Source: an uncultured Rivibacter sp. (GTDB lineage: Bacteria > Pseudomonadota > Gammaproteobacteria > Burkholderiales > Burkholderiaceae). From it: DNA of 64,000 nucleotides. Shown here piece after piece: positions 1 to 64,000 of the stretch. The stretch is taken from contig CAMLLU010000012.1 in assembly GCA_946480925.1 (NCBI GenBank), positions 1-64,000 on the forward strand. The letters are read 5' to 3'. Made by a program: the position numbers and the translations under genes. Positions within the stretch are counted from its first letter, which is position 1; each line of letters begins with the position of its first letter. A model generated the notes under the pieces. That model did no database searches. It had not been told where the DNA came from and worked only from the letters and a program-made list of their open reading frames with translations.

Positions 1-308
1 GCCAGCGCGCCGATGAAGCCGGCCACCGACCCCACCGAGAGGTCGATGTGCCCGGCCACGATGACCAGCAGCATGCCCAGCGCCATGATGACGATGTAGC
101 TGTTCTGCAGCACCAGGTTCGTGAGGTTCAACGGCTTGAGCAGCGTGCCCTCGGTGGCCACCTGGAAGAAGCCCATGATGGCCACGAGCGACAGCAACAT
201 GCCGTACTCGCGGATGTTGTGCTTCAGGAAGCTGCCGTAGCGCTTGCCCTGGGTGACGGCAGGAGCCGGAGGCTGCTCAGCGGCGACGTGGTCAGGCGTG
301 GTACTCAA
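1..308 (-). CDS. gguB: Sugar ABC transporter permease, GguB/XylH-like (partial, N-terminal end)
   Basis: Inner-membrane permease of a CUT2-type sugar importer; only the first 102 codons lie in the window and the gene continues past base 1. Translation gives a polar N-terminus, a first hydrophobic segment around [16 protein letters not shown] and then the family-typical [20 protein letters not shown], a signature of XylH/RbsC/GguB permeases. The start is a TTG at 308-306, overlapping the end of gguA (its TGA is at 294-292), so the two are translationally coupled. It should pair with the GguA ATPase and the ChvE-like and YtfQ-like binding proteins encoded just upstream. In Agrobacterium the gguAB pair sits with chvE. 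Substrate (L-arabinose, galactose, fucose or xylose) is inferred from context. Confidence 0.85.
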
Positions 309-1854
309 CTGCTTTGTCCTTCTGCGCAGCGCGCATGATCGCGCGCATGATCGATTCCTGCGAGGCCTCCGGAGCCGAAAGTTCGGCCACGAAGCTGCCT
401 TCGTTCATCACGTAAATGCGGTCGCACATGCCGAGCAACTCGGGCATTTCCGATGAGATCATCACGACGCACTTGCCCTCGTCGGCCAGCTTCGCCATGA
501 GCGAATAGATCTCGAACTTCGCGCCCACGTCGATGCCGCGCGTCGGCTCGTCGAGGATCAGCACCTCGGGCTTGCCGAACAGCCACTTCGCCAGCACCAC
601 CTTCTGCTGGTTGCCGCCGGAGAGGTTGACCACGCGCTGCAGCACGTCGGCGCAGCGGATGTTGAGCTGGCGCCGCCAGGTGCTGGCCACCGCGTATTCG
701 CGGCCGGGGTCGATGACCGCACGCTTCGACACGCCGGGCAGGTGGGCCAGGCTCACGTTGTGCTGGATGCTGTCTTCGAGCACCAGCCCCAGGCCCTTGC
801 GGTCTTCGGTCACGTAGGCCAGGCCGGCGTCGATGGCCTTCTGCACCGTGTTCACGTCCACCGTGCGGCCGTTCACGCGCACCTCGCCGCTGATGCGCTG
901 GCCCCATGAGCGGCCGAACACGCTCATCGCGAGCTCGGTGCGGCCAGCGCCCATGAGTCCCGCGATGCCCACGATCTCGCCGCGGCGGGCATTGAGGTTC
1001 ACGCCCTTCACCACCATGCGATCGCCGTGGATGGGGTGGAACACGTGCCAGTCGCGCACTTCGAAGGCCACGTCGCCTGGGCGCGGCGTGCGCTTGGGGT
1101 AGCGGTCTTTCAGCTCGCGACCGACCATCGCGCGGATGATGCGGTCTTCGCTCACCGGCTCGCGCTTGCAATCGAAGCTTTCGACCGTGGAGCCGTCGCG
1201 CAGCACGGTAATGGCATCGGCCACGCGCGAGATCTCGTTGAGCTTGTGCGAGATGAGGATGGAGGAGATGCCCTGCGCCTTGAACTCCAGCAGCAGCGAC
1301 AGCAGTGCATCGCTGTCACGTTCGTTCAGGCTGGCGGTGGGCTCGTCCAGTATGAGCAGCCGCACCTTCTTCGACAGCGCCTTGGCGATCTCCACCAGCT
1401 GCTGCTTGCCGGTGCCCAGGTGCGTGACCAGCGTGTTGGGCGACTCGGCCAGGCCCACCTTGGCCAAGAGCTCCTGCGTCCTGCGGTAAGCCACTGCCCA
1501 GTCGATCACGCCACGCCGAGCCGGCTCGTTGCCGAGGAAGATGTTCTCGGCGATCGACAGCAGCGGCACCAGCGCCAGCTCCTGGTGAATGATCACGATG
1601 CCGGCCTCTTCGCTGTCGGCAATGCCGGTGAAGCGGCGCTCCACGCCGTCGAAGAGGATCTCGCCTTCGTAGCTGCCATGCGGGTACACGCCCGACAGCA
1701 CCTTCATCAGCGTGGACTTGCCCGCGCCGTTTTCACCGACCACGGCGTGGATCTCGCCAGCGCGCACGGTGAGGTTCACGTTGTCGAGCGCCACGACACC
1801 CGGAAAGGTCTTCCGGATGCCACGCATTTCGAGCAGGGACGATGGTTCCTTCAT
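292..1854 (-). CDS. gguA: Sugar ABC transporter ATP-binding protein, GguA/XylG-like
   Basis: Cytoplasmic ATPase of a CUT2 monosaccharide importer; 520 residues with two tandem ABC domains, the usual size of XylG/GguA. The first domain carries Walker [10 protein letters not shown], and Walker [12 protein letters not shown]; the second has the degenerate P-loop GLMGAGRTE typical of the second half of this family, then signature LSGGNQQK and [13 protein letters not shown]. The longer reading frame extends to 1929, but the ATG at 1854 begins [20 protein letters not shown], which matches the family start; the extra N-terminus is encoded by an intergenic palindromic repeat and is unlikely to be protein. 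It lies 118 bases after chvE and overlaps the permease start. Confidence 0.93.
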
Positions 1855-1871
1855 GGATGCACGTAGTCTCG

Positions 1872-1963
1872 TACTCCCTCTTCCATCTGTGGAAGAGGGT
1901 GGGGTGAGGGGCCAGTGCGCCGCTCTCACCCCCGCCTTCTCCCGCCGAGCAGGAGAAGGAGCT
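1872..1963. repeat. Intergenic palindromic repeat, family A (copy 1)
   Basis: Two head-to-head hairpins, the second being CTCCCGCC..GGAGAAGGAGC, joined by GGTGGGGTGAGGGG and CTCACCCCCGCC. A near-identical arrangement occurs at 15795-15883 and half a copy at 11117-11150. It lies between chvE and gguA and may form a stem-loop that adjusts expression of the two. Confidence 0.7.
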
Positions 1964-1972
1964 GGTCCCTGC

Positions 1973-3037
1973 TTACTTGATTTGGCTCTCTTTGTAGTAG
2001 CCGCTGCCTACCAGCACCTGCTTCCAGTTCGAGGCGTCCACGCTCACCGGCTTCAGCAGGTACGAGGGCACCACCTTCGTGCCGTTGTTGTAGGTCTTGG
2101 TGTCGTTGATGGTCGGCTGCTTGCCCGAGAGCACGGCATCCACCAGATCCACCGTTACCTTGGCGAGCTCACGCGTGTCCTTGAACACCGTCGAATACTG
2201 CTCCCCGCGCAGGATGGACTTCACGGAAGGGACCTCGGCGTCCTGGCCGCTCACCACCGGCATCGGCTGCTTGGGCGAGCCATAGCCCACGCCTTTCAGC
2301 GACGACAGGATGCCGATCGACAGCCCGTCGTACGGGCTCAGCACCGCATCGACGCGTGCGCCCGAGTAGTAGGCCGACAGCAGGTTGTCCATGCGGGACT
2401 GCGCCACCGCGCCGTCCCAGCGCAGCGTGCCCACCTTGTCCATGCCCATCTGCTTGCTGCGCACCACCAGCTTGCCGCTGTCGATATGGGGCTTGAGCAC
2501 GCTCATCGCGCCGTCGTAGAAGAAGAACGCGTTGTTGTCGTCGGGCGAGCCGCCGAAGAGCTCGATGTTGAACGGGCCCTTGCCCTGCTTCAGCCCCAGC
2601 TTGTCGACGATGGAGTTGGCCTGCAGCACACCGACCTGGAAGTTGTCGAAGGTGGTGTAGTAGTCCACGTTCTTGGAGTTGCGGATCAGCCGGTCGTAGG
2701 CGATGACCTTCACGCCCTTGTCGGCAGCCTTCTGCAGCGCGTTCGACAGCGTGGTGCCGTCGATGGCCGCGATCACCAGCACCTTGGCGCCCTTGGTGAT
2801 CATGTTCTCCACCTGGGCCAGCTGGTTCGGGATGTCGTCCTCGGCGTACTGCAGGTCGGTCTTGTAGCCCTTGGCCTGGAAGTACTTGACCATGTTCTCG
2901 CCGTCGGAAATCCAGCGAGCCGACGACTTGGTCGGCATCGCGATGCCGATGGTGGCCTTGTCCTGCGCGGCGGCCGGTTGCAGCGCGGCGGCCATCACCA
3001 GCGCGCCCGCAGCGAACAAAGAAATCAAACGCTTCAT
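1973..3037 (-). CDS. chvE: Periplasmic multiple-sugar-binding protein, ChvE-like
   Basis: Periplasmic binding protein for monosaccharides, delivering them to the GguAB importer. 354 residues, the length of Agrobacterium ChvE, which binds galactose, arabinose, glucose and acidic sugars and also feeds the virulence sensor VirA. A Sec signal peptide ([20 protein letters not shown], cleavage near AAA-QD) is followed by the type I periplasmic-binding fold with [16 protein letters not shown], the YDRLI hinge motif and [10 protein letters not shown] near the C-terminal lobe. The ribosome site AGAGGAG lies 8-10 bases before the ATG. It is the second binding-protein gene in this operon, after ytfQ. 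Divergent gbpR upstream of the operon fits the gbpR/chvE pairing seen in Agrobacterium and Azospirillum. Confidence 0.9.
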
Positions 3038-3070
3038 TTACTTGCTCCTCTATTCACAACGGAGACCCAA

Positions 3071-3132
3071 CCCGGTTGGCGCCGTGGATCCGGCCTTGCC
3101 GGTCCCGCCAGCGCCGCCCCGGGAATGGGCCA
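3071..3132. repeat. GC-rich intergenic repeat (family C-like)
   Basis: Short GC-rich element with GGATCCGGCCTTGCCGGTCC, a small hairpin. Its core recurs inverted or diverged at 17345-17375 (GGATCCGGCTTTGCCGGTCC). It fills the gap between ytfQ and chvE. Confidence 0.5.
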
Positions 3133-4098
3133 TCAGTACTTCCTTTTGGGGAACTCTTTGGCGGCCACTTCCATGGGGAAGATGGTCTCTTCGGTCACGA
3201 TGCGCTTGGGCAGCTGCTTGCCGGCCTTCAGGTCCTTCACGGCCTGCATCAGCTGCGGCCCGAGCAACGGGCTGCATTCGACGGTGACGTTGAGCTTGCC
3301 GGCCATCATGGCTTCGAAGGCGCCCTTCACCGCGTCGATCGAGATGATGACGATGTCCTTGGCCGGTTTCAGGCCCGCTTCTTCGATGGCCTGGATGGCG
3401 CCGATGGCCATGTCGTCGTTGTGCGCGTACAGCACATTGATCTTCTTGCCCTCGGCCTTCAGGAAGGCTTCCATCACTTCCTTGCCCTTGGCGCGGGTGA
3501 AGTCGCCGGTCTGCGAGCGGATGACCTTGAAGCGCGGCTGCGCCTTGATGATCTCCTCGAAGCCGCGCTTGCGGTCGATGGCGGGTGCCGAGCCCACGGT
3601 GCCTTGCAGCTCGACGATGTTCACGTCGCCGGTGGCCTTGTAGTTCTCGAGCAGCCAGCGGCCGGCCTTGCGGCCTTCTTCCAGGAAGTCCGAGCCCATG
3701 AACGAGACCCACAGCGAGTCGTCCTTCACGTTGACGGCGCGGTCGGTCAGGATCACCGGGATCTTGGCCGCCTTGGCTTCACGCAGCACGGTCTCCCAGC
3801 CGCTTTCCACCACCGGTGAGAAGGCGATCACGTCGACCTTCTGTGCGATGAAGGAGCGAATCGCCTTGATCTGGTTCTCCTGCTTCTGCTGCGCGTCGGA
3901 GAACTTGAGCTCGATGCCGGCCTCCTTGGCGGCCGACTTGATCGACTCGGTGTTCGCAGTGCGCCATTCGCTTTCGGCGCCGATCTGCGAAAAACCCAGC
4001 ACGATCTTCTTCTGCTGGGCGAATGCGTGAAGCGGCAGCCCGGCGCTCATCGCGGCGGCGGCCAGGGTGGTTACAACGGTACGTCGGTTGTGATTCAT
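3133..4098 (-). CDS. ytfQ: Sugar ABC transporter substrate-binding protein, YtfQ-like
   Basis: Periplasmic binding protein of the YtfQ (galactofuranose-binding) branch of the RbsB/PBP type I family; 321 residues against about 318 in E. coli YtfQ. The N-terminus MNHNRRTVVTTLAAAAMSAG has a paired arginine and hydrophobic core, so export may be Tat- or Sec-dependent, with cleavage near AFA-QQ. Family residues seen are KIVLGFSQIGAESEWR, ILTDRAV, YAHNDDMAIGAIQA and ISIDAVKGA. The ribosome site AGAGGAG precedes the ATG. No separate ytfRT ATPase/permease genes are visible nearby, so it probably shares GguAB with the ChvE-like protein, widening the substrate range to furanose forms (L-arabinofuranose or galactofuranose). 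That sharing is inference. Confidence 0.88.
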   Translation of the reverse strand: MNHNRRTVVTTLAAAAMSAGLPLHAFAQQKKIVLGFSQIGAESEWRTANTESIKSAAKEAGIELKFSDAQQKQENQIKAIRSFIAQKVDVIAFSPVVESGWETVLREAKAAKIPVILTDRAVNVKDDSLWVSFMGSDFLEEGRKAGRWLLENYKATGDVNIVELQGTVGSAPAIDRKRGFEEIIKAQPRFKVIRSQTGDFTRAKGKEVMEAFLKAEGKKINVLYAHNDDMAIGAIQAIEEAGLKPAKDIVIISIDAVKGAFEAMMAGKLNVTVECSPLLGPQLMQAVKDLKAGKQLPKRIVTEETIFPMEVAAKEFPKRKY

Positions 4099-4224
4099 TG
4101 ATGTCTCCTCTGTGCTCGACGAACGGTGCGGTTGTGTTGCGGTGCACGCGGTGGGATGGAAGTGCTGCGGGCGGATGCTCCTTTTTTCTCTCTCTGGTTC
4201 TCTGTTCTGTTCAGTTCAGGCTCG

Positions 4225-5670
4225 TCAGGCCAGCCCGGCGTGCGTGTACGCGGTCTTGACCGTCGTGTAGAACTCGGCAGCGTAGCGGCCCTGCTCGCGC
4301 GGGCCGTAGCTGGAACCCTTGCGCCCGCCGAAGGGTACGTGGAAGTCCACGCCGGCGGTGGGCAGGTTCACCATCACCATGCCCGCCTGCGCATGGCGCT
4401 TGAAGTGCGTGGCGTGGGCCAGCGAGGTGGTGCAGATGCCGGCGCACAGGCCGAAGGCCGTGTCGTTGGCCAATGCCAGCGCGTGTTCGTAGTCGTTGGC
4501 GCGGATCACGCAGGCCACCGGGCCGAAGATCTCTTCGCGCGCGATGCGGTGCTCGGGCTGCGCGATGAAGAGCGCGGGGCTCAGGTAGTAGCCCTCGGTG
4601 TCGCGCTTCAGGCGCTCCCCGCCGCACAGCCATTCGGCACCTTCGCTGCGGCCGATCTCGATGTAGGAAAGATCCTGCTCGAGCTGGGCCTGGCTCACCA
4701 CCGGGCCGATCTCGGTGCCGCGCTTGCAGGCATGGTCGGTCACCAGCGCCTCGGTGCGCTCGCGCAGGCGCCGCACGAAGCGGTCGAAGATCTCGGCCTC
4801 CACGATGATCCGGCTCGAGGCCGTACAGCGCTGGCCGGTCGAGAAGAAGGCGCCTTGCACCGCGCAGTCCACCGCGCGTTCCAGGTCGGCGTCGGCGCAC
4901 ACCACCAGCGGGTTCTTGCCGCCCATTTCGAGCTGCACCTTGGCGCGCCGCTGGCTCGCGGCCTTCAAGATGCCTTCGCCCACACCCACGGATCCGGTGA
5001 AGCTCAGCGCATCGACGAGCGGGCTGTCCACCATCGTCTGGCCCACGAGGCGGCCCGAGCCCATCACCAGGTTGAACACGCCGGCCGGCAGCCCCGCGCG
5101 GCTGATGATCTCGGCCAGCGCCCAGCCGCAGCCGGGCACCAGCTCGGCCGGCTTGAGCACCACCGTGTTGCCGTAGGCCAGCGCCGGGGCCACCTTCCAC
5201 GCGGGAATGGCGAGCGGGAAGTTCCACGGCGCAATGAGCCCCACCACGCCCACCGGCTCGCGGGTCACGTCCACGTCGATGCCGGGGCGCACAGAGGCCA
5301 TCTTCTCGCCCGGGATGCGCAACGCCTCGCCGGCAAAGAACTTGAAGATCTGTCCGGCGCGCCCGGCCTCGCCCACGGCCTCGGGCAGCGTCTTGCCCTC
5401 TTCACGCGCAAGCAGGCGGCCCAGTTCGTCCTTGCGCGCCAGGATCTCGGTGCCGATCGCGTCGAGCACCTCGAAGCGCCGCTGCGGCGTGCTGTGCGCC
5501 CAGCTGTCGCGCGCATCGGCTGCGGCGCGGATGGCGGCTTCGGTCTGCGAAGCGTCGGCCCGCGCGAACTCGCCCACCACGTCGGCGAGGTCCGAAGGGT
5601 TCTCGCTCACGCCGATGGTCACGCCGGTTTCCCAGCGGCCGTTGATGTAGTTCTTGAACGTCTGAGTCAT
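4225..5670 (-). CDS. Alpha-ketoglutarate semialdehyde dehydrogenase (2,5-dioxovalerate dehydrogenase)
   Basis: NAD(P)-dependent aldehyde dehydrogenase oxidising 2-oxoglutarate semialdehyde to 2-oxoglutarate, the last step of non-phosphorylative L-arabinose and hexarate catabolism. It is 481 residues, the size of the Azospirillum enzyme. Catalytic residues are visible: Asn150 in PWNFP, Glu248 in LEMGG and the nucleophile Cys282 in GQRCTASS, with the nucleotide-binding FTGSVGVG at 224-231. The N-terminus MTQTFKNYINGRW is typical. It stands between gguC and ytfQ in a co-directional array, so pathway end and uptake are probably co-expressed. The exact aldehyde substrate is inferred from neighbours (gguC here, arabonate dehydratase at 34051); a more general semialdehyde dehydrogenase role cannot be excluded. 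Confidence 0.85.
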   Translation of the reverse strand: MTQTFKNYINGRWETGVTIGVSENPSDLADVVGEFARADASQTEAAIRAAADARDSWAHSTPQRRFEVLDAIGTEILARKDELGRLLAREEGKTLPEAVGEAGRAGQIFKFFAGEALRIPGEKMASVRPGIDVDVTREPVGVVGLIAPWNFPLAIPAWKVAPALAYGNTVVLKPAELVPGCGWALAEIISRAGLPAGVFNLVMGSGRLVGQTMVDSPLVDALSFTGSVGVGEGILKAASQRRAKVQLEMGGKNPLVVCADADLERAVDCAVQGAFFSTGQRCTASSRIIVEAEIFDRFVRRLRERTEALVTDHACKRGTEIGPVVSQAQLEQDLSYIEIGRSEGAEWLCGGERLKRDTEGYYLSPALFIAQPEHRIAREEIFGPVACVIRANDYEHALALANDTAFGLCAGICTTSLAHATHFKRHAQAGMVMVNLPTAGVDFHVPFGGRKGSSYGPREQGRYAAEFYTTVKTAYTHAGLA

Positions 5671-5703
5671 GCCGACACCCTGCTCGCCGAGTACGGCGAT
5701 CGA

Positions 5704-5752
5704 CCCTCCGGGAGGGGCGGGCCTTGCTTGGGGCGGCCCGGCGCAGCGGCCC
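5704..5752. repeat. GC-rich intergenic repeat (family C')
   Basis: Contains CCTTGCTTGGGGCGGCCCGG, found again in inverted orientation at 54993-55020 and shortened at 33915-33933. It sits between gguC and the aldehyde dehydrogenase gene. No coding potential seen. Confidence 0.55.
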
Positions 5753-5794
5753 TTGAAAGATGAATCGGCACGGAGTGCCTCATGTCTCGATGCA

Positions 5795-6799
5795 TCACAG
5801 CGCTTTCACATGGCCGGGTGCAAAGCCTTCGGGCTCCACAGCCAGCGTGTTGCTCAACGGCGCGCCCAGCGCCGGCAGGTCGATCTCGAAACGGTCACCG
5901 GGCTGCACCCGCACGCCGTCGGCAAAGCTCAACGTCGCGGTGCCGAAGAAGTGCAGATGCACGTCGCCCGGGCGGCGGTGCGCCGCGTATTTGAAGTGGT
6001 GGTATTCCAGGTTGGCCAGCGTGTGGCACATGTTGGCCTCGCCGGTGGCGAAGGGTTTCTTCCACACCAGCTCGTCGCCGCGCCACACGCGGCTTTCGCC
6101 TTGCAGATCAGCCGGCAGCGGGCCGGTGCACAGCTCGGGGCCTACCGAGCAGGCGCGCAGCTTCGAATGCGCGAGCAACAGGTAGTTCTGCCGCTCGGTC
6201 ACGTGGTCTGAAAACTCGTTGCCGATGGCAAAGCCCAGCCGGTGCGGCGTGCCGTCGGGGCCGACCAGGTAGAGCCCCACCAGCTCGGGCTCCTCGCCGC
6301 CGTCGAGCGCGAAGCTGGGTGAATGCAAGGGCGTGCCGGGTGCCGCCACGATGTGGCCGTTGCCCTTGTAGAACCACTCGGGCTGCGCGCCCACTTCGCC
6401 CGCGGGCGGGCGGCCGCCATCGAGGCCCCACTTGAACATGCGCATCGAGTCCGACAGCGTGGCCTCGTCGGCCGCGGCCTTCTGGTGCATTGCATCGCGC
6501 GTGGCCGCGCTGCCCAGGTGGGTAAGGCCGGTGCCGCTGACGAGGCAGTGCGCCGGGTCAGGGTGGGTGAGTGGCGGCAGCACGCGCTGGCCGCTCAGCA
6601 GGTCGGCATAGGGCAGCGGGGCGCGGGGGCCCAGTGCACCTTCGGCCACCGCATCGATCGGCAGCCCGCGCGCGAGGGCCGCTTGGGCCAGCGCATAGGT
6701 CGACTCGAACCCTTCGACCACCCGCACCGTCGCGCCGGTGGAGCTCACGGCTCCTACGCGACGCTGGCCCTGGTCGTCGAGAAACTGGATCAGGCGCAT
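5795..6799 (-). CDS. gguC: AraD1/GguC family protein (FAH superfamily), candidate 2-keto-3-deoxy-L-arabonate dehydratase
   Basis: Member of the fumarylacetoacetate hydrolase superfamily, 334 residues; orthologues are gguC in Agrobacterium and are called AraD1 family. The start at 6799 gives MRLIQFLDDQGQRRVGAVS, the family N-terminus; the longer frame to 6871 has no homology-like sequence. The FAH fold shows acidic metal-ligand region EPELVGLYLVGPDGTPHRLG and the following GFAIGNEFSDHVTE. No DapA-type AraD dehydratase is visible in the window although the neighbouring dehydrogenase, dehydratase and lactonase complete the rest of the L-arabinose pathway, so this protein is the best candidate for the dehydration of L-2-keto-3-deoxyarabonate. 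It is first in the minus-strand operon, divergent from gbpR. Confidence 0.85.
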   Translation of the reverse strand: MRLIQFLDDQGQRRVGAVSSTGATVRVVEGFESTYALAQAALARGLPIDAVAEGALGPRAPLPYADLLSGQRVLPPLTHPDPAHCLVSGTGLTHLGSAATRDAMHQKAAADEATLSDSMRMFKWGLDGGRPPAGEVGAQPEWFYKGNGHIVAAPGTPLHSPSFALDGGEEPELVGLYLVGPDGTPHRLGFAIGNEFSDHVTERQNYLLLAHSKLRACSVGPELCTGPLPADLQGESRVWRGDELVWKKPFATGEANMCHTLANLEYHHFKYAAHRRPGDVHLHFFGTATLSFADGVRVQPGDRFEIDLPALGAPLSNTLAVEPEGFAPGHVKAL

Positions 6800-6960
6800 C
6801 TGTCTCACTCCTGTGCAGCCGCGCATCGCCACCGCCTTGGGCGGCCCGCGCGAACCTGTTTTGGGGCGCATGGTAGGGATGCGACCGATAACTGCCTAAT
6901 AGTTTTTCAGCGCGTTGCTATATACGATTTGGGATATCGGCCCCAGCTTTACCTCTCTGC
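6800..6960. promoter_or_regulatory. Divergent gguC/gbpR regulatory region with possible LysR site
   Basis: A 161-bp A/T-richer gap between divergent genes. It holds AACT-N7-AGTT at 6890-6904, an interrupted dyad of the LysR type, and TTGCTATATACGATTTGGG at 6915-6933. AGTTTTTCAGCGCG at 6901-6914 is repeated exactly at 24911-24924 upstream of the GH35 gene. GbpR is the obvious candidate to bind here, controlling both itself and the gguC operon; no binding data are available. Confidence 0.5.
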
Positions 6961-7914
6961 ATGACCAACTACACCCACTGGTTCATCCGCGCCCGTTTGA
7001 AGACCCGCCAGCTCCTGCTGCTGGTGGCCATGGAAGAGGAGGGCAACATCAACCGCGCGGCCCAGGTGCTCAACATGACGCAGCCGGCCGCTTCCAAGCT
7101 GCTGAAGGACCTGGAAGACATGCTGGGCGTGCAGCTGTTCGACCGGCTGCCGCGCGGCATGCGGCCCACCTGGTACGGGGAAACCATGATCCGCCACGCC
7201 CGCATGGCGCTGGCCAGCCTTTCGCAGGCGCACGACGAGATCGAGGCGCTGAAGGCCGGCCGCTACGGGCAGGTGAGCGTGGGCGCCATCACCGCGCCCG
7301 GGCTCACGCTCATGCCGGCCGCAGTAGCGCTGGTGAAGCAGCAGCACCCGAGCCTGCGCGTCTCATTGCAGATCGAGACCAGCGACGTGCTGATGGAGCG
7401 CCTGGCGCAGGGCAAGCTCGACATGGTGGTGGGCCGCCTGTTCGAGCGCCACGACAAGACCGACCTGCGCTACGAGGCGATGGTGGAAGAGCCGGTGAGC
7501 GCCGTGGTGCGCCCGGGCCACCCCATGCTGGGCGTGGCGCGCCTGGCGCTGCGCGACATGGTGAGCTCCGGCTGGATCGTGCCGCCTTCGGGCAGCGTGC
7601 TGCGCCACCGCTTCGAACTGATGTTCCAGGAAGAGAGCCTGGAAGCGCCGGCCAACCTCATCGAGACCACCGCGCTGCTGTTCATGACCAAGATGCTGCA
7701 GCAGAGCGACCTGATCGGCGTGGTGGCCACCGACGTGGCGCGCTACTACGCCGACCACGGGCTGGTGGCGCTGCTGCCCATCGAGCTGCCCTGCAAGATG
7801 GACGCCTTCGGCCTCATCACCCGCACCGACCGGCTGCTGTCGCCGGCGGCGACGGTGATGCTGGAGGCGATCAAGGCTGCGGCGGGTGAGGTGTACGGCT
7901 GTGCGTTGGACTAG
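6961..7914 (+). CDS. gbpR: LysR-type transcriptional regulator, GbpR-like
   Basis: DNA-binding regulator, 317 residues. An N-terminal winged helix-turn-helix (about residues 15-75: ARLKTRQLLLLVAMEEEGNI, then AAQVLNMTQPAASKLLKDLE) is followed by the two-lobed effector domain from about residue 95. The slightly longer leader MTNYTHWFIRARLKTRQ is typical of the GbpR/CbgR group. In Agrobacterium GbpR controls the chvE operon in response to galactose, arabinose and fucose; its divergent place before gguC-ALDH-ytfQ-chvE-gguAB supports the same role. The stop codon overlaps by bases with the convergent end of a GMC oxidoreductase remnant, a sign of local deletion downstream. Confidence 0.9.
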   Translation: MTNYTHWFIRARLKTRQLLLLVAMEEEGNINRAAQVLNMTQPAASKLLKDLEDMLGVQLFDRLPRGMRPTWYGETMIRHARMALASLSQAHDEIEALKAGRYGQVSVGAITAPGLTLMPAAVALVKQQHPSLRVSLQIETSDVLMERLAQGKLDMVVGRLFERHDKTDLRYEAMVEEPVSAVVRPGHPMLGVARLALRDMVSSGWIVPPSGSVLRHRFELMFQEESLEAPANLIETTALLFMTKMLQQSDLIGVVATDVARYYADHGLVALLPIELPCKMDAFGLITRTDRLLSPAATVMLEAIKAAAGEVYGCALD

Positions 7915-8089
7915 AGACCTACACCCCCCCGCGACAGCAGGATGTCCGCCATGCGCTCGTCGACGATCACCGTGGCGCCATCGTGTTGGACACCTGCGGC
8001 ATCACCGACGCATCGGCGATCGACAGCCCTTCGGGGCCCCGCACCGCGAGCCGGGCATTGACCACGGCCATCTTGTCGCGGTCCACAAC
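7911..8089 (-). pseudogene. GMC oxidoreductase C-terminal remnant (frameshifted)
   Basis: Minus-strand translation reads VNARLAVRGPEGLSIADASV then MPQVSNT in one frame and, after the loss of one base near 7975-7982, TVIVDERMADILLS in the next. Joined, these match the conserved C-terminus of GMC (choline dehydrogenase-like) flavoproteins, where a single C restored in GCGCCACGG gives the usual N-A-P-T. Only about 55 codons remain, without FAD-binding N-terminus, so it cannot be functional. It is wedged between the ends of gbpR and galM. Confidence 0.75.
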
Positions 8090-8094
8090 GGGCC

Positions 8095-9120
8095 TTAGCC
8101 AGGCTGCGTGACGAACTCGTAGCGGATGTGATGCCGCCACACCTCGCCGGGCTGCAGCCAGCACGAGGGCTGCGGCCACTCGGGGTGGTTGGGGCTGTCG
8201 GGCAGGTATTGCGGCTCCAGCGCCACGCCGGCGCAGGCACCGTACGGGCGGCCTTCGCGGTCGGGTACGCCGGCAAGGTATTGCCCGGCATAGAACTGCA
8301 GTGACGGCAGCGTGGTGGAAAGCAGCATGCGCAGGCTGCCGTCGGCCGCCTGCAGCATCGCTGCCGGTGTCGCGGTGCCTGCGCATTCGGCGTCCAGCAG
8401 GAAGGCGTGGTCGTAGCCGCCACCGTGTCGCTGCTGGTCGTCGCGCAGCCAGTCACGCTCGATGGCCTTGGCGGTGCGGAAGTCGAAGCCGCTGCCTCGC
8501 ACCTCGGCCAGGGGCCCCAGCGGAATCAGCTCAGCATCCACCGGCAGGTAGTGCTGCGCGGCGACGCGCAGCCGGTGGCCGCGCACGTCGCCGTGCTGCG
8601 CATCGAGGTTGAAGTAGGCGTGGTTCGTGAGGCACACCGGGCTCGGCGCGCCTTCGACGCGCGCCTCGAACGCAATCTCCACCGCGAGCGGGCCCGCGAT
8701 GCGATAACTCACACGCGCTTCCATGCGGCCCGGGTAGCCCTGGTCGCCGTCGGGTGAGACGACCGAGAAGCTCGCCTCCCGCCCGTCGGCCCGTTCCACC
8801 TGCCAGTGCCGGCCATGAAAGCCGCCCGGCCCGCCGTGCAGCTGGTGCGCCGAGCCGGGTTGCGGCTCGAGCGCCCAGCTGCGCTCGCCCAGGGCGATGC
8901 GCGCGTGGCCGATGCGGTTGGCATAGCGGCCGATGGTGGCGCCCAGGAAGGCCGTCTGTTGCGCCTGCACCTGCGGCGTGGGGCAGCCGAGCAGCACTTC
9001 GCGCCGGCTGCCGTCGGGCATGGGCACGCGGCACGACAGCCACGTCGCGCCGAGGTCGGTGAGCGTGAGCGCAAGGCCCTGCGGGTGTTCGAGTTCGATG
9101 CGTTCGGGTGTGGTGGTCAT
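8095..9120 (-). CDS. galM: Aldose 1-epimerase (galactose mutarotase)
   Basis: Interconverts alpha- and beta-anomers of galactose, needed because beta-galactosidases release the beta form while galactokinase uses alpha. 341 residues, normal GalM length, no signal peptide. Family motifs: GATIGRYANRIG near residues 60-71, the catalytic His region HQLHGGPGGFH (91-101), CLTNHAYFNLD with the second His, and FLLD and ALEPQYLPDSPNHPEW with the catalytic Glu near the C-terminus. It follows the GH53 galactanase gene by 36 bases and is the last gene of the galactan block on this strand. Confidence 0.92.
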   Translation of the reverse strand: MTTTPERIELEHPQGLALTLTDLGATWLSCRVPMPDGSRREVLLGCPTPQVQAQQTAFLGATIGRYANRIGHARIALGERSWALEPQPGSAHQLHGGPGGFHGRHWQVERADGREASFSVVSPDGDQGYPGRMEARVSYRIAGPLAVEIAFEARVEGAPSPVCLTNHAYFNLDAQHGDVRGHRLRVAAQHYLPVDAELIPLGPLAEVRGSGFDFRTAKAIERDWLRDDQQRHGGGYDHAFLLDAECAGTATPAAMLQAADGSLRMLLSTTLPSLQFYAGQYLAGVPDREGRPYGACAGVALEPQYLPDSPNHPEWPQPSCWLQPGEVWRHHIRYEFVTQPG

Positions 9121-9156
9121 CGCAAACCTTCGCGCGCGTGTGATGCGCGCCAGGGG

Positions 9157-10170
9157 TCAGTATGGGTCCAGCGCGGCGGTGAATCGGCCGTTGCCGTCGA
9201 CGGCGCCCCAGGTGTAGCCCTGCCAGCCGGGGTAGGCGGTCGGCTCCCAGTAGAAGACGCCCACGCCGTAGCTGCCCAGCGCGCTGACCTTGGAGATCAG
9301 GTCGGCGACCATCGACTTGGACGCGCTCGCCTGCTGCCAGTCCATGCCCATCTCGGCGATCACCACGGGCTTGCCGTAGCGAGACACCATGTCCTTCATG
9401 TTGGTGTTGACCTGTGCGTTGAGCGACGACCAGTTCGACGCGTTCGGGTAGTGCGACATGCCGATCACGTCGTACTTCGCGCCGTTGGCCTTCATGCCGT
9501 CGAAGAACCAGCGGAAGGTCGTGTTGTTGTAGCCGTTGGCCAGGTGCAGCACGACCTGGGCGCCGGAGAACACCGCCTTCACCGCGCTGTAGCCGCTGTT
9601 GATGAACTTCACGAGGTTGGCGAAGTCGCTGCCCGAGGCCCGGCCATCGGGCCACAGCATGCCGCTGTTGATCTCGTTGCCGACCTGCACCCAGTCGACC
9701 GTCACGCCGTTGTCCTTCAGGTACTTGAGGATGCCGTAGGTGTGCGAGTAGACGTCGTTGACGAGCTGGCTCACGGAATGGCCGGACCACGCGGCAGGCT
9801 TGGTCTGCTGGCCCGGGTCGGCCCAGCTGTCGCTGTAGTGGAAGGTCAGCATGATCTTCTGGCCCTGGGCCGCGGCGCGCTTGGCCTTGTAGAGCGTGTC
9901 CGCGCCGTTGCACCAGCCGCCGCTCGGGTTGACCCACACGCGCAGCCGGATGGCGTTGGTGCCCAGGTTCTTCAGCAGCACGAAGGGGTCGGTCTTCACG
10001 CCGGCTGAGGTGTAGAAGCCGTAGCCGGAGGACTCCTCCTGGCTGATCCAGCTCACGTCGGCGCCCTTGGCGAAGGTGGCCGCCGCCGCCGGCCACACGG
10101 CCGTGCCGGCGGCGATGGCGACCGCCGTCTTCACGAAGGTGCGGCGCGAGAGGTTGTGTTTCTTTGTCAT
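9157..10170 (-). CDS. Arabinogalactan endo-beta-1,4-galactanase, GH53 (Tat-exported)
   Basis: Secreted endo-galactanase that cuts beta-1,4-galactan, the backbone of type I arabinogalactan and side chain of pectin RG-I. 337 residues, a bare catalytic domain. The N-terminus LSRRTFVKTAVAIAAGTA is a twin-arginine signal. GH53 hallmarks are RLRVWVNP (75-82), FHYSDSWADPG (110-120), acid/base Glu166 in QVGNEIN, SHYP (239-242) and nucleophile Glu273 in VIAEMG, ending in GVFYWEP. The product would be galacto-oligosaccharides. It is co-directional with galM and is one of two GH53 genes here; this one lacks the carbohydrate-binding module of the other. The ribosome site AAAGGAGAC is close to the ATG. 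Confidence 0.93.
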   Translation of the reverse strand: MTKKHNLSRRTFVKTAVAIAAGTAVWPAAAATFAKGADVSWISQEESSGYGFYTSAGVKTDPFVLLKNLGTNAIRLRVWVNPSGGWCNGADTLYKAKRAAAQGQKIMLTFHYSDSWADPGQQTKPAAWSGHSVSQLVNDVYSHTYGILKYLKDNGVTVDWVQVGNEINSGMLWPDGRASGSDFANLVKFINSGYSAVKAVFSGAQVVLHLANGYNNTTFRWFFDGMKANGAKYDVIGMSHYPNASNWSSLNAQVNTNMKDMVSRYGKPVVIAEMGMDWQQASASKSMVADLISKVSALGSYGVGVFYWEPTAYPGWQGYTWGAVDGNGRFTAALDPY

Positions 10171-10225
10171 CCTTTTGTCTCCTTTGGTGGTGGTGAGAAA
10201 TCACGGCCCGCGAAGTGGCATGCGC

Positions 10226-11164
10226 TCAGGGGCCGAGGTCGAAACCGAACTCGATCGAGGCCCGCCGCACTTGCGCCGGGGGCACGAAGCGCCAGCGGCG
10301 GATGGCCTCCAGCGCGGGGGCGGCGAGGCGCTGGTCGCTGATCGAGGTGATCTCCGCACGGCGCAACTGGCCGTCGGTGCCGACCTCGATGCTCAGCGCG
10401 ACGCGGCCCTTGCGCAGTTTTTGGACGAGTACCTCGTCCCACTCGGGGTCGTGTTGTTCGAGCGGCTCAAGTTGCGGTTCGGCGGCCGGTGCGGCGGCAG
10501 TTGAGGGCGCGGTGGCGTTGGCACGGCCGTCGAGGTCGAAGCCGAACTCGACTCGTGCCGAGCGGGCGGTGGGTGTGGGGGCGAAGTGCCAGCCACCACG
10601 CAGCGCGGCCAGTGCCGCGGCTTCGAGGGCGGCATTGCTGCTGGCGGCCACGCTGGCCGATGCGAGCTGGCCGTCGGGCGCGACGGTGAAGCGCAGCTCG
10701 ACGCGGCCGCGGCGTAGCCGGTTCATCAGGTCGGCGGGCCACTGCGGCTCGCGGCGTTCGGTGACGAGCGGGGGCTCGGCCTCGGCCGGCGCGGCGGGCG
10801 GTTCAGCCTTGGCCATGTCGGCGCCAGGCATGGACGCCGGCGCGGCCACCGATTCGGCCGATGCCACCGACGCTGCCGATGCCGCACGTGCCACCTTCGA
10901 GGCGCGCTGCTTCGGCGCCTGCGGCTTGTCCGCGGCGGGCGCTGCCGGCTTGTGTGCCACCGCGGCCTTGGCCTGCTCGGCGCGCTCGCCGTTCAGGCGG
11001 ATCCAGCGCAGCGGGCCTTCGGCTTCGCGGAGCTTGCGTTCGTCGATGCCGTCCTGAGCCTGCACAAGACCCGTGAGCGCCATTACCAAGGCGCCTGCGA
11101 GCCAGGAGCGGCCGCTCCTTATCCCGCTCGCGGGAGAAGGAGCCTGGGGCGCGGTGAACCTCAT
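10226..11164 (-). CDS. Protein with two TonB-C-like domains
   Basis: Exported protein of 312 residues. After the signal-like SWLAGALVMALTGLVQAQ it has an Ala/Pro/Lys-rich linker (about 50-125) and two repeats of the TonB C-terminal fold, around WPADLMNRLRRGRVELRFTV and WDEVLVQKLRKGRVALSIEV, each ending RVEFGFDL or SIEFGFDL. TonB proteins couple the proton gradient to outer-membrane receptors, but this one has a cleavable-looking leader rather than a membrane anchor and two domains in tandem, so a classical energy-transducing role is doubtful; no exbBD or TonB-dependent receptor lies nearby. The N-region before the hydrophobic core is encoded by half of a family A palindromic repeat, and the start lies in a repeat flanking the IS110 copy, so the true start may differ (the frame is open to 11203). 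Confidence 0.6.
   Translation of the reverse strand: MRFTAPQAPSPASGIRSGRSWLAGALVMALTGLVQAQDGIDERKLREAEGPLRWIRLNGERAEQAKAAVAHKPAAPAADKPQAPKQRASKVARAASAASVASAESVAAPASMPGADMAKAEPPAAPAEAEPPLVTERREPQWPADLMNRLRRGRVELRFTVAPDGQLASASVAASSNAALEAAALAALRGGWHFAPTPTARSARVEFGFDLDGRANATAPSTAAAPAAEPQLEPLEQHDPEWDEVLVQKLRKGRVALSIEVGTDGQLRRAEITSISDQRLAAPALEAIRRWRFVPPAQVRRASIEFGFDLGP
11117..11150. repeat. Family A palindromic repeat, half copy
   Basis: CTCCTTATCCCGCTCGCGGG followed by AGAAGGAGC forms one hairpin of the family A element seen complete at 15795-15883. It overlaps the coding start of the TonB-domain protein. Confidence 0.6.
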
Positions 11165-11210
11165 GTCAGTGCTCCATGACGCTGCGCGTCTTCCGCGACG
11201 CATGAAACGC
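11161..11210. repeat. Left imperfect direct repeat flanking the IS110 element
   Basis: These 50 bases match 12650-12699 at 40 positions, with GACGCATGAAACGC identical in both. The pair brackets the transposase gene and its leader. It may mark element ends, or a pre-existing pair of repeats used as target. Confidence 0.55.
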
Positions 11211-11414
11211 GGCTGTAATGGTGGTTGCGGCGTCCGGCACAGAGGTCGGCTTTAACTTGGTGCGACAAGCCCGTATGTCAGTGGGACCCGCGGCTCCACG
11301 AGCACCCCGCACTGTCGCCTGGGGCTCAGCGCCCTTGAGCACGCATCCTAGATTTCGATGACGTGGGCCGCACGCCGATAACGCCGCGTTCTTCGGCTTG
11401 ATCAGGAGGCGATC
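11211..11414 (+). ncRNA. Candidate IS110 bridge RNA region
   Basis: Non-coding leader between the left flank and the transposase ATG. Known IS110-group elements transcribe a bridge RNA of roughly 170-200 bases from this end, with loops pairing to donor and target. The stretch is of suitable length and GC-rich with several short complementary segments, but I could not fold it; assignment is by position only. Confidence 0.4.
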
Positions 11415-12638
11415 ATGGAAGTCATCTGCCCGCGCTGCGCGGGACTGGACGTGCACAAGCAGACGGTGGTGGCCTGTGTGCGCATTGCGGCCGACGGCCC
11501 TGCGCTGCAGGAGGTACGCACCTTCGCCACGACCACCACGGGTCTTCTGGCGCTGGCCGATTGGCTGGACTCGCATGGCGTCACGGTGGTCGCCATGGAG
11601 GCCACCGGCGTGTACTGGAAGCCGGTGTGGCATGTGCTCGAAGGCCACTTCGAGCTGGTGCTGGCCAACGCCGCGCACGTCAAGAACGTGCCCGGGCGCA
11701 AGACCGACGTCAACGACGCGATGTGGCTCGCAGACCTGCTGGCGCACGGGCTGATCCGCGCCAGCTTCGTGCCGCCGGTGGCGGTGCAGGAGCTGCGCAC
11801 GCTCACGCGCACGCGCAAGCAGTTCGTGCGCGAGCGCAGCGCTCACGTGCAGCGCATCGACAAGGTGCTCGAGGACGCGAACCTCAAGCTCGGCGTGGTG
11901 CTCAGCGACATCCTGGGCAAGAGCGGCCGTGCAGTGCTGCAAGCCATCATCGACGGCCATACGGACCCCGAGCGACTGGCCTCGTGCATCAGCACGCGCG
12001 TCAAGGCCAGCCGAGCCGAGTTGCTCGAAGCGCTGCGCGGGCACGTCAGCGCGCATCAGCGCTTCATGCTCAAGCTGCACCTGGACCACATCGATGCGCT
12101 CGACACGGCCATCGCCGCCATCGAAACGGAGGTGGGCCTCGGGCTGGACTCGTTTCGACAAGCCGCCAAGCTGCTGAGCACGATGCCGGGGCTGAGCGCA
12201 GTCGGCTCCAACGTCGTGATCGCCGAGATCGGCGTCGACATGAGCCGCTTCGCCACGCCCGGCCACCTGCTGTCCTGGGCTTGCATGTGCCCGCGCAATG
12301 ACGAGAGCGCCGGCAAGCGGCGCAGCACCCGGCTGCGCCGCGGCGGCAAGTGGCTCAAAACCACCATGGTGCAGGCCGCCTGGGCCGCCATCAAGGTCAA
12401 GGGCAGCTACTTGCAGGCCCAGTTCCATCGCCTGCGCGCCAGGCGTGGCGCCAAGAAGGCCATCATCGCCGTGGCCGCATCGATGCTCACCGCAGCTTGG
12501 CACATGCTGCGCAACCGCACCGAATACCGCGATCTCGGCGCCGCTCACTTCGATCGTGCCAACGCCCATAAGACCGCCACCCGTCTGGTCCGCAGGCTGC
12601 AGCAGATCGGCTACGCCGTCCAACTCACGCCAGTTTGA
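11415..12638 (+). CDS. IS110 family transposase
   Basis: RNA-guided recombinase of 407 residues. The N-terminal RuvC-like domain has the DEDD set: Asp12 in GLDVHK, Glu62 in AMEATGVYW, Asp98 and Asp101 in KTDVND. A helical middle leads to the C-terminal Tnp domain (about 190-380) with LLSTMPGLSAVGS and the segment holding the family's conserved serine, NDESAGKRRSTRLRRGGKW. The ribosome site AGGAGG lies 7 bases before the ATG at 11415. The reading frame is intact and no stop or frameshift is seen, so the element could still be active. Confidence 0.95.
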   Translation: MEVICPRCAGLDVHKQTVVACVRIAADGPALQEVRTFATTTTGLLALADWLDSHGVTVVAMEATGVYWKPVWHVLEGHFELVLANAAHVKNVPGRKTDVNDAMWLADLLAHGLIRASFVPPVAVQELRTLTRTRKQFVRERSAHVQRIDKVLEDANLKLGVVLSDILGKSGRAVLQAIIDGHTDPERLASCISTRVKASRAELLEALRGHVSAHQRFMLKLHLDHIDALDTAIAAIETEVGLGLDSFRQAAKLLSTMPGLSAVGSNVVIAEIGVDMSRFATPGHLLSWACMCPRNDESAGKRRSTRLRRGGKWLKTTMVQAAWAAIKVKGSYLQAQFHRLRARRGAKKAIIAVAASMLTAAWHMLRNRTEYRDLGAAHFDRANAHKTATRLVRRLQQIGYAVQLTPV

Positions 12639-12649
12639 CGAAGTCAGTT

Positions 12650-12699
12650 TCATCCTAGTGGTCCATTGCGCTGCGCGCCACCCACGACGCATGAAACGC
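12650..12699. repeat. Right imperfect direct repeat flanking the IS110 element
   Basis: Matches 11161-11210 at 40 of 50 positions. It begins just after the transposase stop and abuts a family B palindromic repeat. Confidence 0.55.
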
Positions 12700-12711
12700 T
12701 GTCAGAACTCC

Positions 12712-12803
12712 TTCACCGCAGAGGTGCGGAGAGCGCGGAGGATTCGCGGAGAAATACAGGTCTTCTCCGCGGTCCTCCGCGTCCTCCGCGCCTGCGCGGT
12801 GAA
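12712..12803. repeat. Family B palindromic repeat, copy 1
   Basis: A 92-bp element with ends TTCACCGC and GCGGTGAA in inverted orientation and internal GGAGG/CCTCC-rich arms, able to form one long stem-loop. Copies at 18460-18551 and 32880-32972 have the same length and ends. This one lies between the IS110 copy and the CBM gene. Confidence 0.8.
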
Positions 12804-12821
12804 TGAACTGGGGTTTCATCT

Positions 12822-13787
12822 TCAGCGCGCTGCCGGCTCGGTGATCAGCCGCGACCACGTCGCATCGGGAAAGAACTCGACGTTGTCGAGGTTGCCCCAG
12901 GTGCCGCCCGGTGCGTTGACGTACAGGCCGACGGTGCATTCACCGCCTTTCACCCGGATGCCCTTCACCGTGTACTGCGTCCACTTGCGCCAGCCGGTGT
13001 TGACCACCGCGGTGGACAGCGCCGCGCCGCCGCAGTCGCGTGCGAACAGGCGCAGCGAGGTTTCGCCGCCGCCGCCCGCGGCCCAGGCGCGCAGCGTGTA
13101 GGGGCCGTCGGCGAGGCCGCTGAAGCGGCGCAGCGCGAGGAAGGCGAAGGGCTTGTCCAGCGTGTACTTCAGCGAGTGCTCGCCGGCGTGTGCGTTGCCG
13201 GCTTCGCGTGCGACCCACACCGCCCCGGTCTCGCCGCGAATGGTCCAGCCGTCGAGCGAGCCGCTCTCGAAGCCGGCGTCGGGGAACACGTTCTTCGTGG
13301 CCGCACCGTCGGCCGGCTTGGTCACCGCAATGGGCACCGCGGTCGCGCTGGCGGCCACCGCCGCGCCGTCGCGCGTCAGGTCGCCCGGGATCTCGTCGGC
13401 GGCGCTGCCGCTGTTGCGCAGGAAGCGGCGCACCACCACCTGGCCGTTCTTGCCGCCGCGCCCGTCGTCCGCAGTGTCGGGGGCCTCGGGGTCGAGCACC
13501 CAGGTCGGCTGCGTGGTGCCGGTCACGAACTTGTACTGCAGCACGTCGCCGGGCTTGGCGCCCTTGAACACGTAGCGCCAGGTGCCGTCGCCGTCGCGCG
13601 TCATCGGCGCGGCCGACAGCGACCACTGGTTGAAGCTGCCCGCCACCACCACGGCGCCGGCGCGCACATCGCGGTGCTGGAACTCGATCTCGATCTGCTC
13701 GCCCTCCTGGCGCACGATCACCTTGCCCTGCGCGGCACCGGCAGCGGCCACCAGCAGCAGCGTTCCCAATGCAAGACGTCCCTGCAT
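12822..13787 (-). CDS. Secreted protein with CBM48-like and CBM61-like modules, no catalytic domain
   Basis: 321 residues with a Sec signal (MQGRLALGTLLLVAAAGAAQ). Residues about 44-122 resemble the CBM48/AMPK glycogen-binding fold (VVVAGSFNQWSLSAAPMTRD, GDVLQYKFVTG). Residues about 166-309 form a beta-sandwich that parallels the C-terminal module of the next gene's galactanase: FPDAGFESGSLDGWTIRGET against FDDPGFEKGVLTEWQLTGDT, and WRKWTQYTVKGI against WQKWKQYAITGI. In GH53 enzymes such a module is CBM61, which binds beta-1,4-galactan. No glycosidase domain is present. It is co-directional with, and 37 bases after, the GH53-CBM gene. I infer a periplasmic or secreted galactan-binding helper; enzymatic activity is not expected. 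Confidence 0.75.
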   Translation of the reverse strand: MQGRLALGTLLLVAAAGAAQGKVIVRQEGEQIEIEFQHRDVRAGAVVVAGSFNQWSLSAAPMTRDGDGTWRYVFKGAKPGDVLQYKFVTGTTQPTWVLDPEAPDTADDGRGGKNGQVVVRRFLRNSGSAADEIPGDLTRDGAAVAASATAVPIAVTKPADGAATKNVFPDAGFESGSLDGWTIRGETGAVWVAREAGNAHAGEHSLKYTLDKPFAFLALRRFSGLADGPYTLRAWAAGGGGETSLRLFARDCGGAALSTAVVNTGWRKWTQYTVKGIRVKGGECTVGLYVNAPGGTWGNLDNVEFFPDATWSRLITEPAAR

Positions 13788-13824
13788 GTTCTTTCCCTCC
13801 TTCGTGTTGTCGGGCTGCGTGCGG

Positions 13825-15762
13825 CTACTCCTCGCGCAGGAACTCGACGTCGTCGACGTTGCCCCAGTTGCCGGTCTGGCCGTCGACCAGCACGCCCACC
13901 GTGCAGCTGCCGCCGTCCACGACGGGAATGCCGGTGATCGCGTACTGCTTCCACTTCTGCCAGCCGGTGTTCGTCATCGCGACGGCGCGGCGTTGTGCGT
14001 CGCCGCAGCCGCGCGCAAACAGCTCGAGCGCCTTTTCGCCACCGCCGCCGGACGACCACGCCTTGAGCGTGTAGCGGCCCGGCTTGAGCCCGGTGAAGCT
14101 GCGCACGGCCTCGAACCTGAAGGCCTCGCCCTTCCAGTAGTGCAGAGAGTGCAGGCCGCCGTGGGCGTTGCCGGGGTTGCGTTCGTTGCTCGCGGCCGAG
14201 GTGTCGCCGGTGAGCTGCCATTCGGTCAGCACGCCTTTCTCGAAGCCGGGGTCGTCGAAGAGGTTGCGGCGCGGCACCACGTCGACCACGGCCTCCACCT
14301 TCAGCGGCTGGCCCACCGCTTCGCCGCGCAGCGTGAAGCGGCCGGTCTGTGCGAGCGCGTCCTTGGGCACGTCGTCCCACTGCATCCAGGCACTGCGTTC
14401 GGCGTCGTCGCTGAAGGCGAGCCGCACCGATTCAGGCGGCGTCCACGGCTCGCCGGCAAAGGCGGTGAGCTTGAGCGGCGCGCCCTGGAGCAGGCGCGGC
14501 ACGTCCTGCGGTGTGCCGGCTTCGCGCACGCGCTTGAACACGGCCAGCGAGGGCAGGGCCTTGCCGTCGAAGTCGAACATCGCCTGGTTGTCCCAGGCGT
14601 TGCCTTCACCGGTGCGCCAGCCGGCGCGCGGCACCGGCGTCCAGTCCGGCTCCCAGTAGAAGACGCCGAGGCCGCGCCCGCCCGGCACCTGTGCCACGGC
14701 GTCGATCACGTCGCGCACGACGCTGGCCTGGCCTTGCATCGTGGCCTTGTAGCCCACGCTCTTCTGCATCTCGGTGTTGAAGAGGTTGGGCCAGCCGTCG
14801 CCGTCGCGCGTGGTGTAGGCATAGGCGGTTTCCACCACGGCGACCTCCTTGCCGTAGCGCGACGAGATGTCGTCCATGTTGGCGCGCAGGTCGTCGATGG
14901 GGCCGTGGTAGTAGGGGTAGAACGACAGGCCGATCACGTCGTAGTCCACGCCCTGCTTCTGGAAGAGGTCGAACACGCGGCGGTACAGCTCGTTCTTGCC
15001 GCCGTCGGCCAGGTGCACGATGAGTCTGGTGCGCGTGCCGTTGCCGCGCTTCGCATCGGCTTCGCGCACGGCACGAAGGCCCTGCTTCATCAGCGCGACG
15101 AAGCCCTCGTCGCCGCCGATCTGCTCTTCGGGCTTTTCCTTCCAGGTCTTGCCGTCGGGCCAGAGCATGCCGCCGTTGAGTTCGTTGCCGATCTGCACCA
15201 TGTCCGGGTAGACGCCCGCATCGCCGAGGGCCTGCATCACCTGCGTGGTGTAGCGGTGCACTTCCTGCTCGAGCGCGGCGCCCTTCAGGTTGCGCCACGC
15301 GGCCGGCTTGGTCTGCTTGCCGGGGTCGGCCCAGAAGTCGCTGTAGTGGATGTCGAGCAGGAACTTCAGGCCCAGCGCCTTTGCGCGCCTGGCCAGCCGC
15401 ACGGTGGTGGCGAGGTCGTTGTTGCCACCGCCCACCGGCTCGCCGCGGCGCGAGATCGTGCGCCCGCCCTCGATCACGTCGGACTCGTTGACCGGCGTGT
15501 GCCACAGCCGCAGCCGGACCCAGTTGACGCCGTTGTCCTTGACGATCTGCAGCGCATCGCCGCGCTGGCCGTCCAGCCCGTAGAAGCGGCCGCCGTTGCG
15601 CTCGAGCTGGTCGAGCATGGACATGTCGGCGCCCATGATGAAGTCCGGCCGCAGGTCGGCCACCGGCTGCACGGTGATCGCGTCGGCGGCCGATGCGGCG
15701 GTGGAGGCCAGCAGCCCGAGCGCCGCGAGCACGACAGCCGCGCAGTGATGAAGACGTCGCAT
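13825..15762 (-). CDS. Endo-beta-1,4-galactanase, GH53 with C-terminal CBM61-like module
   Basis: Secreted galactanase of 645 residues. Signal peptide at 1-26 (AASAADA). GH53 catalytic domain at about 40-415 with RLRLWHTP, DIHYSDFWADPG, acid/base Glu194 in QIGNELN, SFYPYYHG and nucleophile Glu311 in AVVETAY, then GVFYWEPDW. Around 425-497 is an Ig-like linker of the kind found in GH53 proteins (GRFTLRGEAVGQPLKVEAVV). Residues 500-643 are the CBM61-like beta-sandwich shared with the downstream protein. It would attack insoluble or cell-wall galactan that the bare GH53 at 9157 might bind less well. It follows the porin gene by 130 bases and is likely transcribed with it. Confidence 0.94.
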   Translation of the reverse strand: MRRLHHCAAVVLAALGLLASTAASAADAITVQPVADLRPDFIMGADMSMLDQLERNGGRFYGLDGQRGDALQIVKDNGVNWVRLRLWHTPVNESDVIEGGRTISRRGEPVGGGNNDLATTVRLARRAKALGLKFLLDIHYSDFWADPGKQTKPAAWRNLKGAALEQEVHRYTTQVMQALGDAGVYPDMVQIGNELNGGMLWPDGKTWKEKPEEQIGGDEGFVALMKQGLRAVREADAKRGNGTRTRLIVHLADGGKNELYRRVFDLFQKQGVDYDVIGLSFYPYYHGPIDDLRANMDDISSRYGKEVAVVETAYAYTTRDGDGWPNLFNTEMQKSVGYKATMQGQASVVRDVIDAVAQVPGGRGLGVFYWEPDWTPVPRAGWRTGEGNAWDNQAMFDFDGKALPSLAVFKRVREAGTPQDVPRLLQGAPLKLTAFAGEPWTPPESVRLAFSDDAERSAWMQWDDVPKDALAQTGRFTLRGEAVGQPLKVEAVVDVVPRRNLFDDPGFEKGVLTEWQLTGDTSAASNERNPGNAHGGLHSLHYWKGEAFRFEAVRSFTGLKPGRYTLKAWSSGGGGEKALELFARGCGDAQRRAVAMTNTGWQKWKQYAITGIPVVDGGSCTVGVLVDGQTGNWGNVDDVEFLREE

Positions 15763-15794
15763 GTCTGTTCCTAGAGAAACGTGCCGTGAAGTGG

Positions 15795-15883
15795 CTCCCT
15801 CTCCCGCTGGCGGGAGAGGGTTGGGGTGAGGGTCACGCGCAGGCCCTCATCCCCCGCCTTCTCCCGCAAGCGGGAGAAGGAGC
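15795..15883. repeat. Family A palindromic repeat, copy 2
   Basis: CTCCCTCTCCCGCTGGCGGG starts one hairpin and CTCCCGCAAGCGGGAGAAGG a second, separated by a GGGGTGAGGG spacer. Complete copy of the element at 1872-1963, lying between the porin and GH53 genes. Confidence 0.75.
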
Positions 15884-15892
15884 TTTTGATGA

Positions 15893-17155
15893 TCACCACC
15901 AGATTTCGGCTTGCACGCCGTAACGGTTGGCACTCGTGCGGCCGGTGGGCAGGTTGTTGGTGGTGTCGGCCGCGGCGGCGTCGTTCCACTTCGCACGCGT
16001 GTAGAACAGGCGCAGCTCGGGGCGGTCCCAGAAGCCCTTGCCGATGGCCACCGTCGGTGCAATCGTCAGCTTGGCCAGACGCTGCTTCTCGGCGCTGCCC
16101 GGCTTCTTCTCCGACAGGCCGGCTTCGCCGACCAGCTTGAAATTGGTCGTGAACGCATACGACACGCGGCCGCCGAGCGAGGTCGAGCGTGTCTTGTAGT
16201 GGTTGTTGTCGTCTTCCTGCAGGTGTGCAAGCACCTGGCCGCCGAAGTTGCCGACCTGCCAGGTGAAGGCGTCGGCGATGCGCGTGCGCTTGACCGCGCG
16301 GTGCTCTTCGAGCCAGGCCTCGCCGGTGGTCGGGTCGGTGTCGATCCAGTCGTTGCCGTTGCCGCTGAAGGCGTTCTGGAAGTTGCCGTCCAGGCCGGCC
16401 GAACCGCGAGCGAACTGCAGGTACAGCGTGTTGCCGCCGCCCAGGCCGAACAGGTTGTGCTGGTGGTGCTGCAGCGTCAGCGCACTGCCGCTGCGGCCTT
16501 CCAGCGCGTTGCCGTCCTTGTCGACGATGTCTTCGCTGTCCACCCCGGTGGCCAGCACGCGCAGCCAGCCGCCCGGGTTGACGTTGCTGGTGCTGAACTC
16601 CACGTTCAGGCGCGAGGCCGTGCCCCAGCCGGCAAAGCCGGTGTCGCGGCGGAAGTAGGCCACGCCGAGCTTGCCGAAGCCGAGGTCGATGTTGTCGACA
16701 CCACCGCCGGTGCCGTCGAGCTTGGTGTACTTGGTGTCGGTGATGTGGACGTCGCTGCGGCCGTAATAGCGCTTGCCGGCCCAGATGTTCACGCCGGGGG
16801 CAAAGTCGAAGCCGGTGCCTTCGATGAAGGCCTGGCCCAGGCTGGTCGGGTTCGCGGTTTCCTGCGCCTGGCTCCAGTAGACCGGCATGATGTTGCCGCT
16901 GAACTGCAGGCCACCGACCTTCACGGTGTTCTTCAGGTTGATCTCGACGAAGTTGTCGCATTCGTTGCCGAGCCGGTACTTCAGGCTGTCGCCGGCCAAG
17001 CCAAAGCAGGCGGCCGAGTTGTTCTTCACGCCGGCACCGGTGCCGGCACGGAAGTAGCCGTCGGTGCTGAACTGCGCCTGGGCGCCGCCGGCCAGGGCGA
17101 GCAGCGTGGCCGCCGCGCAGGCGCGCAGCGGGAAGTGGGCACGTTGGCTTTGCAT
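15893..17155 (-). CDS. ganL: LamB-like outer-membrane porin, probable galacto-oligosaccharide channel
   Basis: Maltoporin-family beta-barrel of 420 residues. The start at 17155 gives MQSQRAHFPLRACAAATLLA with a signal peptide cleaved near AQA-QF; the open frame to 17275 is not needed. Mature start FSTDGYFRAGTGAG matches the LamB N-terminus (FHGYARSG type), an early Cys pair (CFGL..ECDNF) and PVYWSQAQET, KRYYGRSDVHITD follow, and the chain ends in the outer-membrane signature aromatic residue (EIWW). Although the family is named for maltodextrins, the surrounding galactanases, beta-galactosidases and galactose genes point to galactan oligomers, as for GanL of Dickeya. A LacI-type operator lies 73 bases upstream. 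Confidence 0.85.
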   Translation of the reverse strand: MQSQRAHFPLRACAAATLLALAGGAQAQFSTDGYFRAGTGAGVKNNSAACFGLAGDSLKYRLGNECDNFVEINLKNTVKVGGLQFSGNIMPVYWSQAQETANPTSLGQAFIEGTGFDFAPGVNIWAGKRYYGRSDVHITDTKYTKLDGTGGGVDNIDLGFGKLGVAYFRRDTGFAGWGTASRLNVEFSTSNVNPGGWLRVLATGVDSEDIVDKDGNALEGRSGSALTLQHHQHNLFGLGGGNTLYLQFARGSAGLDGNFQNAFSGNGNDWIDTDPTTGEAWLEEHRAVKRTRIADAFTWQVGNFGGQVLAHLQEDDNNHYKTRSTSLGGRVSYAFTTNFKLVGEAGLSEKKPGSAEKQRLAKLTIAPTVAIGKGFWDRPELRLFYTRAKWNDAAAADTTNNLPTGRTSANRYGVQAEIWW

Positions 17156-17227
17156 GGTCAATCTCTCCTCGAGAACGGTTTGTTGAAGTGAGGTGTCAGC
17201 AGGAACGAGGCGGCCGTGCCGCCGGTG

Positions 17228-17243
17228 GGTAAAACGATTAATC
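17228..17243. promoter_or_regulatory. LacI-family operator upstream of the porin gene
   Basis: GGTAAAACGATTAATC, a 16-bp imperfect palindrome centred on CG. Half-sites GGTAAAAC and GATTAATC match those of 24886-24901 and 25031-25046. The probable ligand is the regulator encoded at 30423. Confidence 0.65.
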
Positions 17244-17330
17244 CGAAGGGCGAAAAAGGTCCTTGAAGGGAGCATCAGTTCAGCCTTTCACCGTGCCGAA
17301 GAGCTCTTCTCGGTGCATGCCCGAGCCGAG

Positions 17331-17499
17331 CCAAGCGGCCCCCGCGGATCCGGCTTTGCCGGTCCGCTGGCGTGCCTTGCAGGCCGCGCCGGGCCAGTGG
17401 CCCGGCCCTTCGCCAGGCACAGGAGGTCCACTGGACCTCCTGTGTCCGGGCTCAGCCCCGCTTGAGGGGGAGCGCCGAAGGCGCTACGGGGGTGGGTCA
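17331..17499. repeat. Composite GC-rich repeat (family C) after the permease gene
   Basis: The 348 bases between the porin start and malG-like stop hold the operator at 17228 and this composite. It includes a perfect inverted repeat with 13-bp arms at 17418-17430 and 17432-17444 (CACAGGAGGTCCA arm) and a 39-base segment at 17461-17499 that is the exact reverse complement of 29107-29145. The segment sits a few bases downstream of the permease stop and contains the small hairpin AGCGCC-TTC-GGCGCT. A role in transcript end formation is possible. Confidence 0.7.
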
Positions 17500-17503
17500 T
17501 GTC

Positions 17504-18394
17504 CTAGCCCTTGACGGAACCGGAGGTCAGGCCGGAGACGAGCCAGCGCTGGGTGACCAGGAACAGCAGGGTCAGCGGCAGGCCGGCGAGGATGGCCGTG
17601 GCGGCGAAGTCGCCCCACAGGTAGCGCTGGTTGAACAGGAAGAGGCGCGAGCCCACGGCCAGCGTGAGGTTCTGTTCGTCGTGCAGCAGCACCGAGGCCA
17701 CGGGGTACTCGATCATTCCGCCCAGGAAGGCGAGCACGAACACCACCACGAGGATCGGCATCGCCATCGGCAGCAGCACGTACAGGAAGGCCTGCATCGG
17801 CGTGGCGCCGTCCACCGCGGCGGCCTCTTCGAGCTCGCGCGGCACGCTTTCGTAGTAGCCCTTGATCAGCCAGATGTGCTGGGCCACGCCGCCGGTGTAG
17901 GCCAGTGCCAGGCTCCAGTGGCTGTTGAGGCCGAGCCAGGGGATGACTTCGCCGATGCGGTCGAACAGCGCGTAGATCGCCACCAGCGCCAGCACCGAGG
18001 GGAACATCTGCAGCAGCAGCAGCGCAGCGAGCGTCGCATCACGGCCGCGAAAGCGCATGCGGGCAAAGGCATAGGCGCTGGTGATGGAGAGCACCAGCGA
18101 CACGGTGGCAGCGATGAACGAGACCTTCAGCGAGTTCCAGATCCACTGCAGCACGGGGAAGGGCGGCTTCACGAGCTGGCCGTCGGCGTCGAGGTAGCTC
18201 ATGCCGAGTGCGAGCTTCCAGTGCTCGAAGCTGATGTGCGTGGGGATCAGCTGGCCGCCGGCGAAGTTGCCCGGGCGCAGCGAGATCGACAGGATCATCA
18301 GGAACGGAAACACCGTGATCGCGATGAACGAGAGCAGCAGCACGTGCACGAGCAGCACGCGCCAGCGGTGGGACTTCTTCAGGACGATGGCCAT
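17504..18394 (-). CDS. ganG: ABC transporter permease, MalG/GanG-like
   Basis: Inner-membrane permease of a CUT1 oligosaccharide importer; 296 residues, the length of E. coli MalG. The start MAIVLKKSHRWRVLLVHVLL at 18394 follows AAGGAGA; the upstream extension to 18457 enters a repeat. Six hydrophobic segments are visible and the EAA loop reads ELEEAAAVDGATPMQAFLYV, the contact with the ATPase. It is the fourth transporter gene of the GH35-ganK-ganE-ganF-ganG array, separated from ganF by a family B repeat. Galactan-oligomer specificity is inferred from context rather than from the permease itself. Confidence 0.88.
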   Translation of the reverse strand: MAIVLKKSHRWRVLLVHVLLLSFIAITVFPFLMILSISLRPGNFAGGQLIPTHISFEHWKLALGMSYLDADGQLVKPPFPVLQWIWNSLKVSFIAATVSLVLSITSAYAFARMRFRGRDATLAALLLLQMFPSVLALVAIYALFDRIGEVIPWLGLNSHWSLALAYTGGVAQHIWLIKGYYESVPRELEEAAAVDGATPMQAFLYVLLPMAMPILVVVFVLAFLGGMIEYPVASVLLHDEQNLTLAVGSRLFLFNQRYLWGDFAATAILAGLPLTLLFLVTQRWLVSGLTSGSVKG

Positions 18395-18459
18395 GCATGG
18401 ATCTCCTTGGTGCTTTGCACGGACCGCGAACGCGTGAAACGCAGCGAAGACCAACATCC

Positions 18460-18551
18460 TTCACCGCGGAGGCGCAGAGGGCGCGGAGGATTCGCGGAGG
18501 AATACAGCCCTTCTCTGCGGTCCTCCGCGTTCTCCGTGCCTCCGCGGTGAA
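18460..18551. repeat. Family B palindromic repeat, copy 2
   Basis: 92 bp with ends TTCACCGCGG and CCGCGGTGAA in inverted orientation. It is inserted inside the transporter operon, between the two permease genes, where its stem-loop might attenuate or stabilise the transcript. Confidence 0.8.
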
Positions 18552-18568
18552 TGAATCGGGGTTGCATC

Positions 18569-20101
18569 TCAGCGCTCCTCCTTGCCGACCTTGAAGACCT
18601 TCAGGTTCACGAGCGCGAGCGTCGCGACGATCAGGAACACGATCGACGAGATGGCGCAGGCGAGCGCGTAGTTCTGCCCCGAGTCCTGGAAGGCGATGCG
18701 GTAGGTGTACGAGGCCAGCAGGTCGGTGGCGCCCACGGGCACCTGCGTGTCCAGGAAGTCCGGCGCACCGGCGGTGAGCAGCGCGATCAGCGTGAGGTTG
18801 TTGAAGTTGAACGCGAACGAGGTGATCAGCAGCGGCGCGATCGGCCGCGCGATCAGCGGCAGCGTGATGCGGAAGAAGTTCGTCATCGGCCCCGCGCCGG
18901 CCAGTGCCGAGGCTTCGTACAGGTCAGAGGGGATCGCCTTGATGAGCCCCATCGCGAGGATCATCATGTACGGGTAGCCCAGCCACGCGTTGACCGCGAG
19001 CACCATGCCGCGCGCCAGCGTCGCGTCGGAGAACCAGCCGGGGCGTATGCCGAAGAGGTGGTCGAGGATCAGGTTGATCTCGCCCAGGTTTTCGTTGAAG
19101 AGCCCGCGGAACACCGGGATCGAGATGAACGCCGGCACTGCGTAGGGCAGAAACAGCATCACGCGGTAGAAGTTGCGGCCCTTGAGTGCGTCCCAGTTCA
19201 GCGCGACGGCGAGCGTGACGCCGATCGCGAAGGTGATGAGCGTGTTGAGCGTGGCGAAGGTGACCGTCCAGCCGAACACGCGCGCGAAGGGTTCGAAGAA
19301 GCGCTGGTCGGTGAAGATGCGCACGTAGTTGCGCCAGCCCACTTCGGTGCGGAAGCCGGGTTCGACGCGGCTGCCGTCGGGCAGCTCCCAGAAGCCGGAG
19401 TCGAAGTTTGCGCGCAGCACGGCGCCGTCTTCGCTGCGCGTGAGCGTGCCGTCGGCATTGCGCACGTAGGTCGGGCGGCTGGCGGCGAAGCTGCGCAGGC
19501 CGGTGGAGTGCAGTTCGCTGCCGTCGGGCATGCGGGCGGTCACCTGCTTGAGCGCGGGCTGCAGCGCGATGAGATCTTTCAGCGGCAGCGCCTCCATCGC
19601 CTCATCGGCGGGCTGCGGCTTCAGATCGATGCGCTGTGCCTTGTCGCCGAGCCTGACGGGCGTGGAGGCGTAGCTCGTGCCGTCTTCTGCGGTGAGCCAC
19701 AAGCGGTGGCCGTTGTCGGTGTCCTGCACGCGCAGCGTGTACGGCGTGCCGCTGGTGTCGGTGCGGCCGAGCAGCACCTCGGTGGAGCGCTCGAACGAGA
19801 GCAGGTTCTCGGAGCTGTAGTTCGTGAAGCTGATGGCCAGCGTGTAGGCCATCGGGAACACGATGAACACCAATGCCGCGAACGCGCCGGGCACGACGTA
19901 GCGCCAGGCATACAGGCGCGGCGAGGTGTAGACCCAGGCCGCGACGCCCAGCAGCGCGAGCAGGGCCATCGCCCAGCCGTGCTGGCGCATCGTGTACAGC
20001 AGCGTCACCAGCGCCAGCACGGCGAGCACCGCCAGTGCACCCAACGCCGCCAGCGTCAGGTGGACCGGCGATCGCCGCAAGGTGGTCGTCGCAGTGGTCA
20101 C
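18569..20101 (-). CDS. ganF: ABC transporter permease, MalF/GanF-like
   Basis: Inner-membrane permease of 510 residues (E. coli MalF has 514). It shows the MalF layout: two N-terminal transmembrane pairs, a large periplasmic domain (about 105-270: ENLLSFERSTEVLLGRTDTS onward), then the core permease with LYEASALAGAGPMTNFFRIT as the EAA loop and a C-terminal span. The start is GTG at 20101-20099, overlapping the ganE stop in a GTGA arrangement, so the two are translationally coupled. The start choice is firm because no other in-frame start fits before the first span. Confidence 0.9.
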   Translation of the reverse strand: MTTATTTLRRSPVHLTLAALGALAVLAVLALVTLLYTMRQHGWAMALLALLGVAAWVYTSPRLYAWRYVVPGAFAALVFIVFPMAYTLAISFTNYSSENLLSFERSTEVLLGRTDTSGTPYTLRVQDTDNGHRLWLTAEDGTSYASTPVRLGDKAQRIDLKPQPADEAMEALPLKDLIALQPALKQVTARMPDGSELHSTGLRSFAASRPTYVRNADGTLTRSEDGAVLRANFDSGFWELPDGSRVEPGFRTEVGWRNYVRIFTDQRFFEPFARVFGWTVTFATLNTLITFAIGVTLAVALNWDALKGRNFYRVMLFLPYAVPAFISIPVFRGLFNENLGEINLILDHLFGIRPGWFSDATLARGMVLAVNAWLGYPYMMILAMGLIKAIPSDLYEASALAGAGPMTNFFRITLPLIARPIAPLLITSFAFNFNNLTLIALLTAGAPDFLDTQVPVGATDLLASYTYRIAFQDSGQNYALACAISSIVFLIVATLALVNLKVFKVGKEER

Positions 20102-21287
20102 TCGCCGCCCTTGATGCGCTTGGCGGCCCGGTCGAGGCCGTCCTTCACGGTCTCACGGCCCTGCGTGATGTTCAGCAGCGCGGCCTGCATGGCCGACCAG
20201 AAGCGCGTCATCTCCGGGTTGTTCGGCATCGGCGTGCCGCTTTGCGCGGCGGCGTAGGTGCCGGCGATCAGCGGGTCGACCTTCAGCTCGTTGTAGTAGG
20301 CCTTGTTGGCCGGCACGCCCAGCGGCACGTGCGCGTTCATGGCCTTCAGGCCCTCCATCGAGAGCAGGTAGTTCTCGAGGAACTCGTTGGCCACGTCCTT
20401 GTTCTTGCTGCCGCTGGCGACCATGGCGCCGAGCACGCCGACGAAGGGGCCGCCCTGTTTGCCGTCGATCTTGGGGAAGGGCGCGACGCCGAAGTTGATC
20501 TTGCTCTTCTTGAGGTTGTTCCAGGCCCACGGGCCGTTGATCGTCATCGCGATGCGGCCTTCGTTGACGCCGGCCTCGGCCTCCGCGTAGCTCGCGGTGC
20601 GTGGCATCACGCCGCCCTTGATGAGGCTCACCAGCGTCTCGACGCCGCGCACGGCCCCGGGGGTGTTGACGCCGGTGTCGCGCGGGTCGTAGCTGCCGTC
20701 GGCGTTGCGCTTGAAGGCATAGCCGCCGCCCGCCGAGATCAACCCGTAGGAGTAGTAGATCTCGGTCATCGGCCACATGATGGCGCGCTTGTTCTGCGGC
20801 GTGAGCTTCTTGTCGAGCGCGATCACCTCGTCCCAGCTCTGCGGCGGCGTGGGCACGAGGTCCTTGTTGTAGATGAGCGCCAGCGCCTCGATCGACAGCG
20901 GGTAGCCCCAGGTCTTGCCGCCGATGTTCCAGGCCTTCCAGGCCAGCGGGTCGATGGAGTCGACGGTCTTTTTGGTCGGCGTCACGGGTGAGATCAGCCC
21001 GGCGCTGACCCAGCTGCCCGCGCGGTCGTGCGGCCAGATCCAGATGTCGGGGCCCTTGCCGGCGGCCGCGGCCTGCTCGAACTTCGCGATCGCGTCTTCG
21101 GGGTGCTCGACCTTCACCGCGATGCCGGTGTCCTTGGCGAACTTCTCGCCGATCCTGGCGATGCCTTCGTAGCCCTTGTCCCCGTTGATCCAGATGAGCA
21201 GCGAGCCCTTGCCCTGCGCATGCGCGGCGCCACCCAGGGCGGCCAGCGCGGCGGCGGCGATCAGTGCGCGCGTGGCGCGGCGGCGGT

Positions 21288-21300
<13 letters not shown>
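20098..21300 (-). CDS. ganE: Extracellular oligosaccharide-binding protein, MalE/GanE-like
   Basis: Periplasmic solute-binding protein, 400 residues (E. coli MalE 396). The signal peptide MSALNRRRATRALIAAAALA is cleaved near AHA-QG. The family 1 binding-protein fold is clear: SLLIWINGDKGYEGIARIGE, KVEHPEDAIAKFEQAAAAGK, GPDIWIWPHDRAGSW, YPLSIEALALIYNKD and GPWAWNN. These are the same landmarks as in maltose-binding protein, but the locus has no amylase or maltodextrin enzymes and instead galactan enzymes, so galacto-oligosaccharides are the expected ligand. Its start overlaps the end of ganK by 13 bases. Confidence 0.88.
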
Positions 21301-22457
<1,157 letters not shown>

Positions 22458-22459
22458 GT

Positions 22460-24871
22460 TCAGGCTCCTGCACGCGCCAGGAGGCGCGGCTCGATGCGCC
22501 GTGGCCGGCACAGGGTGATGCGTGCCGCGCGCAGCTCGGCTGCACGCGACGATTGGTCCAGGCGTGCACGCGCGGTCTCTTCCTGGAACACGGGGAGGCC
22601 CGCGCGGCCCGGCACGATATGCAGCTCGAAGGCCGGCCATTGGCCGTTGCCCGCGAAGCGGTCGATGCCGATGGTCCAGGGCTCGCCGTCGTTGAAGTGG
22701 TCGTCCACGAGCACGCCGTCGGCATACAGCCGTGCGGTGTCGCCGACGTAGTCGAGTTCGAGCAGCACGCGCGCTCCATCGGCCGGCGTGTCGTGCAGGT
22801 CGAGGCGCACGCGTGCGGCATAGCGCTCGTACTCGGCATCGTCGGGTGCCAGGGGCACGGCGCGGCGGCGCCATGCGATCACCGGGCCCAGGCGCACGGG
22901 CGGTGGCTCCTGGCGGTCGGCCAGCACCTTCCAGCTCGCACGCGCGGTGCCGGTGTGCGTGGCCGTGACCCGCAGCAGCGCAAAGCCGTTGTCCTGCATG
23001 GACTCGGCCTGCAGGTCGTCGGCCGGGAAGAGGGCCACGCTGGCCGGCGCATCGGCCGGGGCGTCGATCACCAGCGTGTCGCCTTGCGGGTACATCAGGT
23101 GTTCGCACAGCACGATGCGCTCGCGGCCCAGCAGCTGCAGGCGCTGGCAGCGGTCGGCCTCGTCACGCGTGAGCAGCACCAGGGTGTGCGACACGCCCTG
23201 CGCGTCGGTGAACATGACGCGGCGCGGTGCGGTCATGCCCTCGGGCCAGCGCAGCAGCACTTCGCCGGCACCTTGCTCGCGTGCCGCGCCCGGCGCGTCG
23301 ATCTCGCGCAGCGTGGCGGCATCGAAGCACAGCTCCACCGGCTGGCCCGGCAGCGCGAAGGCCACCCAGGTCCAGGCGGCGCCTTCCTGCCAGCGCGTGA
23401 GCGGCTGCACGGTGGCGTGGCGCAGGCATGCCGCGCCGATGGCAGCGTCGAGCGGCCAGATGAAATACGCGCCGCTCTTCACGTCCACGGGCCGGCTCGG
23501 CACCTGGCGCACGGCGTCGCCGGTGCACACCTCGAAACGCACGCCTTCGAAGCCGGGCATCGGGTGATGGCGCACGTGGTTGTTCACGAACAGGAAGCCG
23601 CTCGAACCGATGCCGCGTGCGGCCACGCGGAGCTGGCTGGCATCGGCGGGGTCGGCCGCTGCGCCGTCGGGCAGCACCGCGTCCATCGTGGCGAGTTCGT
23701 CGCCGAAGGCGGCAACGAACTGGTGCAGCGTGCGCAGCCGCCCCCACGACGGGCGTGCCCGGCCGTACTGGCCCAGCGGTGCGCGGAAGTCGTAGCCCAG
23801 CACCGGCACGTCGTTGGGGTAGCCGGTGTCCTGCGTCTCCTGCAGGCGCGCATCGCCCGGCGGGTTGCTGCCGCCGTGATACATGTAATAGCCGTACAGG
23901 TTGGCGCCCGAGCCCACCTGCACCAGCGCGGTCGCGGCCACGTCGTCGGTCTGCACCGCCGGGCGGCGGTGATACGAGACGTGCATGCCGCCGCCGGCCT
24001 CGGCCAGGAAGAACGGGTAGTGCGCCTTGTCGATCAGCCCGGCCGCGGGCGTGCCGCCCACGTTGCCCATCTCGCCGATCGAGCGGCTGGTGTTGAACAG
24101 GAACACGCCCGAAGGCGGCAGCGGCCCGGCGTCGCCCTGCCAGAAGCCGTCGGCATAGGCGCCCGACACCGGCAGCACTTCGCGCGGCGGGATGTCCAGC
24201 GTGGGCCAGCCGGTCACGGTGTAGACCGGCACCACGAGCCCGGCCGCGATGGCCAGGCGCTTGAGTTCGGCAATGTGCTCGGCACCCGCGCCCGGGCCGG
24301 TGCGGTCGTATTCGTTTTCGAGCTGCACCCCGATCACCGGGCCGCCGTCGCGGAACATCAGGCCCTGCAGCTGGCGGCCGATCTCGCCGTAGAAACGCTC
24401 GACGTGGCCGAGGTAGGCCGGGTCGTTGCTGCGCAGCGTGCAGCCGCTTTCAGCCAGCCAGCCGGGGAAGCCGCCGAGGCGCGACTCCGCATGCACCCAC
24501 GGGCCGGGCCGAAGGTAGAAGTCCAGGCCCACCTTGGCGGCCAGCATGACGAAGCGGCGCAGGTCGCGCCGGTCGGTCCAGTCGAAGCGACCGGGCGTTG
24601 CCTCGTGGTGGTTCCAGAACACGTAGCTGGCCACGATGTCGATGCCGCCGGCTTTCATCTTGCGCAGCTCGGCTTCCCATTCGCCGGCCGGGTAGCGCGA
24701 GTAATGGAACTCGCCCATCACCGGCAGCCATGGGCGGCCGTCGCGTTCGAGGTAGCGGCTGTTGACGAAAAGCGAGCGGCCGTCGGATGCGCGCCGCTCG
24801 CCGAGTCGCAGGAAATCGCGTTCGACGGAGGCAGGTGCGCCGGGCAGGCGAAGGGTGATGGTGGCCGTCAC
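22460..24871 (-). CDS. Beta-galactosidase, GH35
   Basis: Glycoside hydrolase releasing terminal beta-galactose; 803 residues, no signal peptide, so cytoplasmic and acting on imported oligomers. The GH35 barrel shows GEFHYSRYPAGEWEAELRKM (53-72), acid/base Glu187 in GVQLENEY and nucleophile Glu291 in YPFFLAEAGGG, followed by long beta-sandwich domains. The start is GTG (24871-24869) giving VTATITLRLPG. Its promoter region faces the GH42 gene and holds an operator 15 bases upstream. It heads the transporter operon. Having both GH35 and GH42 suggests division of labour between chain ends or linkages, which the sequence cannot resolve. Confidence 0.9.
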   Translation of the reverse strand: MTATITLRLPGAPASVERDFLRLGERRASDGRSLFVNSRYLERDGRPWLPVMGEFHYSRYPAGEWEAELRKMKAGGIDIVASYVFWNHHEATPGRFDWTDRRDLRRFVMLAAKVGLDFYLRPGPWVHAESRLGGFPGWLAESGCTLRSNDPAYLGHVERFYGEIGRQLQGLMFRDGGPVIGVQLENEYDRTGPGAGAEHIAELKRLAIAAGLVVPVYTVTGWPTLDIPPREVLPVSGAYADGFWQGDAGPLPPSGVFLFNTSRSIGEMGNVGGTPAAGLIDKAHYPFFLAEAGGGMHVSYHRRPAVQTDDVAATALVQVGSGANLYGYYMYHGGSNPPGDARLQETQDTGYPNDVPVLGYDFRAPLGQYGRARPSWGRLRTLHQFVAAFGDELATMDAVLPDGAAADPADASQLRVAARGIGSSGFLFVNNHVRHHPMPGFEGVRFEVCTGDAVRQVPSRPVDVKSGAYFIWPLDAAIGAACLRHATVQPLTRWQEGAAWTWVAFALPGQPVELCFDAATLREIDAPGAAREQGAGEVLLRWPEGMTAPRRVMFTDAQGVSHTLVLLTRDEADRCQRLQLLGRERIVLCEHLMYPQGDTLVIDAPADAPASVALFPADDLQAESMQDNGFALLRVTATHTGTARASWKVLADRQEPPPVRLGPVIAWRRRAVPLAPDDAEYERYAARVRLDLHDTPADGARVLLELDYVGDTARLYADGVLVDDHFNDGEPWTIGIDRFAGNGQWPAFELHIVPGRAGLPVFQEETARARLDQSSRAAELRAARITLCRPRRIEPRLLARAGA

Positions 24872-24885
24872 GGGGTCAGGTAGGC

Positions 24886-24901
24886 GGTTAAGCGTTTAAT
24901 C
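24886..24901. promoter_or_regulatory. LacI-family operator upstream of GH35
   Basis: GGTTAAGCGTTTAATC, 16-bp palindrome with central CG, halves GGTTAAGC and GATTAAAC. It lies 15 bases from the GTG start of the GH35 gene, a position where bound repressor would block transcription. Confidence 0.7.
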
Positions 24902-24910
24902 TTGTTGCGA

Positions 24911-24924
24911 AGTTTTTCAGCGCG
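24911..24924. promoter_or_regulatory. 14-bp motif shared with the gguC/gbpR region
   Basis: AGTTTTTCAGCGCG, identical to 6901-6914. Both copies have the same orientation relative to a minus-strand operon. Function unknown; possibly a promoter element or site for a common regulator. Confidence 0.35.
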
Positions 24925-25030
24925 AGGGCAGTGAGCCAATAGGGGGAATCCCTGTGAGTTATGACGGAGTTCTGGCTTCTGCTGGGCTTTTTCACGATTT
25001 GACAAGCATTGAGTGATCTGGTTTTATGGA

Positions 25031-25046
25031 GGTTTATCGTTTAACC
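25031..25046. promoter_or_regulatory. LacI-family operator upstream of GH42
   Basis: GGTTTATCGTTTAACC, 16-bp palindrome with central CG, halves GGTTTATC and GGTTAAAC. It ends 27 bases before the GH42 start. Together with 24886-24901 (145 bp apart) it could permit looping between the divergent promoters. Confidence 0.7.
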
Positions 25047-25073
25047 TAACCGACGACAACGGATGGAGACCCG

Positions 25074-27022
<1,949 letters not shown>

Positions 27023-27026
<4 letters not shown>

Positions 27027-28057
27027 GCACCATCCAACGCGTTCTCGTCACCGGCGGTGCCGGCTACATCGGCAGCCACACTTGCGTGCGGCTCATCGAG
27101 GCCGGCATCGAACCCCTGGTGTTCGACAACTTCGCCAACAGCCGCCCCGCCGTGCTGGACCGCATCGCCAGGCTCACCGGCAAGCGGCCATTGCTGGTGG
27201 AAGGCGACGTGCGCGACCGCGAGCTGCTGGCCGCCACGCTGGCGCGCCACCCGGTGCAGGCGGCGATCCACTTCGCGGGCCTGAAGGCCGTGGGCGAATC
27301 GGTGCGTGAGCCGCTCGCCTACTACGACGTCAACGTGCACGGCAGTCTCGTGCTGGCAGAGGCACTGCATGCCGCGGGCGTGCGCACGCTGGTGTTCAGC
27401 TCGTCGGCCACGGTGTACGGCAGCCCCGAGCGTGTGCCGGTCGATGAAAGCGCACCCACCGGGCCGACCAACCCCTACGGCCGCAGCAAGCGCATGGTCG
27501 AGCAGGTGCTCACCGACCTCGTAGCCGCCAACGCCGACTGGTCGGCCACGCTGCTGCGCTACTTCAACCCGGTGGGCGCGCACGAGAGCGGCCTGATCGG
27601 CGAAGACCCGCGCGGCGAGCCCAACAACCTCATGCCCTACATCGCGCAGGTGGCGGCCGGCCAGCGCGAACGCCTCTCCGTGTTCGGCACCGACTACCCC
27701 ACGCCCGACGGCACCGGCGTGCGCGACTACATCCACGTGATGGATTTGGCAGACGGCCACCTCGCCGCGTTGCGCCATACCCACGGCCGCGCCGGCCTGC
27801 ACTGCTACAACCTCGGCACCGGTCGCGGCCACAGCGTGCTGGAGGTAGTGGCTGCCTTCGAGCGCGCCTGCGGCTTTGCCCTTTCGCGCGTGAACGCGCC
27901 GCGCCGCGCGGGCGACGTGGCCGCCTGCTGGGCCGACCCCGCGCATGCCGAGCGGGAGCTGGGCTGGCGCGCAACCACTCAGCTGGCGAGCATGTGCGAA
28001 GACACTTGGCGCTGGCAGTCCCGCAATCCGAACGGCTACGACGACACTGCAACATGA
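27023..28057 (+). CDS. galE: UDP-glucose 4-epimerase
   Basis: Leloir-pathway enzyme converting UDP-galactose to UDP-glucose; 344 residues. The Rossmann motif [12 protein letters not shown] is at about 10-21, catalytic Ser in SSSATVYG and the YxxxK pair in NPYGRSK, followed by RYFNPVGAH and the C-terminal [14 protein letters not shown]. Start ATG overlaps the GH42 stop by 4 bases and its own stop overlaps the galT start by 4 bases, so the chain is translationally coupled. Confidence 0.96.
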
Positions 28058-29109
28058 CCGATCACACGTTCTTCGATCCCGCGGAGCACTCGCACCGGCG
28101 CCGCAACCCGCTGACGGGGCAATGGGTGCTGGTCTCTCCACACCGCGCCAAGCGCCCCTGGCAAGGCCAGCAGGAAGCGCCCGACACCAGCGTGCGGCCG
28201 TCGCACGACCCGCAGTGCTACCTGTGCGCCGGCAACAAGCGCGTCACCGGCGAGCAAAACCCGCAATACACCGGCACCTTCGTCTTCACCAACGACTTCG
28301 CCGCACTCATGCCCGAAGTGCCGCCGGCGGCCGCCTCGGCCCAGGCGGACCCGCTGTGGCGCACCATGAGCGCACGCGGCACCAGCCGCGTGATCTGCTT
28401 CTCGCCCGACCACGCACGCACGCTGCCCGAGCTGCCGCTGCCCGCCATCGAGCAGGTGGTCGATACCTGGTGCGAGCAGAGTGCCGAGCTCGGCCGGCAA
28501 TACCGCTGGGTGCAGGTGTTCGAGAACAAGGGCGCGGCCATGGGCTGCTCCAACCCGCACCCGCACGGCCAGATCTGGGCCACCGACTTCCTGCCCAACG
28601 AGGCCGCAGCCGAAGACCAGCACCAGCGCGCCTGGTACGCCGAGCATGGCCGCCCGCTGCTGCTCGACGTCGTCGAACGTGAGCTCCTGTCGAACGAGCG
28701 CATCGTCGTCGAAACCGAGCACTGGCTGGCCATCGTGCCGTTCTGGGCCACCTGGCCTTTCGAGACGCTGCTGCTGCCGCGCCGCGCAGTGCAGCGCCTG
28801 CCGCAACTCGACACCGCGCAGCGCGCCGACCTCGCACTGGCCGTGAAGAAGCTGACCAGCCGCTACGACAACCTGTTCCGCTGCTCGTTCCCGTACTCGA
28901 TGGGCTGGCACGGCGCACCGTTCGATGCGGACAACGCCGCACCCTGGCAGCTGCACGCGCACTTCTACCCGCCGCTGCTGCGTTCGGCTTCGGTGCGCAA
29001 GTTCATGGTCGGCTTCGAGATGCTGGCCGAAGCACAGCGCGACCTCACCCCCGAACAGGCAGCCGCGATGCTGCGCGCGCTGCCCGACGTCCACTACAGC
29101 CGGACGTGA
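28054..29109 (+). CDS. galT: Galactose-1-phosphate uridylyltransferase
   Basis: Transfers UMP from UDP-glucose to galactose-1-phosphate; 351 residues, class I like E. coli GalT (about 348). The ATG at 28054 overlaps the galE stop and gives [20 protein letters not shown]. Zinc/active-site landmarks are [24 protein letters not shown] and the catalytic NPHPHGQIW, with the C-terminal [20 protein letters not shown]. It is separated from galK by 148 bases containing a family C repeat that begins at its own stop codon. Confidence 0.96.
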
Positions 29110-29215
29110 CCCACCCCCGTAGCGCCTTCGGCGCTCCCCCTCAAGGGGGCGCCGCCAGCGGCCCCGGCAAAGCCGGTTCCGCGGCGTCCGCTGGGCTGCG
29201 GCGCCTGCGGGTGAA
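29107..29215. repeat. Family C repeat after galT
   Basis: The first 39 bases (29107-29145) are the exact reverse complement of 17461-17499; both copies begin at or just beyond a stop codon. GCGCCGCCAGCGGCCCCGGC and CAAAGCCGGTTCC follow. Contains hairpin AGCGCC-TTC-GGCGCT. Confidence 0.7.
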
Positions 29216-29257
29216 TGAATTCAACAGGCTTCGAGCCGCACCGACTGCACGCCTCAC

Positions 29258-30421
29258 ATGAACTCAAACCCCACTGTCCTCACCACGGCCCGCGAGGCCT
29301 TCGAACGCGCCTTCGGGCGCTCGCCACAACGCTTCGTGCAGGCCCCCGGCCGCGTCAATCTGATCGGCGAACACACCGACTACAACGACGGCTTCGTGCT
29401 GCCCTGTGCCATCGACCGTGGCACGGTGGTCGCCGCCGCACCGCGTGACGACGCGCGGGTGCGCGTGGTGGCCGCCGACTGGCAACACGAGATCGACGAG
29501 TTCGTGCTCGACGCGCCCATCGAGCCGCGTGCCGACGCGCGCTGGCCCAACTACGTGCGCGGCGTGGTGAAGCACCTGCTCGCGCACGGCCTGCCGCTGC
29601 GCGGCCTCGACCTTGCCGTGGCCGGCGACGTGCCCTCTGGTGCCGGCCTGTCGTCTTCAGCCTCGCTGGAGGTGGCGCTGATCCAGGCCTTCAAGACCCT
29701 GCAGGGTTTCGACGAGCTCGACCCGACGACCATGGCGCTGATCGCGCAAGCCGCCGAGAACCGCTTCGTCGGCTGCAACTGCGGGATCATGGACCAGCTC
29801 ATCTCGGCACGCGGCGAGACGGGTCACGCGCTGCTCATCGACTGCCGCTCGCTCGAAGCGAAGCCGGTCGTGCTGCCCGCGGGCGTGGCGGTCATGATCG
29901 TGGACTCGCGCGTGCAGCGTGGGCTGGTCGAAAGCGAATACAACACGCGCCGCCGCCAGTGCGAAGCCGCTGCCGCCGCCCTGGGCGTGAAGGCTCTGCG
30001 CGACGTGACGCCCGAAGTGCTGGCCGCGCGCGGCCACGAGCTCGAGCCGTTGGTGCTGCGCCGTGCGCGCCACGTCGTCAGCGAGAATCAGCGCACCCTC
30101 GACGCCGCGCAGGCACTGGCCAGCGGCGACCTCCGGACCATGGGCCAGCTGATGGCCGATTCCCACATTTCGATGCGCGACGATTTCGAGATCACCGTGC
30201 CCCCGATCGACCAGCTGGTCGAGTTGCTGCAGCAGGCCATCGGCAAAGAGGGCGGCGCCCGCATGACCGGCGGCGGCTTCGGCGGCTGCGTGGTCGCGCT
30301 GCTGCCCGAGTCGCGCGTCGGGGCCGCACAGGAAGCCGTGCTGCGCAGCTACCGCGCGCCCAATGGCGAGGCCGCGAGCATCCACCTGTGCCGCGCCGCC
30401 TCGGGAGCCGGCGCGCTGTGA
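29258..30421 (+). CDS. galK: Galactokinase
   Basis: Phosphorylates alpha-galactose; GHMP kinase of 387 residues. Motif 1 [20 protein letters not shown] (residues 29-48) is the galactokinase signature; the ATP loop is [19 protein letters not shown], and motif 3 [15 protein letters not shown]. An in-frame longer start exists in a repeat, but [20 protein letters not shown] is the natural N-terminus. The stop lies 1 base before the lacI-type regulator's ATG, so regulator and kinase are co-transcribed. Confidence 0.96.
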
Positions 30422-30422
30422 C

Positions 30423-31445
30423 ATGACCACCATCGTCGAAGTCGCACAGCACGCGGGCGTTACCGCGGCCACCGTCTCGAACGTGCTGCGCGGGCGCGGC
30501 AAGGTGGGCGCGGCCACGCGGGCCCGCGTGCTGGCCGCGGTGGAAGAGCTGGGCTACCGGCCCAACCTGAACGCGCGCGCCTTGGTCGAGGGCAGGCCTT
30601 CGACCATCGCCATGGTCGTTTCCAGCATCGCCAACCCGTTCTACCCGGAGTTCGCACTCGCGGCCGAGCAGGCGGTGCGCAAGCTGGGCTACTTCCTCAT
30701 CGTCTGCAACACCAACGACGACCCCGTGCAGGAAAAGGCCTACCTCGACGCCGTGGGCGGCTCGCTGGCGCACGGCGTGCTCGTGATGAACGCCGACTTC
30801 GTGCAGATCGACGAGCTGCTTTCGCTGCGCCAGCGCGGCGTGCCGGTCGTGCTGTGCATGTGGGAAAAGCCGGACGAACCGCCCGCGCTGCCCTGCGTGG
30901 CGGTGGACTTCCAGCGCGCCGGCGTGATCGCCGCCGAACACCTCATCAAGCTCGGCCACCAGCGCATCGGCGCGGTGGTGGGCAGCGAGCCGAGCGGCAA
31001 CCACATCTGGCGCTACCGCGGCTTCTGCGAGGCGCTCGAACGTGCCGGCATTGCGCACGACCCGGCTGCCGCGCACTTCGGCCACGACACCATCGACGCT
31101 GGCCGCAGCGCGGCCCATGCGCTGCTCGCGGCCGTGCCCGACCTCACGGCCATCTTCGTGTCGAACGACCTGCCGGCCATCGGCGTGCTGCAGGCCGCGG
31201 CCGACCTGGGCCTCGACGTGCCGCAAGACCTTTCGGTCATCGGCATCACCGACATCCAGCTCGCTCACCAGGTGCGTCCCGCGCTGACGACCGTGTCGGT
31301 GCCCACGGACGAAGCCGCCGAACTCGCGGTGGCGATGATGATGGACATGATCCGCCACCAGGGCGAAACCGCACCGGCCTCGGTGCGCACGACCTCTGCG
31401 CCGCGCCTGGTGGTGCGCGCCTCGACTGCTCGGGCACCTCGTTGA
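30423..31445 (+). CDS. ganR: LacI-family transcriptional regulator, probable galactan-locus repressor
   Basis: 340 residues. The N-terminal helix-turn-helix and hinge (1-58) read MTTIVEVAQHAGVTAATVSN and LGYRPNLNARALVEGR, the LacI DNA-binding pattern with the AR-L hinge. A type I periplasmic-binding effector domain follows (IAMVVSSIANPFYPE, VAVDFQRAG, FVSNDLPAIGVLQAA). The gene is last in the GH42-galE-galT-galK operon and ends at a strong terminator. Three CG-centred palindromes fitting LacI-family operators lie before the porin, GH35 and GH42 genes, so local autoregulated control is likely. The inducer is unknown; galactose or galactobiose is plausible. Confidence 0.88.
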   Translation: MTTIVEVAQHAGVTAATVSNVLRGRGKVGAATRARVLAAVEELGYRPNLNARALVEGRPSTIAMVVSSIANPFYPEFALAAEQAVRKLGYFLIVCNTNDDPVQEKAYLDAVGGSLAHGVLVMNADFVQIDELLSLRQRGVPVVLCMWEKPDEPPALPCVAVDFQRAGVIAAEHLIKLGHQRIGAVVGSEPSGNHIWRYRGFCEALERAGIAHDPAAAHFGHDTIDAGRSAAHALLAAVPDLTAIFVSNDLPAIGVLQAAADLGLDVPQDLSVIGITDIQLAHQVRPALTTVSVPTDEAAELAVAMMMDMIRHQGETAPASVRTTSAPRLVVRASTARAPR

Positions 31446-31455
31446 CAATGCGGGT

Positions 31456-31490
31456 GCGAAAAGGCCGGCAGCAGCCGGCCTTTTCGCATA
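31456..31490 (+). terminator. Rho-independent terminator of the GH42-gal operon
   Basis: A perfect 14-bp stem (arm GCGAAAAGGCCGGC at 31456-31469, loop AGCA, second arm 31474-31487) with the T-run TTTT inside the second arm. It lies 10 bases after the regulator stop. Confidence 0.85.
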
Positions 31491-31547
31491 GGGATGCGGC
31501 GGTGCCCATTGGGCGCACCGTCGTCAGTCAACGAAAAGAAATCCGAT

Positions 31548-32846
31548 ATGTCGACCAAAGCAAAACTTTCCCTCAGCCTGCTGTTGAGCCTGGCTGCCCT
31601 CGCGACCGCCTGCGGCGGTGACGATGGCGAGGATTCGCCCCAGACCCCGGAGTCCACGGCGGCCGCTGCACCAGCCAGCACGGCAAGCCGCCCGCAGTTC
31701 AGCGATGCACAGGCACTCGACTACACCGTGGCCAAGTACCTGGCCCAGGCCGGCACGCTGACCGGCCCCGACGGTGAAGGCCTCACCACCGACAACTGGC
31801 TGCCCCCAGCCATCGGCGACGTGGCCGGCTTCACGCCGACCTTTACCGTGGCGGCAGACGGCAGCGGCACGCACACCACCGTGCAGGCGGCCATCGACGC
31901 GGTGCCCGCGGCCAGCGCGAGCAGCACGCGCGCGTACATCCTCGTGAAGCCCGGCACCTACCGCGAAGTGGTGTGCGCCATCGACAAGGCGCCCTTCACG
32001 CTGTACGGCACCTCGGCCGATGCGAGCGAGGTCGTCATCGTGAACGGCAACTACAACGGCAAGGCCAAGACGGCCAACGTCGATTCGGGCAACCCGTGCT
32101 TCCCCAACATCGATGGCGCCACCTACGGCACCGGCGGCAGCGCCACGGTGGCGATCTACAGCAACGAGTTCCAGGCCAAGAACGTGAGCTTCGCCAACGA
32201 CGCGATGGCCGGTGTGACGCACGGCGCCGGCTACCCGGCCGGTGCTTCGCGCTCTGGCGGTGCACAGGCCGTGGCGCTGATGACGCTGGGCGACAAACTG
32301 GTGTTCGAAAACGTTCGCGTGCTGGGCAACCAGGACACCCTGCTCGTGAGGTCCAAGTTGGGCACCAAGGACTCCCCGCTCGTGACGTCCGTATCGGTCA
32401 ACAGTGTGATGCGGGCCTATTTCAAGGCCAGCTACGTCGAGGGGGACACCGACTTCATCTTCGGTGACGGAGTGATGGTGTTCGACCAGTGCCGCATCCA
32501 CTTCCTGAGCACGCGCCTGCTCACCGAACTGCCTGTCACCACGATGTTCGCGCCCAGCACGATGCCCAACAACCGCTACGGCATGCTCGTGAACGCGAGC
32601 CAGCTCACCGCAGACGCGGGCGCGGTGGCCAACACCATCTATTTCGGCCGTTCGTGGGACGAAGGCGTGCCCAAAGGCACCTACGTGGCCGGCACCTCGC
32701 CCAACGGCCAGGCGCTGGTGCGCAACAGCACCCTCGGCTCGCACATCCGAACGCTCGACCCATGGGGCAACTCCACCTCGGGCCGTGCATTCAGCGCCGA
32801 GGGCAACCGTTTCGCCGAATACGGCAACACGCAGGCCTCGCCCTGA
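31548..32846 (+). CDS. Pectinesterase, CE8 (lipoprotein)
   Basis: Removes methyl esters from pectin homogalacturonan. 432 residues; the ATG at 31548 gives MSTKAKLSLSLLLSLAALATACGGD, a lipoprotein-type leader with Cys24, so the enzyme is probably anchored in the outer membrane. The CE8 parallel beta-helix starts about residue 100 (FTVAADGSGTHTTVQAAIDA). Family motifs: GTYREVV, the QD pair in LGNQDTLL, catalytic Asp in YVEGDTDFIFG, and GRSWDEG near the end in place of the usual GRPW. It follows the gan operon terminator and stands alone. It fits a pectin-consuming lifestyle, because galactan is a pectin side chain. Confidence 0.88.
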   Translation: MSTKAKLSLSLLLSLAALATACGGDDGEDSPQTPESTAAAAPASTASRPQFSDAQALDYTVAKYLAQAGTLTGPDGEGLTTDNWLPPAIGDVAGFTPTFTVAADGSGTHTTVQAAIDAVPAASASSTRAYILVKPGTYREVVCAIDKAPFTLYGTSADASEVVIVNGNYNGKAKTANVDSGNPCFPNIDGATYGTGGSATVAIYSNEFQAKNVSFANDAMAGVTHGAGYPAGASRSGGAQAVALMTLGDKLVFENVRVLGNQDTLLVRSKLGTKDSPLVTSVSVNSVMRAYFKASYVEGDTDFIFGDGVMVFDQCRIHFLSTRLLTELPVTTMFAPSTMPNNRYGMLVNASQLTADAGAVANTIYFGRSWDEGVPKGTYVAGTSPNGQALVRNSTLGSHIRTLDPWGNSTSGRAFSAEGNRFAEYGNTQASP

Positions 32847-32879
32847 GTCCGACGTTGGGCGCCTCCTGACAGGTCGTTC

Positions 32880-32972
32880 TTCACCACGGAGGCGCGGAGA
32901 ACGCGGAGGCTCGCGGAGAAATAGCAAGCTTTCCCTCGGCGGTCCTCCGCGTTCTCGCGTCTCCGCGGTGAA
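32880..32972. repeat. Family B palindromic repeat, copy 3
   Basis: 93 bp with TTCACCACGG at one end and CCGCGGTGAA at the other, same length and layout as copies at 12712 and 18460. It lies after the pectinesterase gene. Confidence 0.8.
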
Positions 32973-33002
32973 TGCATTCGCTCACAAGGAAACGCCGGGC
33001 CG

Positions 33003-33064
33003 CCCCAAGTTTCCTTGACCCCCGCGGGGGGCGGGCTGGGCGCAGCCCGGCCCTGGGGGCGCTC
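33003..33064. repeat. GC-rich hairpin repeat
   Basis: CCCCCGCGGGGGG and GGGCTGGGCGCAGCCC hairpins in tandem, filling the gap between the convergent pectinesterase and SDR genes. Possible bidirectional terminator. Confidence 0.45.
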
Positions 33065-33075
33065 TCAACGATCCG

Positions 33076-33858
33076 CTAACTCCACCCACCATCCACCTTG
33101 AACTCCTGGGCCGTGCACAGCCGGCTGTCGTCGGCGGCGAGGAACAGCACCATCGTCGCCACGTCGTGCGGCTGCAGCTTGTCGGGCAGGCACTGGGCGC
33201 GCATCAGCTCGCGTTCGCTCTCGGGGTTGAGCCACAGCTTGCGCTGCCTCTCTGTCATCACCCAGCCGGGCGACACCGTGTTGATGCGGATGCGGTGCTC
33301 GCCCAGCGGCGCCGCGAGCCCTCGCGTGAGCCCGTTGACCGACGACTTAGCGATCGCATAGCACGGGTAGGCGCCGTCGCGCCGCTGCCAGCCGGTGGAG
33401 CCGATGTTGATGACCGAGCCGCCGCCCAGCCGCTTCATGCCCGGCACCACCGCCTGGATGGCGAAGAACGCCGGGCGCTCGTTGATCGCCATGCGCTGGT
33501 CGTAGTACTCGGGCGTCACCGATTCCAGCGTGTGGCGGTCGTCGCTGGCCACGTTGTTGACCAGCGCGTCGAAGTCGCCTTCGAGCACCTGGGCCGCATC
33601 GGCGATTGCCGCCTGCAGGGCCGCGATGTCGCTCACGTCGCACCGGCGCCACCACGGCGCGGGCAGGCCAGCTTCGGCCAGCCGGCCTGCGAGCTCGCGG
33701 CTCGCGGCCTCGGCCACGTCGACGAACGCCACGTGGGCGCCCTGCACCGCAAACGCTTCGACGATGGCCGCACCAATGCCGGAACCGCCTCCGGTCACGA
33801 ACACGCGAGCGCCTTGCAGGCTGGGGTAACGGCCGGTCGTGGCCGGGGAAAAGCTCAT
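33076..33858 (-). CDS. SDR-family sugar dehydrogenase (candidate L-arabinose/D-galactose 1-dehydrogenase)
   Basis: Short-chain dehydrogenase, 260 residues. Cofactor loop FVTGGGSGIGAAIVEAF (19-35), acidic residue after beta-2 (FVDVAE) favouring NAD, NNVAS in place of NNAG, catalytic Ser in INIGSTGWQ and Tyr-Lys in YAIAKSS. The C-terminus QEFKVDGGWS is common in aldose and related SDRs. It is divergent from the L-arabonate dehydratase gene across a region with a perfect palindrome, so I infer oxidation of L-arabinose (or galactose) to the lactone as the pathway's first step. Many SDRs look alike, so the substrate is uncertain. Confidence 0.8.
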   Translation of the reverse strand: MSFSPATTGRYPSLQGARVFVTGGGSGIGAAIVEAFAVQGAHVAFVDVAEAASRELAGRLAEAGLPAPWWRRCDVSDIAALQAAIADAAQVLEGDFDALVNNVASDDRHTLESVTPEYYDQRMAINERPAFFAIQAVVPGMKRLGGGSVINIGSTGWQRRDGAYPCYAIAKSSVNGLTRGLAAPLGEHRIRINTVSPGWVMTERQRKLWLNPESERELMRAQCLPDKLQPHDVATMVLFLAADDSRLCTAQEFKVDGGWS

Positions 33859-33872
33859 GGTTGTCTCCTTTT

Positions 33873-33933
33873 GCCCCCAGGACGCCCTGGGCGTCAGCCC
33901 CCCTGAGTCGTCGCCTTGGGGCGGCCCGGCGGC
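33873..33933. repeat. GC-rich repeat in the SDR/dehydratase promoter region
   Basis: CCAGGACGCCCTGG hairpin and CTTGGGGCGGCCCGGCGGC, the latter shared with 5726-5745 and (inverted) 54993-55010. Confidence 0.5.
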
Positions 33934-33951
33934 AACTGCTATACGAGTTTT

Positions 33952-33966
33952 GGCATGTCACATGCC
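33952..33966. promoter_or_regulatory. Perfect 15-bp palindrome between SDR and arabonate dehydratase genes
   Basis: GGCATGT-C-ACATGCC, in a short A/T-rich stretch (33934-34000) between divergent genes. It is not of the LacI type seen in the galactan locus. Upstream TGCTATACGAGTTTTGG (33937-33953) resembles TTGCTATATACGATTTGGG at 6915. A likely operator for an unidentified regulator, or for GbpR. Confidence 0.5.
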
Positions 33967-34050
33967 GATTTCTTTATTTTTCCAATATCAGTGTGCGGCC
34001 GTAGCATCCGCCCCGTCAAGAGAGCAAGACGCCCGCGAGGAGACACGACG

Positions 34051-35772
34051 ATGGATGCCAAAAAGCCGCCGCGCCGCAGCCAGGCCTGGTTCGGCAAGGA
34101 CGACCGCGACGGCTTCGTGCACCGCAGCTGGATCAAGAACCAGGGCTACCCGCACGATCTGCTCGATGGCCGCCCGGTCATCGGCATTTGCAACACCTGG
34201 AGCGAGCTCACGCCCTGCAACGGCCACTTCCGCGAGCTGGCCGAGTTCGTGAAGCGCGGGGTGTACGAAGCGGGCGGCTTCCCGCTCGAGTTCCCGGTCA
34301 TGAGCCTGGGCGAGACGCAGCTGCGGCCCACGGCCATGCTGTTCCGCAACCTCGCGTCGATGGACGTCGAGGAATCCATTCGCGGCAACCCCATCGACGG
34401 CGTGGTGCTGCTGATGGGCTGCGACAAGACCACACCCGCGTTGCTCATGGGCGCGGCCAGCTGCGACCTGCCGACCATCGGCCTGTCCGGCGGCCCCATG
34501 CTCAACGGCAAGTTCCGCGGCCAGGACATCGGCTCCGGCACCGGTGTGTGGAAGATGAGCGAAATGGTGCGCGCCGGCGAGATGACGAAGGAAGACTTCA
34601 CCGCCGCCGAGAGCTGCATGCACCGCTCCAAAGGCAGCTGCATGACCATGGGCACGGCTTCCACGATGGCCAGCATGGTCGAGGCGCTGGGCATGTCGCT
34701 GCCCGAGAACGCCGCCCTTCCGGCGGCCGACACGCGCCGCAACCGCCTCGCGCAGCTCACCGGCCGGCGCATCGTCGAAATGGTGAAAGAAGACCTGCGC
34801 ATGTCGAAGGTCCTCACGCGCACCGCCTTCGAAAACGCCATCCGCACCAATGCGGCGATCGGCGGCTCCACCAACGCGGTGATCCACCTGCTGGCGGTGG
34901 CCGGGCGCATCGGCGTGGACCTCAAGCTCGACGACTGGGACCGCCTGGGCGCCGAAGTACCCTGCCTCGTGAACCTGCAGCCCTCGGGTCAGTACCTCAT
35001 GGAGGACTTCTGCTACGCCGGCGGCCTGCCCGCGGTGATGCGCGAGATCTCGCACCTGCTCGAGCTCGAAGCGCCCACGGTGAACGGCAAGACCATCGGC
35101 GAGAACATCGCCAACGCCCCGTGCTGGAACCGCGAGGTGATCCGCCCGCTGGACCAGCCCTTCAAGTCGGCGGCGGGCATCGCCGTGCTGCGCGGCAACC
35201 TTGCGCCCGACGGCGCCGTGATCAAGCCCTCGGCGGCCTCCGACCACCTGCTCAAGCACCGTGGCCGCGCCGTGGTGTTCGAGAGCATCGAAGAGTTCCA
35301 CGAGCGCATCAACGACGAATCGCTCGACGTCGACGAGACCTGCGTGCTCGTGCTCAAGAACTGCGGCCCGCGCGGCTACCCCGGCATGGCCGAGGTGGGC
35401 AACATGCCGCTGCCGCCCAAGGTGCTGCGCAAGGGCATCACCGACATGGTCCGCATCTCCGACGCGCGCATGAGCGGCACCGCCTACGGCACCGTGGTGC
35501 TGCACACCTCGCCCGAAGCGGCGGCCGGCGGCCCGCTGGCCCTGGTGCGCAACGGCGACGTGATCGAGCTCGACGTGGCCGCGCGCCGCCTGCACCTGGA
35601 GGTGAGCGACGAAGAGCTGGCGCGCCGGCGCGAAGCCTGGGTCGAGCCCGAGCGGCCCAAGCGCGGCTGGTACAAGCTCTACGTGGACCACGTGCAGCAG
35701 GCCCACCTGGGCGCGGACCTCGACTTTCTTGTCGGTGCCAGCGGCGCCGACATCCCGCGCGACTCGCACTGA
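34051..35772 (+). CDS. L-arabonate dehydratase (IlvD/Edd family)
   Basis: Dehydrates L-arabonate to L-2-keto-3-deoxyarabonate; 573 residues. ATG at 34051 follows GCGAGGAGA and gives MDAKKPPRRSQAWFGKDDRD, typical of the pentonate branch of IlvD/Edd enzymes; frame extension to 33916 is not needed. Iron-sulfur ligands are present as Cys56 (TPCNGH), Cys124 (MGCDKTTPA) and Cys197 (SCMTMGT), offset by three from the characterised Rhizobium leguminosarum enzyme. RMSGTAYGTVVLH near the C-terminus is the dehydratase signature. Followed after 90 bases by the lactonase gene. D-xylonate or D-fuconate as additional substrates cannot be excluded. Confidence 0.9.
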   Translation: MDAKKPPRRSQAWFGKDDRDGFVHRSWIKNQGYPHDLLDGRPVIGICNTWSELTPCNGHFRELAEFVKRGVYEAGGFPLEFPVMSLGETQLRPTAMLFRNLASMDVEESIRGNPIDGVVLLMGCDKTTPALLMGAASCDLPTIGLSGGPMLNGKFRGQDIGSGTGVWKMSEMVRAGEMTKEDFTAAESCMHRSKGSCMTMGTASTMASMVEALGMSLPENAALPAADTRRNRLAQLTGRRIVEMVKEDLRMSKVLTRTAFENAIRTNAAIGGSTNAVIHLLAVAGRIGVDLKLDDWDRLGAEVPCLVNLQPSGQYLMEDFCYAGGLPAVMREISHLLELEAPTVNGKTIGENIANAPCWNREVIRPLDQPFKSAAGIAVLRGNLAPDGAVIKPSAASDHLLKHRGRAVVFESIEEFHERINDESLDVDETCVLVLKNCGPRGYPGMAEVGNMPLPPKVLRKGITDMVRISDARMSGTAYGTVVLHTSPEAAAGGPLALVRNGDVIELDVAARRLHLEVSDEELARRREAWVEPERPKRGWYKLYVDHVQQAHLGADLDFLVGASGADIPRDSH

Positions 35773-35862
35773 GGTGCCTCGTTTCTTCGACCCTCTTTCA
35801 GAGGCACCTTCAGCGAGTCCATCGAAAGCGCGGCCTTTTCTTCTGCAGATGAAGGCGACTCC

Positions 35863-36768
35863 ATGCTGGCTGACACCCTCCGGTTGCTGAGCGAGCCGCA
35901 ATGCGTGTGGCCCGCCGGGGCCACGCTGGGCGAAGGCACCTGCTGGTCGCAGCGCGAGCAGGTGCTCTACTGGGTGGACATCCTCGAACACCGGCTGTAC
36001 CGCTACACGCCGGCCAGCGGCGAGCAGCGTGAGTGGCGCTTCGAAGGAACCATCTCGGCCGTGGCCGAGCGCGCGCAAGAGCCAGGCCTCATCGTCACGC
36101 TGCAGCGGGGCTTCGCCTTCTTCGACCCCGCCAGCGGCACGCTGCAAAGGCTCGACGAACCCGAGCCCGAACGCACCGGCAACCGCTTCAACGACGGCAA
36201 GTGCGATGCGCAAGGCCGCTTCTGGGGCGGCACCATGGACTTCGCCTGCGAGGCCCCCACCGGCGCGCTGTACCGCTTCGACGCCCCGGGCCGCTGCACG
36301 CGTGTGTTCGACGCCCGCTTCGCCGTCACCAACGGCCCCACGTGGTCGGCCGACGGCCGCACCATGTACTTCAACGAGACCGCCGAGCGCCGCATCCATG
36401 CGTTTGACTTCGACGCGGCTTCAGGTGCCTTGTCGAACCAGCGGCTGTGGCTGCGCTTCGAAGAGGCCGACGGCTACCCCGACGGCATGACCACCGACGC
36501 GGCCGGCCGCCTGTGGATCTGCCACTGGGGCGGCGCCTGCGTCACCTGCCACGACCCGCAAAGCGGCGCGGAGTTCCTGCGCGTGAAGCTGCCCACCAGC
36601 CACATCACCAACGTCGCCTTCGGCGGCCCGGACCTGCGCACGCTGTTCATCACCAGCGCGCGGTTCGGGTTGAGCGAAGAGCAGCTGGCGCGCGAGCCGC
36701 TGGCCGGCGCCCTGTTCGCGGTGCGGGTGAGCGAGCGCGGCGCGCCGGCGCATCTGTTCGCCGGCTGA
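35863..36768 (+). CDS. SMP-30/gluconolactonase family lactonase (candidate L-arabinolactonase)
   Basis: Six-bladed beta-propeller metal-dependent lactonase, 301 residues, cytoplasmic. Metal/active-site residues of the family: Glu in TLGEGTCWS, Asn/Asp in NRFNDGKCDAQGRFWGGTM, Asn in AVTNGPTWS and Asp in GYPDGMTTDAAG. In the non-phosphorylative arabinose pathway such an enzyme opens L-arabino-gamma-lactone to L-arabonate, the substrate of the dehydratase immediately upstream. The two genes are co-directional and 90 bases apart, probably one transcript. Confidence 0.88.
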   Translation: MLADTLRLLSEPQCVWPAGATLGEGTCWSQREQVLYWVDILEHRLYRYTPASGEQREWRFEGTISAVAERAQEPGLIVTLQRGFAFFDPASGTLQRLDEPEPERTGNRFNDGKCDAQGRFWGGTMDFACEAPTGALYRFDAPGRCTRVFDARFAVTNGPTWSADGRTMYFNETAERRIHAFDFDAASGALSNQRLWLRFEEADGYPDGMTTDAAGRLWICHWGGACVTCHDPQSGAEFLRVKLPTSHITNVAFGGPDLRTLFITSARFGLSEEQLAREPLAGALFAVRVSERGAPAHLFAG

Positions 36769-36802
36769 GGCGAAGCCCCGACCGGCGCACTTCTTCGGGC
36801 CC

Positions 36803-38716
36803 TCAGGTCCCGATCACCCCACCGTCGCGCTTGCGGATCACCACCGTGGCCGAGCGCGGCCGGCCGCCGTTGGGCCACTTGGAGACCTTGGTCGGCTCGC
36901 TGGGGTCAGAGCGCTCCGAAGCGGTTTCTCCGGGGTGCTGGATGTTGACGAACATCGTGCGGCCATCGGGCGTGCCGGTGGCGCCGGTGAGTTCGCAGCC
37001 GGCCGGCCCGGTGAGGAAGCGGCGGATCTCGCCGGTGCGCACGTCGGCGGCCAGCAGCGCGTTGTTGCCCAGCCGTGCCAGGTCGCCCTTGCCCATCGCC
37101 GAGGTCGACATGTCGGTCTCGATCCACAGCACGCCGCGGCGGTCCATCCACAGGCCGTCGGGGCAGCCGAAGGCATCGCCCTTGACGTTGCCCTTGGCAT
37201 CGGCGCGTTCGTTGGCCGGGTCGCCGGCCAGCACGAAGTGGTCCCAGCGGAAGGTTTCGGCGTGGAAGTCGCTGTCTTCCTTCCAGCGGATGATGTTGCC
37301 CATCGTGTTGTTGGCACGCGGGTTGGCGGCGTCGACGCCGGGTTGCTTGTCCGCGCCGCGGTTGGAGTTGTTGGTGAGCGTGCAATACACCTCGCCGCGC
37401 TGCGCATCGACGGCGATCCACTCGGGCCGGTCCATCTTGGTGGCCCCCAGCAGGTCGCTGGCCTGGCGGGCCTTGATCAACACCTCGCCCTGGTCGGCAA
37501 AGCCGTTGGCGGGCGTCAGCGGCCCCTGCCCATGGGTGAGCGCGAGCCAGCGGCCACGCCCGTTGGCTTCGAACTTCGCGACGTACAGCGTGCCGTGGTC
37601 CAGCAGCCCGGCGTTCTCGCGCGCGCCGCCGGGTGCGATCTTGTCGCGGCTGACGAACTTGTAGATGTACTCGAAGCGTGAGTCCTCTCCGCAGTACACC
37701 ACCGCACGGCCGTCCTTGGTCACCGCCACCGTGGCGCCCTCGTGCGCCGCGCGGCCGAGCGCGGTGCGCTTCACGGGCGTGGAGCTCGGGTTCATCGGGT
37801 CGATCTCGACCACCCAGCCGAAGCGGTTGGGCTCGTTCGGGTTCTTGACGGCGTCGAAGCGCTCGTCGTGCTCGTGCCAGCGGTAGCCGCCCGCGCCGCC
37901 CTTGCGCAGGCCCCATCGCTGCTGGTGCGCATCGGGCGCGTCGGGGCCGTTGAAATAGTTGATGAAGTTTTCTTCGCAGGTGAGGTACGTGCCCCAGGGC
38001 GTGATGCCGCTGGCGCAGTTGTTGAGCGTGCCCAGCACGCGGCGACCGCCGGGGTCGGCCTTGGTCTGCATCAGCGCATGGCCGGCGGCCGGGCCGCTCA
38101 CGGCCATGGGCGTGGTGGCCGTGATGCGGCGTGCCCAGGGCGAGGGCTTCTGCACCGTCCAGCGGCCGTCCTTGAGGGCGATCTCGATCACCGATACGCC
38201 GTGCGCGGCCTGCGCCTTCTTCACCTTGTCGGGGGTCCAGGTCTTCATGCCGTCGGTGTGCAGCAGCCCGTCGTCGGTGTACTCGTGGTTCATCACCAGC
38301 AAGCCGACGTTGGAGCCCTCGAGGGCGAAGTAATGGATGCCGTCGTGATGCATGCCCATCTGGGCTTCCTGCTCGGCGGCGGTGTTGCTCGCGTCCTCCT
38401 TGAACGCGGGCAGGTCGCCCGACAGGCCCACGGGGTCGCCCCAGGGCGCAATCACCTCGGCGACGTAGCCCTCGGGCACCACGACGGTGTCGGCCGTCGA
38501 GATGGGCACGCTCTTGAAGCCCAGCAGCGGGCCGCCTGCGTCAGCGCCGGTGGTGGCGCAGCCGGACAGCGCACCACCCAGCGGTGCCAGCAGACCACCC
38601 ACCGCGACACCCAGGCCGCCCCGCAGCACGCGCCGGCGCTGCGGGTCCGAGACCTCGTGGATCGTCGGATTGCTGGAGGGGTTGCTGTCTTCCATCAGAT
38701 CGAAATCCTTGGCCAT
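36803..38716 (-). CDS. phoX: PhoX-family alkaline phosphatase
   Basis: Periplasmic calcium/iron-dependent phosphatase that liberates phosphate from esters; 637 residues from the ATG at 38716 (MAKDFDLMEDSN). DPQRRRVLRGGLGVAVGGLL is a Tat signal, as in other PhoX proteins, which fold before export. DUF839 landmarks: NHEYTDDGLLH, LNNCASGITPWGTYLTCEENF, FGWVVEIDP, GRAAHEGATV, CPDGLWMD and the TGATGTPDGRTMFVNIQHPG near the end. The open frame extends to 39034 but without homology-like sequence. It stands alone, with a possible Pho box about 90 bases upstream. Confidence 0.92.
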   Translation of the reverse strand: MAKDFDLMEDSNPSSNPTIHEVSDPQRRRVLRGGLGVAVGGLLAPLGGALSGCATTGADAGGPLLGFKSVPISTADTVVVPEGYVAEVIAPWGDPVGLSGDLPAFKEDASNTAAEQEAQMGMHHDGIHYFALEGSNVGLLVMNHEYTDDGLLHTDGMKTWTPDKVKKAQAAHGVSVIEIALKDGRWTVQKPSPWARRITATTPMAVSGPAAGHALMQTKADPGGRRVLGTLNNCASGITPWGTYLTCEENFINYFNGPDAPDAHQQRWGLRKGGAGGYRWHEHDERFDAVKNPNEPNRFGWVVEIDPMNPSSTPVKRTALGRAAHEGATVAVTKDGRAVVYCGEDSRFEYIYKFVSRDKIAPGGARENAGLLDHGTLYVAKFEANGRGRWLALTHGQGPLTPANGFADQGEVLIKARQASDLLGATKMDRPEWIAVDAQRGEVYCTLTNNSNRGADKQPGVDAANPRANNTMGNIIRWKEDSDFHAETFRWDHFVLAGDPANERADAKGNVKGDAFGCPDGLWMDRRGVLWIETDMSTSAMGKGDLARLGNNALLAADVRTGEIRRFLTGPAGCELTGATGTPDGRTMFVNIQHPGETASERSDPSEPTKVSKWPNGGRPRSATVVIRKRDGGVIGT

Positions 38717-38803
38717 GGGTACTCCGGGGGTGTTTTGTGTGGAGGAGAGGCGAGCGGCCGTGGGCCGGCCGCGCCGATTGTGCGTAACGCGATACAGCGC
38801 CGT

Positions 38804-38821
38804 ATGACGGATTCGTGTCAG
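38804..38821 (-). promoter_or_regulatory. Possible Pho box upstream of phoX
   Basis: On the minus strand CTGACAC-GAAT-CCGTCAT, two direct 7-mers resembling CTGTCAC with a 4-base spacer, the PhoB pattern. The 396-base gap 38717-39112 otherwise holds only promoter-like A/T-richer sequence for the two divergent genes and no other gene. Confidence 0.4.
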
Positions 38822-39112
38822 TGGCCGCACCGCGCACGGGAACCTCGCCGTGTAACGATGTTGCGGAACCCATAAGCAATCTTTGCTGCGGCTGACCTTT
38901 GTGACGCCGCGGGACGGCCGATTCATCGCATGGGCACTGCCGCTTTCCGCATAGACCCTTGCATTTCGCAGTAACAGAGCGCATCGCATACGCACCGTTT
39001 GGTCAGGAGTCCGCCACGAATCTCTTCGATGCATGACCTACATTGGCGCGCCCCCTTGCTGCGCCGACGAGCGCACAGCGCCAAAGGCAAGCGATGCCTC
39101 GGGGACCGATCC

Positions 39113-41200
39113 ATGAAGACGCGAATGAAGAGACAAGACATGCTGAAAACCTCGCCAGTGGCTTCATATCTCGCGGTCCCGGCGCTGCTGTGCCTGCTGT
39201 CTGCGTGCGGGGGAGCGGACGACGCTTCCCGGTCGGCCGAGCCCACGCCGGCGCCGGTGGCGGCAACGCCCGCCCCAACGCCGACGAAGACACCCACACC
39301 GACTCCCACGCTGGCGCCGACCTCCACGCCAACGCCCACGCCTGTCCCGACCGTCGCACCAACCCCGACCGCGACACCGACCTCCACCCCGACACCGGTC
39401 CCCACGCCGACCACAACCCCCACGCCGGCACCCGTTCCTACGCCGGTGGTCGACCTGGGCACGACTCACACCACGTGGGCCGCAGCAGGCGCCACGGCGA
39501 AGACTCCGGTGACACCCGGCACCTGGCGGGCTGCAGGGCCCGACCCGGCGCAATCGCAGTTCAAGCTGATCAAGGAGTCTGCCCACTTCGCCTTCTATTC
39601 GGACGAGACGATTTCCGAAGCCGATCTCGCCCTGGCCGTGGACACGCTGGAGAACACGGTCTGGCAGAACCTGTTCAATTCGAACCTCCTGATGGAGGAG
39701 CTGTTCTTCAACAGGGCCGACAAGATCAAGCCCGCGATCCACCTTCATTCCGACTGGGGCCTCAACGCCAATGCCTGGGTGGACCGGCAGGGACTTCAGC
39801 ACCCGGGCATGTGGATCGGGCCGAACGCGCTCAAGGACGTCTGGGGCCTGACGCACGAGTTCACCCACGATTGGCAGAGCTGGACCAACTTCAACGGCGG
39901 CATGACCTGCGACGAGGTGAACACCTGTGGCTGGATCCGCGAGAGCCATGCCAACTACGTGGCGCACCAGATCCCCGGGTTCCAGGGCGACGTGCACTGC
40001 ACGGAAATGCTGCCCAACACCCCGCACCTGTACCTCGGCTCCACGCGCGACCGCTACTGCAACTGGCAGTTCATGGAGTTCCTGAAGGACAAGTACGGCC
40101 CCGGGGCCGTCAACCAGATCTTCACCACCGCGGGCCCGGATCCCTTCACCAACATCCAGAAGTCACGTGGGTGGACGCTCTCGCAGCTCAACGACTTCAT
40201 CGGCGACTGGGCCATGCACAACGTGGTGTGGGACTACAAGGCCACGCCCCAGGCCTTCCGCAACAGCTACGGCAACATCACCCTCACCGACAAGGCCGAG
40301 CGCATGCGCCGGCTGATGCCGCTGGAGGCGCTCGACGGCAACTGGGCCACCAACCGCCGCTTCGTGTCGCCGTTCTACGGGGCCCCGCAGCGCTTCGGCT
40401 ACAACGTCGTGCGGCTGTACCCCACGAGCGGCGCCACCACCGTCACGGTCAAGTTCCGCGGTATCAACCAGGCCGGCTCCGACGCCGATTTCCGCTGGGG
40501 GCTGGTGGCCACCAACACGCAGTTCACGTCGGCCCGCTACAGCGCGCTGCAGAAGGGGCTGGATGCCAACCTCACCTTCCGCGTCAACCCCGGCGAGCCG
40601 CTGTTCCTGGTGGTGGCGGCCACTCCCTCGGTCTTCAAGTCGATCTCCTGGGACCAGGAATACGGCACGATCTGGCGCTACCCGTACATGATCGAGCTGG
40701 CCAACGCCTGGCCGCAGGGTTTCCAGAACGGGCAGCGCGACGCATGCCCCACGGGCACGGTGCGCCATGCCAACGGCGGCGGCTGTGCGCCGTCGGGCAC
40801 GCCGGCCAGCGTGTACGTCGGGCCCTACGCCACCATCCTGCCCGGCGCGCAGGCCAGCGGCACTGCGCGCATCGAAGACCAGGCCATCATCGCCAATGGC
40901 TCGGTCACCGGCGGCACCGTCGGCGGCCTGAGCGTCGTCGGCACGACGGGCAGCCTGTGGGGCAACAACGCCTTCACCGTGTCCGGCTCCGCGCAGGTGC
41001 GCACCACGATGTACCCGCTGGGCTTCTTCGATGCAGGGCAGGGTGCCTCGGGCACGTTGAACCTGTACGGCGACGTCGAGTACCGCGGCGCAGGCCTCAA
41101 CCTCAGTGCGGGCAACCGCTCCGGATACGTGGACGCCACCTCCACCGTCGGCTCGGCCACCGACATCAACAAGAAGACGGCCTGGACCTGGCGGCCCTGA
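39113..41200 (+). CDS. Svx/AvrXca-like secreted metallopeptidase lipoprotein
   Basis: 695 residues. The leader ends in a good lipobox (ALLCLLSAC), then a Thr-Pro repeat linker of about 85 residues ([20 protein letters not shown] region), a surface spacer. The following domain (about 160-500) has zinc motif HEFTH at residues 248-252 and a downstream Glu277 in [13 protein letters not shown], the gluzincin arrangement, within the DUF6055 fold typical of the Svx/AvrXca virulence/avirulence family. A beta-helix or sandwich C-terminus ([20 protein letters not shown]) may bind polysaccharide. Two ATGs (39113, 39140) are possible; both keep the leader. It ends at a terminator. In plant pathogens Svx is exported to the apoplast; here its role is unknown. 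Confidence 0.7.
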
Positions 41201-41222
41201 ACGGCGTCACGACGTGCGTCAC

Positions 41223-41249
41223 AAGCCCGCGGATTCCGCGGGCTTTCTT
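41223..41249 (+). terminator. Rho-independent terminator after the metallopeptidase
   Basis: Perfect 10-bp stem AAGCCCGCGG / CCGCGGGCTT with loop ATT, followed by TCTT. It is 22 bases beyond the stop. Confidence 0.8.
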
Positions 41250-41299
41250 GCGGGCGGCAGCGTGGCGCAGCACTCGGGGCGAGGCCTATCATCGCCCGC

Positions 41300-41827
41300 A
41301 TGCCCACCACCTTGCGCGCGCTCCGAGGCGACATCACGACGCTGGCCGTCGATGCCATCGTCAACGCCGCCAACTCGTCGCTGCTGGGCGGCGGCGGGGT
41401 CGATGGGGCGATCCACCGGGCGGCCGGGCCGGAGCTGGTGGCCGAGTGCCGGCTGCTCGGCGGCTGCCCCACCGGCGAGGCGCGCATCACGCGCGGCTAC
41501 CACCTGCCGGCGCGGCACGTGATCCACACTGTGGGGCCGGTGTGGCGCGGCGGGCAGCACGGCGAGCCGGCACTGCTGGTGAGCTGCTACCGCACGAGCC
41601 TCGGGCTGGCGCAGCGCCACGGCCTGCGCAGCATCGCGTTTCCGTGCATCAGCACCGGCATCTACGGCTACCCGTTCGACGACGCGGCGCTGCTGGCGAT
41701 CGCCACCGTGCGCGAGTTCGTCATGCAGGACGAGCGTGCGATGGACGAAGTGATCTTCTGCTGCTTCAGCGCCGGTGACCACGCGTTCTACGAACGCCAG
41801 CTGGCAGCCGCTTCCGGCAGCGCATGA
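41300..41827 (+). CDS. ymdB: Macrodomain protein, O-acetyl-ADP-ribose deacetylase (YmdB-like)
   Basis: 175-residue single macrodomain. [34 protein letters not shown] is spread over residues 10-43 and contains the ADP-ribose-binding Asn and Gly loop plus catalytic Asp of the deacetylase/hydrolase class; [11 protein letters not shown] is the second binding loop. It would deacetylate O-acetyl-ADP-ribose or remove ADP-ribose from proteins. Its stop overlaps the ATG of the SDR gene (ATGA), so both are translated together, though no functional link is known. Confidence 0.93.
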
Positions 41828-42567
41828 AAACGGTGCTCATCACCGGTGCGGGCCGCGGCATCGGCGCAGCGTGCGCACTGCTGTGCGCGCAAGAGGGGTG
41901 GGACGTCGCGGTGAACTACAACCGCCACCGTGAGGCCGCCGAAGCCATGGTGCAAGGCGTGCGGGCCCTCGGTCGGCGAGCCATCGCGGTGCGGGCCGAT
42001 GTGGCGAACGACGACGAAGTGCGAGGGATGTTCGAAACCGTGGACCGCGAGCTCGGCCACCTGCGCGGCCTCGTCAACAACGCCGGCGTGGTGGACGCGG
42101 CCGCGCGCGTGGACGAGATGAGCATCGAGCGCGTGCGGCGCATGTTCGAGGTCAACGTGTTCGAGAGCTTCAGCTGTGCACGCGAGGCCATACGGCGCAT
42201 GAGCACGCGGCATGGCGGGCAGGGTGGGGCGATCGTCAACCTGTCGTCCATGGCGGCCAAGCTGGGTTCGCCGGGCGTCTATGTCGATTACGCCGCCAGC
42301 AAGGGCGCGATCGACACCTTCACCCTTGGCTTGGCCCGCGAGGTGGCGGCCGAAGGCATACGCGTCAACGGTGTGCGGCCCGGTCTCGTCGAGACCGACA
42401 TCCATGCGTCGGGCGGCATGGCCGAGCGCCTGGGCGCGGCCGTTTCGCAAGTGCCCATGCAGCGCATCGGCAGCGCCGATGAAATCGCCCAGGCCGTCGT
42501 CTGGCTGCTGTCGGACGCCGCGAGCTACACCACCGGCGCGCTGCTCGACGTGGGCGGCGGGCGCTGA
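41824..42567 (+). CDS. SDR-family oxidoreductase (YgfF/FabG-like)
   Basis: 247 residues. Cofactor loop [13 protein letters not shown] (6-18), NNAGV, catalytic Ser in [23 protein letters not shown] with Tyr and Lys, and C-terminal [10 protein letters not shown], the common pattern of enterobacterial YgfF-type SDRs with a glucose dehydrogenase-like tail. Start overlaps the macrodomain stop. Substrate unknown. Confidence 0.88.
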
Positions 42568-42644
42568 CACCCTGCTAGGGATGGCACATTGCGCCGGGGC
42601 TTCCTAGTGTTCGAACCTCGTTCGGCCACCACAGGGAGACAGAC

Positions 42645-43061
42645 ATGCGATCCACGACCTTGCGCCGCTACCCGGTTCTCTTCACCCGCGCCTGCCTGCT
42701 GGCAGCGGTGCTTGCCGGTCTTGCACCGGCCGCCGGCCTGGCGGCGTGCCCTACGCCCTGCGTCAGCAACTGGGGCATCGTCCATGCCGCTGGCGTGCCG
42801 TTGGACAAGGTGGCGCCGGCGGTTCAGAAGATCGAATTCGACGGCAAGACATTGACGGCCGCCAGTGAAGTTGCCATCGCTGAAGTGGCCCGTGAGGTCA
42901 AGGCGCTTGGCCCGAAGGCGGTGCTGAACCTGCAGATATCGACAGACGGCCTCACCGGCGCCGGCGCGCGAGCGCTGCTGCGGGCGCGCGCTGCGGCCTT
43001 GAAGCAGGCTTTCGCCAAGGCCGGGTTGGCGCCCAACCAGCTGGTGGTGAAGGCCGGCTGA
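42645..43061 (+). CDS. Exported protein with OmpA-like fold
   Basis: 138 residues: signal peptide MRSTTLRRYPVLFTRACLLA ending near GLA-AC, a short Cys pair (CPTPC), then one small alpha/beta domain resembling the OmpA C-terminal fold: KIEFDGKTLTAASEVAIAEV, LNLQISTDGL, LLRARAAALKQAFAKAGL and NQLVVKAG. OmpA domains bind peptidoglycan, but the diagnostic Asp/Arg set is incomplete here, so binding is unproven. Monocistronic, start after AGGGAGACAGAC. Confidence 0.6.
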   Translation: MRSTTLRRYPVLFTRACLLAAVLAGLAPAAGLAACPTPCVSNWGIVHAAGVPLDKVAPAVQKIEFDGKTLTAASEVAIAEVAREVKALGPKAVLNLQISTDGLTGAGARALLRARAAALKQAFAKAGLAPNQLVVKAG

Positions 43062-43100
43062 GCGCGGTCTTCGCGCTGCGTCGCAGGCCCTTCACGCCTC

Positions 43101-45068
43101 TCAGCGCTCGAGGTCGCGCAAGGCCGCCTCGAGCAGCTGGCGCGGGCCGCTGGGCACGCTGGCGCTTTCCATCACCACCGCGGCGGCGTGTGCTGCGCGC
43201 GTCATCTCACGCTCGCAGCGCTGGCGCTCGGCCAGCAGCCAGGGTGTTTCAACGGCGCCCGGCAGCAGCGGCCCCGCGTGGCAGGCGACGATGCGCGCCA
43301 CCAGCGCCGCCGCTTCATGCTGCAGCGCCTCGGCCTGCGCCGAGCCGGCGCGCGGCTGCATGGCCAGGTGCTGCAGCCGCTCGATCAGCGCACGGCGCTG
43401 CGCCACGTCGGAGCTCGCGCGTGCGGTGTCGAGCGACACGTGGCCGTCGTTCACTCGCACCAGCGTGTCGTCGCCCAGCAGCTTGCGCAGGCGCTGCACG
43501 GTCACCTCCAGGCTCTTGCGTGCGGCCGAGGCCTCGGCGTCGGGCCACAGCGCCAAGGTTGCGGCCGACACGCTTGCCGACAGCGAACGGGTGCAGCCCA
43601 GCAGGCGCAGCAGCTCCAGCGGCTTCTGCTGTTGCTTGCCGCTGCGCGGCAGCGGCTGTTCGCCATGCAGGTGCAGATCGAAGCTGCCGAGCAGGCGCAA
43701 CCACAAGGCCCACGGCCAGTGTTCATCTGCATCGGCCGGCGCGGCCAGCGCGCGTGAACGCACCACTTCGCGCACGAACACCGGCTCCACCTGCCAGCGC
43801 AGCGCCAAGGCGCACAGCTGCGCGGCAAGTCTGGGCAGCAAGCGGAAGAACATCGTGTAGCGCACCTGCTGGGCGCGCGTGAGCGCATCGGCCAGGAAGG
43901 CGCGGCTCGCATCCGGGTCGGCATCGCGGGCCTGCCAGGCGGCGAGCAGCGCGTGCAGGCAGCGGTAGACCTCGCTGTCGCGGCCGGCATGCTCGCGTGC
44001 CAGGCGCTCGAGCAGCGCGGTGGCCTCGGCCAGGTTGTCGTTGGCCACCAGCACCTGCGCGAAATCGGTCAGGCACGAGGCCCGTTCAGGCATGCTCAGG
44101 CCGCTCTGCTCGGCCAGTGCCAGCGCTTCACGCAGCGTGGCCTGCGCGCGCACCGGCTGGCCGCGCAGCAGCTGCAGCCGCGCGCGCATCTGCTGCAGCT
44201 CGATGAGCTGCGTGGTGCGCCCGGCGCCCCACTGCGGCTGCACGCCACGTTCGATCTCTTCCACTTCGTCGAGCCGGCCGCGGTCGAGCAGCAGGCGCAA
44301 CATGGCCAGCGATGCCATCAACTGCGCGCTGGGCAGGCCGTGCCGGCCGGCCAGGCCGAGCGCGCGCTGCCAGTGCGCTTCGGCCCGCTCGGCGGCACCG
44401 AGCTGGTAGTGAGCAAAGCCGACCGTGTAGCACCAGCGGCTGCGCATCAGCGGCGAGGCCTGCTCGAAGGTGGCCGGCTCTTCCACCTGCGTGGCAATGA
44501 GGTCGAACTGCTCGTAGCGCTGCTGCACGAAGTGGTAGTTCGCCAGCACCAGCGCCGCGATCAGCTTCTCGTCCGGCCCCAGCATGTGGGCCAGCGGCTG
44601 CAGCTGTGCCTGCAGCCAGGTCAGCGAGGCGGTGGTGTCCAGCGGCTCTTCAGGCGCAAGTACCGAGCGCGCCAACCGGCCCAGGTGCCGCCACAGGAGC
44701 GTTTCGTCTTGGGCCTCGGCAGGGTCTGCCTGGCGGGCTCGCTCGAGCCAGGTCGTCACTTGGTCCATCGCGCCGATGTCGATGAGGCACAGCGCCAGTG
44801 CGATGTGCGCGTCGGCGCTCGCCTGCGCCGCCCGGCCTTGCGACACGTGCCCTTGCCAGGCCAGCTCCAGCGCAGCCAGCGCATCGGCCTGCTCGCGCAT
44901 CGATGCAGCCATCGCGCGCCAGCGCGCCACGTCGGGCCAGTCAGCCAGCGCCTGCACCGGCACGGCGGCACAGGCGGCTTCGAGTGCGGGGGCATCCCAG
45001 GCCCGCCAGCGTGCCGGCCCGTGGGCGGCCAGCCATGCCTGCGCTTCATTCGGAGTCATCGTCGCCAT
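43101..45068 (-). CDS. TPR-type regulator with C-terminal OmpR/SARP-like winged helix
   Basis: 655 residues, mostly helical repeats (about 60-430) of the MalT/TPR kind, followed at about 465-570 by a winged-helix domain: LRLLGSFDLHLHGEQPLPRS, PLELLRLLGCTRSLSASVSA, TLALWPDAEASAARKSLEVT and VQRLRKLLGDDTLVRVNDGH. This DNA-binding form is that of SARP/AfsR activators. The common NTPase domain of MalT-like relatives is absent, so signal input must come through the TPR part. Start ATG at 45068 follows GGGAGA. It is divergent from the orphan gene at 45209, an obvious candidate target. Confidence 0.75.
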   Translation of the reverse strand: MATMTPNEAQAWLAAHGPARWRAWDAPALEAACAAVPVQALADWPDVARWRAMAASMREQADALAALELAWQGHVSQGRAAQASADAHIALALCLIDIGAMDQVTTWLERARQADPAEAQDETLLWRHLGRLARSVLAPEEPLDTTASLTWLQAQLQPLAHMLGPDEKLIAALVLANYHFVQQRYEQFDLIATQVEEPATFEQASPLMRSRWCYTVGFAHYQLGAAERAEAHWQRALGLAGRHGLPSAQLMASLAMLRLLLDRGRLDEVEEIERGVQPQWGAGRTTQLIELQQMRARLQLLRGQPVRAQATLREALALAEQSGLSMPERASCLTDFAQVLVANDNLAEATALLERLAREHAGRDSEVYRCLHALLAAWQARDADPDASRAFLADALTRAQQVRYTMFFRLLPRLAAQLCALALRWQVEPVFVREVVRSRALAAPADADEHWPWALWLRLLGSFDLHLHGEQPLPRSGKQQQKPLELLRLLGCTRSLSASVSAATLALWPDAEASAARKSLEVTVQRLRKLLGDDTLVRVNDGHVSLDTARASSDVAQRRALIERLQHLAMQPRAGSAQAEALQHEAAALVARIVACHAGPLLPGAVETPWLLAERQRCEREMTRAAHAAAVVMESASVPSGPRQLLEAALRDLER

Positions 45069-45208
45069 GTGTCTCCCCTGACGGCTCCCCTAACAGGAAG
45101 GTGGGCCGCCGCAGCATCGGTGGGTCATCCGTGGGGTGGCCGCTCCTACCTTTGTGGTGCCGGTGCTCGAAACCGGTTTCTTCTTACTATCACTCAAGGA
45201 ATGTGGAA

Positions 45209-45757
45209 ATGGCCAAGCTGATTTTGAAGCGCTTTCACTGCGCGATCGACACGAACGAATCCGGTGCCGAAAGCCCCTACTTCTTCACCTACGTGGGTGA
45301 CCTCGTCACCGGCGAGAGCCGGTTCAAGATGACCCGCCAGGGCAACTGGGAGAACGAGGTCGACAAGGGCGAGATCTGGACGGTCAACGAGACGGTGGCC
45401 GACGGCCTCGGCCTCACGCCTTCGAAGACGGTGGCGCTGTCGGCCATGGTCGAGGAAGACGAAGGCCTGGACGTCTCCGCCGTCGAGCGGGGGATGATCA
45501 AGAACCTGCTGGACACCAAGCTGCAGCAGTTCCAGCAGACCGGCGCCACGCTCGTCAACAGCGCCATCACCGGTGCGATGGCCCAGGTGTTCAAGAACGC
45601 GCTGTCGACGGCCCTCCTGACGGCCTCGGGTGCGTCGGACGACCTGATGGGCTCGCCCCAGGTCCTGGCGCTGCAAGGCGGGCCCGGCGAGCTGTCGAAG
45701 CTCGCGGTCTTCATCGCGGGCGGCGGCCAGTACCGCGTGCGCTACGCCCAGGCCTGA
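45209..45757 (+). CDS. Protein of unknown function, divergent from the TPR regulator
   Basis: 182 residues, no signal peptide or membrane span. The ATG at 45209 follows AAGGA by 8 bases; GTG at 45203 is an alternative. The N-terminal half looks like a beta-sandwich (MAKLILKRFHCAIDTNESGA, YFFTYVGDLVTGESRF); the C-terminal half is helical and small-residue rich (GATLVNSAITGAMAQVF, NALSTALLTASGAS), ending in a beta strand QYRVRYAQA. I do not recognise the family. The divergent arrangement with a large TPR/winged-helix regulator suggests regulated, perhaps stress- or surface-related expression. Confidence 0.7.
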   Translation: MAKLILKRFHCAIDTNESGAESPYFFTYVGDLVTGESRFKMTRQGNWENEVDKGEIWTVNETVADGLGLTPSKTVALSAMVEEDEGLDVSAVERGMIKNLLDTKLQQFQQTGATLVNSAITGAMAQVFKNALSTALLTASGASDDLMGSPQVLALQGGPGELSKLAVFIAGGGQYRVRYAQA

Positions 45758-45828
45758 GAAGGTTTGAGCGGAATCCACCATGCCCGCACAGGGTGCCAAA
45801 ACCCGCCCACTCGTCGTTGCAAATGCTC

Positions 45829-45848
45829 GCCGTAGCCCGAGCTACGGC
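45829..45848. repeat. Hairpin in intergenic repeat (family D)
   Basis: GCCGTAGC-CCGA-GCTACGGC, a perfect 8-bp stem, inside a 163-base gap between the orphan gene and the convergent rlpA stop. May act as a terminator-like structure for either gene. Confidence 0.5.
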
Positions 45849-45920
45849 TGTGCTTTGCGCCTAGATTGGCCGGGTTGGCGCCCTGCCCGGTCACGCCGAA
45901 TTCATTCACACCTTCTGAGC

Positions 45921-46928
45921 TCAGCGCCGCTCCACGATCACCGGCACCAGCTTCAGTGCCTCGCGGATGCGCTCCGCCGCGCTGCTGGCTTCGTCGCGGC
46001 TGGCGTAAGGGCCGGCCTGCAGCCGGTGCACCGGTGCCTCGTTGAAGATGGCCAGCAGCGGCGCCAGCCAGTCGAGCTCGGTGGCCACGCGCTGCTGGAA
46101 GCTTTCAGCGCCGCCGCGCTCGCGGAAGGCGCCCAACTGCACCCACCAGCCGCGCGCCGCCGTGGTGAACGCGCGGCTCGGCTCGGCGGCGCTCTTGATC
46201 GGTGGCATGGCCTGCGCCACCGCGGGTTCCGCCGTGGGTGCAGGGTCGATGGCGGCCACGGGCGCCACGGCAACGGCCACGCCCGGGTCGTCGCCCTCTC
46301 TGCCTTCGTTGCCGGGTGAGCTACCGCGCCTCCAGGCGCCGGTGCGGATGTCTTCGTAGGTGATGCGTTCCACCTCCACCTTGCCAACGCCGTGTTGCAG
46401 GTCGAGCTTGAGGGCAGCGGTGTAGCTCAGGTCGATGATGCGCCCGGGGTGGAAGGGCCCGCGGTCGTTGATGCGCACCACCGCCTCGCGGCCGTTCTTG
46501 GGGTTGCGCACACGCGCGTAGCTCGGGATCGGGAACGTCGGGTGGGCCGCCGTCATGGCGTACATGTTGTAGATCTCGCCGCTGGCGGTGCGCCGACCGT
46601 GGAATTTGCGGCCGTACCACGAGGCCAGGCCGGTTTCGCGCACCGCCACGTCGCGTGTTTCGGGCGTGTAGCTGCGGCCGTTCACCGCGTACGGCTTGTT
46701 GGGGCCACCATTGCGGATCGACTCGACGCGCGGCTCGGCGTCTGGCGTCTTGTGCAGGTCGGCCGGCGTTGCGGCCATCGGGCCGTCGCGGCCGGACGGT
46801 GCACCCGAAGGCGGTTTGGGCGTCGATGAACAGCCGGCCAGCACGGCGGCCAATGCCAGCAGCAGGTAGGCCGCCAGCGGCGACCAGCGGCGCTTCGCAG
46901 CCGCGCAGGGGGCAACGGGTCGGAGCAT
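45921..46928 (-). CDS. rlpA: RlpA-like septal ring lytic transglycosylase (lipoprotein, SPOR domain)
   Basis: 335 residues. Leader with lipobox LAGC (AYLLLALAAVLAGCSS). The double-psi barrel at about 85-190 has ETGLASWYGRKFHGRRTASG, MTAAHPTFPIPSYARV and VRINDRGPFHPGRIIDLS with the catalytic Asp. The C-terminus from about 255 is a SPOR domain (GWWVQLGAFRERGGAESFQQ) that binds denuded peptidoglycan at the division septum. Two starts (46928, 46940) are possible. It follows the DMT transporter gene by about 35 bases on the same strand. Confidence 0.92.
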   Translation of the reverse strand: MLRPVAPCAAAKRRWSPLAAYLLLALAAVLAGCSSTPKPPSGAPSGRDGPMAATPADLHKTPDAEPRVESIRNGGPNKPYAVNGRSYTPETRDVAVRETGLASWYGRKFHGRRTASGEIYNMYAMTAAHPTFPIPSYARVRNPKNGREAVVRINDRGPFHPGRIIDLSYTAALKLDLQHGVGKVEVERITYEDIRTGAWRRGSSPGNEGREGDDPGVAVAVAPVAAIDPAPTAEPAVAQAMPPIKSAAEPSRAFTTAARGWWVQLGAFRERGGAESFQQRVATELDWLAPLLAIFNEAPVHRLQAGPYASRDEASSAAERIREALKLVPVIVERR

Positions 46929-46963
46929 GGCGCGCACCATACACCAGCCCCCGGCCGTGCCGG

Positions 46964-47917
46964 TTACAGATTCGACGCCTTGGCCGCGGTCGTGCTCTCG
47001 AACACGGAAAGCAGCGCCGCGCCCATGATCAGCAGGCCGCCCGCCAGCAGCGCCGCGCTGAGCTGCTCATCGCCGAACAGCACGGCCGAGCTGCTGGCGA
47101 ACACCACCTCGGTGAGCATCACCACCGCGGTGACGTTGGCCCGCAGCCGCGCCGCGCCGTACTGCAGCGCCAGGTTCGACAGCAGGAAGGCTCCCGCCAG
47201 CGCCAGCGCGAACAGCACCCATGCGAGTGCCGGCATGGGCGGCCGGGGCACGCCGCCGGCGGGGCCGAGCAGCAGGCCCAGCGAGCCGGCCACCAGCAGC
47301 CCGCCCAGGAACATGGCCAGGGCACGCGCCTCCTGCGGCCGGTGTGCTTCGCGCCGCAGCATCACGTTGTTGAGCGCGAAGCTGGCGCCGCCCAGCACGC
47401 CCAGCCAGTCGGGCAGGCTGCTCGGCATCGGCAAGGTCCAGCCTGCGCCTGCCGGCTGCAGCACCAGCGCGGCGCCGGCCAGCGCCAGGGCCACGCGCAG
47501 CATCGCCATGCGCGTCAGGTGCTCGTGCAGCAGCACGCGCGCAAGCACCACTGCCCACAAGGGCATCAGGTAGAACAGCAGCACCACGCGCACCACCTCG
47601 CCGATGCTGACGGCCCAGTTGAACGCCGCGTTGGTGGTGCCCGACGCCAGCACCAGTACCCACAGCACTGGCGCATGCCACAGCTGGCGCACGGCATGCG
47701 GCCGCCAGCTCGCGATGAACAGCACCGCCACCGCGTAGATCAGCGCGGTGGACCACAAGGGGTGCAGGCCCATGGCTTGCAACTGGCGGAACGGCCACCA
47801 CGACACACCCCAGGTGAAGGCGTTGAACATGAGCGCCAGCACGGCCAGGCCGGCGCTGGCATGGGGGTGTGAAGGCGCGCGGCCGCTGTTCGCCGCGGTA
47901 AGGTCTTGGGGTGTCAT
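46964..47917 (-). CDS. DMT-superfamily transporter (EamA family)
   Basis: 317-residue inner-membrane protein with ten hydrophobic segments in two EamA repeats (ALMFNAFTWGVSWWPFRQLQ in the first; LGGASFALNNVMLRRE and ALQYGAARLRANVTAVVMLT in the second). The ATG at 47917 (MTPQDLTAANSGRAP) is preferred over the longer frame. Substrate unknown; such proteins export amino acids or metabolites. Confidence 0.88.
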   Translation of the reverse strand: MTPQDLTAANSGRAPSHPHASAGLAVLALMFNAFTWGVSWWPFRQLQAMGLHPLWSTALIYAVAVLFIASWRPHAVRQLWHAPVLWVLVLASGTTNAAFNWAVSIGEVVRVVLLFYLMPLWAVVLARVLLHEHLTRMAMLRVALALAGAALVLQPAGAGWTLPMPSSLPDWLGVLGGASFALNNVMLRREAHRPQEARALAMFLGGLLVAGSLGLLLGPAGGVPRPPMPALAWVLFALALAGAFLLSNLALQYGAARLRANVTAVVMLTEVVFASSSAVLFGDEQLSAALLAGGLLIMGAALLSVFESTTAAKASNL

Positions 47918-48047
47918 GCGGCGGCGATTGTCACTGGCCGGGCGCCGCGTCGTCCTACATCCGCAGGATGGCTGCACCGGCTCGGGGCGCGTACCTTGGC
48001 GCTGCCGTCACGAGCGGCGTGCTGCCCACACAGGAGGAGACCACCCC

Positions 48048-48926
48048 ATGCAGCCCTTGATCGTGTTGTCCCCGTGGGACTTGCTGCACCCCAGCGAGCC
48101 GGTCGACATGACGCAGTTCGGCCGCCGCTTCCTGGCCGAAGGCGACTCCTGGTTTTCGATGGGCACCATCAACCCGGCCAAGAACTCCAACCTGCTGTTC
48201 GAGATGGTGTTCAGCCAGCGCTGGTGCGCCATCAACTGCGCGGTGCCGGGCGACACGCTGCGCCGCATGGTGCAGATGACGCGCGACCCGCAGTTCATCT
48301 CGCTGCTGTGCGGCCGCCAGGCCTGGGAATGGGACGGCCTGCTGCTGTCGGCCGGCGGCAACGACCTCATCAACGCGCTCGAGGTGCCGCCCACCGAGCC
48401 CGATGCGGCGCTGCGGCTGCTGCGCCCGGCGGCCGAGTGGGGCCCGCCCGCCGACGGCGCCATGCGCTACATCAGCGACAGCGGCTGGGCCACCTTTCGC
48501 ACCTACCTGAAGGCCAACTTCGACGACATGGTGAAGCTGCGCGAGGCCGGTCCGTCCAAAGGCAAGCCGATCTTCACGCACACCTATGCCTGCCCGGTGC
48601 CGCGCGATGCCGGTGCGGGCCTGGGCCTCGGACCGTGGCTGCTGCCGTCGCTGCTGCGCTACGGCATTCCGCCGGAAGACCATGCCGAAGTGGCGCGCCT
48701 GCTGTTCGGCCGGCTCGCGCAGCTGCTGCTCGAAATCGGCAGCGAGCCGCAGCGATACCCCAACGTGCACGTGTTCGACACCAACGGCATCGCGCTCGAA
48801 GCTGCGCAGGCAAGCGCCATCGGCGAAAGCGGCGACTGGATCAACGAGATCCACCTCACCTGGCGCGGCTACGAGAAGCTCGCGCTGCCATGGGCTGCTG
48901 CCATCGAGGCGACGGTGGGCCTCTAA
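48048..48926 (+). CDS. SGNH/GDSL-type hydrolase family protein
   Basis: 292 residues, cytoplasmic by lack of a signal peptide. Block I is GDSWFS (about residues 32-37) with nucleophile Ser, block III GGNDL, and block V WINEIHLTWRGY with the catalytic His. AGGAGGAG precedes the ATG at 48048. The substrate ester is unknown. It is monocistronic and divergent from the DMT transporter gene. Confidence 0.75.
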   Translation: MQPLIVLSPWDLLHPSEPVDMTQFGRRFLAEGDSWFSMGTINPAKNSNLLFEMVFSQRWCAINCAVPGDTLRRMVQMTRDPQFISLLCGRQAWEWDGLLLSAGGNDLINALEVPPTEPDAALRLLRPAAEWGPPADGAMRYISDSGWATFRTYLKANFDDMVKLREAGPSKGKPIFTHTYACPVPRDAGAGLGLGPWLLPSLLRYGIPPEDHAEVARLLFGRLAQLLLEIGSEPQRYPNVHVFDTNGIALEAAQASAIGESGDWINEIHLTWRGYEKLALPWAAAIEATVGL

Positions 48927-48939
48927 GGTCGGCCCCGGC

Positions 48940-49782
48940 TCAGCCCGATTGCTGCTGCTGTTGCTGCTCGATCACGCGCGTGATCGCGGCATCGAGCGAA
49001 GGCGTCTGCGGCAGGCGGATGCCGAACTGCCCGGCCAGCGCTTCACGCATTTCGGCCGGCGTGGCCAGCGTGCGTTGTTCGCTTTCGCCGTTGAGGTGGT
49101 ACAGCGTCAACACGTTGTTGCGCAGTGCCAGGCGCTGGCGCTGCAGAGGCCGCGCGGCCATGAGCCCGGTGACGAAATGCGACTGCGGGTGGTTCGACAA
49201 ATACCAGTTGGTGAGCTCGAAGTCTTCCGGCAGCTGGCGCTGCAGGTCGAAGGTGTACAGCGCCTTCCACTCGTTGCCCAGGCGCACCTGCAGCACGTAG
49301 CCGTCGGCCTTGGCCTGGATGAGGCGAAAGCTTTCATGCGGCGTGCTTTGCGGCGCGTAGGCCTCCAGCCGCAGCGCGGCGGTGAGGGTGAGCCCGCCGA
49401 AGCCGACGTCGGCAATGTAGATGCCGTCGGCCAGGTCGACGTGCAGCAGCATGTGGGTGCGCGGCGTTTGCACGTGTTCGGCCACGTTCCAGCGCACGCG
49501 CGCGGCCAGCCCGCCGACGTGGTAGCCCAGCGCGTGCAGTACTTCGCGCAGCAGCGTGTTGTGCTCGAAGCAGTAGCCGCCGCGCCCGCCGTCCACCAGC
49601 TTGCGCTGCAGCGAGTCGAGGTCCAGCCGCACGGGCTGGCCCAGCAGCGGGTCCAGGTTTTCGAACGGGATGGTCCGGGTGTGGAGTTCGATGATCGCCT
49701 GCAGGTTGGCCAGGGTCGGCAGGCGGCTGCCGGTGTAGCCGATGCGGGCGAAGTAAGCGTCGAGGTCGATTTGCGTTGCCAT
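48940..49782 (-). CDS. nat: Arylamine N-acetyltransferase
   Basis: Transfers acetyl from acetyl-CoA to arylamines and hydrazines; 280 residues. The catalytic triad is complete: Cys71 in RGGYCFEHN, His110 in RTHMLLHV and Asp125 in IADVGFGG. Other family motifs are TIPFENLDPLLG near residue 40. The C-terminus carries an uncommon run of six Gln (EQQQQQQSG). Convergent with the SGNH gene, 13 bases apart. Confidence 0.94.
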   Translation of the reverse strand: MATQIDLDAYFARIGYTGSRLPTLANLQAIIELHTRTIPFENLDPLLGQPVRLDLDSLQRKLVDGGRGGYCFEHNTLLREVLHALGYHVGGLAARVRWNVAEHVQTPRTHMLLHVDLADGIYIADVGFGGLTLTAALRLEAYAPQSTPHESFRLIQAKADGYVLQVRLGNEWKALYTFDLQRQLPEDFELTNWYLSNHPQSHFVTGLMAARPLQRQRLALRNNVLTLYHLNGESEQRTLATPAEMREALAGQFGIRLPQTPSLDAAITRVIEQQQQQQSG

Positions 49783-49931
49783 GTGCAGACCTTAGTGCGC
49801 GGTGGGTAGCCGCATCAAGGGTGAGGGATCTCTCTGCAATGGCGGCGGCAAGCGGCGCGCCCGTGGCGGTTTGCGTATCGTGACTGCGGCGTGACATCGC
49901 GATCACGCCAGAAGCACCACGCGGGGTCAGC

Positions 49932-51209
49932 TCAGTGCTTGTCGGACCGCGCGAGCGCGAGTAGGTGTTCGACTTCGTCACGGTGCTGCACCGTGTTGCG
50001 CACGTGCCAGCGGCCGATCAGCCACATCGTGCCCGCCACCACCAGGCCGAACAGCGTGATGGCACCGAAGGCCGACAGGCCCATGCGCGTCATGCCGGTG
50101 TAGAACGCCCCGAGACCCAGGATGCAGGCCTGCTCGTTGAAGTTCTGCACCGCGATGGAGCGCCCGGCACCCATCAGGTTGTGGCCGCGGTGTTGCAGCA
50201 AGGCGTTCATGGGCACCACCAGGAAGCCGCCCAGCGCGCCCAGCACGATGAGGAAGGGTGCCGCGACCCAGACGTTGCTGATGAAGTTCATCGCGATCAC
50301 CAGCACGCCCATCGCCACGCCCAGCGGGATGACGCTGGTGGCCTGGTCGAGCCGCATGCGCACCGAGGCCGCCACCGCACCCACCGCGGTGCCGATGGCC
50401 ACCACGCCCACCAGCGAAGACGCCTGCGTGGTGCTGTAGCCCAGCGCCGCGGCGGCCCAGGCCAGCACGATGTAGCGCAGGTTGCCCGACACGCCCCAGA
50501 ACAGCGTGGTCGTGGCCAGCGAGATCTGGCCCAGCTTGTCGCTCCACAGGCGCGCATTGCAGGTGGAGAAGTCGCGCACCATCGCGATCACGCTGCGCGG
50601 CATGGGCTGCAGCGGCGCATCGGTGCGCGGGATGTACAGGTTGAACAGCGCCGCCAGCACGTACAGGATGATCAGCGACGCGATGGCGGCTTCGGGCCCG
50701 GTGTCGATGCCGGTGTCCAGGAAGGGCAGGTCCACGCCCAGCAGCATCGGCGCGATGCGCGGGCCCACCAGCTGGCCGCCCAGCAGCACGCCGAGGATGA
50801 TGGAGCCGATGGTGAGCCCTTCGATCCAGCCGTTGGCCTTGACCAGCTGCGAGGGCGGCAGCAGCTCGGTGAGGATGCCGTACTTGGCCGGCGAATAGGC
50901 CGCCGCGCCCAGCCCCACGATGGCGTAGGCCGCCAGCGGGTGCGTGCCGAACAGCATGAGCAGGCAGCCGGCGACCTTGATGGTGTTCGAGACGAACATC
51001 ACCTTGCCTTTCGGGACCGCGTCGGCAAACGCGCCCACGAACGGCGCCAGTACCACGTAGAACAGCGCGAACATCGGCACTAGCGCCGCACGTTGCCATT
51101 CGGCTGCGCCACCGCTTCTCAGCAACTCCACCGCCGCCACGAACAGGGCGTTGTCCGCCAGCGAGCTGAAGAACTGCGCTGACATGATGGTGTAGAAGCC
51201 TTTTTTCAT
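49932..51209 (-). CDS. lplT: Lysophospholipid transporter
   Basis: Major-facilitator flippase that brings lysophospholipids across the inner membrane; 425 residues from the ATG at 51209 (MKKGFYTIMSAQFFSSLADN, the LplT N-terminus). Twelve hydrophobic segments are visible, with YSPAKYGILTELLPPSQLVKANGW as the family signature between spans 4 and 5. Divergent from alr, an arrangement frequent in Burkholderiales. No acyltransferase/acyl-ACP synthetase partner gene is seen next to it. Confidence 0.9.
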   Translation of the reverse strand: MKKGFYTIMSAQFFSSLADNALFVAAVELLRSGGAAEWQRAALVPMFALFYVVLAPFVGAFADAVPKGKVMFVSNTIKVAGCLLMLFGTHPLAAYAIVGLGAAAYSPAKYGILTELLPPSQLVKANGWIEGLTIGSIILGVLLGGQLVGPRIAPMLLGVDLPFLDTGIDTGPEAAIASLIILYVLAALFNLYIPRTDAPLQPMPRSVIAMVRDFSTCNARLWSDKLGQISLATTTLFWGVSGNLRYIVLAWAAAALGYSTTQASSLVGVVAIGTAVGAVAASVRMRLDQATSVIPLGVAMGVLVIAMNFISNVWVAAPFLIVLGALGGFLVVPMNALLQHRGHNLMGAGRSIAVQNFNEQACILGLGAFYTGMTRMGLSAFGAITLFGLVVAGTMWLIGRWHVRNTVQHRDEVEHLLALARSDKH

Positions 51210-51431
51210 CCGCTCGCTGTTCGGTGCGCCGGCATACAAGACAGGGCCGGCGCAGGTATGTCTCCCATTGAAGTCCGTGGCGGCCGGCTTCCCCTGCCGC
51301 CCAGACTCCTGCGGCGGGCTTTATAGCATGCGGTCTTGACCGGCCTTCACGCGACAAACTCTCTGGTCTGTGGCTGGCAGAATGGTTCGATCCTCCTTAC
51401 AACTCGGCGAAGCAGCCGCGGAATCGATAGC

Positions 51432-52529
51432 GTGCCACGCCCCATCGAAGCCCTCATCCACGCCGATGCCCTGGCCCACAACCTCGCCCGCGCGCGGCAG
51501 GCCGCGCCCGATGCGCGCGTGTGGGCGTTGGTCAAGGCCAATGCCTACGGGCACGGCATCGAACGTGTCTATGAGGCGCTGCGCGGCGCCGACGGCTTTG
51601 CGCTGCTCGACCTCGCCGAGGCCGAGCGCGTGCGGGCCCTGGGCTGGCGCGGCCCCGTGCTGCTGCTCGAAGGGGCCTTCGAAGCGCGCGACCTGGAGCT
51701 GTGCTCGCGGCTGAACCTGTGGCACGTGGTGCACAGCGAGGCGCAGATCGACTGGCTGGCGATGCACAAGACGCACCAGCCGCACCGCGTGTTCCTCAAG
51801 CTCAACAGCGGCATGAACCGGCTGGGCTTCACGGTCTCGGCCTTCCGCGCGGCCTGGGCGCGCCTGAACGTGCTGCCGCAGGTCGACGAGATCTCGCTGA
51901 TGACGCACTTTTCAGACGCCGACGGCGAGCGTGGCATCGCGCACCAGGCGGCGCTGTTCGCGCAGGCCGCGCAAGACCTGCCGGGCGAACGCTCGCTGTG
52001 CAACAGCGCGGCGACGCTGCGCTTCGCACACCTGCCCGAAATACGCAGTGACTGGGTGCGCCCGGGCATCATGACCTACGGCTCGGCGCCGGACTTCCCG
52101 GCGCACGACATCACCCACTGGGGCCTCGAGCCGACGATGACGCTGCGCTCGAAGCTCATCGCCATACAGGAGCTGGCGGCGGGCGACAGCGTCGGCTACG
52201 GCAGCACTTTCTCGGCCGAGCAGCCCATGCGCATCGGCATCGTGGCCTGCGGCTATGGCGACGGCTACCCGCGCCATTGCGGCACCGGCACGCCGGTGCT
52301 GGTGAATGGCGTGCGCACCCGCATGGTGGGCCGCGTGTCGATGGACATGCTGACGGTCGACCTCACGCCGGTGCCCGATGCGGGCATGGGCAGCGAGGTC
52401 ACGCTGTGGGGCGGCGGCCCCGCGGGCAGTGTGTTGCCGATCGACGACGTGGCACGTGCGGCCGGCACAGTGGGCTACGAGCTCATGTGCGCGCTGGCGC
52501 AGCGCGTGCCGGTCACCGTGACGGCCTGA
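51432..52529 (+). CDS. alr: Alanine racemase
   Basis: PLP enzyme making D-alanine for peptidoglycan; 365 residues. Start GTG at 51432 gives [20 protein letters not shown], the family N-terminus; the frame to 51336 has no match. PLP Lys35 is in [12 protein letters not shown], and the second catalytic base Tyr is in [27 protein letters not shown] is conserved near the C-terminus. Divergent from lplT, with radA about 4 kb downstream on the same strand. Confidence 0.95.
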
Positions 52530-52547
52530 CGCGGTCCTGGAACGGCC

Positions 52548-54032
52548 CTAGACCCGCGCAGCCTCTTCCGGCCGCTCTTCGCGCCGTGAACTCCCCGGCC
52601 GCTCCGCCAGCTTCTTGACGATCTGCCCCAGCCGCTTGATGGCTGCGTCCATCTTGGCCGACCATGGATCGCCATACTGCAGGCGGATGAAGTGGTCGAA
52701 GCGTCGCGTGGTCGAAAACGCGGCGCCGGGCGCCACGCCGATGTGTTCGAGCCGCGCCAGCGCGAACACCTCGCGCGAATCCACGTGCCGCGGCAGCTCG
52801 ATCCACATCAACAGGCCGCCCTGCGGCATCGAGAGCCGGCAGCCCATCGGGAAATAGCGCGCCACCGCATCGGCCATGTGATGCGCCTGCGACTTGAGCG
52901 CCGCACGCAGCCGGCGCATGTGGTGGTCGTAGCCGCCGTCGCGAATGAACTGCGCCAGCACTTCCTGCTGCAGCATCGGGCAGGCCACCGAGGTGCGCAT
53001 CTTCAAGGCCTGCGTCTTCATGAAATGGCGTCCCGCTGCAACCCAGCCGATGCGGTAGCCCGGCGCCACCGTCTTGGTGAAGGCCGAGCACAGGATCACG
53101 TCGCCCGTCTGGTCGAAGCTCTTGAGCACCGGCGGGCGCTGGTCGCCGAAATGCATCTCGCCGTAGATGTCGCTTTCGATCACGGTGATGCCGCGCTCGG
53201 CCATCATCGCCACCAGGCGACGCTTGTTTTCCACCGGCATCAGGCTGCCCAGCGGATTGGGAAAGTTGGGCAGCAGGATGCACGCCTTCACCGCACCCGG
53301 TTTCTGCGTCGCGAAGTCCAGCGCCTCGATCGACAGGCCGGTGCGCGGGTGGCTCGGGATCTCGAGCACCTTGAGCCCCAGGCTTTCGTTGACCTGCAGC
53401 AGGTGGAAGTAGGTGGGCGACTCCATCAGGATGGTGTCGCCGCTTTGCGCCACCGAACGCAGCGCGAGGTACACCGCCTCGAGGCCACCGTTGGTGATGA
53501 CGATCTCGTCGGGCCGCAACTGCACGCCCGAGCTCACGGCGCGGCGCGCGATCTCCTGCCGCAGCGCGGCGCTGCCCGTCATGTGGTAGCCCGACGCGTA
53601 TTCCGGGTGGCGCCGGTTCACCGTCGCCATGAGGTGCTGCAGCTTGGCCTCGGGCAGCAGCGAACGCGCCGGTGCCGCATGGAAGCGCGGCAGCGCGAGC
53701 GGGTCGTCCACGATGTAGAGGAACTCGTGCAGCACCTGGTCCATGTTCACGAACGAGGCGCCTTCGATGCGCAGGTCGAGCTGCGGCTCGGGCAGCACCG
53801 GCGCGGGGCCGGCTGCGACGAAGTAGCCTGACTTGGGCCGTGCCTGCACGACGCCGCGGTTTTCGAGCCAGCGGAAGGTCTGCAGCGCCGTGCTCATGCT
53901 CACCTTGTGCTGCTGGCTGAGCTGGCGCACCGAAGGCAGCCGGTCTCCCACGCGCAGCGCACCGGTGGAAATGGCGCGCTCGATCTGTGCCGCGATGGCC
54001 TGGTACAGCGGAGTTTGCGCCGGCGCGTCCAT
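52548..54032 (-). CDS. MocR-type regulator: GntR winged helix fused to PLP aminotransferase domain
   Basis: 494 residues. The ATG at 54032 gives MDAPAQTPLYQAIAAQIERA; the GntR winged helix spans 8-75 (LRVGDRLPSVRQLSQQHKVS). From about 100 the fold-type I aminotransferase domain follows with GYHMTGSAALRQEIARRA, PNFPNPLGSLMP, the SDIYGEMHFG loop and PLP Lys in SAFTKTVAPGYRIGW. Such regulators respond to PLP and amino compounds. It is divergent from the DUF2917 gene, a pairing repeatedly seen in Burkholderiales, so that gene is the likely target. C-terminal tail REERPEEAARV is charged. Confidence 0.9.
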   Translation of the reverse strand: MDAPAQTPLYQAIAAQIERAISTGALRVGDRLPSVRQLSQQHKVSMSTALQTFRWLENRGVVQARPKSGYFVAAGPAPVLPEPQLDLRIEGASFVNMDQVLHEFLYIVDDPLALPRFHAAPARSLLPEAKLQHLMATVNRRHPEYASGYHMTGSAALRQEIARRAVSSGVQLRPDEIVITNGGLEAVYLALRSVAQSGDTILMESPTYFHLLQVNESLGLKVLEIPSHPRTGLSIEALDFATQKPGAVKACILLPNFPNPLGSLMPVENKRRLVAMMAERGITVIESDIYGEMHFGDQRPPVLKSFDQTGDVILCSAFTKTVAPGYRIGWVAAGRHFMKTQALKMRTSVACPMLQQEVLAQFIRDGGYDHHMRRLRAALKSQAHHMADAVARYFPMGCRLSMPQGGLLMWIELPRHVDSREVFALARLEHIGVAPGAAFSTTRRFDHFIRLQYGDPWSAKMDAAIKRLGQIVKKLAERPGSSRREERPEEAARV

Positions 54033-54207
54033 GATGAAGCCATTGTGACGAGCTTCGCCGCGTCTGTACCAGCACAGATGTGTGCGTGAGTTGGCAGTAC
54101 AGACGCAGACGAGGGCCATCTGTTCCGGTCGCGTTTGGGCTGTGCTGGGTCTGTCGGCACAACGCCCGTCTGCCGACACTGGGTGGCCCAATCAGCAGGA
54201 GTCGGCC

Positions 54208-54528
54208 ATGGCCTTGAAATTCGACAAACCGGTGGTTTTGCAGCTGCGCGACGGCGAACTGGTGCCGCTGGACGACGCATGGGTGAGCGTGGTGCACGGC
54301 TGCGTGTGGATCACCCAGGCCGACGACTCGCGCGACCACTTTCTGCATGGCGGCCAGGCGCTGCGCGTGGCGCCTGGCGCCCGCGCGTTGATGAGCGCCG
54401 AAGGCTGGGCGCAGGTGCAGCTGATACCCGCGCCCACGAAGGCCCAGCTGCTGTGGCGTGCGGGCTCACAATGGCTGGCCCGCCTCACCGGCCGGCGCCG
54501 CAGGCTCGGAACGGCGCTTGCTGGGTGA
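54208..54528 (+). CDS. DUF2917 domain protein
   Basis: 106 residues, one small cupin-like beta domain (VVLQLRDGELVPLDDAWVSV, CVWITQADDSRDHFLHGGQA, LRVAPGARALMSAEGWAQVQ) and a basic C-terminus ARLTGRRRRLG. The family is of unknown function. AGGAG lies 8-10 bases before the ATG. Divergent from the MocR gene across 175 bases that probably hold both promoters. Confidence 0.85.
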   Translation: MALKFDKPVVLQLRDGELVPLDDAWVSVVHGCVWITQADDSRDHFLHGGQALRVAPGARALMSAEGWAQVQLIPAPTKAQLLWRAGSQWLARLTGRRRRLGTALAG

Positions 54529-54564
54529 GGCGGCCACCGCGTGTTGTGTTTCGCCTTTTGCCCC

Positions 54565-54969
54565 ATGCACCTGAAGATCGCCGAACACGAAGTGGAATGG
54601 ACCGCCGTGTGCTCACAGGGCGCGGGCGGCCAGAACGTCAACAAGGTGTCGAGCGCGGTGCAGCTGCGCTTCGACATCCGTGCGTCTTCGTTGCCCGAGC
54701 CTGTGAAGGCGAGGCTGCTGGCGCTGCCGGACCAGCGCATCACCGACGACGGCGTGGTGGTCATCAAGGCGCAGACGCAGCGCAGCCAGCCGCAGAACCG
54801 CGCCGACGCGATGGCGCGGCTGCAGGCATTGATCGACAGTGCGGCGCACGTGCCGCGCAAGCGCATCGCAACGAAGCCGACGCGGGCTTCGCAGCGGCGG
54901 CGGGTGGAAGAAAAGACGCGCCGCGGTGCCGTCAAGGCCGGGCGCCAGGCTCGGCCGGGTGACTTCTGA
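54565..54969 (+). CDS. arfB: Alternative ribosome-rescue factor ArfB (peptidyl-tRNA hydrolase)
   Basis: 134 residues; rescues stalled ribosomes by hydrolysing peptidyl-tRNA. GGQ at 21-23 within SQGAGGQNVNKVSSAVQLRF is the catalytic motif, and the basic C-terminal tail (KRIATKPTRASQRRRVEEKT and RRGAVKAGRQARPGD) enters the empty mRNA channel. Start ATG at 54565 gives MHLKIAEHEVEWTAV. It follows the DUF2917 gene by 36 bases. Confidence 0.93.
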   Translation: MHLKIAEHEVEWTAVCSQGAGGQNVNKVSSAVQLRFDIRASSLPEPVKARLLALPDQRITDDGVVVIKAQTQRSQPQNRADAMARLQALIDSAAHVPRKRIATKPTRASQRRRVEEKTRRGAVKAGRQARPGDF

Positions 54970-54992
54970 TTCGCCGACTCAGGCCGCCGCCG

Positions 54993-55035
54993 CGCCGGGC
55001 CGCCCCAAGCAAGGCGGCCCCCTCTCGGAGGGGTG
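54993..55035. repeat. GC-rich intergenic repeat (family C'), inverted copy
   Basis: CCGGGCCGCCCCAAGCAAGG is the reverse complement of the core at 5722-5741. It sits between convergent arfB and the LysE-type gene, where CCCCTCTCGGAGGGG can form a hairpin terminator. Confidence 0.55.
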
Positions 55036-55066
55036 GCCGCCGTACTCGACGGGCGGGGTGTTGTCG

Positions 55067-55702
55067 TTACACGCGCTTGAAGGTGGCCAGCAGCGCGCCT
55101 GCCGCCACGAACAGCCCGCCGAACGTGCGGTTCAGGAGCTTCATCTGCGCGGGCGAGCGCAGCAGCCGCAGCACGCGCGCGGCCAGCACCGTGTAGCCCG
55201 CCATCACCACCAGGTCGGTGAAGGCCAGCGTGGCGCCGATGGTGGCGTACTGCGGCGCCAGCGGCGCGGAAAGGTCCAGGAACTGCGGCACCACGGCCAG
55301 CAGGAACACCGTGCCCTTGGGGTTCAGCGCGTTGACGATCCAGCCACGCAGCACCAGCGAGCGGCGCGACACCCGTTGCTGCCCGGCGGCCTCGGTGTTT
55401 TCAGCCACCATCGGCTGCGCCGGCGCGCGCCATTGCTTGATGCCGAGGTACACGAGGTAGGCCACCCCCAGCCATTTGACGATGGCGAAGGCGATGCTCG
55501 ACGTGGCGATCAGCGCCCCGAGCCCGAGCCCCACGACCACCACTTGCGTGAGGATGCCCAGCACCAGCCCGAAGGTCATGAAGTAGCCCCGCGCGAAACC
55601 GTGGTTGAGGCCGGCGCTCATCGCGGCCACGGCGCCGGCACCGGGCGAGAGGCTGATGGCCCAGGAGGCGGCAAAGAAGGCGAGCCAGACGGAGAAGTCC
55701 AT
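55067..55702 (-). CDS. LysE/RhtB-family amino-acid exporter
   Basis: 211-residue inner-membrane protein with about six hydrophobic segments. Start MDFSVWLAFFAASWAISLSP at 55702; SLSPGAGAVAAMSAGLNHGF is the family signature, and PKGTVFLLAVVPQF the second. Exports neutral or basic amino acids or homoserine lactones; substrate unknown. Confidence 0.9.
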   Translation of the reverse strand: MDFSVWLAFFAASWAISLSPGAGAVAAMSAGLNHGFARGYFMTFGLVLGILTQVVVVGLGLGALIATSSIAFAIVKWLGVAYLVYLGIKQWRAPAQPMVAENTEAAGQQRVSRRSLVLRGWIVNALNPKGTVFLLAVVPQFLDLSAPLAPQYATIGATLAFTDLVVMAGYTVLAARVLRLLRSPAQMKLLNRTFGGLFVAAGALLATFKRV

Positions 55703-55856
55703 GGTGGGCGGGGAGGCGGGGAGGGAGCGCACGTTGTAGCACGGCCACCATTTCCGGCGCCAGGTCGTTACATTGCCCGCCATGCCAAATCACCGTTCCC
55801 GCACGGCCTCGTCGTGGGCCGCACCGAGCCGGCACGTGAAGCGCCTGCATACCCAC

Positions 55857-56588
55857 ATGGACGCCACCCGGCATGACCTCAGGCAGCGGTACTGGTTGCG
55901 TGTGCATGTTTTCGCGATTGCCACGCTGTGCCTGCTGGCGCTCTGGCTGTTCTCCCACAGCCTGATGCTGCTGGGCGTCGATTCGCTGGCCGTGCGCTAT
56001 GCCGTTGCGCTGCCGCTGGCCTACGGCTGGTATCTGCTGCTGTTGCGGATCTGGGCGCAGATGCTGGTGCGGCGCGAGTCGCCATGGGACGGGGTGGATG
56101 TTCCTGTCCCCGATGGCGGCAGCCCGTCGGCCGAGGGGCCGTCGTTCGGCTCGGGTGGAGGCGGTGACTTCGGCGGCGGCGGGGCAGACGCTTCCTTCGA
56201 AGCGCCCGACGTGCTGCCCGGCCAAGTGGCCGAGGGTGCCTGCTCGCTGCTCGATGGCGCCGATGAGGGCGCGCTGGTGCTGGTACCGCTGGCCGTGGTG
56301 GTGGGCGCGGTGTTGCTGATCGCCGGCTTGCTGGGCGCTGGCGTGTTCATGGTGTTCGGCGTGGAGGTGCTGCTGGGTGTTGCGGTCGAGGTGGCGCTGG
56401 CGGCGGTGGCCGGGTCATGGGCCTATCGCGGCTTTGCCGAGGGGTGGCTGTTCACCGCGCTGCGCCACACCTGGCGTGGTGCCGTCGCGGCGCTGGTGCT
56501 GGCGGTGGCGCTGGGTGCTGCGATCAACCACTGGCTGCCCGAGGCACGCTCGTTCCCGCATGCGGTGCGGCTGGTCACAGGCCGGTGA
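55857..56588 (+). CDS. Membrane protein of unknown function with Gly-rich segment
   Basis: 243 residues from ATG 55857 (an ATG at 55773 is an alternative). Two N-terminal spans (VFAIATLCLLALWLFSHSLM, YAVALPLAYGWYLLLLRI), a Pro/Gly-rich region with FGSGGGGDFGGGG resembling the tail of TPM-type proteins, then two or three C-terminal spans. I do not recognise a function. It precedes radA by 23 bases and is likely co-transcribed. Confidence 0.7.
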   Translation: MDATRHDLRQRYWLRVHVFAIATLCLLALWLFSHSLMLLGVDSLAVRYAVALPLAYGWYLLLLRIWAQMLVRRESPWDGVDVPVPDGGSPSAEGPSFGSGGGGDFGGGGADASFEAPDVLPGQVAEGACSLLDGADEGALVLVPLAVVVGAVLLIAGLLGAGVFMVFGVEVLLGVAVEVALAAVAGSWAYRGFAEGWLFTALRHTWRGAVAALVLAVALGAAINHWLPEARSFPHAVRLVTGR

Positions 56589-56611
56589 ACCTGCCGGCTA
56601 CAGTCGCCCGA

Positions 56612-57976
56612 ATGGCCAAAGACAAAACCATCTACACCTGCTCCGAATGTGGCGGCAGCAGCCCCAAGTGGCTGGGCAAGTGCCCGAGCTGCGGCGCGTG
56701 GAACACGCTCGAAGAGACCGTTGCCGAAAGCGCCTCGCCGTCGAGGAACCGCTTTCAGTCGTTGGCCAAGTCGCAGCCCGTCGCCACGCTGAGCGAAATC
56801 GAGGCCGGCGACGTGGCCCGCACGCCCACGGGGCTCGAGGAGCTCGACCGCGTGCTGGGCGGCGGCATCGTGGCCGGCGGCGTGGTGCTGATCGGCGGCG
56901 ACCCGGGCATCGGCAAGTCCACGCTGCTGCTGCAGGCGGTCGACGCGATGAGCCTGCAGATGAAGGTGCTCTACATCACCGGCGAGGAAAGCGGCTCGCA
57001 GATCGCATTGCGCTCGCGCCGGCTGGGCCTGGCCGGCACGCAGGTGCGCGTGCTGGCCGAGATCAACCTCGAGAAGATCCTGGCCACCATCGAGTCCGAG
57101 AAGCCGGCCTTCTGCGTGATCGACTCGATCCAGACGCTGTATTCGGAGCAGCTCACGTCCGCGCCCGGCTCGGTGGCGCAGGTGCGCGAATGCGCGGCGC
57201 AGCTCACGCGCACGGCCAAGGCCGGCGGCACGAGCATGGTGCTGGTGGGGCACGTCACGAAAGAGGGCTCGCTGGCGGGCCCGCGCGTGCTCGAGCACAT
57301 CGTCGACACGGTGCTGTACTTCGAAGGCGACACGCACTCGGCCTTCCGCCTGGTGCGCGCCTTCAAGAACCGCTTCGGCGCCGTCAACGAGATCGGCGTG
57401 TTCGCCATGACCGAGCGCGGCCTGAAGGGTGTGGCCAACCCAAGCGCGATCTTCCTTTCCACGCACAACGAGCCGGTGCCGGGCTCGTGCGTGCTGGTCA
57501 CGCTCGAAGGCACGCGACCCATGCTGGTGGAGATCCAGGCGCTGGTCGATTCCGGCGGCCCCAGCCCGCGGCGCCTTTCGGTGGGCCTGGAGCGCGACCG
57601 CCTCGCCATGCTGCTGGCCGTGCTGCACCGCCATGCCGGCATCGACAGCTTCGACCAGGACGTGTTCGTCAACGCGGTGGGCGGCGTGCGCATCAGCGAG
57701 CCGGCCGCCGACCTGGCGGTGATGCTCGCCATCCAGAGCTCGCTGCGCGGCAAGCCGCTGCCGCGCGGCTTCCTGGCCTTTGGCGAAGTGGGCCTGGCCG
57801 GTGAAGTGCGCCCTGCGCCGCGCGGCCAGGAAAGGCTGAAGGAAGCGGCGAAGCTGGGCTTTTCCGTCGCCGTGGTGCCGAAGGCCAACGCACCGAAGAA
57901 AGCACCCGAGGGGTTGACCGTGCATGCGGTGGAGCGCATCGAACAGGCGATCGACCTGGTGCGGTCATTGGCCTGA
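56612..57976 (+). CDS. radA: DNA repair protein RadA
   Basis: Hexameric helicase-like ATPase that processes recombination branch structures; 454 residues. The N-terminal zinc finger is CSECGG..CPSCGAWN (10-29), Walker A GGDPGIGKST (about 91-100), the RadA-specific KNRFG motif follows, and the C-terminal Lon-protease-like domain begins about 280. Start ATG at 56612 gives MAKDKTIYTCSECGG, matching the family. Confidence 0.96.
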   Translation: MAKDKTIYTCSECGGSSPKWLGKCPSCGAWNTLEETVAESASPSRNRFQSLAKSQPVATLSEIEAGDVARTPTGLEELDRVLGGGIVAGGVVLIGGDPGIGKSTLLLQAVDAMSLQMKVLYITGEESGSQIALRSRRLGLAGTQVRVLAEINLEKILATIESEKPAFCVIDSIQTLYSEQLTSAPGSVAQVRECAAQLTRTAKAGGTSMVLVGHVTKEGSLAGPRVLEHIVDTVLYFEGDTHSAFRLVRAFKNRFGAVNEIGVFAMTERGLKGVANPSAIFLSTHNEPVPGSCVLVTLEGTRPMLVEIQALVDSGGPSPRRLSVGLERDRLAMLLAVLHRHAGIDSFDQDVFVNAVGGVRISEPAADLAVMLAIQSSLRGKPLPRGFLAFGEVGLAGEVRPAPRGQERLKEAAKLGFSVAVVPKANAPKKAPEGLTVHAVERIEQAIDLVRSLA

Positions 57977-58158
57977 CGCCGCGCAGCGACAACCCTGCGC
58001 CCAGCAAATCCTTCGGCATACATGGCAGGTGCGCAAGCGGCGCGCCCGCCCCAATGCGGGGGACGGCCTGCGGAACGGCGATTGCCGAGTGAGAACGTTC
58101 CCCCGAAAGACGTATGGCTGGGAGGAACGTACGCAACCCTGCTGAAAGGAACTCACTC

Positions 58159-58521
58159 ATGAACAAGTCATCCCTTGCCAAGAAGGCCTCGATCGTCGTG
58201 CTGAGCCTGTTTGCCGGCGCAGCCATTGCGCAGAACAGCGCTGCGGGCCGCGAGGGTGGTGGTGCCACCGGCCCCGACGCCGATGGCACGGCACAGGTCA
58301 AGCCCAAGAGCGACCCCACGCTGCAGGGCAGCGGCACGAGCACCACGGCGCCAGAAGGTTCGGCCGCGACGGACAGCACGCACAAGGGCAGCAAGTCCAT
58401 GAAGGACAACAAGCGCAAGGGCACTCGTGGCAACGCTGCATCCCGCGAGTCCACCGACGGCGCGCCGACGGGCACCAGCCCCACCAACGAAAACAACACG
58501 ACAGGCGGCACGCAGCGCTGA
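58159..58521 (+). CDS. Small exported low-complexity protein
   Basis: 120 residues: signal peptide MNKSSLAKKASIVVLSLFAG ending AIA-QN, then a disordered Gly/Ser/Thr/Lys-rich chain (GTSTTAPEGSAATDSTHKGS, KSMKDNKRKGTRGN) without hydrophobic core. AAAGGAACTC precedes the ATG. No family recognised; similar short proteins are common in Burkholderiales and may respond to stress. Followed by a strong terminator. Confidence 0.75.
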   Translation: MNKSSLAKKASIVVLSLFAGAAIAQNSAAGREGGGATGPDADGTAQVKPKSDPTLQGSGTSTTAPEGSAATDSTHKGSKSMKDNKRKGTRGNAASRESTDGAPTGTSPTNENNTTGGTQR

Positions 58522-58538
58522 CCGTACGTGAATGAACG

Positions 58539-58572
58539 AGGCGCTGCCGCTTCCCCGCGGCAGCGCCTTCTT
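58539..58572 (+). terminator. Rho-independent terminator
   Basis: Perfect 12-bp stem, arm AGGCGCTGCCGC at 58539-58550, loop TTCCCC, second arm 58557-58568, followed by TCTTCTT. It ends the small exported protein transcript. Confidence 0.85.
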
Positions 58573-58657
58573 CATTGGAGGCCGGTGTCCCGGCCGTGCG
58601 ATTCCTTACGAGCTGCGGCTTGACGCGCCACACCCCGATGGATGCAATGCCCGCACG

Positions 58658-60184
58658 ATGGGCAGCACGTTCAAACGGATCTGGTGGCTGGCATTGCTGT
58701 GGCCCCTGGCGTGGCCTTCATGGGCGAGCGCGGCCGATGCCACCCGCGTGGTGGTGGGCTCCAAGCGCTTCACCGAGTCGTACATCCTGGGCGAGATCGT
58801 GGCGCAGACGGCGCGGCCGTTTGCCGCGGCCGTGGAACACCGGCCGGGCCTGGGCAACACCGCGGTGGTGTTCGAGGCGCTGAAGGCCGGCGCGATCGAC
58901 GTCTACCCCGAATACCTCGGCACGCTCGACGCCGAGATCCTGAAGCACCCTCGACCCACCGACCGCGACACCATGCGCCGCGAGCTTGCGCCCATGGGGC
59001 TGGGCGTGGCGGTGCCGCTGGGCTTCGACAACGGCTACGCACTGGCGCTGCGATCGGCCGACGCGCAACGCCTGCAGCTGCGGCGCATCGGCGACCTGCG
59101 TGCGCAGCCGCAGCTCGTGCTGGGGCTGTCGCATGAATTCATCGGCCGCGCCGACGGCTGGCCCGGGCTCGCGGCGCGCTACAAGCTGCCGCAGCAACCG
59201 GTGGGCATCGACCATGGCGTCGCATACGAAGCGCTCGAAGCCGGCCGCATCGCCGTGACCGACATCTACACCACCGACGCGAAGATCGCCTCGCTCGGCC
59301 TCACGGTGCTCGAAGACGATGCGCGCTACTTCCCGCGCTACGACGCCGTGCTGCTCTACAGGCTCGACCTGCCGCAGCGCGCGCCGGCCGCCTGGCAGGC
59401 CATCACGCGACTCGAGGGCCGCATCGGCCAGGCCGCGATGATCGCGATGAACGGCGAGGCCGAACTCAAAGGCCGCCCGTTCGCCGACATCGCGCGCGAC
59501 TTCGTGAACCCGCCCAAGCCGGGTGCGGCGGCAGGCAGCGGGCGGGCCGGCTTCGTGCAACGGCTGCTGGCCGACGACCTGGCCCGGCTCACGCGCGAAC
59601 ACGTCACGCTGGTGCTGCTGGCGGTGGGGGCTGCGGTGCTGGTCGGCGTGCCACTGGGCGTTGCGGCCGCGGCCGTGCCGCGCCTCGAGCAGGCGGTGAT
59701 GGCATTGGTGGGCCTGCTGCAGACCGTGCCGTCGCTCGCGTTGTTCGCAGCGCTCATCCCGCTGCTGGGCCGCATCGGCGCCGTGCCCGCGTTGATCGCA
59801 CTGGCGTTGTATGCGCTGCTGCCCATCGTGCGCAACACCACCACCGGCCTCGCGCAGGTGCCTCGAGGCCTGCGCGCGGCCGGCACGGCGCTGGGCCTCA
59901 CGCCGGCACAGCGCTGGCGTGCCATCGACCTGCCGCTGGCGCTGCCGGTCATCGTGGCCGGCATCAAGACCGCGGCCGTCATCACGGTGGGCACGGCCAC
60001 CATCGCCGCGTTCATCGGTGCCGGCGGCTACGGCGAACGCATCGCCACCGGCCTCGCGCTCAACGACCACGCCGCGCTGCTGGCCGGTGCAGTGCCGGCG
60101 GCCTTGCTGGCGTTGGCGACGCAGGCGCTGTTCGAGGGGGTCGAGCGGCTTGTGCTTCGCCGCCTCTGCCGCGGCGCCGCGTGA
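58658..60184 (+). CDS. Fused osmoprotectant-type ABC protein: OpuBC-like binding domain + OpuBB-like permease
   Basis: 508 residues. A signal or anchor (WWLALLWPLAWPSWASA) leads into a type II binding domain of the glycine-betaine/choline/ergothioneine class (VVVGSKRFTESYILGEIVAQ, DVYPEYLGTL, DIYTTDAKI). From about 300 a six-span permease follows, with GLLQTVPSLALFAALIP and the EAA-like RNTTTGLAQVPRGLRAAGTA loop. Fusion order is binding domain first. No OpuBA-type ATPase is encoded on either side, so the partner must lie elsewhere. Ligand unknown; quaternary amines or ergothioneine are candidates. Confidence 0.88.
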   Translation: MGSTFKRIWWLALLWPLAWPSWASAADATRVVVGSKRFTESYILGEIVAQTARPFAAAVEHRPGLGNTAVVFEALKAGAIDVYPEYLGTLDAEILKHPRPTDRDTMRRELAPMGLGVAVPLGFDNGYALALRSADAQRLQLRRIGDLRAQPQLVLGLSHEFIGRADGWPGLAARYKLPQQPVGIDHGVAYEALEAGRIAVTDIYTTDAKIASLGLTVLEDDARYFPRYDAVLLYRLDLPQRAPAAWQAITRLEGRIGQAAMIAMNGEAELKGRPFADIARDFVNPPKPGAAAGSGRAGFVQRLLADDLARLTREHVTLVLLAVGAAVLVGVPLGVAAAAVPRLEQAVMALVGLLQTVPSLALFAALIPLLGRIGAVPALIALALYALLPIVRNTTTGLAQVPRGLRAAGTALGLTPAQRWRAIDLPLALPVIVAGIKTAAVITVGTATIAAFIGAGGYGERIATGLALNDHAALLAGAVPAALLALATQALFEGVERLVLRRLCRGAA

Positions 60185-60355
60185 CGCGGCAGTGCCGTCG
60201 TGTTCCATACAACAGCCAGTGAGGCAGAACCGAACACTCGCTGGTTCAGGAGCGAACAACATGAACTCGGGCGGCCTTTCCGCTGCGAAGCTCAGCTAGC
60301 CTGACGCGCCCGCCTACAGCCCGACGCGGCGACCAGCCAGCAGTACCGCACCCTC

Positions 60356-62293
60356 ATGAGACTCTCCCAGACTCCGCCCCTTCCATTGGCTGCCTCCTTG
60401 CGTGCCGCCTTGTCCGCATGCGGCCGATCGATCCACAAGGCCGCCGTTTGGATGCTCGTCGTCGCCTCGGCGGCGGTTTGCGGCATATCGGTCGCGGCCG
60501 AGAGCCCGTCACCGCAACCGCAGGCCATCGACCACAGCGGGTGGCCTGCCGATTCGCCTCTCGTGGCCGTCGATCCCCAGGGCAATGCCATGGTGGTCTG
60601 GAGGCAGTCTTCCAGGTACAAGCAGCCCCCCAGCCTCTGGTCGAACCGCTACATCGCCAAGAGCGATGCCTGGGGCTCCGAGCGCCTGCCGCTCACGTCG
60701 TGGCCACGCCCATACACGGCACACGACATCGCGGCCGTGCCCGGTGGGGACGTCTTCGTCATCGCCAGCGACGAAGACAACGCGGTCGTGCATCGCTTCA
60801 GCGCACGAAGCCAGTCGTGGGGCAAGGAGTGGACGCTCGACAAGGGCCGGGCCACCCGCCATGACGTGCGCATCGCGGCAGACCCGCAGGGCAACGTGCT
60901 CGCCGTGTGGACGCGCGAGGGCAAGTCCAATACGGCCCTTTGGGCCAGCTACTACAGTGCTGCAAGCGCCCGCTGGAGCCCTGCCGAAGCGATCAGTGCT
61001 GCGACCGGATGGGCGAAAGATCCAGAGCTGGCTTTCGACGGAAAGGGCGACGCGATCGTCGCCTGGCATGTGGACCGCACCATCCGGGCCAGGCGCTTTA
61101 CCGCAGGCGTCTGGGAGCCGCTCCACACGGTGGCTGATCCGGGCTCCGACAAATTTCACCTCGCCGTATCGCGCAATGGTGTTGCGACACTCGCATGGGA
61201 GTTCGAGTGCCGCCTTCGGGCCGCTCGTTACGAGCCCGGACTGAATGGCAGCGGCGCGTGGGGCAACGCGGTGGACATCGATCACCACGACGGCGCGCCT
61301 TGCAGAAGCGGTACCTCGGTAGCGATGGACGATGGCGACAACGCCGTCGTGGCCTGGACCCAGGAGATGCCAGGCGAAACCCGGCGCAGCGTGTACACCA
61401 GCCGCTTCGTCGCGTCCGGGCCTGGGGGCGCGTGGAGCCAGGCCCAGCATGTGGGCAGCAACAGTGGCTACTCGGCATACAACCACACGTCTGTCGTCGT
61501 GGATGCGAAAGGCAGCGCCTTCGTCGCCTGGACCGAGGAAGGGCCCAACCACCGCAAACGTGTCTACGCCAACCGCCAAACGCCTGGGCAGGGCTGGGGG
61601 CAGGCCATCGCGGTGATGCAGTCCGACGTCTTCACTGTCGGCGATCTGTCGATGGCCTCGGGCACGGATGGCACGGTCATGCTGGCCTGGCAAGCGACCG
61701 ACAACCGGCAGACGGTGCAGATCAGGGCTCACCGCCTGGCCTCAGGTTCGTGCGCAGATCCCTGCAGCAAGGCCGGTGTGGACGCTGCCCAGCAGGCCGA
61801 ACCTGGGCCGCAGGACCGGATCAACTACTGCACGGCAACCCGGGGGCGTGACGACGCCCTCGCGGGGCGGCTGCCTTCTGCCATGTGCCAGACGCCGCCC
61901 GCCGTCGAAACGTACCGTGCCGGCTACGGCGAGGGCATCCTGCGGTTCTGCACGGCGGAAAACGGTCTCCAGCGCGGCCGATCAGGTCTCGCGACCCGCA
62001 GCGACATCTGCCCGTCGAATCTGCTCGAGTTTCAAATGGGCTACACGATGGGTGGCGAGCTGCACGACCTGAATCGCCAGCTCGAGCGGATTGCCGCTCA
62101 GCAGGCAGATGCGCGCAAGGCGTTGGCCGACCCCTCGACCGGCCGCTCCGATCGCGACGACGCCAGCCTGCGACTCAAGCAGCTCGATGCCGACAAACTG
62201 GCGGCTCAAAAGCAGATCCGCGAAACCGAGCTCGTGGTCTCGCAGATGCGAATGCTGATGAAGGCGCCTGCCCCTGCGCGCTTGCGCAAGTGA
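60356..62293 (+). CDS. Exported beta-propeller protein with C-terminal DUF2799 domain
   Basis: 645 residues. A long N-terminus includes the signal core VWMLVVASAAVCGISVA (about 31-48). Residues about 55-450 are repeated units such as PLVAVDPQGNAMVVWR, VRIAADPQGNVLAVWT, ELAFDGKGDAIVAWH and VVVDAKGSAFVAWT, a propeller of six or more blades. The C-terminal 480-600 has paired Cys motifs of DUF2799: INYCTATRGRDDAL, YRAGYGEGILRFCTAENGL, and CPSNLLEFQMGYTMGGELHD. A coiled coil of about 60 residues ends the protein. Function unknown; the architecture suggests a periplasmic or surface scaffold. Confidence 0.7.
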   Translation: MRLSQTPPLPLAASLRAALSACGRSIHKAAVWMLVVASAAVCGISVAAESPSPQPQAIDHSGWPADSPLVAVDPQGNAMVVWRQSSRYKQPPSLWSNRYIAKSDAWGSERLPLTSWPRPYTAHDIAAVPGGDVFVIASDEDNAVVHRFSARSQSWGKEWTLDKGRATRHDVRIAADPQGNVLAVWTREGKSNTALWASYYSAASARWSPAEAISAATGWAKDPELAFDGKGDAIVAWHVDRTIRARRFTAGVWEPLHTVADPGSDKFHLAVSRNGVATLAWEFECRLRAARYEPGLNGSGAWGNAVDIDHHDGAPCRSGTSVAMDDGDNAVVAWTQEMPGETRRSVYTSRFVASGPGGAWSQAQHVGSNSGYSAYNHTSVVVDAKGSAFVAWTEEGPNHRKRVYANRQTPGQGWGQAIAVMQSDVFTVGDLSMASGTDGTVMLAWQATDNRQTVQIRAHRLASGSCADPCSKAGVDAAQQAEPGPQDRINYCTATRGRDDALAGRLPSAMCQTPPAVETYRAGYGEGILRFCTAENGLQRGRSGLATRSDICPSNLLEFQMGYTMGGELHDLNRQLERIAAQQADARKALADPSTGRSDRDDASLRLKQLDADKLAAQKQIRETELVVSQMRMLMKAPAPARLRK

Positions 62294-62741
62294 AGTGAAG
62301 GGAGGCCCTGGCGCTGCCCCATTGCCCGCGTTGTGATCTGCAGCGGGCCAGCACGCGCGCCACCCCCTCACATCTGCAAACGCGCAACTACGGGCTCACC
62401 CCTATCCCAAAAAAACGAACGCTCGTACTAAATAGCGCCTCACGCCAGCCGGCCGCATGAACACGCACCGTGTTGCGGGTCGGCCGCCGTCCCTCAGGGC
62501 GTGCCGGCTGCGCGTGCTGCTTTCGCCTTGCGGCGCCAGAGACCCTGGGCCGCCGCAAGCGCGCGGCAGCTGCTCTCTCACCATCGGCACACGGCCGCAG
62601 AGCCGTGCGAGGTCCCGTCGGACGAGCTTCGTGTTGTGTGCATGCGCCTGTGCCTGCGCAAGCACGGCTTCGTCCGCCCGTGGCGGCCGCGGCAGTTCAG
62701 GCCGCTTCGTTCGCTGTTTCCATGAACGAGGAGAAGACTCG
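62294..62741. promoter_or_regulatory. 448-bp lipase upstream region
   Basis: No gene supported. It contains ACGA-ACGC-TCGT at 62415-62426, an interrupted dyad in a locally A/T-rich setting that resembles TetR-type sites near lipid genes, and a ribosome site GAGGAGAAG before the lipase ATG. The rest is GC-rich with only shadow frames. Confidence 0.4.
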
Positions 62742-63689
62742 ATGAAGCAAATGAAAAAGCGCCTCGCTGCCACGCTGCTCGCGTCGGCAGCCGCTTGCTG
62801 CCTGGGGCTCGCCGTGCCGGCGGCCCGGGCAGCCGACACCTATGCGCAGACGCGCTACCCCATCGTGCTGGTGCACGGCCTGCTGGGCTTCGATGCCATC
62901 GGCCCGGTGAACTACTGGTACGGCATCCCGTCGTCGCTGCGCTCGAGCGGCGCCACGGTGTATGTGCCGCAGCAGTCGGCCGCCAACGCCAGCGAAGTGC
63001 GCGGCGAGCAGCTGCTTGCGCAACTGCGCCAGCTGAAGGCGGCCTATGGCCACGCGAAGTTCAATCTCGTGGGCCACAGCCACGGCGGGCAGACGGTGCG
63101 CTACGTGGCCTCGGTGGCACCCGAGCTGGTGGCTTCGGTCACCACCGTGGGCACGCCGCACCAGGGCAGCAAGGTGGCCGACGCCGTGGAGGCCGGCACC
63201 AGCGCCACCGGCACCACCGCTGCCGTGGCCGCGGTGGTGAACGCACTGGCCACCTTTCTCGACTGGCTCTCGGGTGGTGCCGGCAACCCGCAGGACTCGC
63301 TGGCCGCGTTGAAGTCGCTCAACACCGCGGGTGCGGCGGCCTTCAACTCGAGCCACCCGGCCGGTGCACCCACCAGCGCCTGCGGCTTCGGGCCGGCCAG
63401 CGTGAACGGCGTGCGCTACTACTCGGTGAGTGGTACCTCGGTGCTCACCAACGTGCTCGACCTGGCCGACCCCATGCTCGTCGCGTCGTCCATCTTCTTC
63501 GGCTCCGAGGCCAACGACGGGCTGGTGTCTCGCTGCTCGTCGCACTGGGGCACGGTGCTGCGCGACGACTACCCCTGGAACCACCTCGACGAGGTGAACC
63601 AGAGCTTCGGCCTGCGCGGCCTGTTCACGCCCGACCCGGTGGCGTTCTATCGCACGCAGGCCAACCGGCTGAAGTCGCTGGGGTTGTGA
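62742..63689 (+). CDS. lipA: Secreted triacylglycerol lipase, family I (Burkholderia/Pseudomonas LipA-like)
   Basis: 315 residues. Signal peptide MKQMKKRLAATLLASAAACC cleaved near ARA-AD. The alpha/beta hydrolase core has oxyanion region VLVHGLLGFD, nucleophile Ser113 in GHSHGG, catalytic Asp in SEANDGLVSRCSSHWG, and His in NHLDEVNQ; the nearby Asp residues bind calcium in this family. A Cys pair (CGFG..SRCSSHW) can form the known disulfide. Start ATG at 62742 follows GAGGAGAAG. Family I.1/I.2 lipases need a foldase, whose gene follows after 3 bases, and the type II secretion system. Confidence 0.94.
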   Translation: MKQMKKRLAATLLASAAACCLGLAVPAARAADTYAQTRYPIVLVHGLLGFDAIGPVNYWYGIPSSLRSSGATVYVPQQSAANASEVRGEQLLAQLRQLKAAYGHAKFNLVGHSHGGQTVRYVASVAPELVASVTTVGTPHQGSKVADAVEAGTSATGTTAAVAAVVNALATFLDWLSGGAGNPQDSLAALKSLNTAGAAAFNSSHPAGAPTSACGFGPASVNGVRYYSVSGTSVLTNVLDLADPMLVASSIFFGSEANDGLVSRCSSHWGTVLRDDYPWNHLDEVNQSFGLRGLFTPDPVAFYRTQANRLKSLGL

Positions 63690-63692
63690 GCC

Positions 63693-64000
63693 GTGGGCCC
63701 GTTGACTGCCACCGCCCTGGTGGGGGCGGGCGCCGCGGTGCTGCTGGGCCTGTGGGCCTGGCAGCGCAACGACACCGCGCACGAGCCGGTGCGGTTGCGG
63801 GCAGCCACCGCACCGGCTGCCTCGTTGCATGCGCCGCAGGCCGGCGCTGCGGCCGCACCGCCTCGCGCGGCTGCGGCCTCGTCGCCCGGGCAGTTCACGC
63901 AGTGGCTGGCCGAGCGCAGCTCGCTGCGCGGTGCCGCGCCCGACGGTTCGTGGGGCGAGTTCGATGCACAAGGCCGGCTCAAGCCCGCGCTCGCGCTGCG
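63693..64000 (+). CDS. lifO: Lipase-specific foldase (lipase chaperone), partial
   Basis: Starts with GTG at 63693, 3 bases after the lipase stop, and runs off the window. The translation begins MGPLTATALVGAGAAVLLGL, a membrane anchor, then an Ala/Pro-rich linker and the start of the foldase domain: FTQWLAERSSLRGAAPDGSW and GEFDAQGRLKPALAL, the conserved SL.G...DG...D..G.L pattern of lipase chaperones. It stays anchored in the inner membrane and folds the lipase in the periplasm. Confidence 0.88.
   Translation, partial: MGPLTATALVGAGAAVLLGLWAWQRNDTAHEPVRLRAATAPAASLHAPQAGAAAAPPRAAAASSPGQFTQWLAERSSLRGAAPDGSWGEFDAQGRLKPALAL

Follow-up and report, generated by a model that had tools for sequence, protein, structure and literature searches.

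The gan locus of Dickeya and Pectobacterium has a GanR. In Bacillus, a repressor of this name is released by beta-1,4-galactobiose, according to the sections of PMC5472308 used here. For LacI-family regulons at large, the portions of Ravcheev 2014 that we cite (PMC4052901) describe operators that are even palindromes with a central CG, 16 nt being among the usual lengths, and they list GanR for galactosides; no betaproteobacterial galactan regulon figures in these portions. Among the matches listed from the openly licensed literature, there is also no study in Betaproteobacteria of a regulator of the type considered below, which is encoded at 30423 in the window, the whole stretch of 64 kb of DNA that was analysed.

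Gene content of the galactan locus

On the plus strand of the window, a GH42 beta-galactosidase (25074..27026), a galE-like NAD-dependent epimerase (27023..28057) and galT, coding for galactose-1-phosphate uridylyltransferase (28054..29109, scanned as ORF 27994-29109), were all assigned by Pfam scan. They are followed by galK, the galactokinase gene (29258..30421), and by a LacI-family regulator of 340 amino acids (30423..31445), the start of which comes directly after the end of galK. On the minus strand, the run that begins with a GH35 beta-galactosidase (22460..24871, Pfam scan) continues with a MalK-like ABC ATPase (21288..22460, start approximate; ORF 21288-23108 displays ABC_tran, OB_MalK and TOBE_2), a MalE-like solute-binding protein (20098..21360, start approximate; ORF 20098-22839), a MalF-like permease (18569..20101), a MalG-like permease (17504..18457), a LamB-type porin (15893..17155) and a GH53 endo-galactanase with a Big_4 domain (13825..15762). 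Beyond this GH53 gene, the run comprises a CBM48-type gene, a gene for a protein without Pfam match, a TonB-type gene, a second GH53 endo-galactanase (9157..10170, minus strand) and an aldose epimerase. By gene content, this is a locus for the use of beta-1,4-galactan.

Two features of these runs are recorded here as such. The segment 10226-12692, inside the porin-GH53 run, codes for a TonB C-terminal-type protein and for the 508-amino-acid protein without Pfam match; a TonB C-terminal-type gene is unexpected next to a LamB-type porin. An identical GC-rich element of 27 bases with an inverted core is present at 17461-17487, in the gap between malG and the porin gene, and at 29119-29145, in the gap between galT and galK, in opposite orientations.

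The regulator, scanned as ORF 30363-31445, has the architecture of the LacI/GalR family: an N-terminal LacI HTH (PF00356, 61.5 bits for a cut-off of 27), then a periplasmic-binding-protein-like domain (Peripla_BP_3, PF13377, 126.8 bits for a cut-off of 26.5). Its domains and the gene order bear out an earlier note on this DNA, which had a LacI-family regulator closing the GH42 run, and its LacI HTH is the only one among the 50 window translations scanned. The protein cluster to which it belongs is known from nine contigs, the next protein being 90% identical. Of the named genomes in the collection searched, that of Rhizobacter sp. Root1221 comes nearest, its regulator being 79% identical.

Predicted operator sites in the window

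Three palindromic sites of 16 bp share the consensus GRTTAANCGNTTAAYC, with the half-site GRTTAA and the full form GRTTAA-NCGN-TTAAYC. The one with the highest matrix score, GGTTAAGCGTTTAATC (24886..24901, minus strand, 28.5 bits), is located 14 bp 5′ of the GTG start of the GH35 gene (24871). The second, GGTAAAACGATTAATC (17228..17243, minus strand, 23.4 bits), is 72 bp 5′ of the start of the LamB-type porin gene (17155), and the third, GGTTTATCGTTTAACC (25031..25046, plus strand, 20.3 bits), 27 bp 5′ of the start of the GH42 gene (25074). The earlier note had placed these sequences at 17228, 24886 and 25031, ahead of the genes for porin, GH35 and GH42, with 145 bp between the members of the divergent GH35/GH42 pair: all three are found at exactly these positions, the spacing is correct and the flanking genes agree with the Pfam and ORF assignments. 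Even palindromic operators with a central CG, as in the LacI/GalR family, are present in the target promoters.

The same note had seen no other operators in the regulatory regions that it examined, and both a consensus scan and a matrix made without the window sites return only three strong matches in the 64 kb. When up to three mismatches were allowed, the degenerate consensus was found at three places only, each matched on both strands, for an expectation of 0.25 matches per 64 kb in shuffled sequences. The matrix was made of 20 distinct sites from other genomes, those of the window being left out to avoid circularity; as the search pattern behind these 20 sites goes back to the window, the permuted-pattern control given below is a fairer test. 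After the three sites, the matrix scan gave 14.3 bits as the next best score (at 3023) and at most 8.5 bits everywhere else in the window, with no operator for the second GH53 gene on its own. In simulated 64-kb sequences of the same dinucleotide make-up, scores of at least 16 bits average 0.01 per 64 kb. It might be argued that the three sites are chance palindromes, the best of 100 such simulated sequences having contained a site of 20.9 bits; yet they stand at three galactan promoters and are conserved in relatives, which makes chance an exceedingly improbable explanation.

As to the weak operator-like site at 3023-3038, AATCAAACGCTTCATT, it overlaps the start of a sugar-binding-protein gene. 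It was left out of the operator set; the chance expectation for scores of at least 14 bits is about 0.03 per 64 kb.

Sites and regulators in relatives

Conservation was followed in 80 loci encoding relatives of the regulator, the best 80 of 164 confirmed. Sixty-nine of these loci contain the exact GRTTAANCGNTTAAYC – many of them from close kin (Paraburkholderia, Caballeronia), so that 69 loci are not 69 independent events – and 74 contain it when one mismatch is allowed. At that same tolerance, 25 permuted half-sites were found in a mean of 0.52 and a maximum of three of the same 80 loci. The six nearest loci (L001-L006, regulators 69-79% identical) belong to Rhizobacter, Uliginosibacterium (twice), Pelomonas, Rubrivivax and Andreprevotia. 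Their sites, several of which carry one or two mismatches, precede GH42, GH35, galE or the regulator itself, and relatives in this range of identity also have the operator before GH53 or porin genes. Thus, it is found 5′ of GH53 in Rubrivivax, and two sites accompany a Rhizobacter porin, 75% identical to that of the window, that lies ahead of GH53 genes on a different contig from the regulator. By contrast, no site of at least 13 bits was found in the 4.5-kb stretch around the Uliginosibacterium porin, which follows malG and may depend on a promoter further upstream; this absence makes the porin site less secure than the other two as a conserved part of the predicted regulon. Among the wider-group loci displayed, the site is mostly directly 5′ of the regulator, the divergent gene being of the MalK type in the one that was checked.

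Whole-genome scans covered eight genomes (at most one mismatch) and 12 more (exact match), hand-picked from the 80 loci. In the eight, 22 sites were found against three for the reversed control, and gene context places 17 of the 22 at galactan-type or regulator genes, counting one inside galT ahead of galK and another inside the called start of an AraC-type gene that is followed by an epimerase. The remaining five are located between TauE and terminase-like genes (one), beside a different LacI gene and ThuA (two), beside an enolase-family gene (one) and within a sulfotransferase gene (one). Random scatter of motif matches, named in the earlier note as an argument against a regulon, is not what these genomes display. 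In Rhizobacter sp. Root1221, the pair before the porin makes the only two matches genome-wide, the GH35/GH42 sites having two mismatches and therefore not being counted. In Uliginosibacterium, five of the six matches are at GH35/GH42, at galETK, at two separate GH53 genes (both on other contigs) and at the AraC-epimerase pair.

Eleven of the 12 further genomes have an exact match, and nine of them have exactly one. By coordinates, the exact site is at the fetched regulator locus in ten; in the eleventh (G167) a second regulator, 58.5% identical, is its neighbour. The Rhizobacter family was represented by 150 genomes: four of these encode a relative of the regulator (E 1e-60 or better) and three have an exact site, two of these three being among the four. 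The other two regulator-bearing genomes are without an exact site, one of them being the Rhizobacter with the one-mismatch pair. In the third exact-site genome (G065) the site is beside another LacI-type regulator, 31% identical. Given this match (one of the 150 genomes), the five of 22 matches away from galactan and regulator genes and the one inside galT, the motif is not exclusive to the 30423-type regulator.

The relatives also inform the significance of the 145-bp pair, from which the earlier note had suggested looping: a single repressor assembly would bridge 24886 and 25031 and shut both promoters. Two sites are indeed present in the corresponding intergenic region of the window and of five of the six closest relatives fetched (L001, L002, L003, L005, L006), and at 11.0 bp per turn the spacings lean to one phase (p about 0.07). 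However, the seven pair spacings compared (145, 114, 265, 91, 192, 269 and 199 bp) are not conserved, and the Rayleigh test gives them no shared helical phase at 10.5 bp per turn (p about 0.67) or at 10.0 (p 0.88). Furthermore, many relatives are single-site, the wider group having mostly one site per locus (76 sites in 74 loci, at most one mismatch), and each of the two window sites has its own adjacent gene. A tetramerisation tail did not show up in local alignments, in which residues 3-339 of the regulator match PurR and the match with LacI ends at residue 310 of 340. We find looping improbable, though contacts of another kind between dimers could still allow it, and one operator for each of the divergent promoters reads the pair more simply. 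While this part of the earlier proposal is not supported, the remainder, a galactan regulon with LacI-family logic, is upheld by the sites, by the family of the regulator and by conservation in relatives.

Some of the relatives follow another rule. At L076-L080, the regulators (55-57% identity) are without the usual motif, and two copies of ATTTAANCGNTTAAAT, spaced by 55-56 bp, precede the regulator gene, at about 9.8 kb of the locus (in L008 the pair is at 18923 and 18978). A sixth regulator, that of L099 (47% identity), has ATTTAANCGNTTAAAT once. In a tree of 28 rows, the six ATTTAANCGNTTAAAT regulators (47-57% identity) make one side of a fully supported branch. Both kinds of regulator are found in L008: a GRTTAA site precedes the one of 61% identity, and the ATTTAA pair the one of 55%. 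In the genome of L080, the second regulator is likewise accompanied by a GRTTAA site; in both genomes with the two kinds (L008; L080 and L125) each motif is thus beside its own regulator. The fact that a separate branch has its own operator ties the operator sites to the regulator lineage of 30423. Identity alone cannot separate the two kinds of motif, because L075 retains GRTTAA at only 56%; in L006 (69%), a GRTTAA site even has an ATTTAA-type neighbour 21 bp away. Residue 12 of the HTH is different (R or Q) in five of the six sister regulators, as is the loop that follows the recognition helix. Residue 12 as the sole determinant of the motif was rejected, as the L099 regulator has G12 and yet the ATTTAA motif. 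A single switch on a single branch is a correlation, which does not single out the residue responsible. Nevertheless, these sister regulators, some of which share a genome with a GRTTAA regulator, offer a natural pair for the study of a change in DNA specificity within the LacI family.

These distributions bear on the idea that 30423 acts on other genes and that the sites are those of a different LacI-family regulator, with its gene at some other place in the genome. Similar even palindromes do serve other LacI regulators, as in G065 and at the ThuA divergon. Yet the ten genomes with the exact site at the regulator locus, the eleventh with the site beside a second regulator of the group, the nine genomes where it is the sole exact match and the different motif of the sister branch at its own locus all go against the idea, which we regard as very unlikely. 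On the strength of sequence comparison, the three sites are very probably operators of the LacI family that go best with the local regulator and mark a galactan or galactoside regulon.

Putative promoters, proposed mechanism and comparison with known systems

A putative promoter of the GH42 operon (24999..25027, plus strand) associates TTGACA (24999-25004), a spacer of 17 bp and TTTTAT (25022-25027), and the GH42 operator begins three bases past TTTTAT. With the operator directly after the -10 hexamer, the transcription start is predicted inside the operator, and a bound repressor would cover it. A stricter promoter scan listed no promoter in either region; it misses that of GH42 because TTTTAT is without the A at position 2. 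At the GH35 and porin sites of the window no comparable promoter was found. A perfect TTGACA is located just 5′ of the operator in four of 21 site-directions (window, L003, L005, L006), for a background rate of 6.7e-5 per position; in L003 it is so near the operator that the -10 would fall inside it. An operator right after the -10 is in a repressing position. This location at GH42 argues against the view that the 30423 regulator activates instead of repressing, or does both, and the Bacillus GanR is a repressor as well (PMC5472308, in the sections used); activation has, to us, very little likelihood.

A further element, GGG-N4-CCC, is present at 24943-24952 (minus strand), 41 bp 5′ of the GH35 operator, where it adjoins a TTG, a possible -35. 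Its exact form is found 37-42 bp 5′ of GH35 or porin operators in the window and at L001, L002, L005 and L084; as L001 and L084 are one genome, this amounts to the window and three relatives, with two promoters in Rhizobacter. This enrichment rests on a subset chosen after the fact, and all 192 operator-directions together give six matches (one element counted twice), where a rate of 1.35% per 75 bp predicts about 2.6. When ATTG was added to the element, five genomes gave 13 matches against three in the control. One of these 13 loci, the GH35/GH42 region of G004, displays a relative of the galactan-locus genes of the window, and because the genes at the other 12 are not named, no wider regulon is drawn. 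That GGG-N4-CCC is a second conserved element of the GH35 and porin promoters, the site of a putative activator, is a tentative and rather doubtful proposal. If true, it would place the galactan genes under double control, by the local repressor and by a separate activator.

Returning to the operators, it is very likely, judging from sequence, that 30423 encodes a GanR-like LacI-family repressor of a galactan regulon, acting at three promoters and released by galacto-oligosaccharides. From the arrangement described above we infer that the protein binds the sites, that it represses and does not activate, how the operons are composed and what the inducer is. A dimer of the repressor would bind the 16-bp palindrome at the three promoters and control three units: GH42-galE-galT-galK with the repressor gene itself, GH35 with the malKEFG-type transporter, and the porin with GH53. 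Without galactan fragments, it would cover the transcription start and block RNA polymerase. Small beta-1,4-galacto-oligosaccharides would enter via the porin and the transporter, and release the repressor; by analogy with Bacillus, the inducer is probably beta-1,4-galactobiose. As the repressor gene is the last of one of the target runs, we propose that it would limit its own level.

How does this compare with the systems already described? Judged from genes and sites, the content of the regulon is of the GanR type, with GH53, GH42 and an oligosaccharide ABC transporter. In Ravcheev 2014 (PMC4052901, in the portions cited), sites are mostly 30-140 bp before the start codon, whereas two of the three window sites are closer. 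As the sections used of PMC5472308 describe it, the GanR/ganSPQAB system of Bacillus subtilis is alike in having a LacI-like repressor and inverted-repeat operators at the promoters for galactan use. The operator differs: AGTAAA-N4-TTTACT in Bacillus, GRTTAA-NCGN-TTAAYC in the window, the half-site of which is not AGTAAA. So does its position, since two motifs are located just 5′ of the -35 of ganS while the GH42 operator of the window comes after the -10. In the sections cited of PMC3544676 and PMC7843439, the gan genes of Dickeya and Pectobacterium (ganEFGAB, and ganL for the porin) associate porin, transport, endogalactanase and exogalactanase, as here, while the cluster of the window also includes, or has as neighbours, galETK, GH35, a second GH53 and a TonB-type gene. 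For Betaproteobacteria, the window offers a galactan switch that is simple for experiments, with a conserved operator and predictable targets; it leaves the known picture of the LacI family unchanged. A GanR-like repressor with its regulon in a betaproteobacterium (placed by its relatives) is a system of an already known kind, and this predicted regulon includes porin, GH35 and galETK, unlike the ganSPQAB set of Bacillus as described in those sections.
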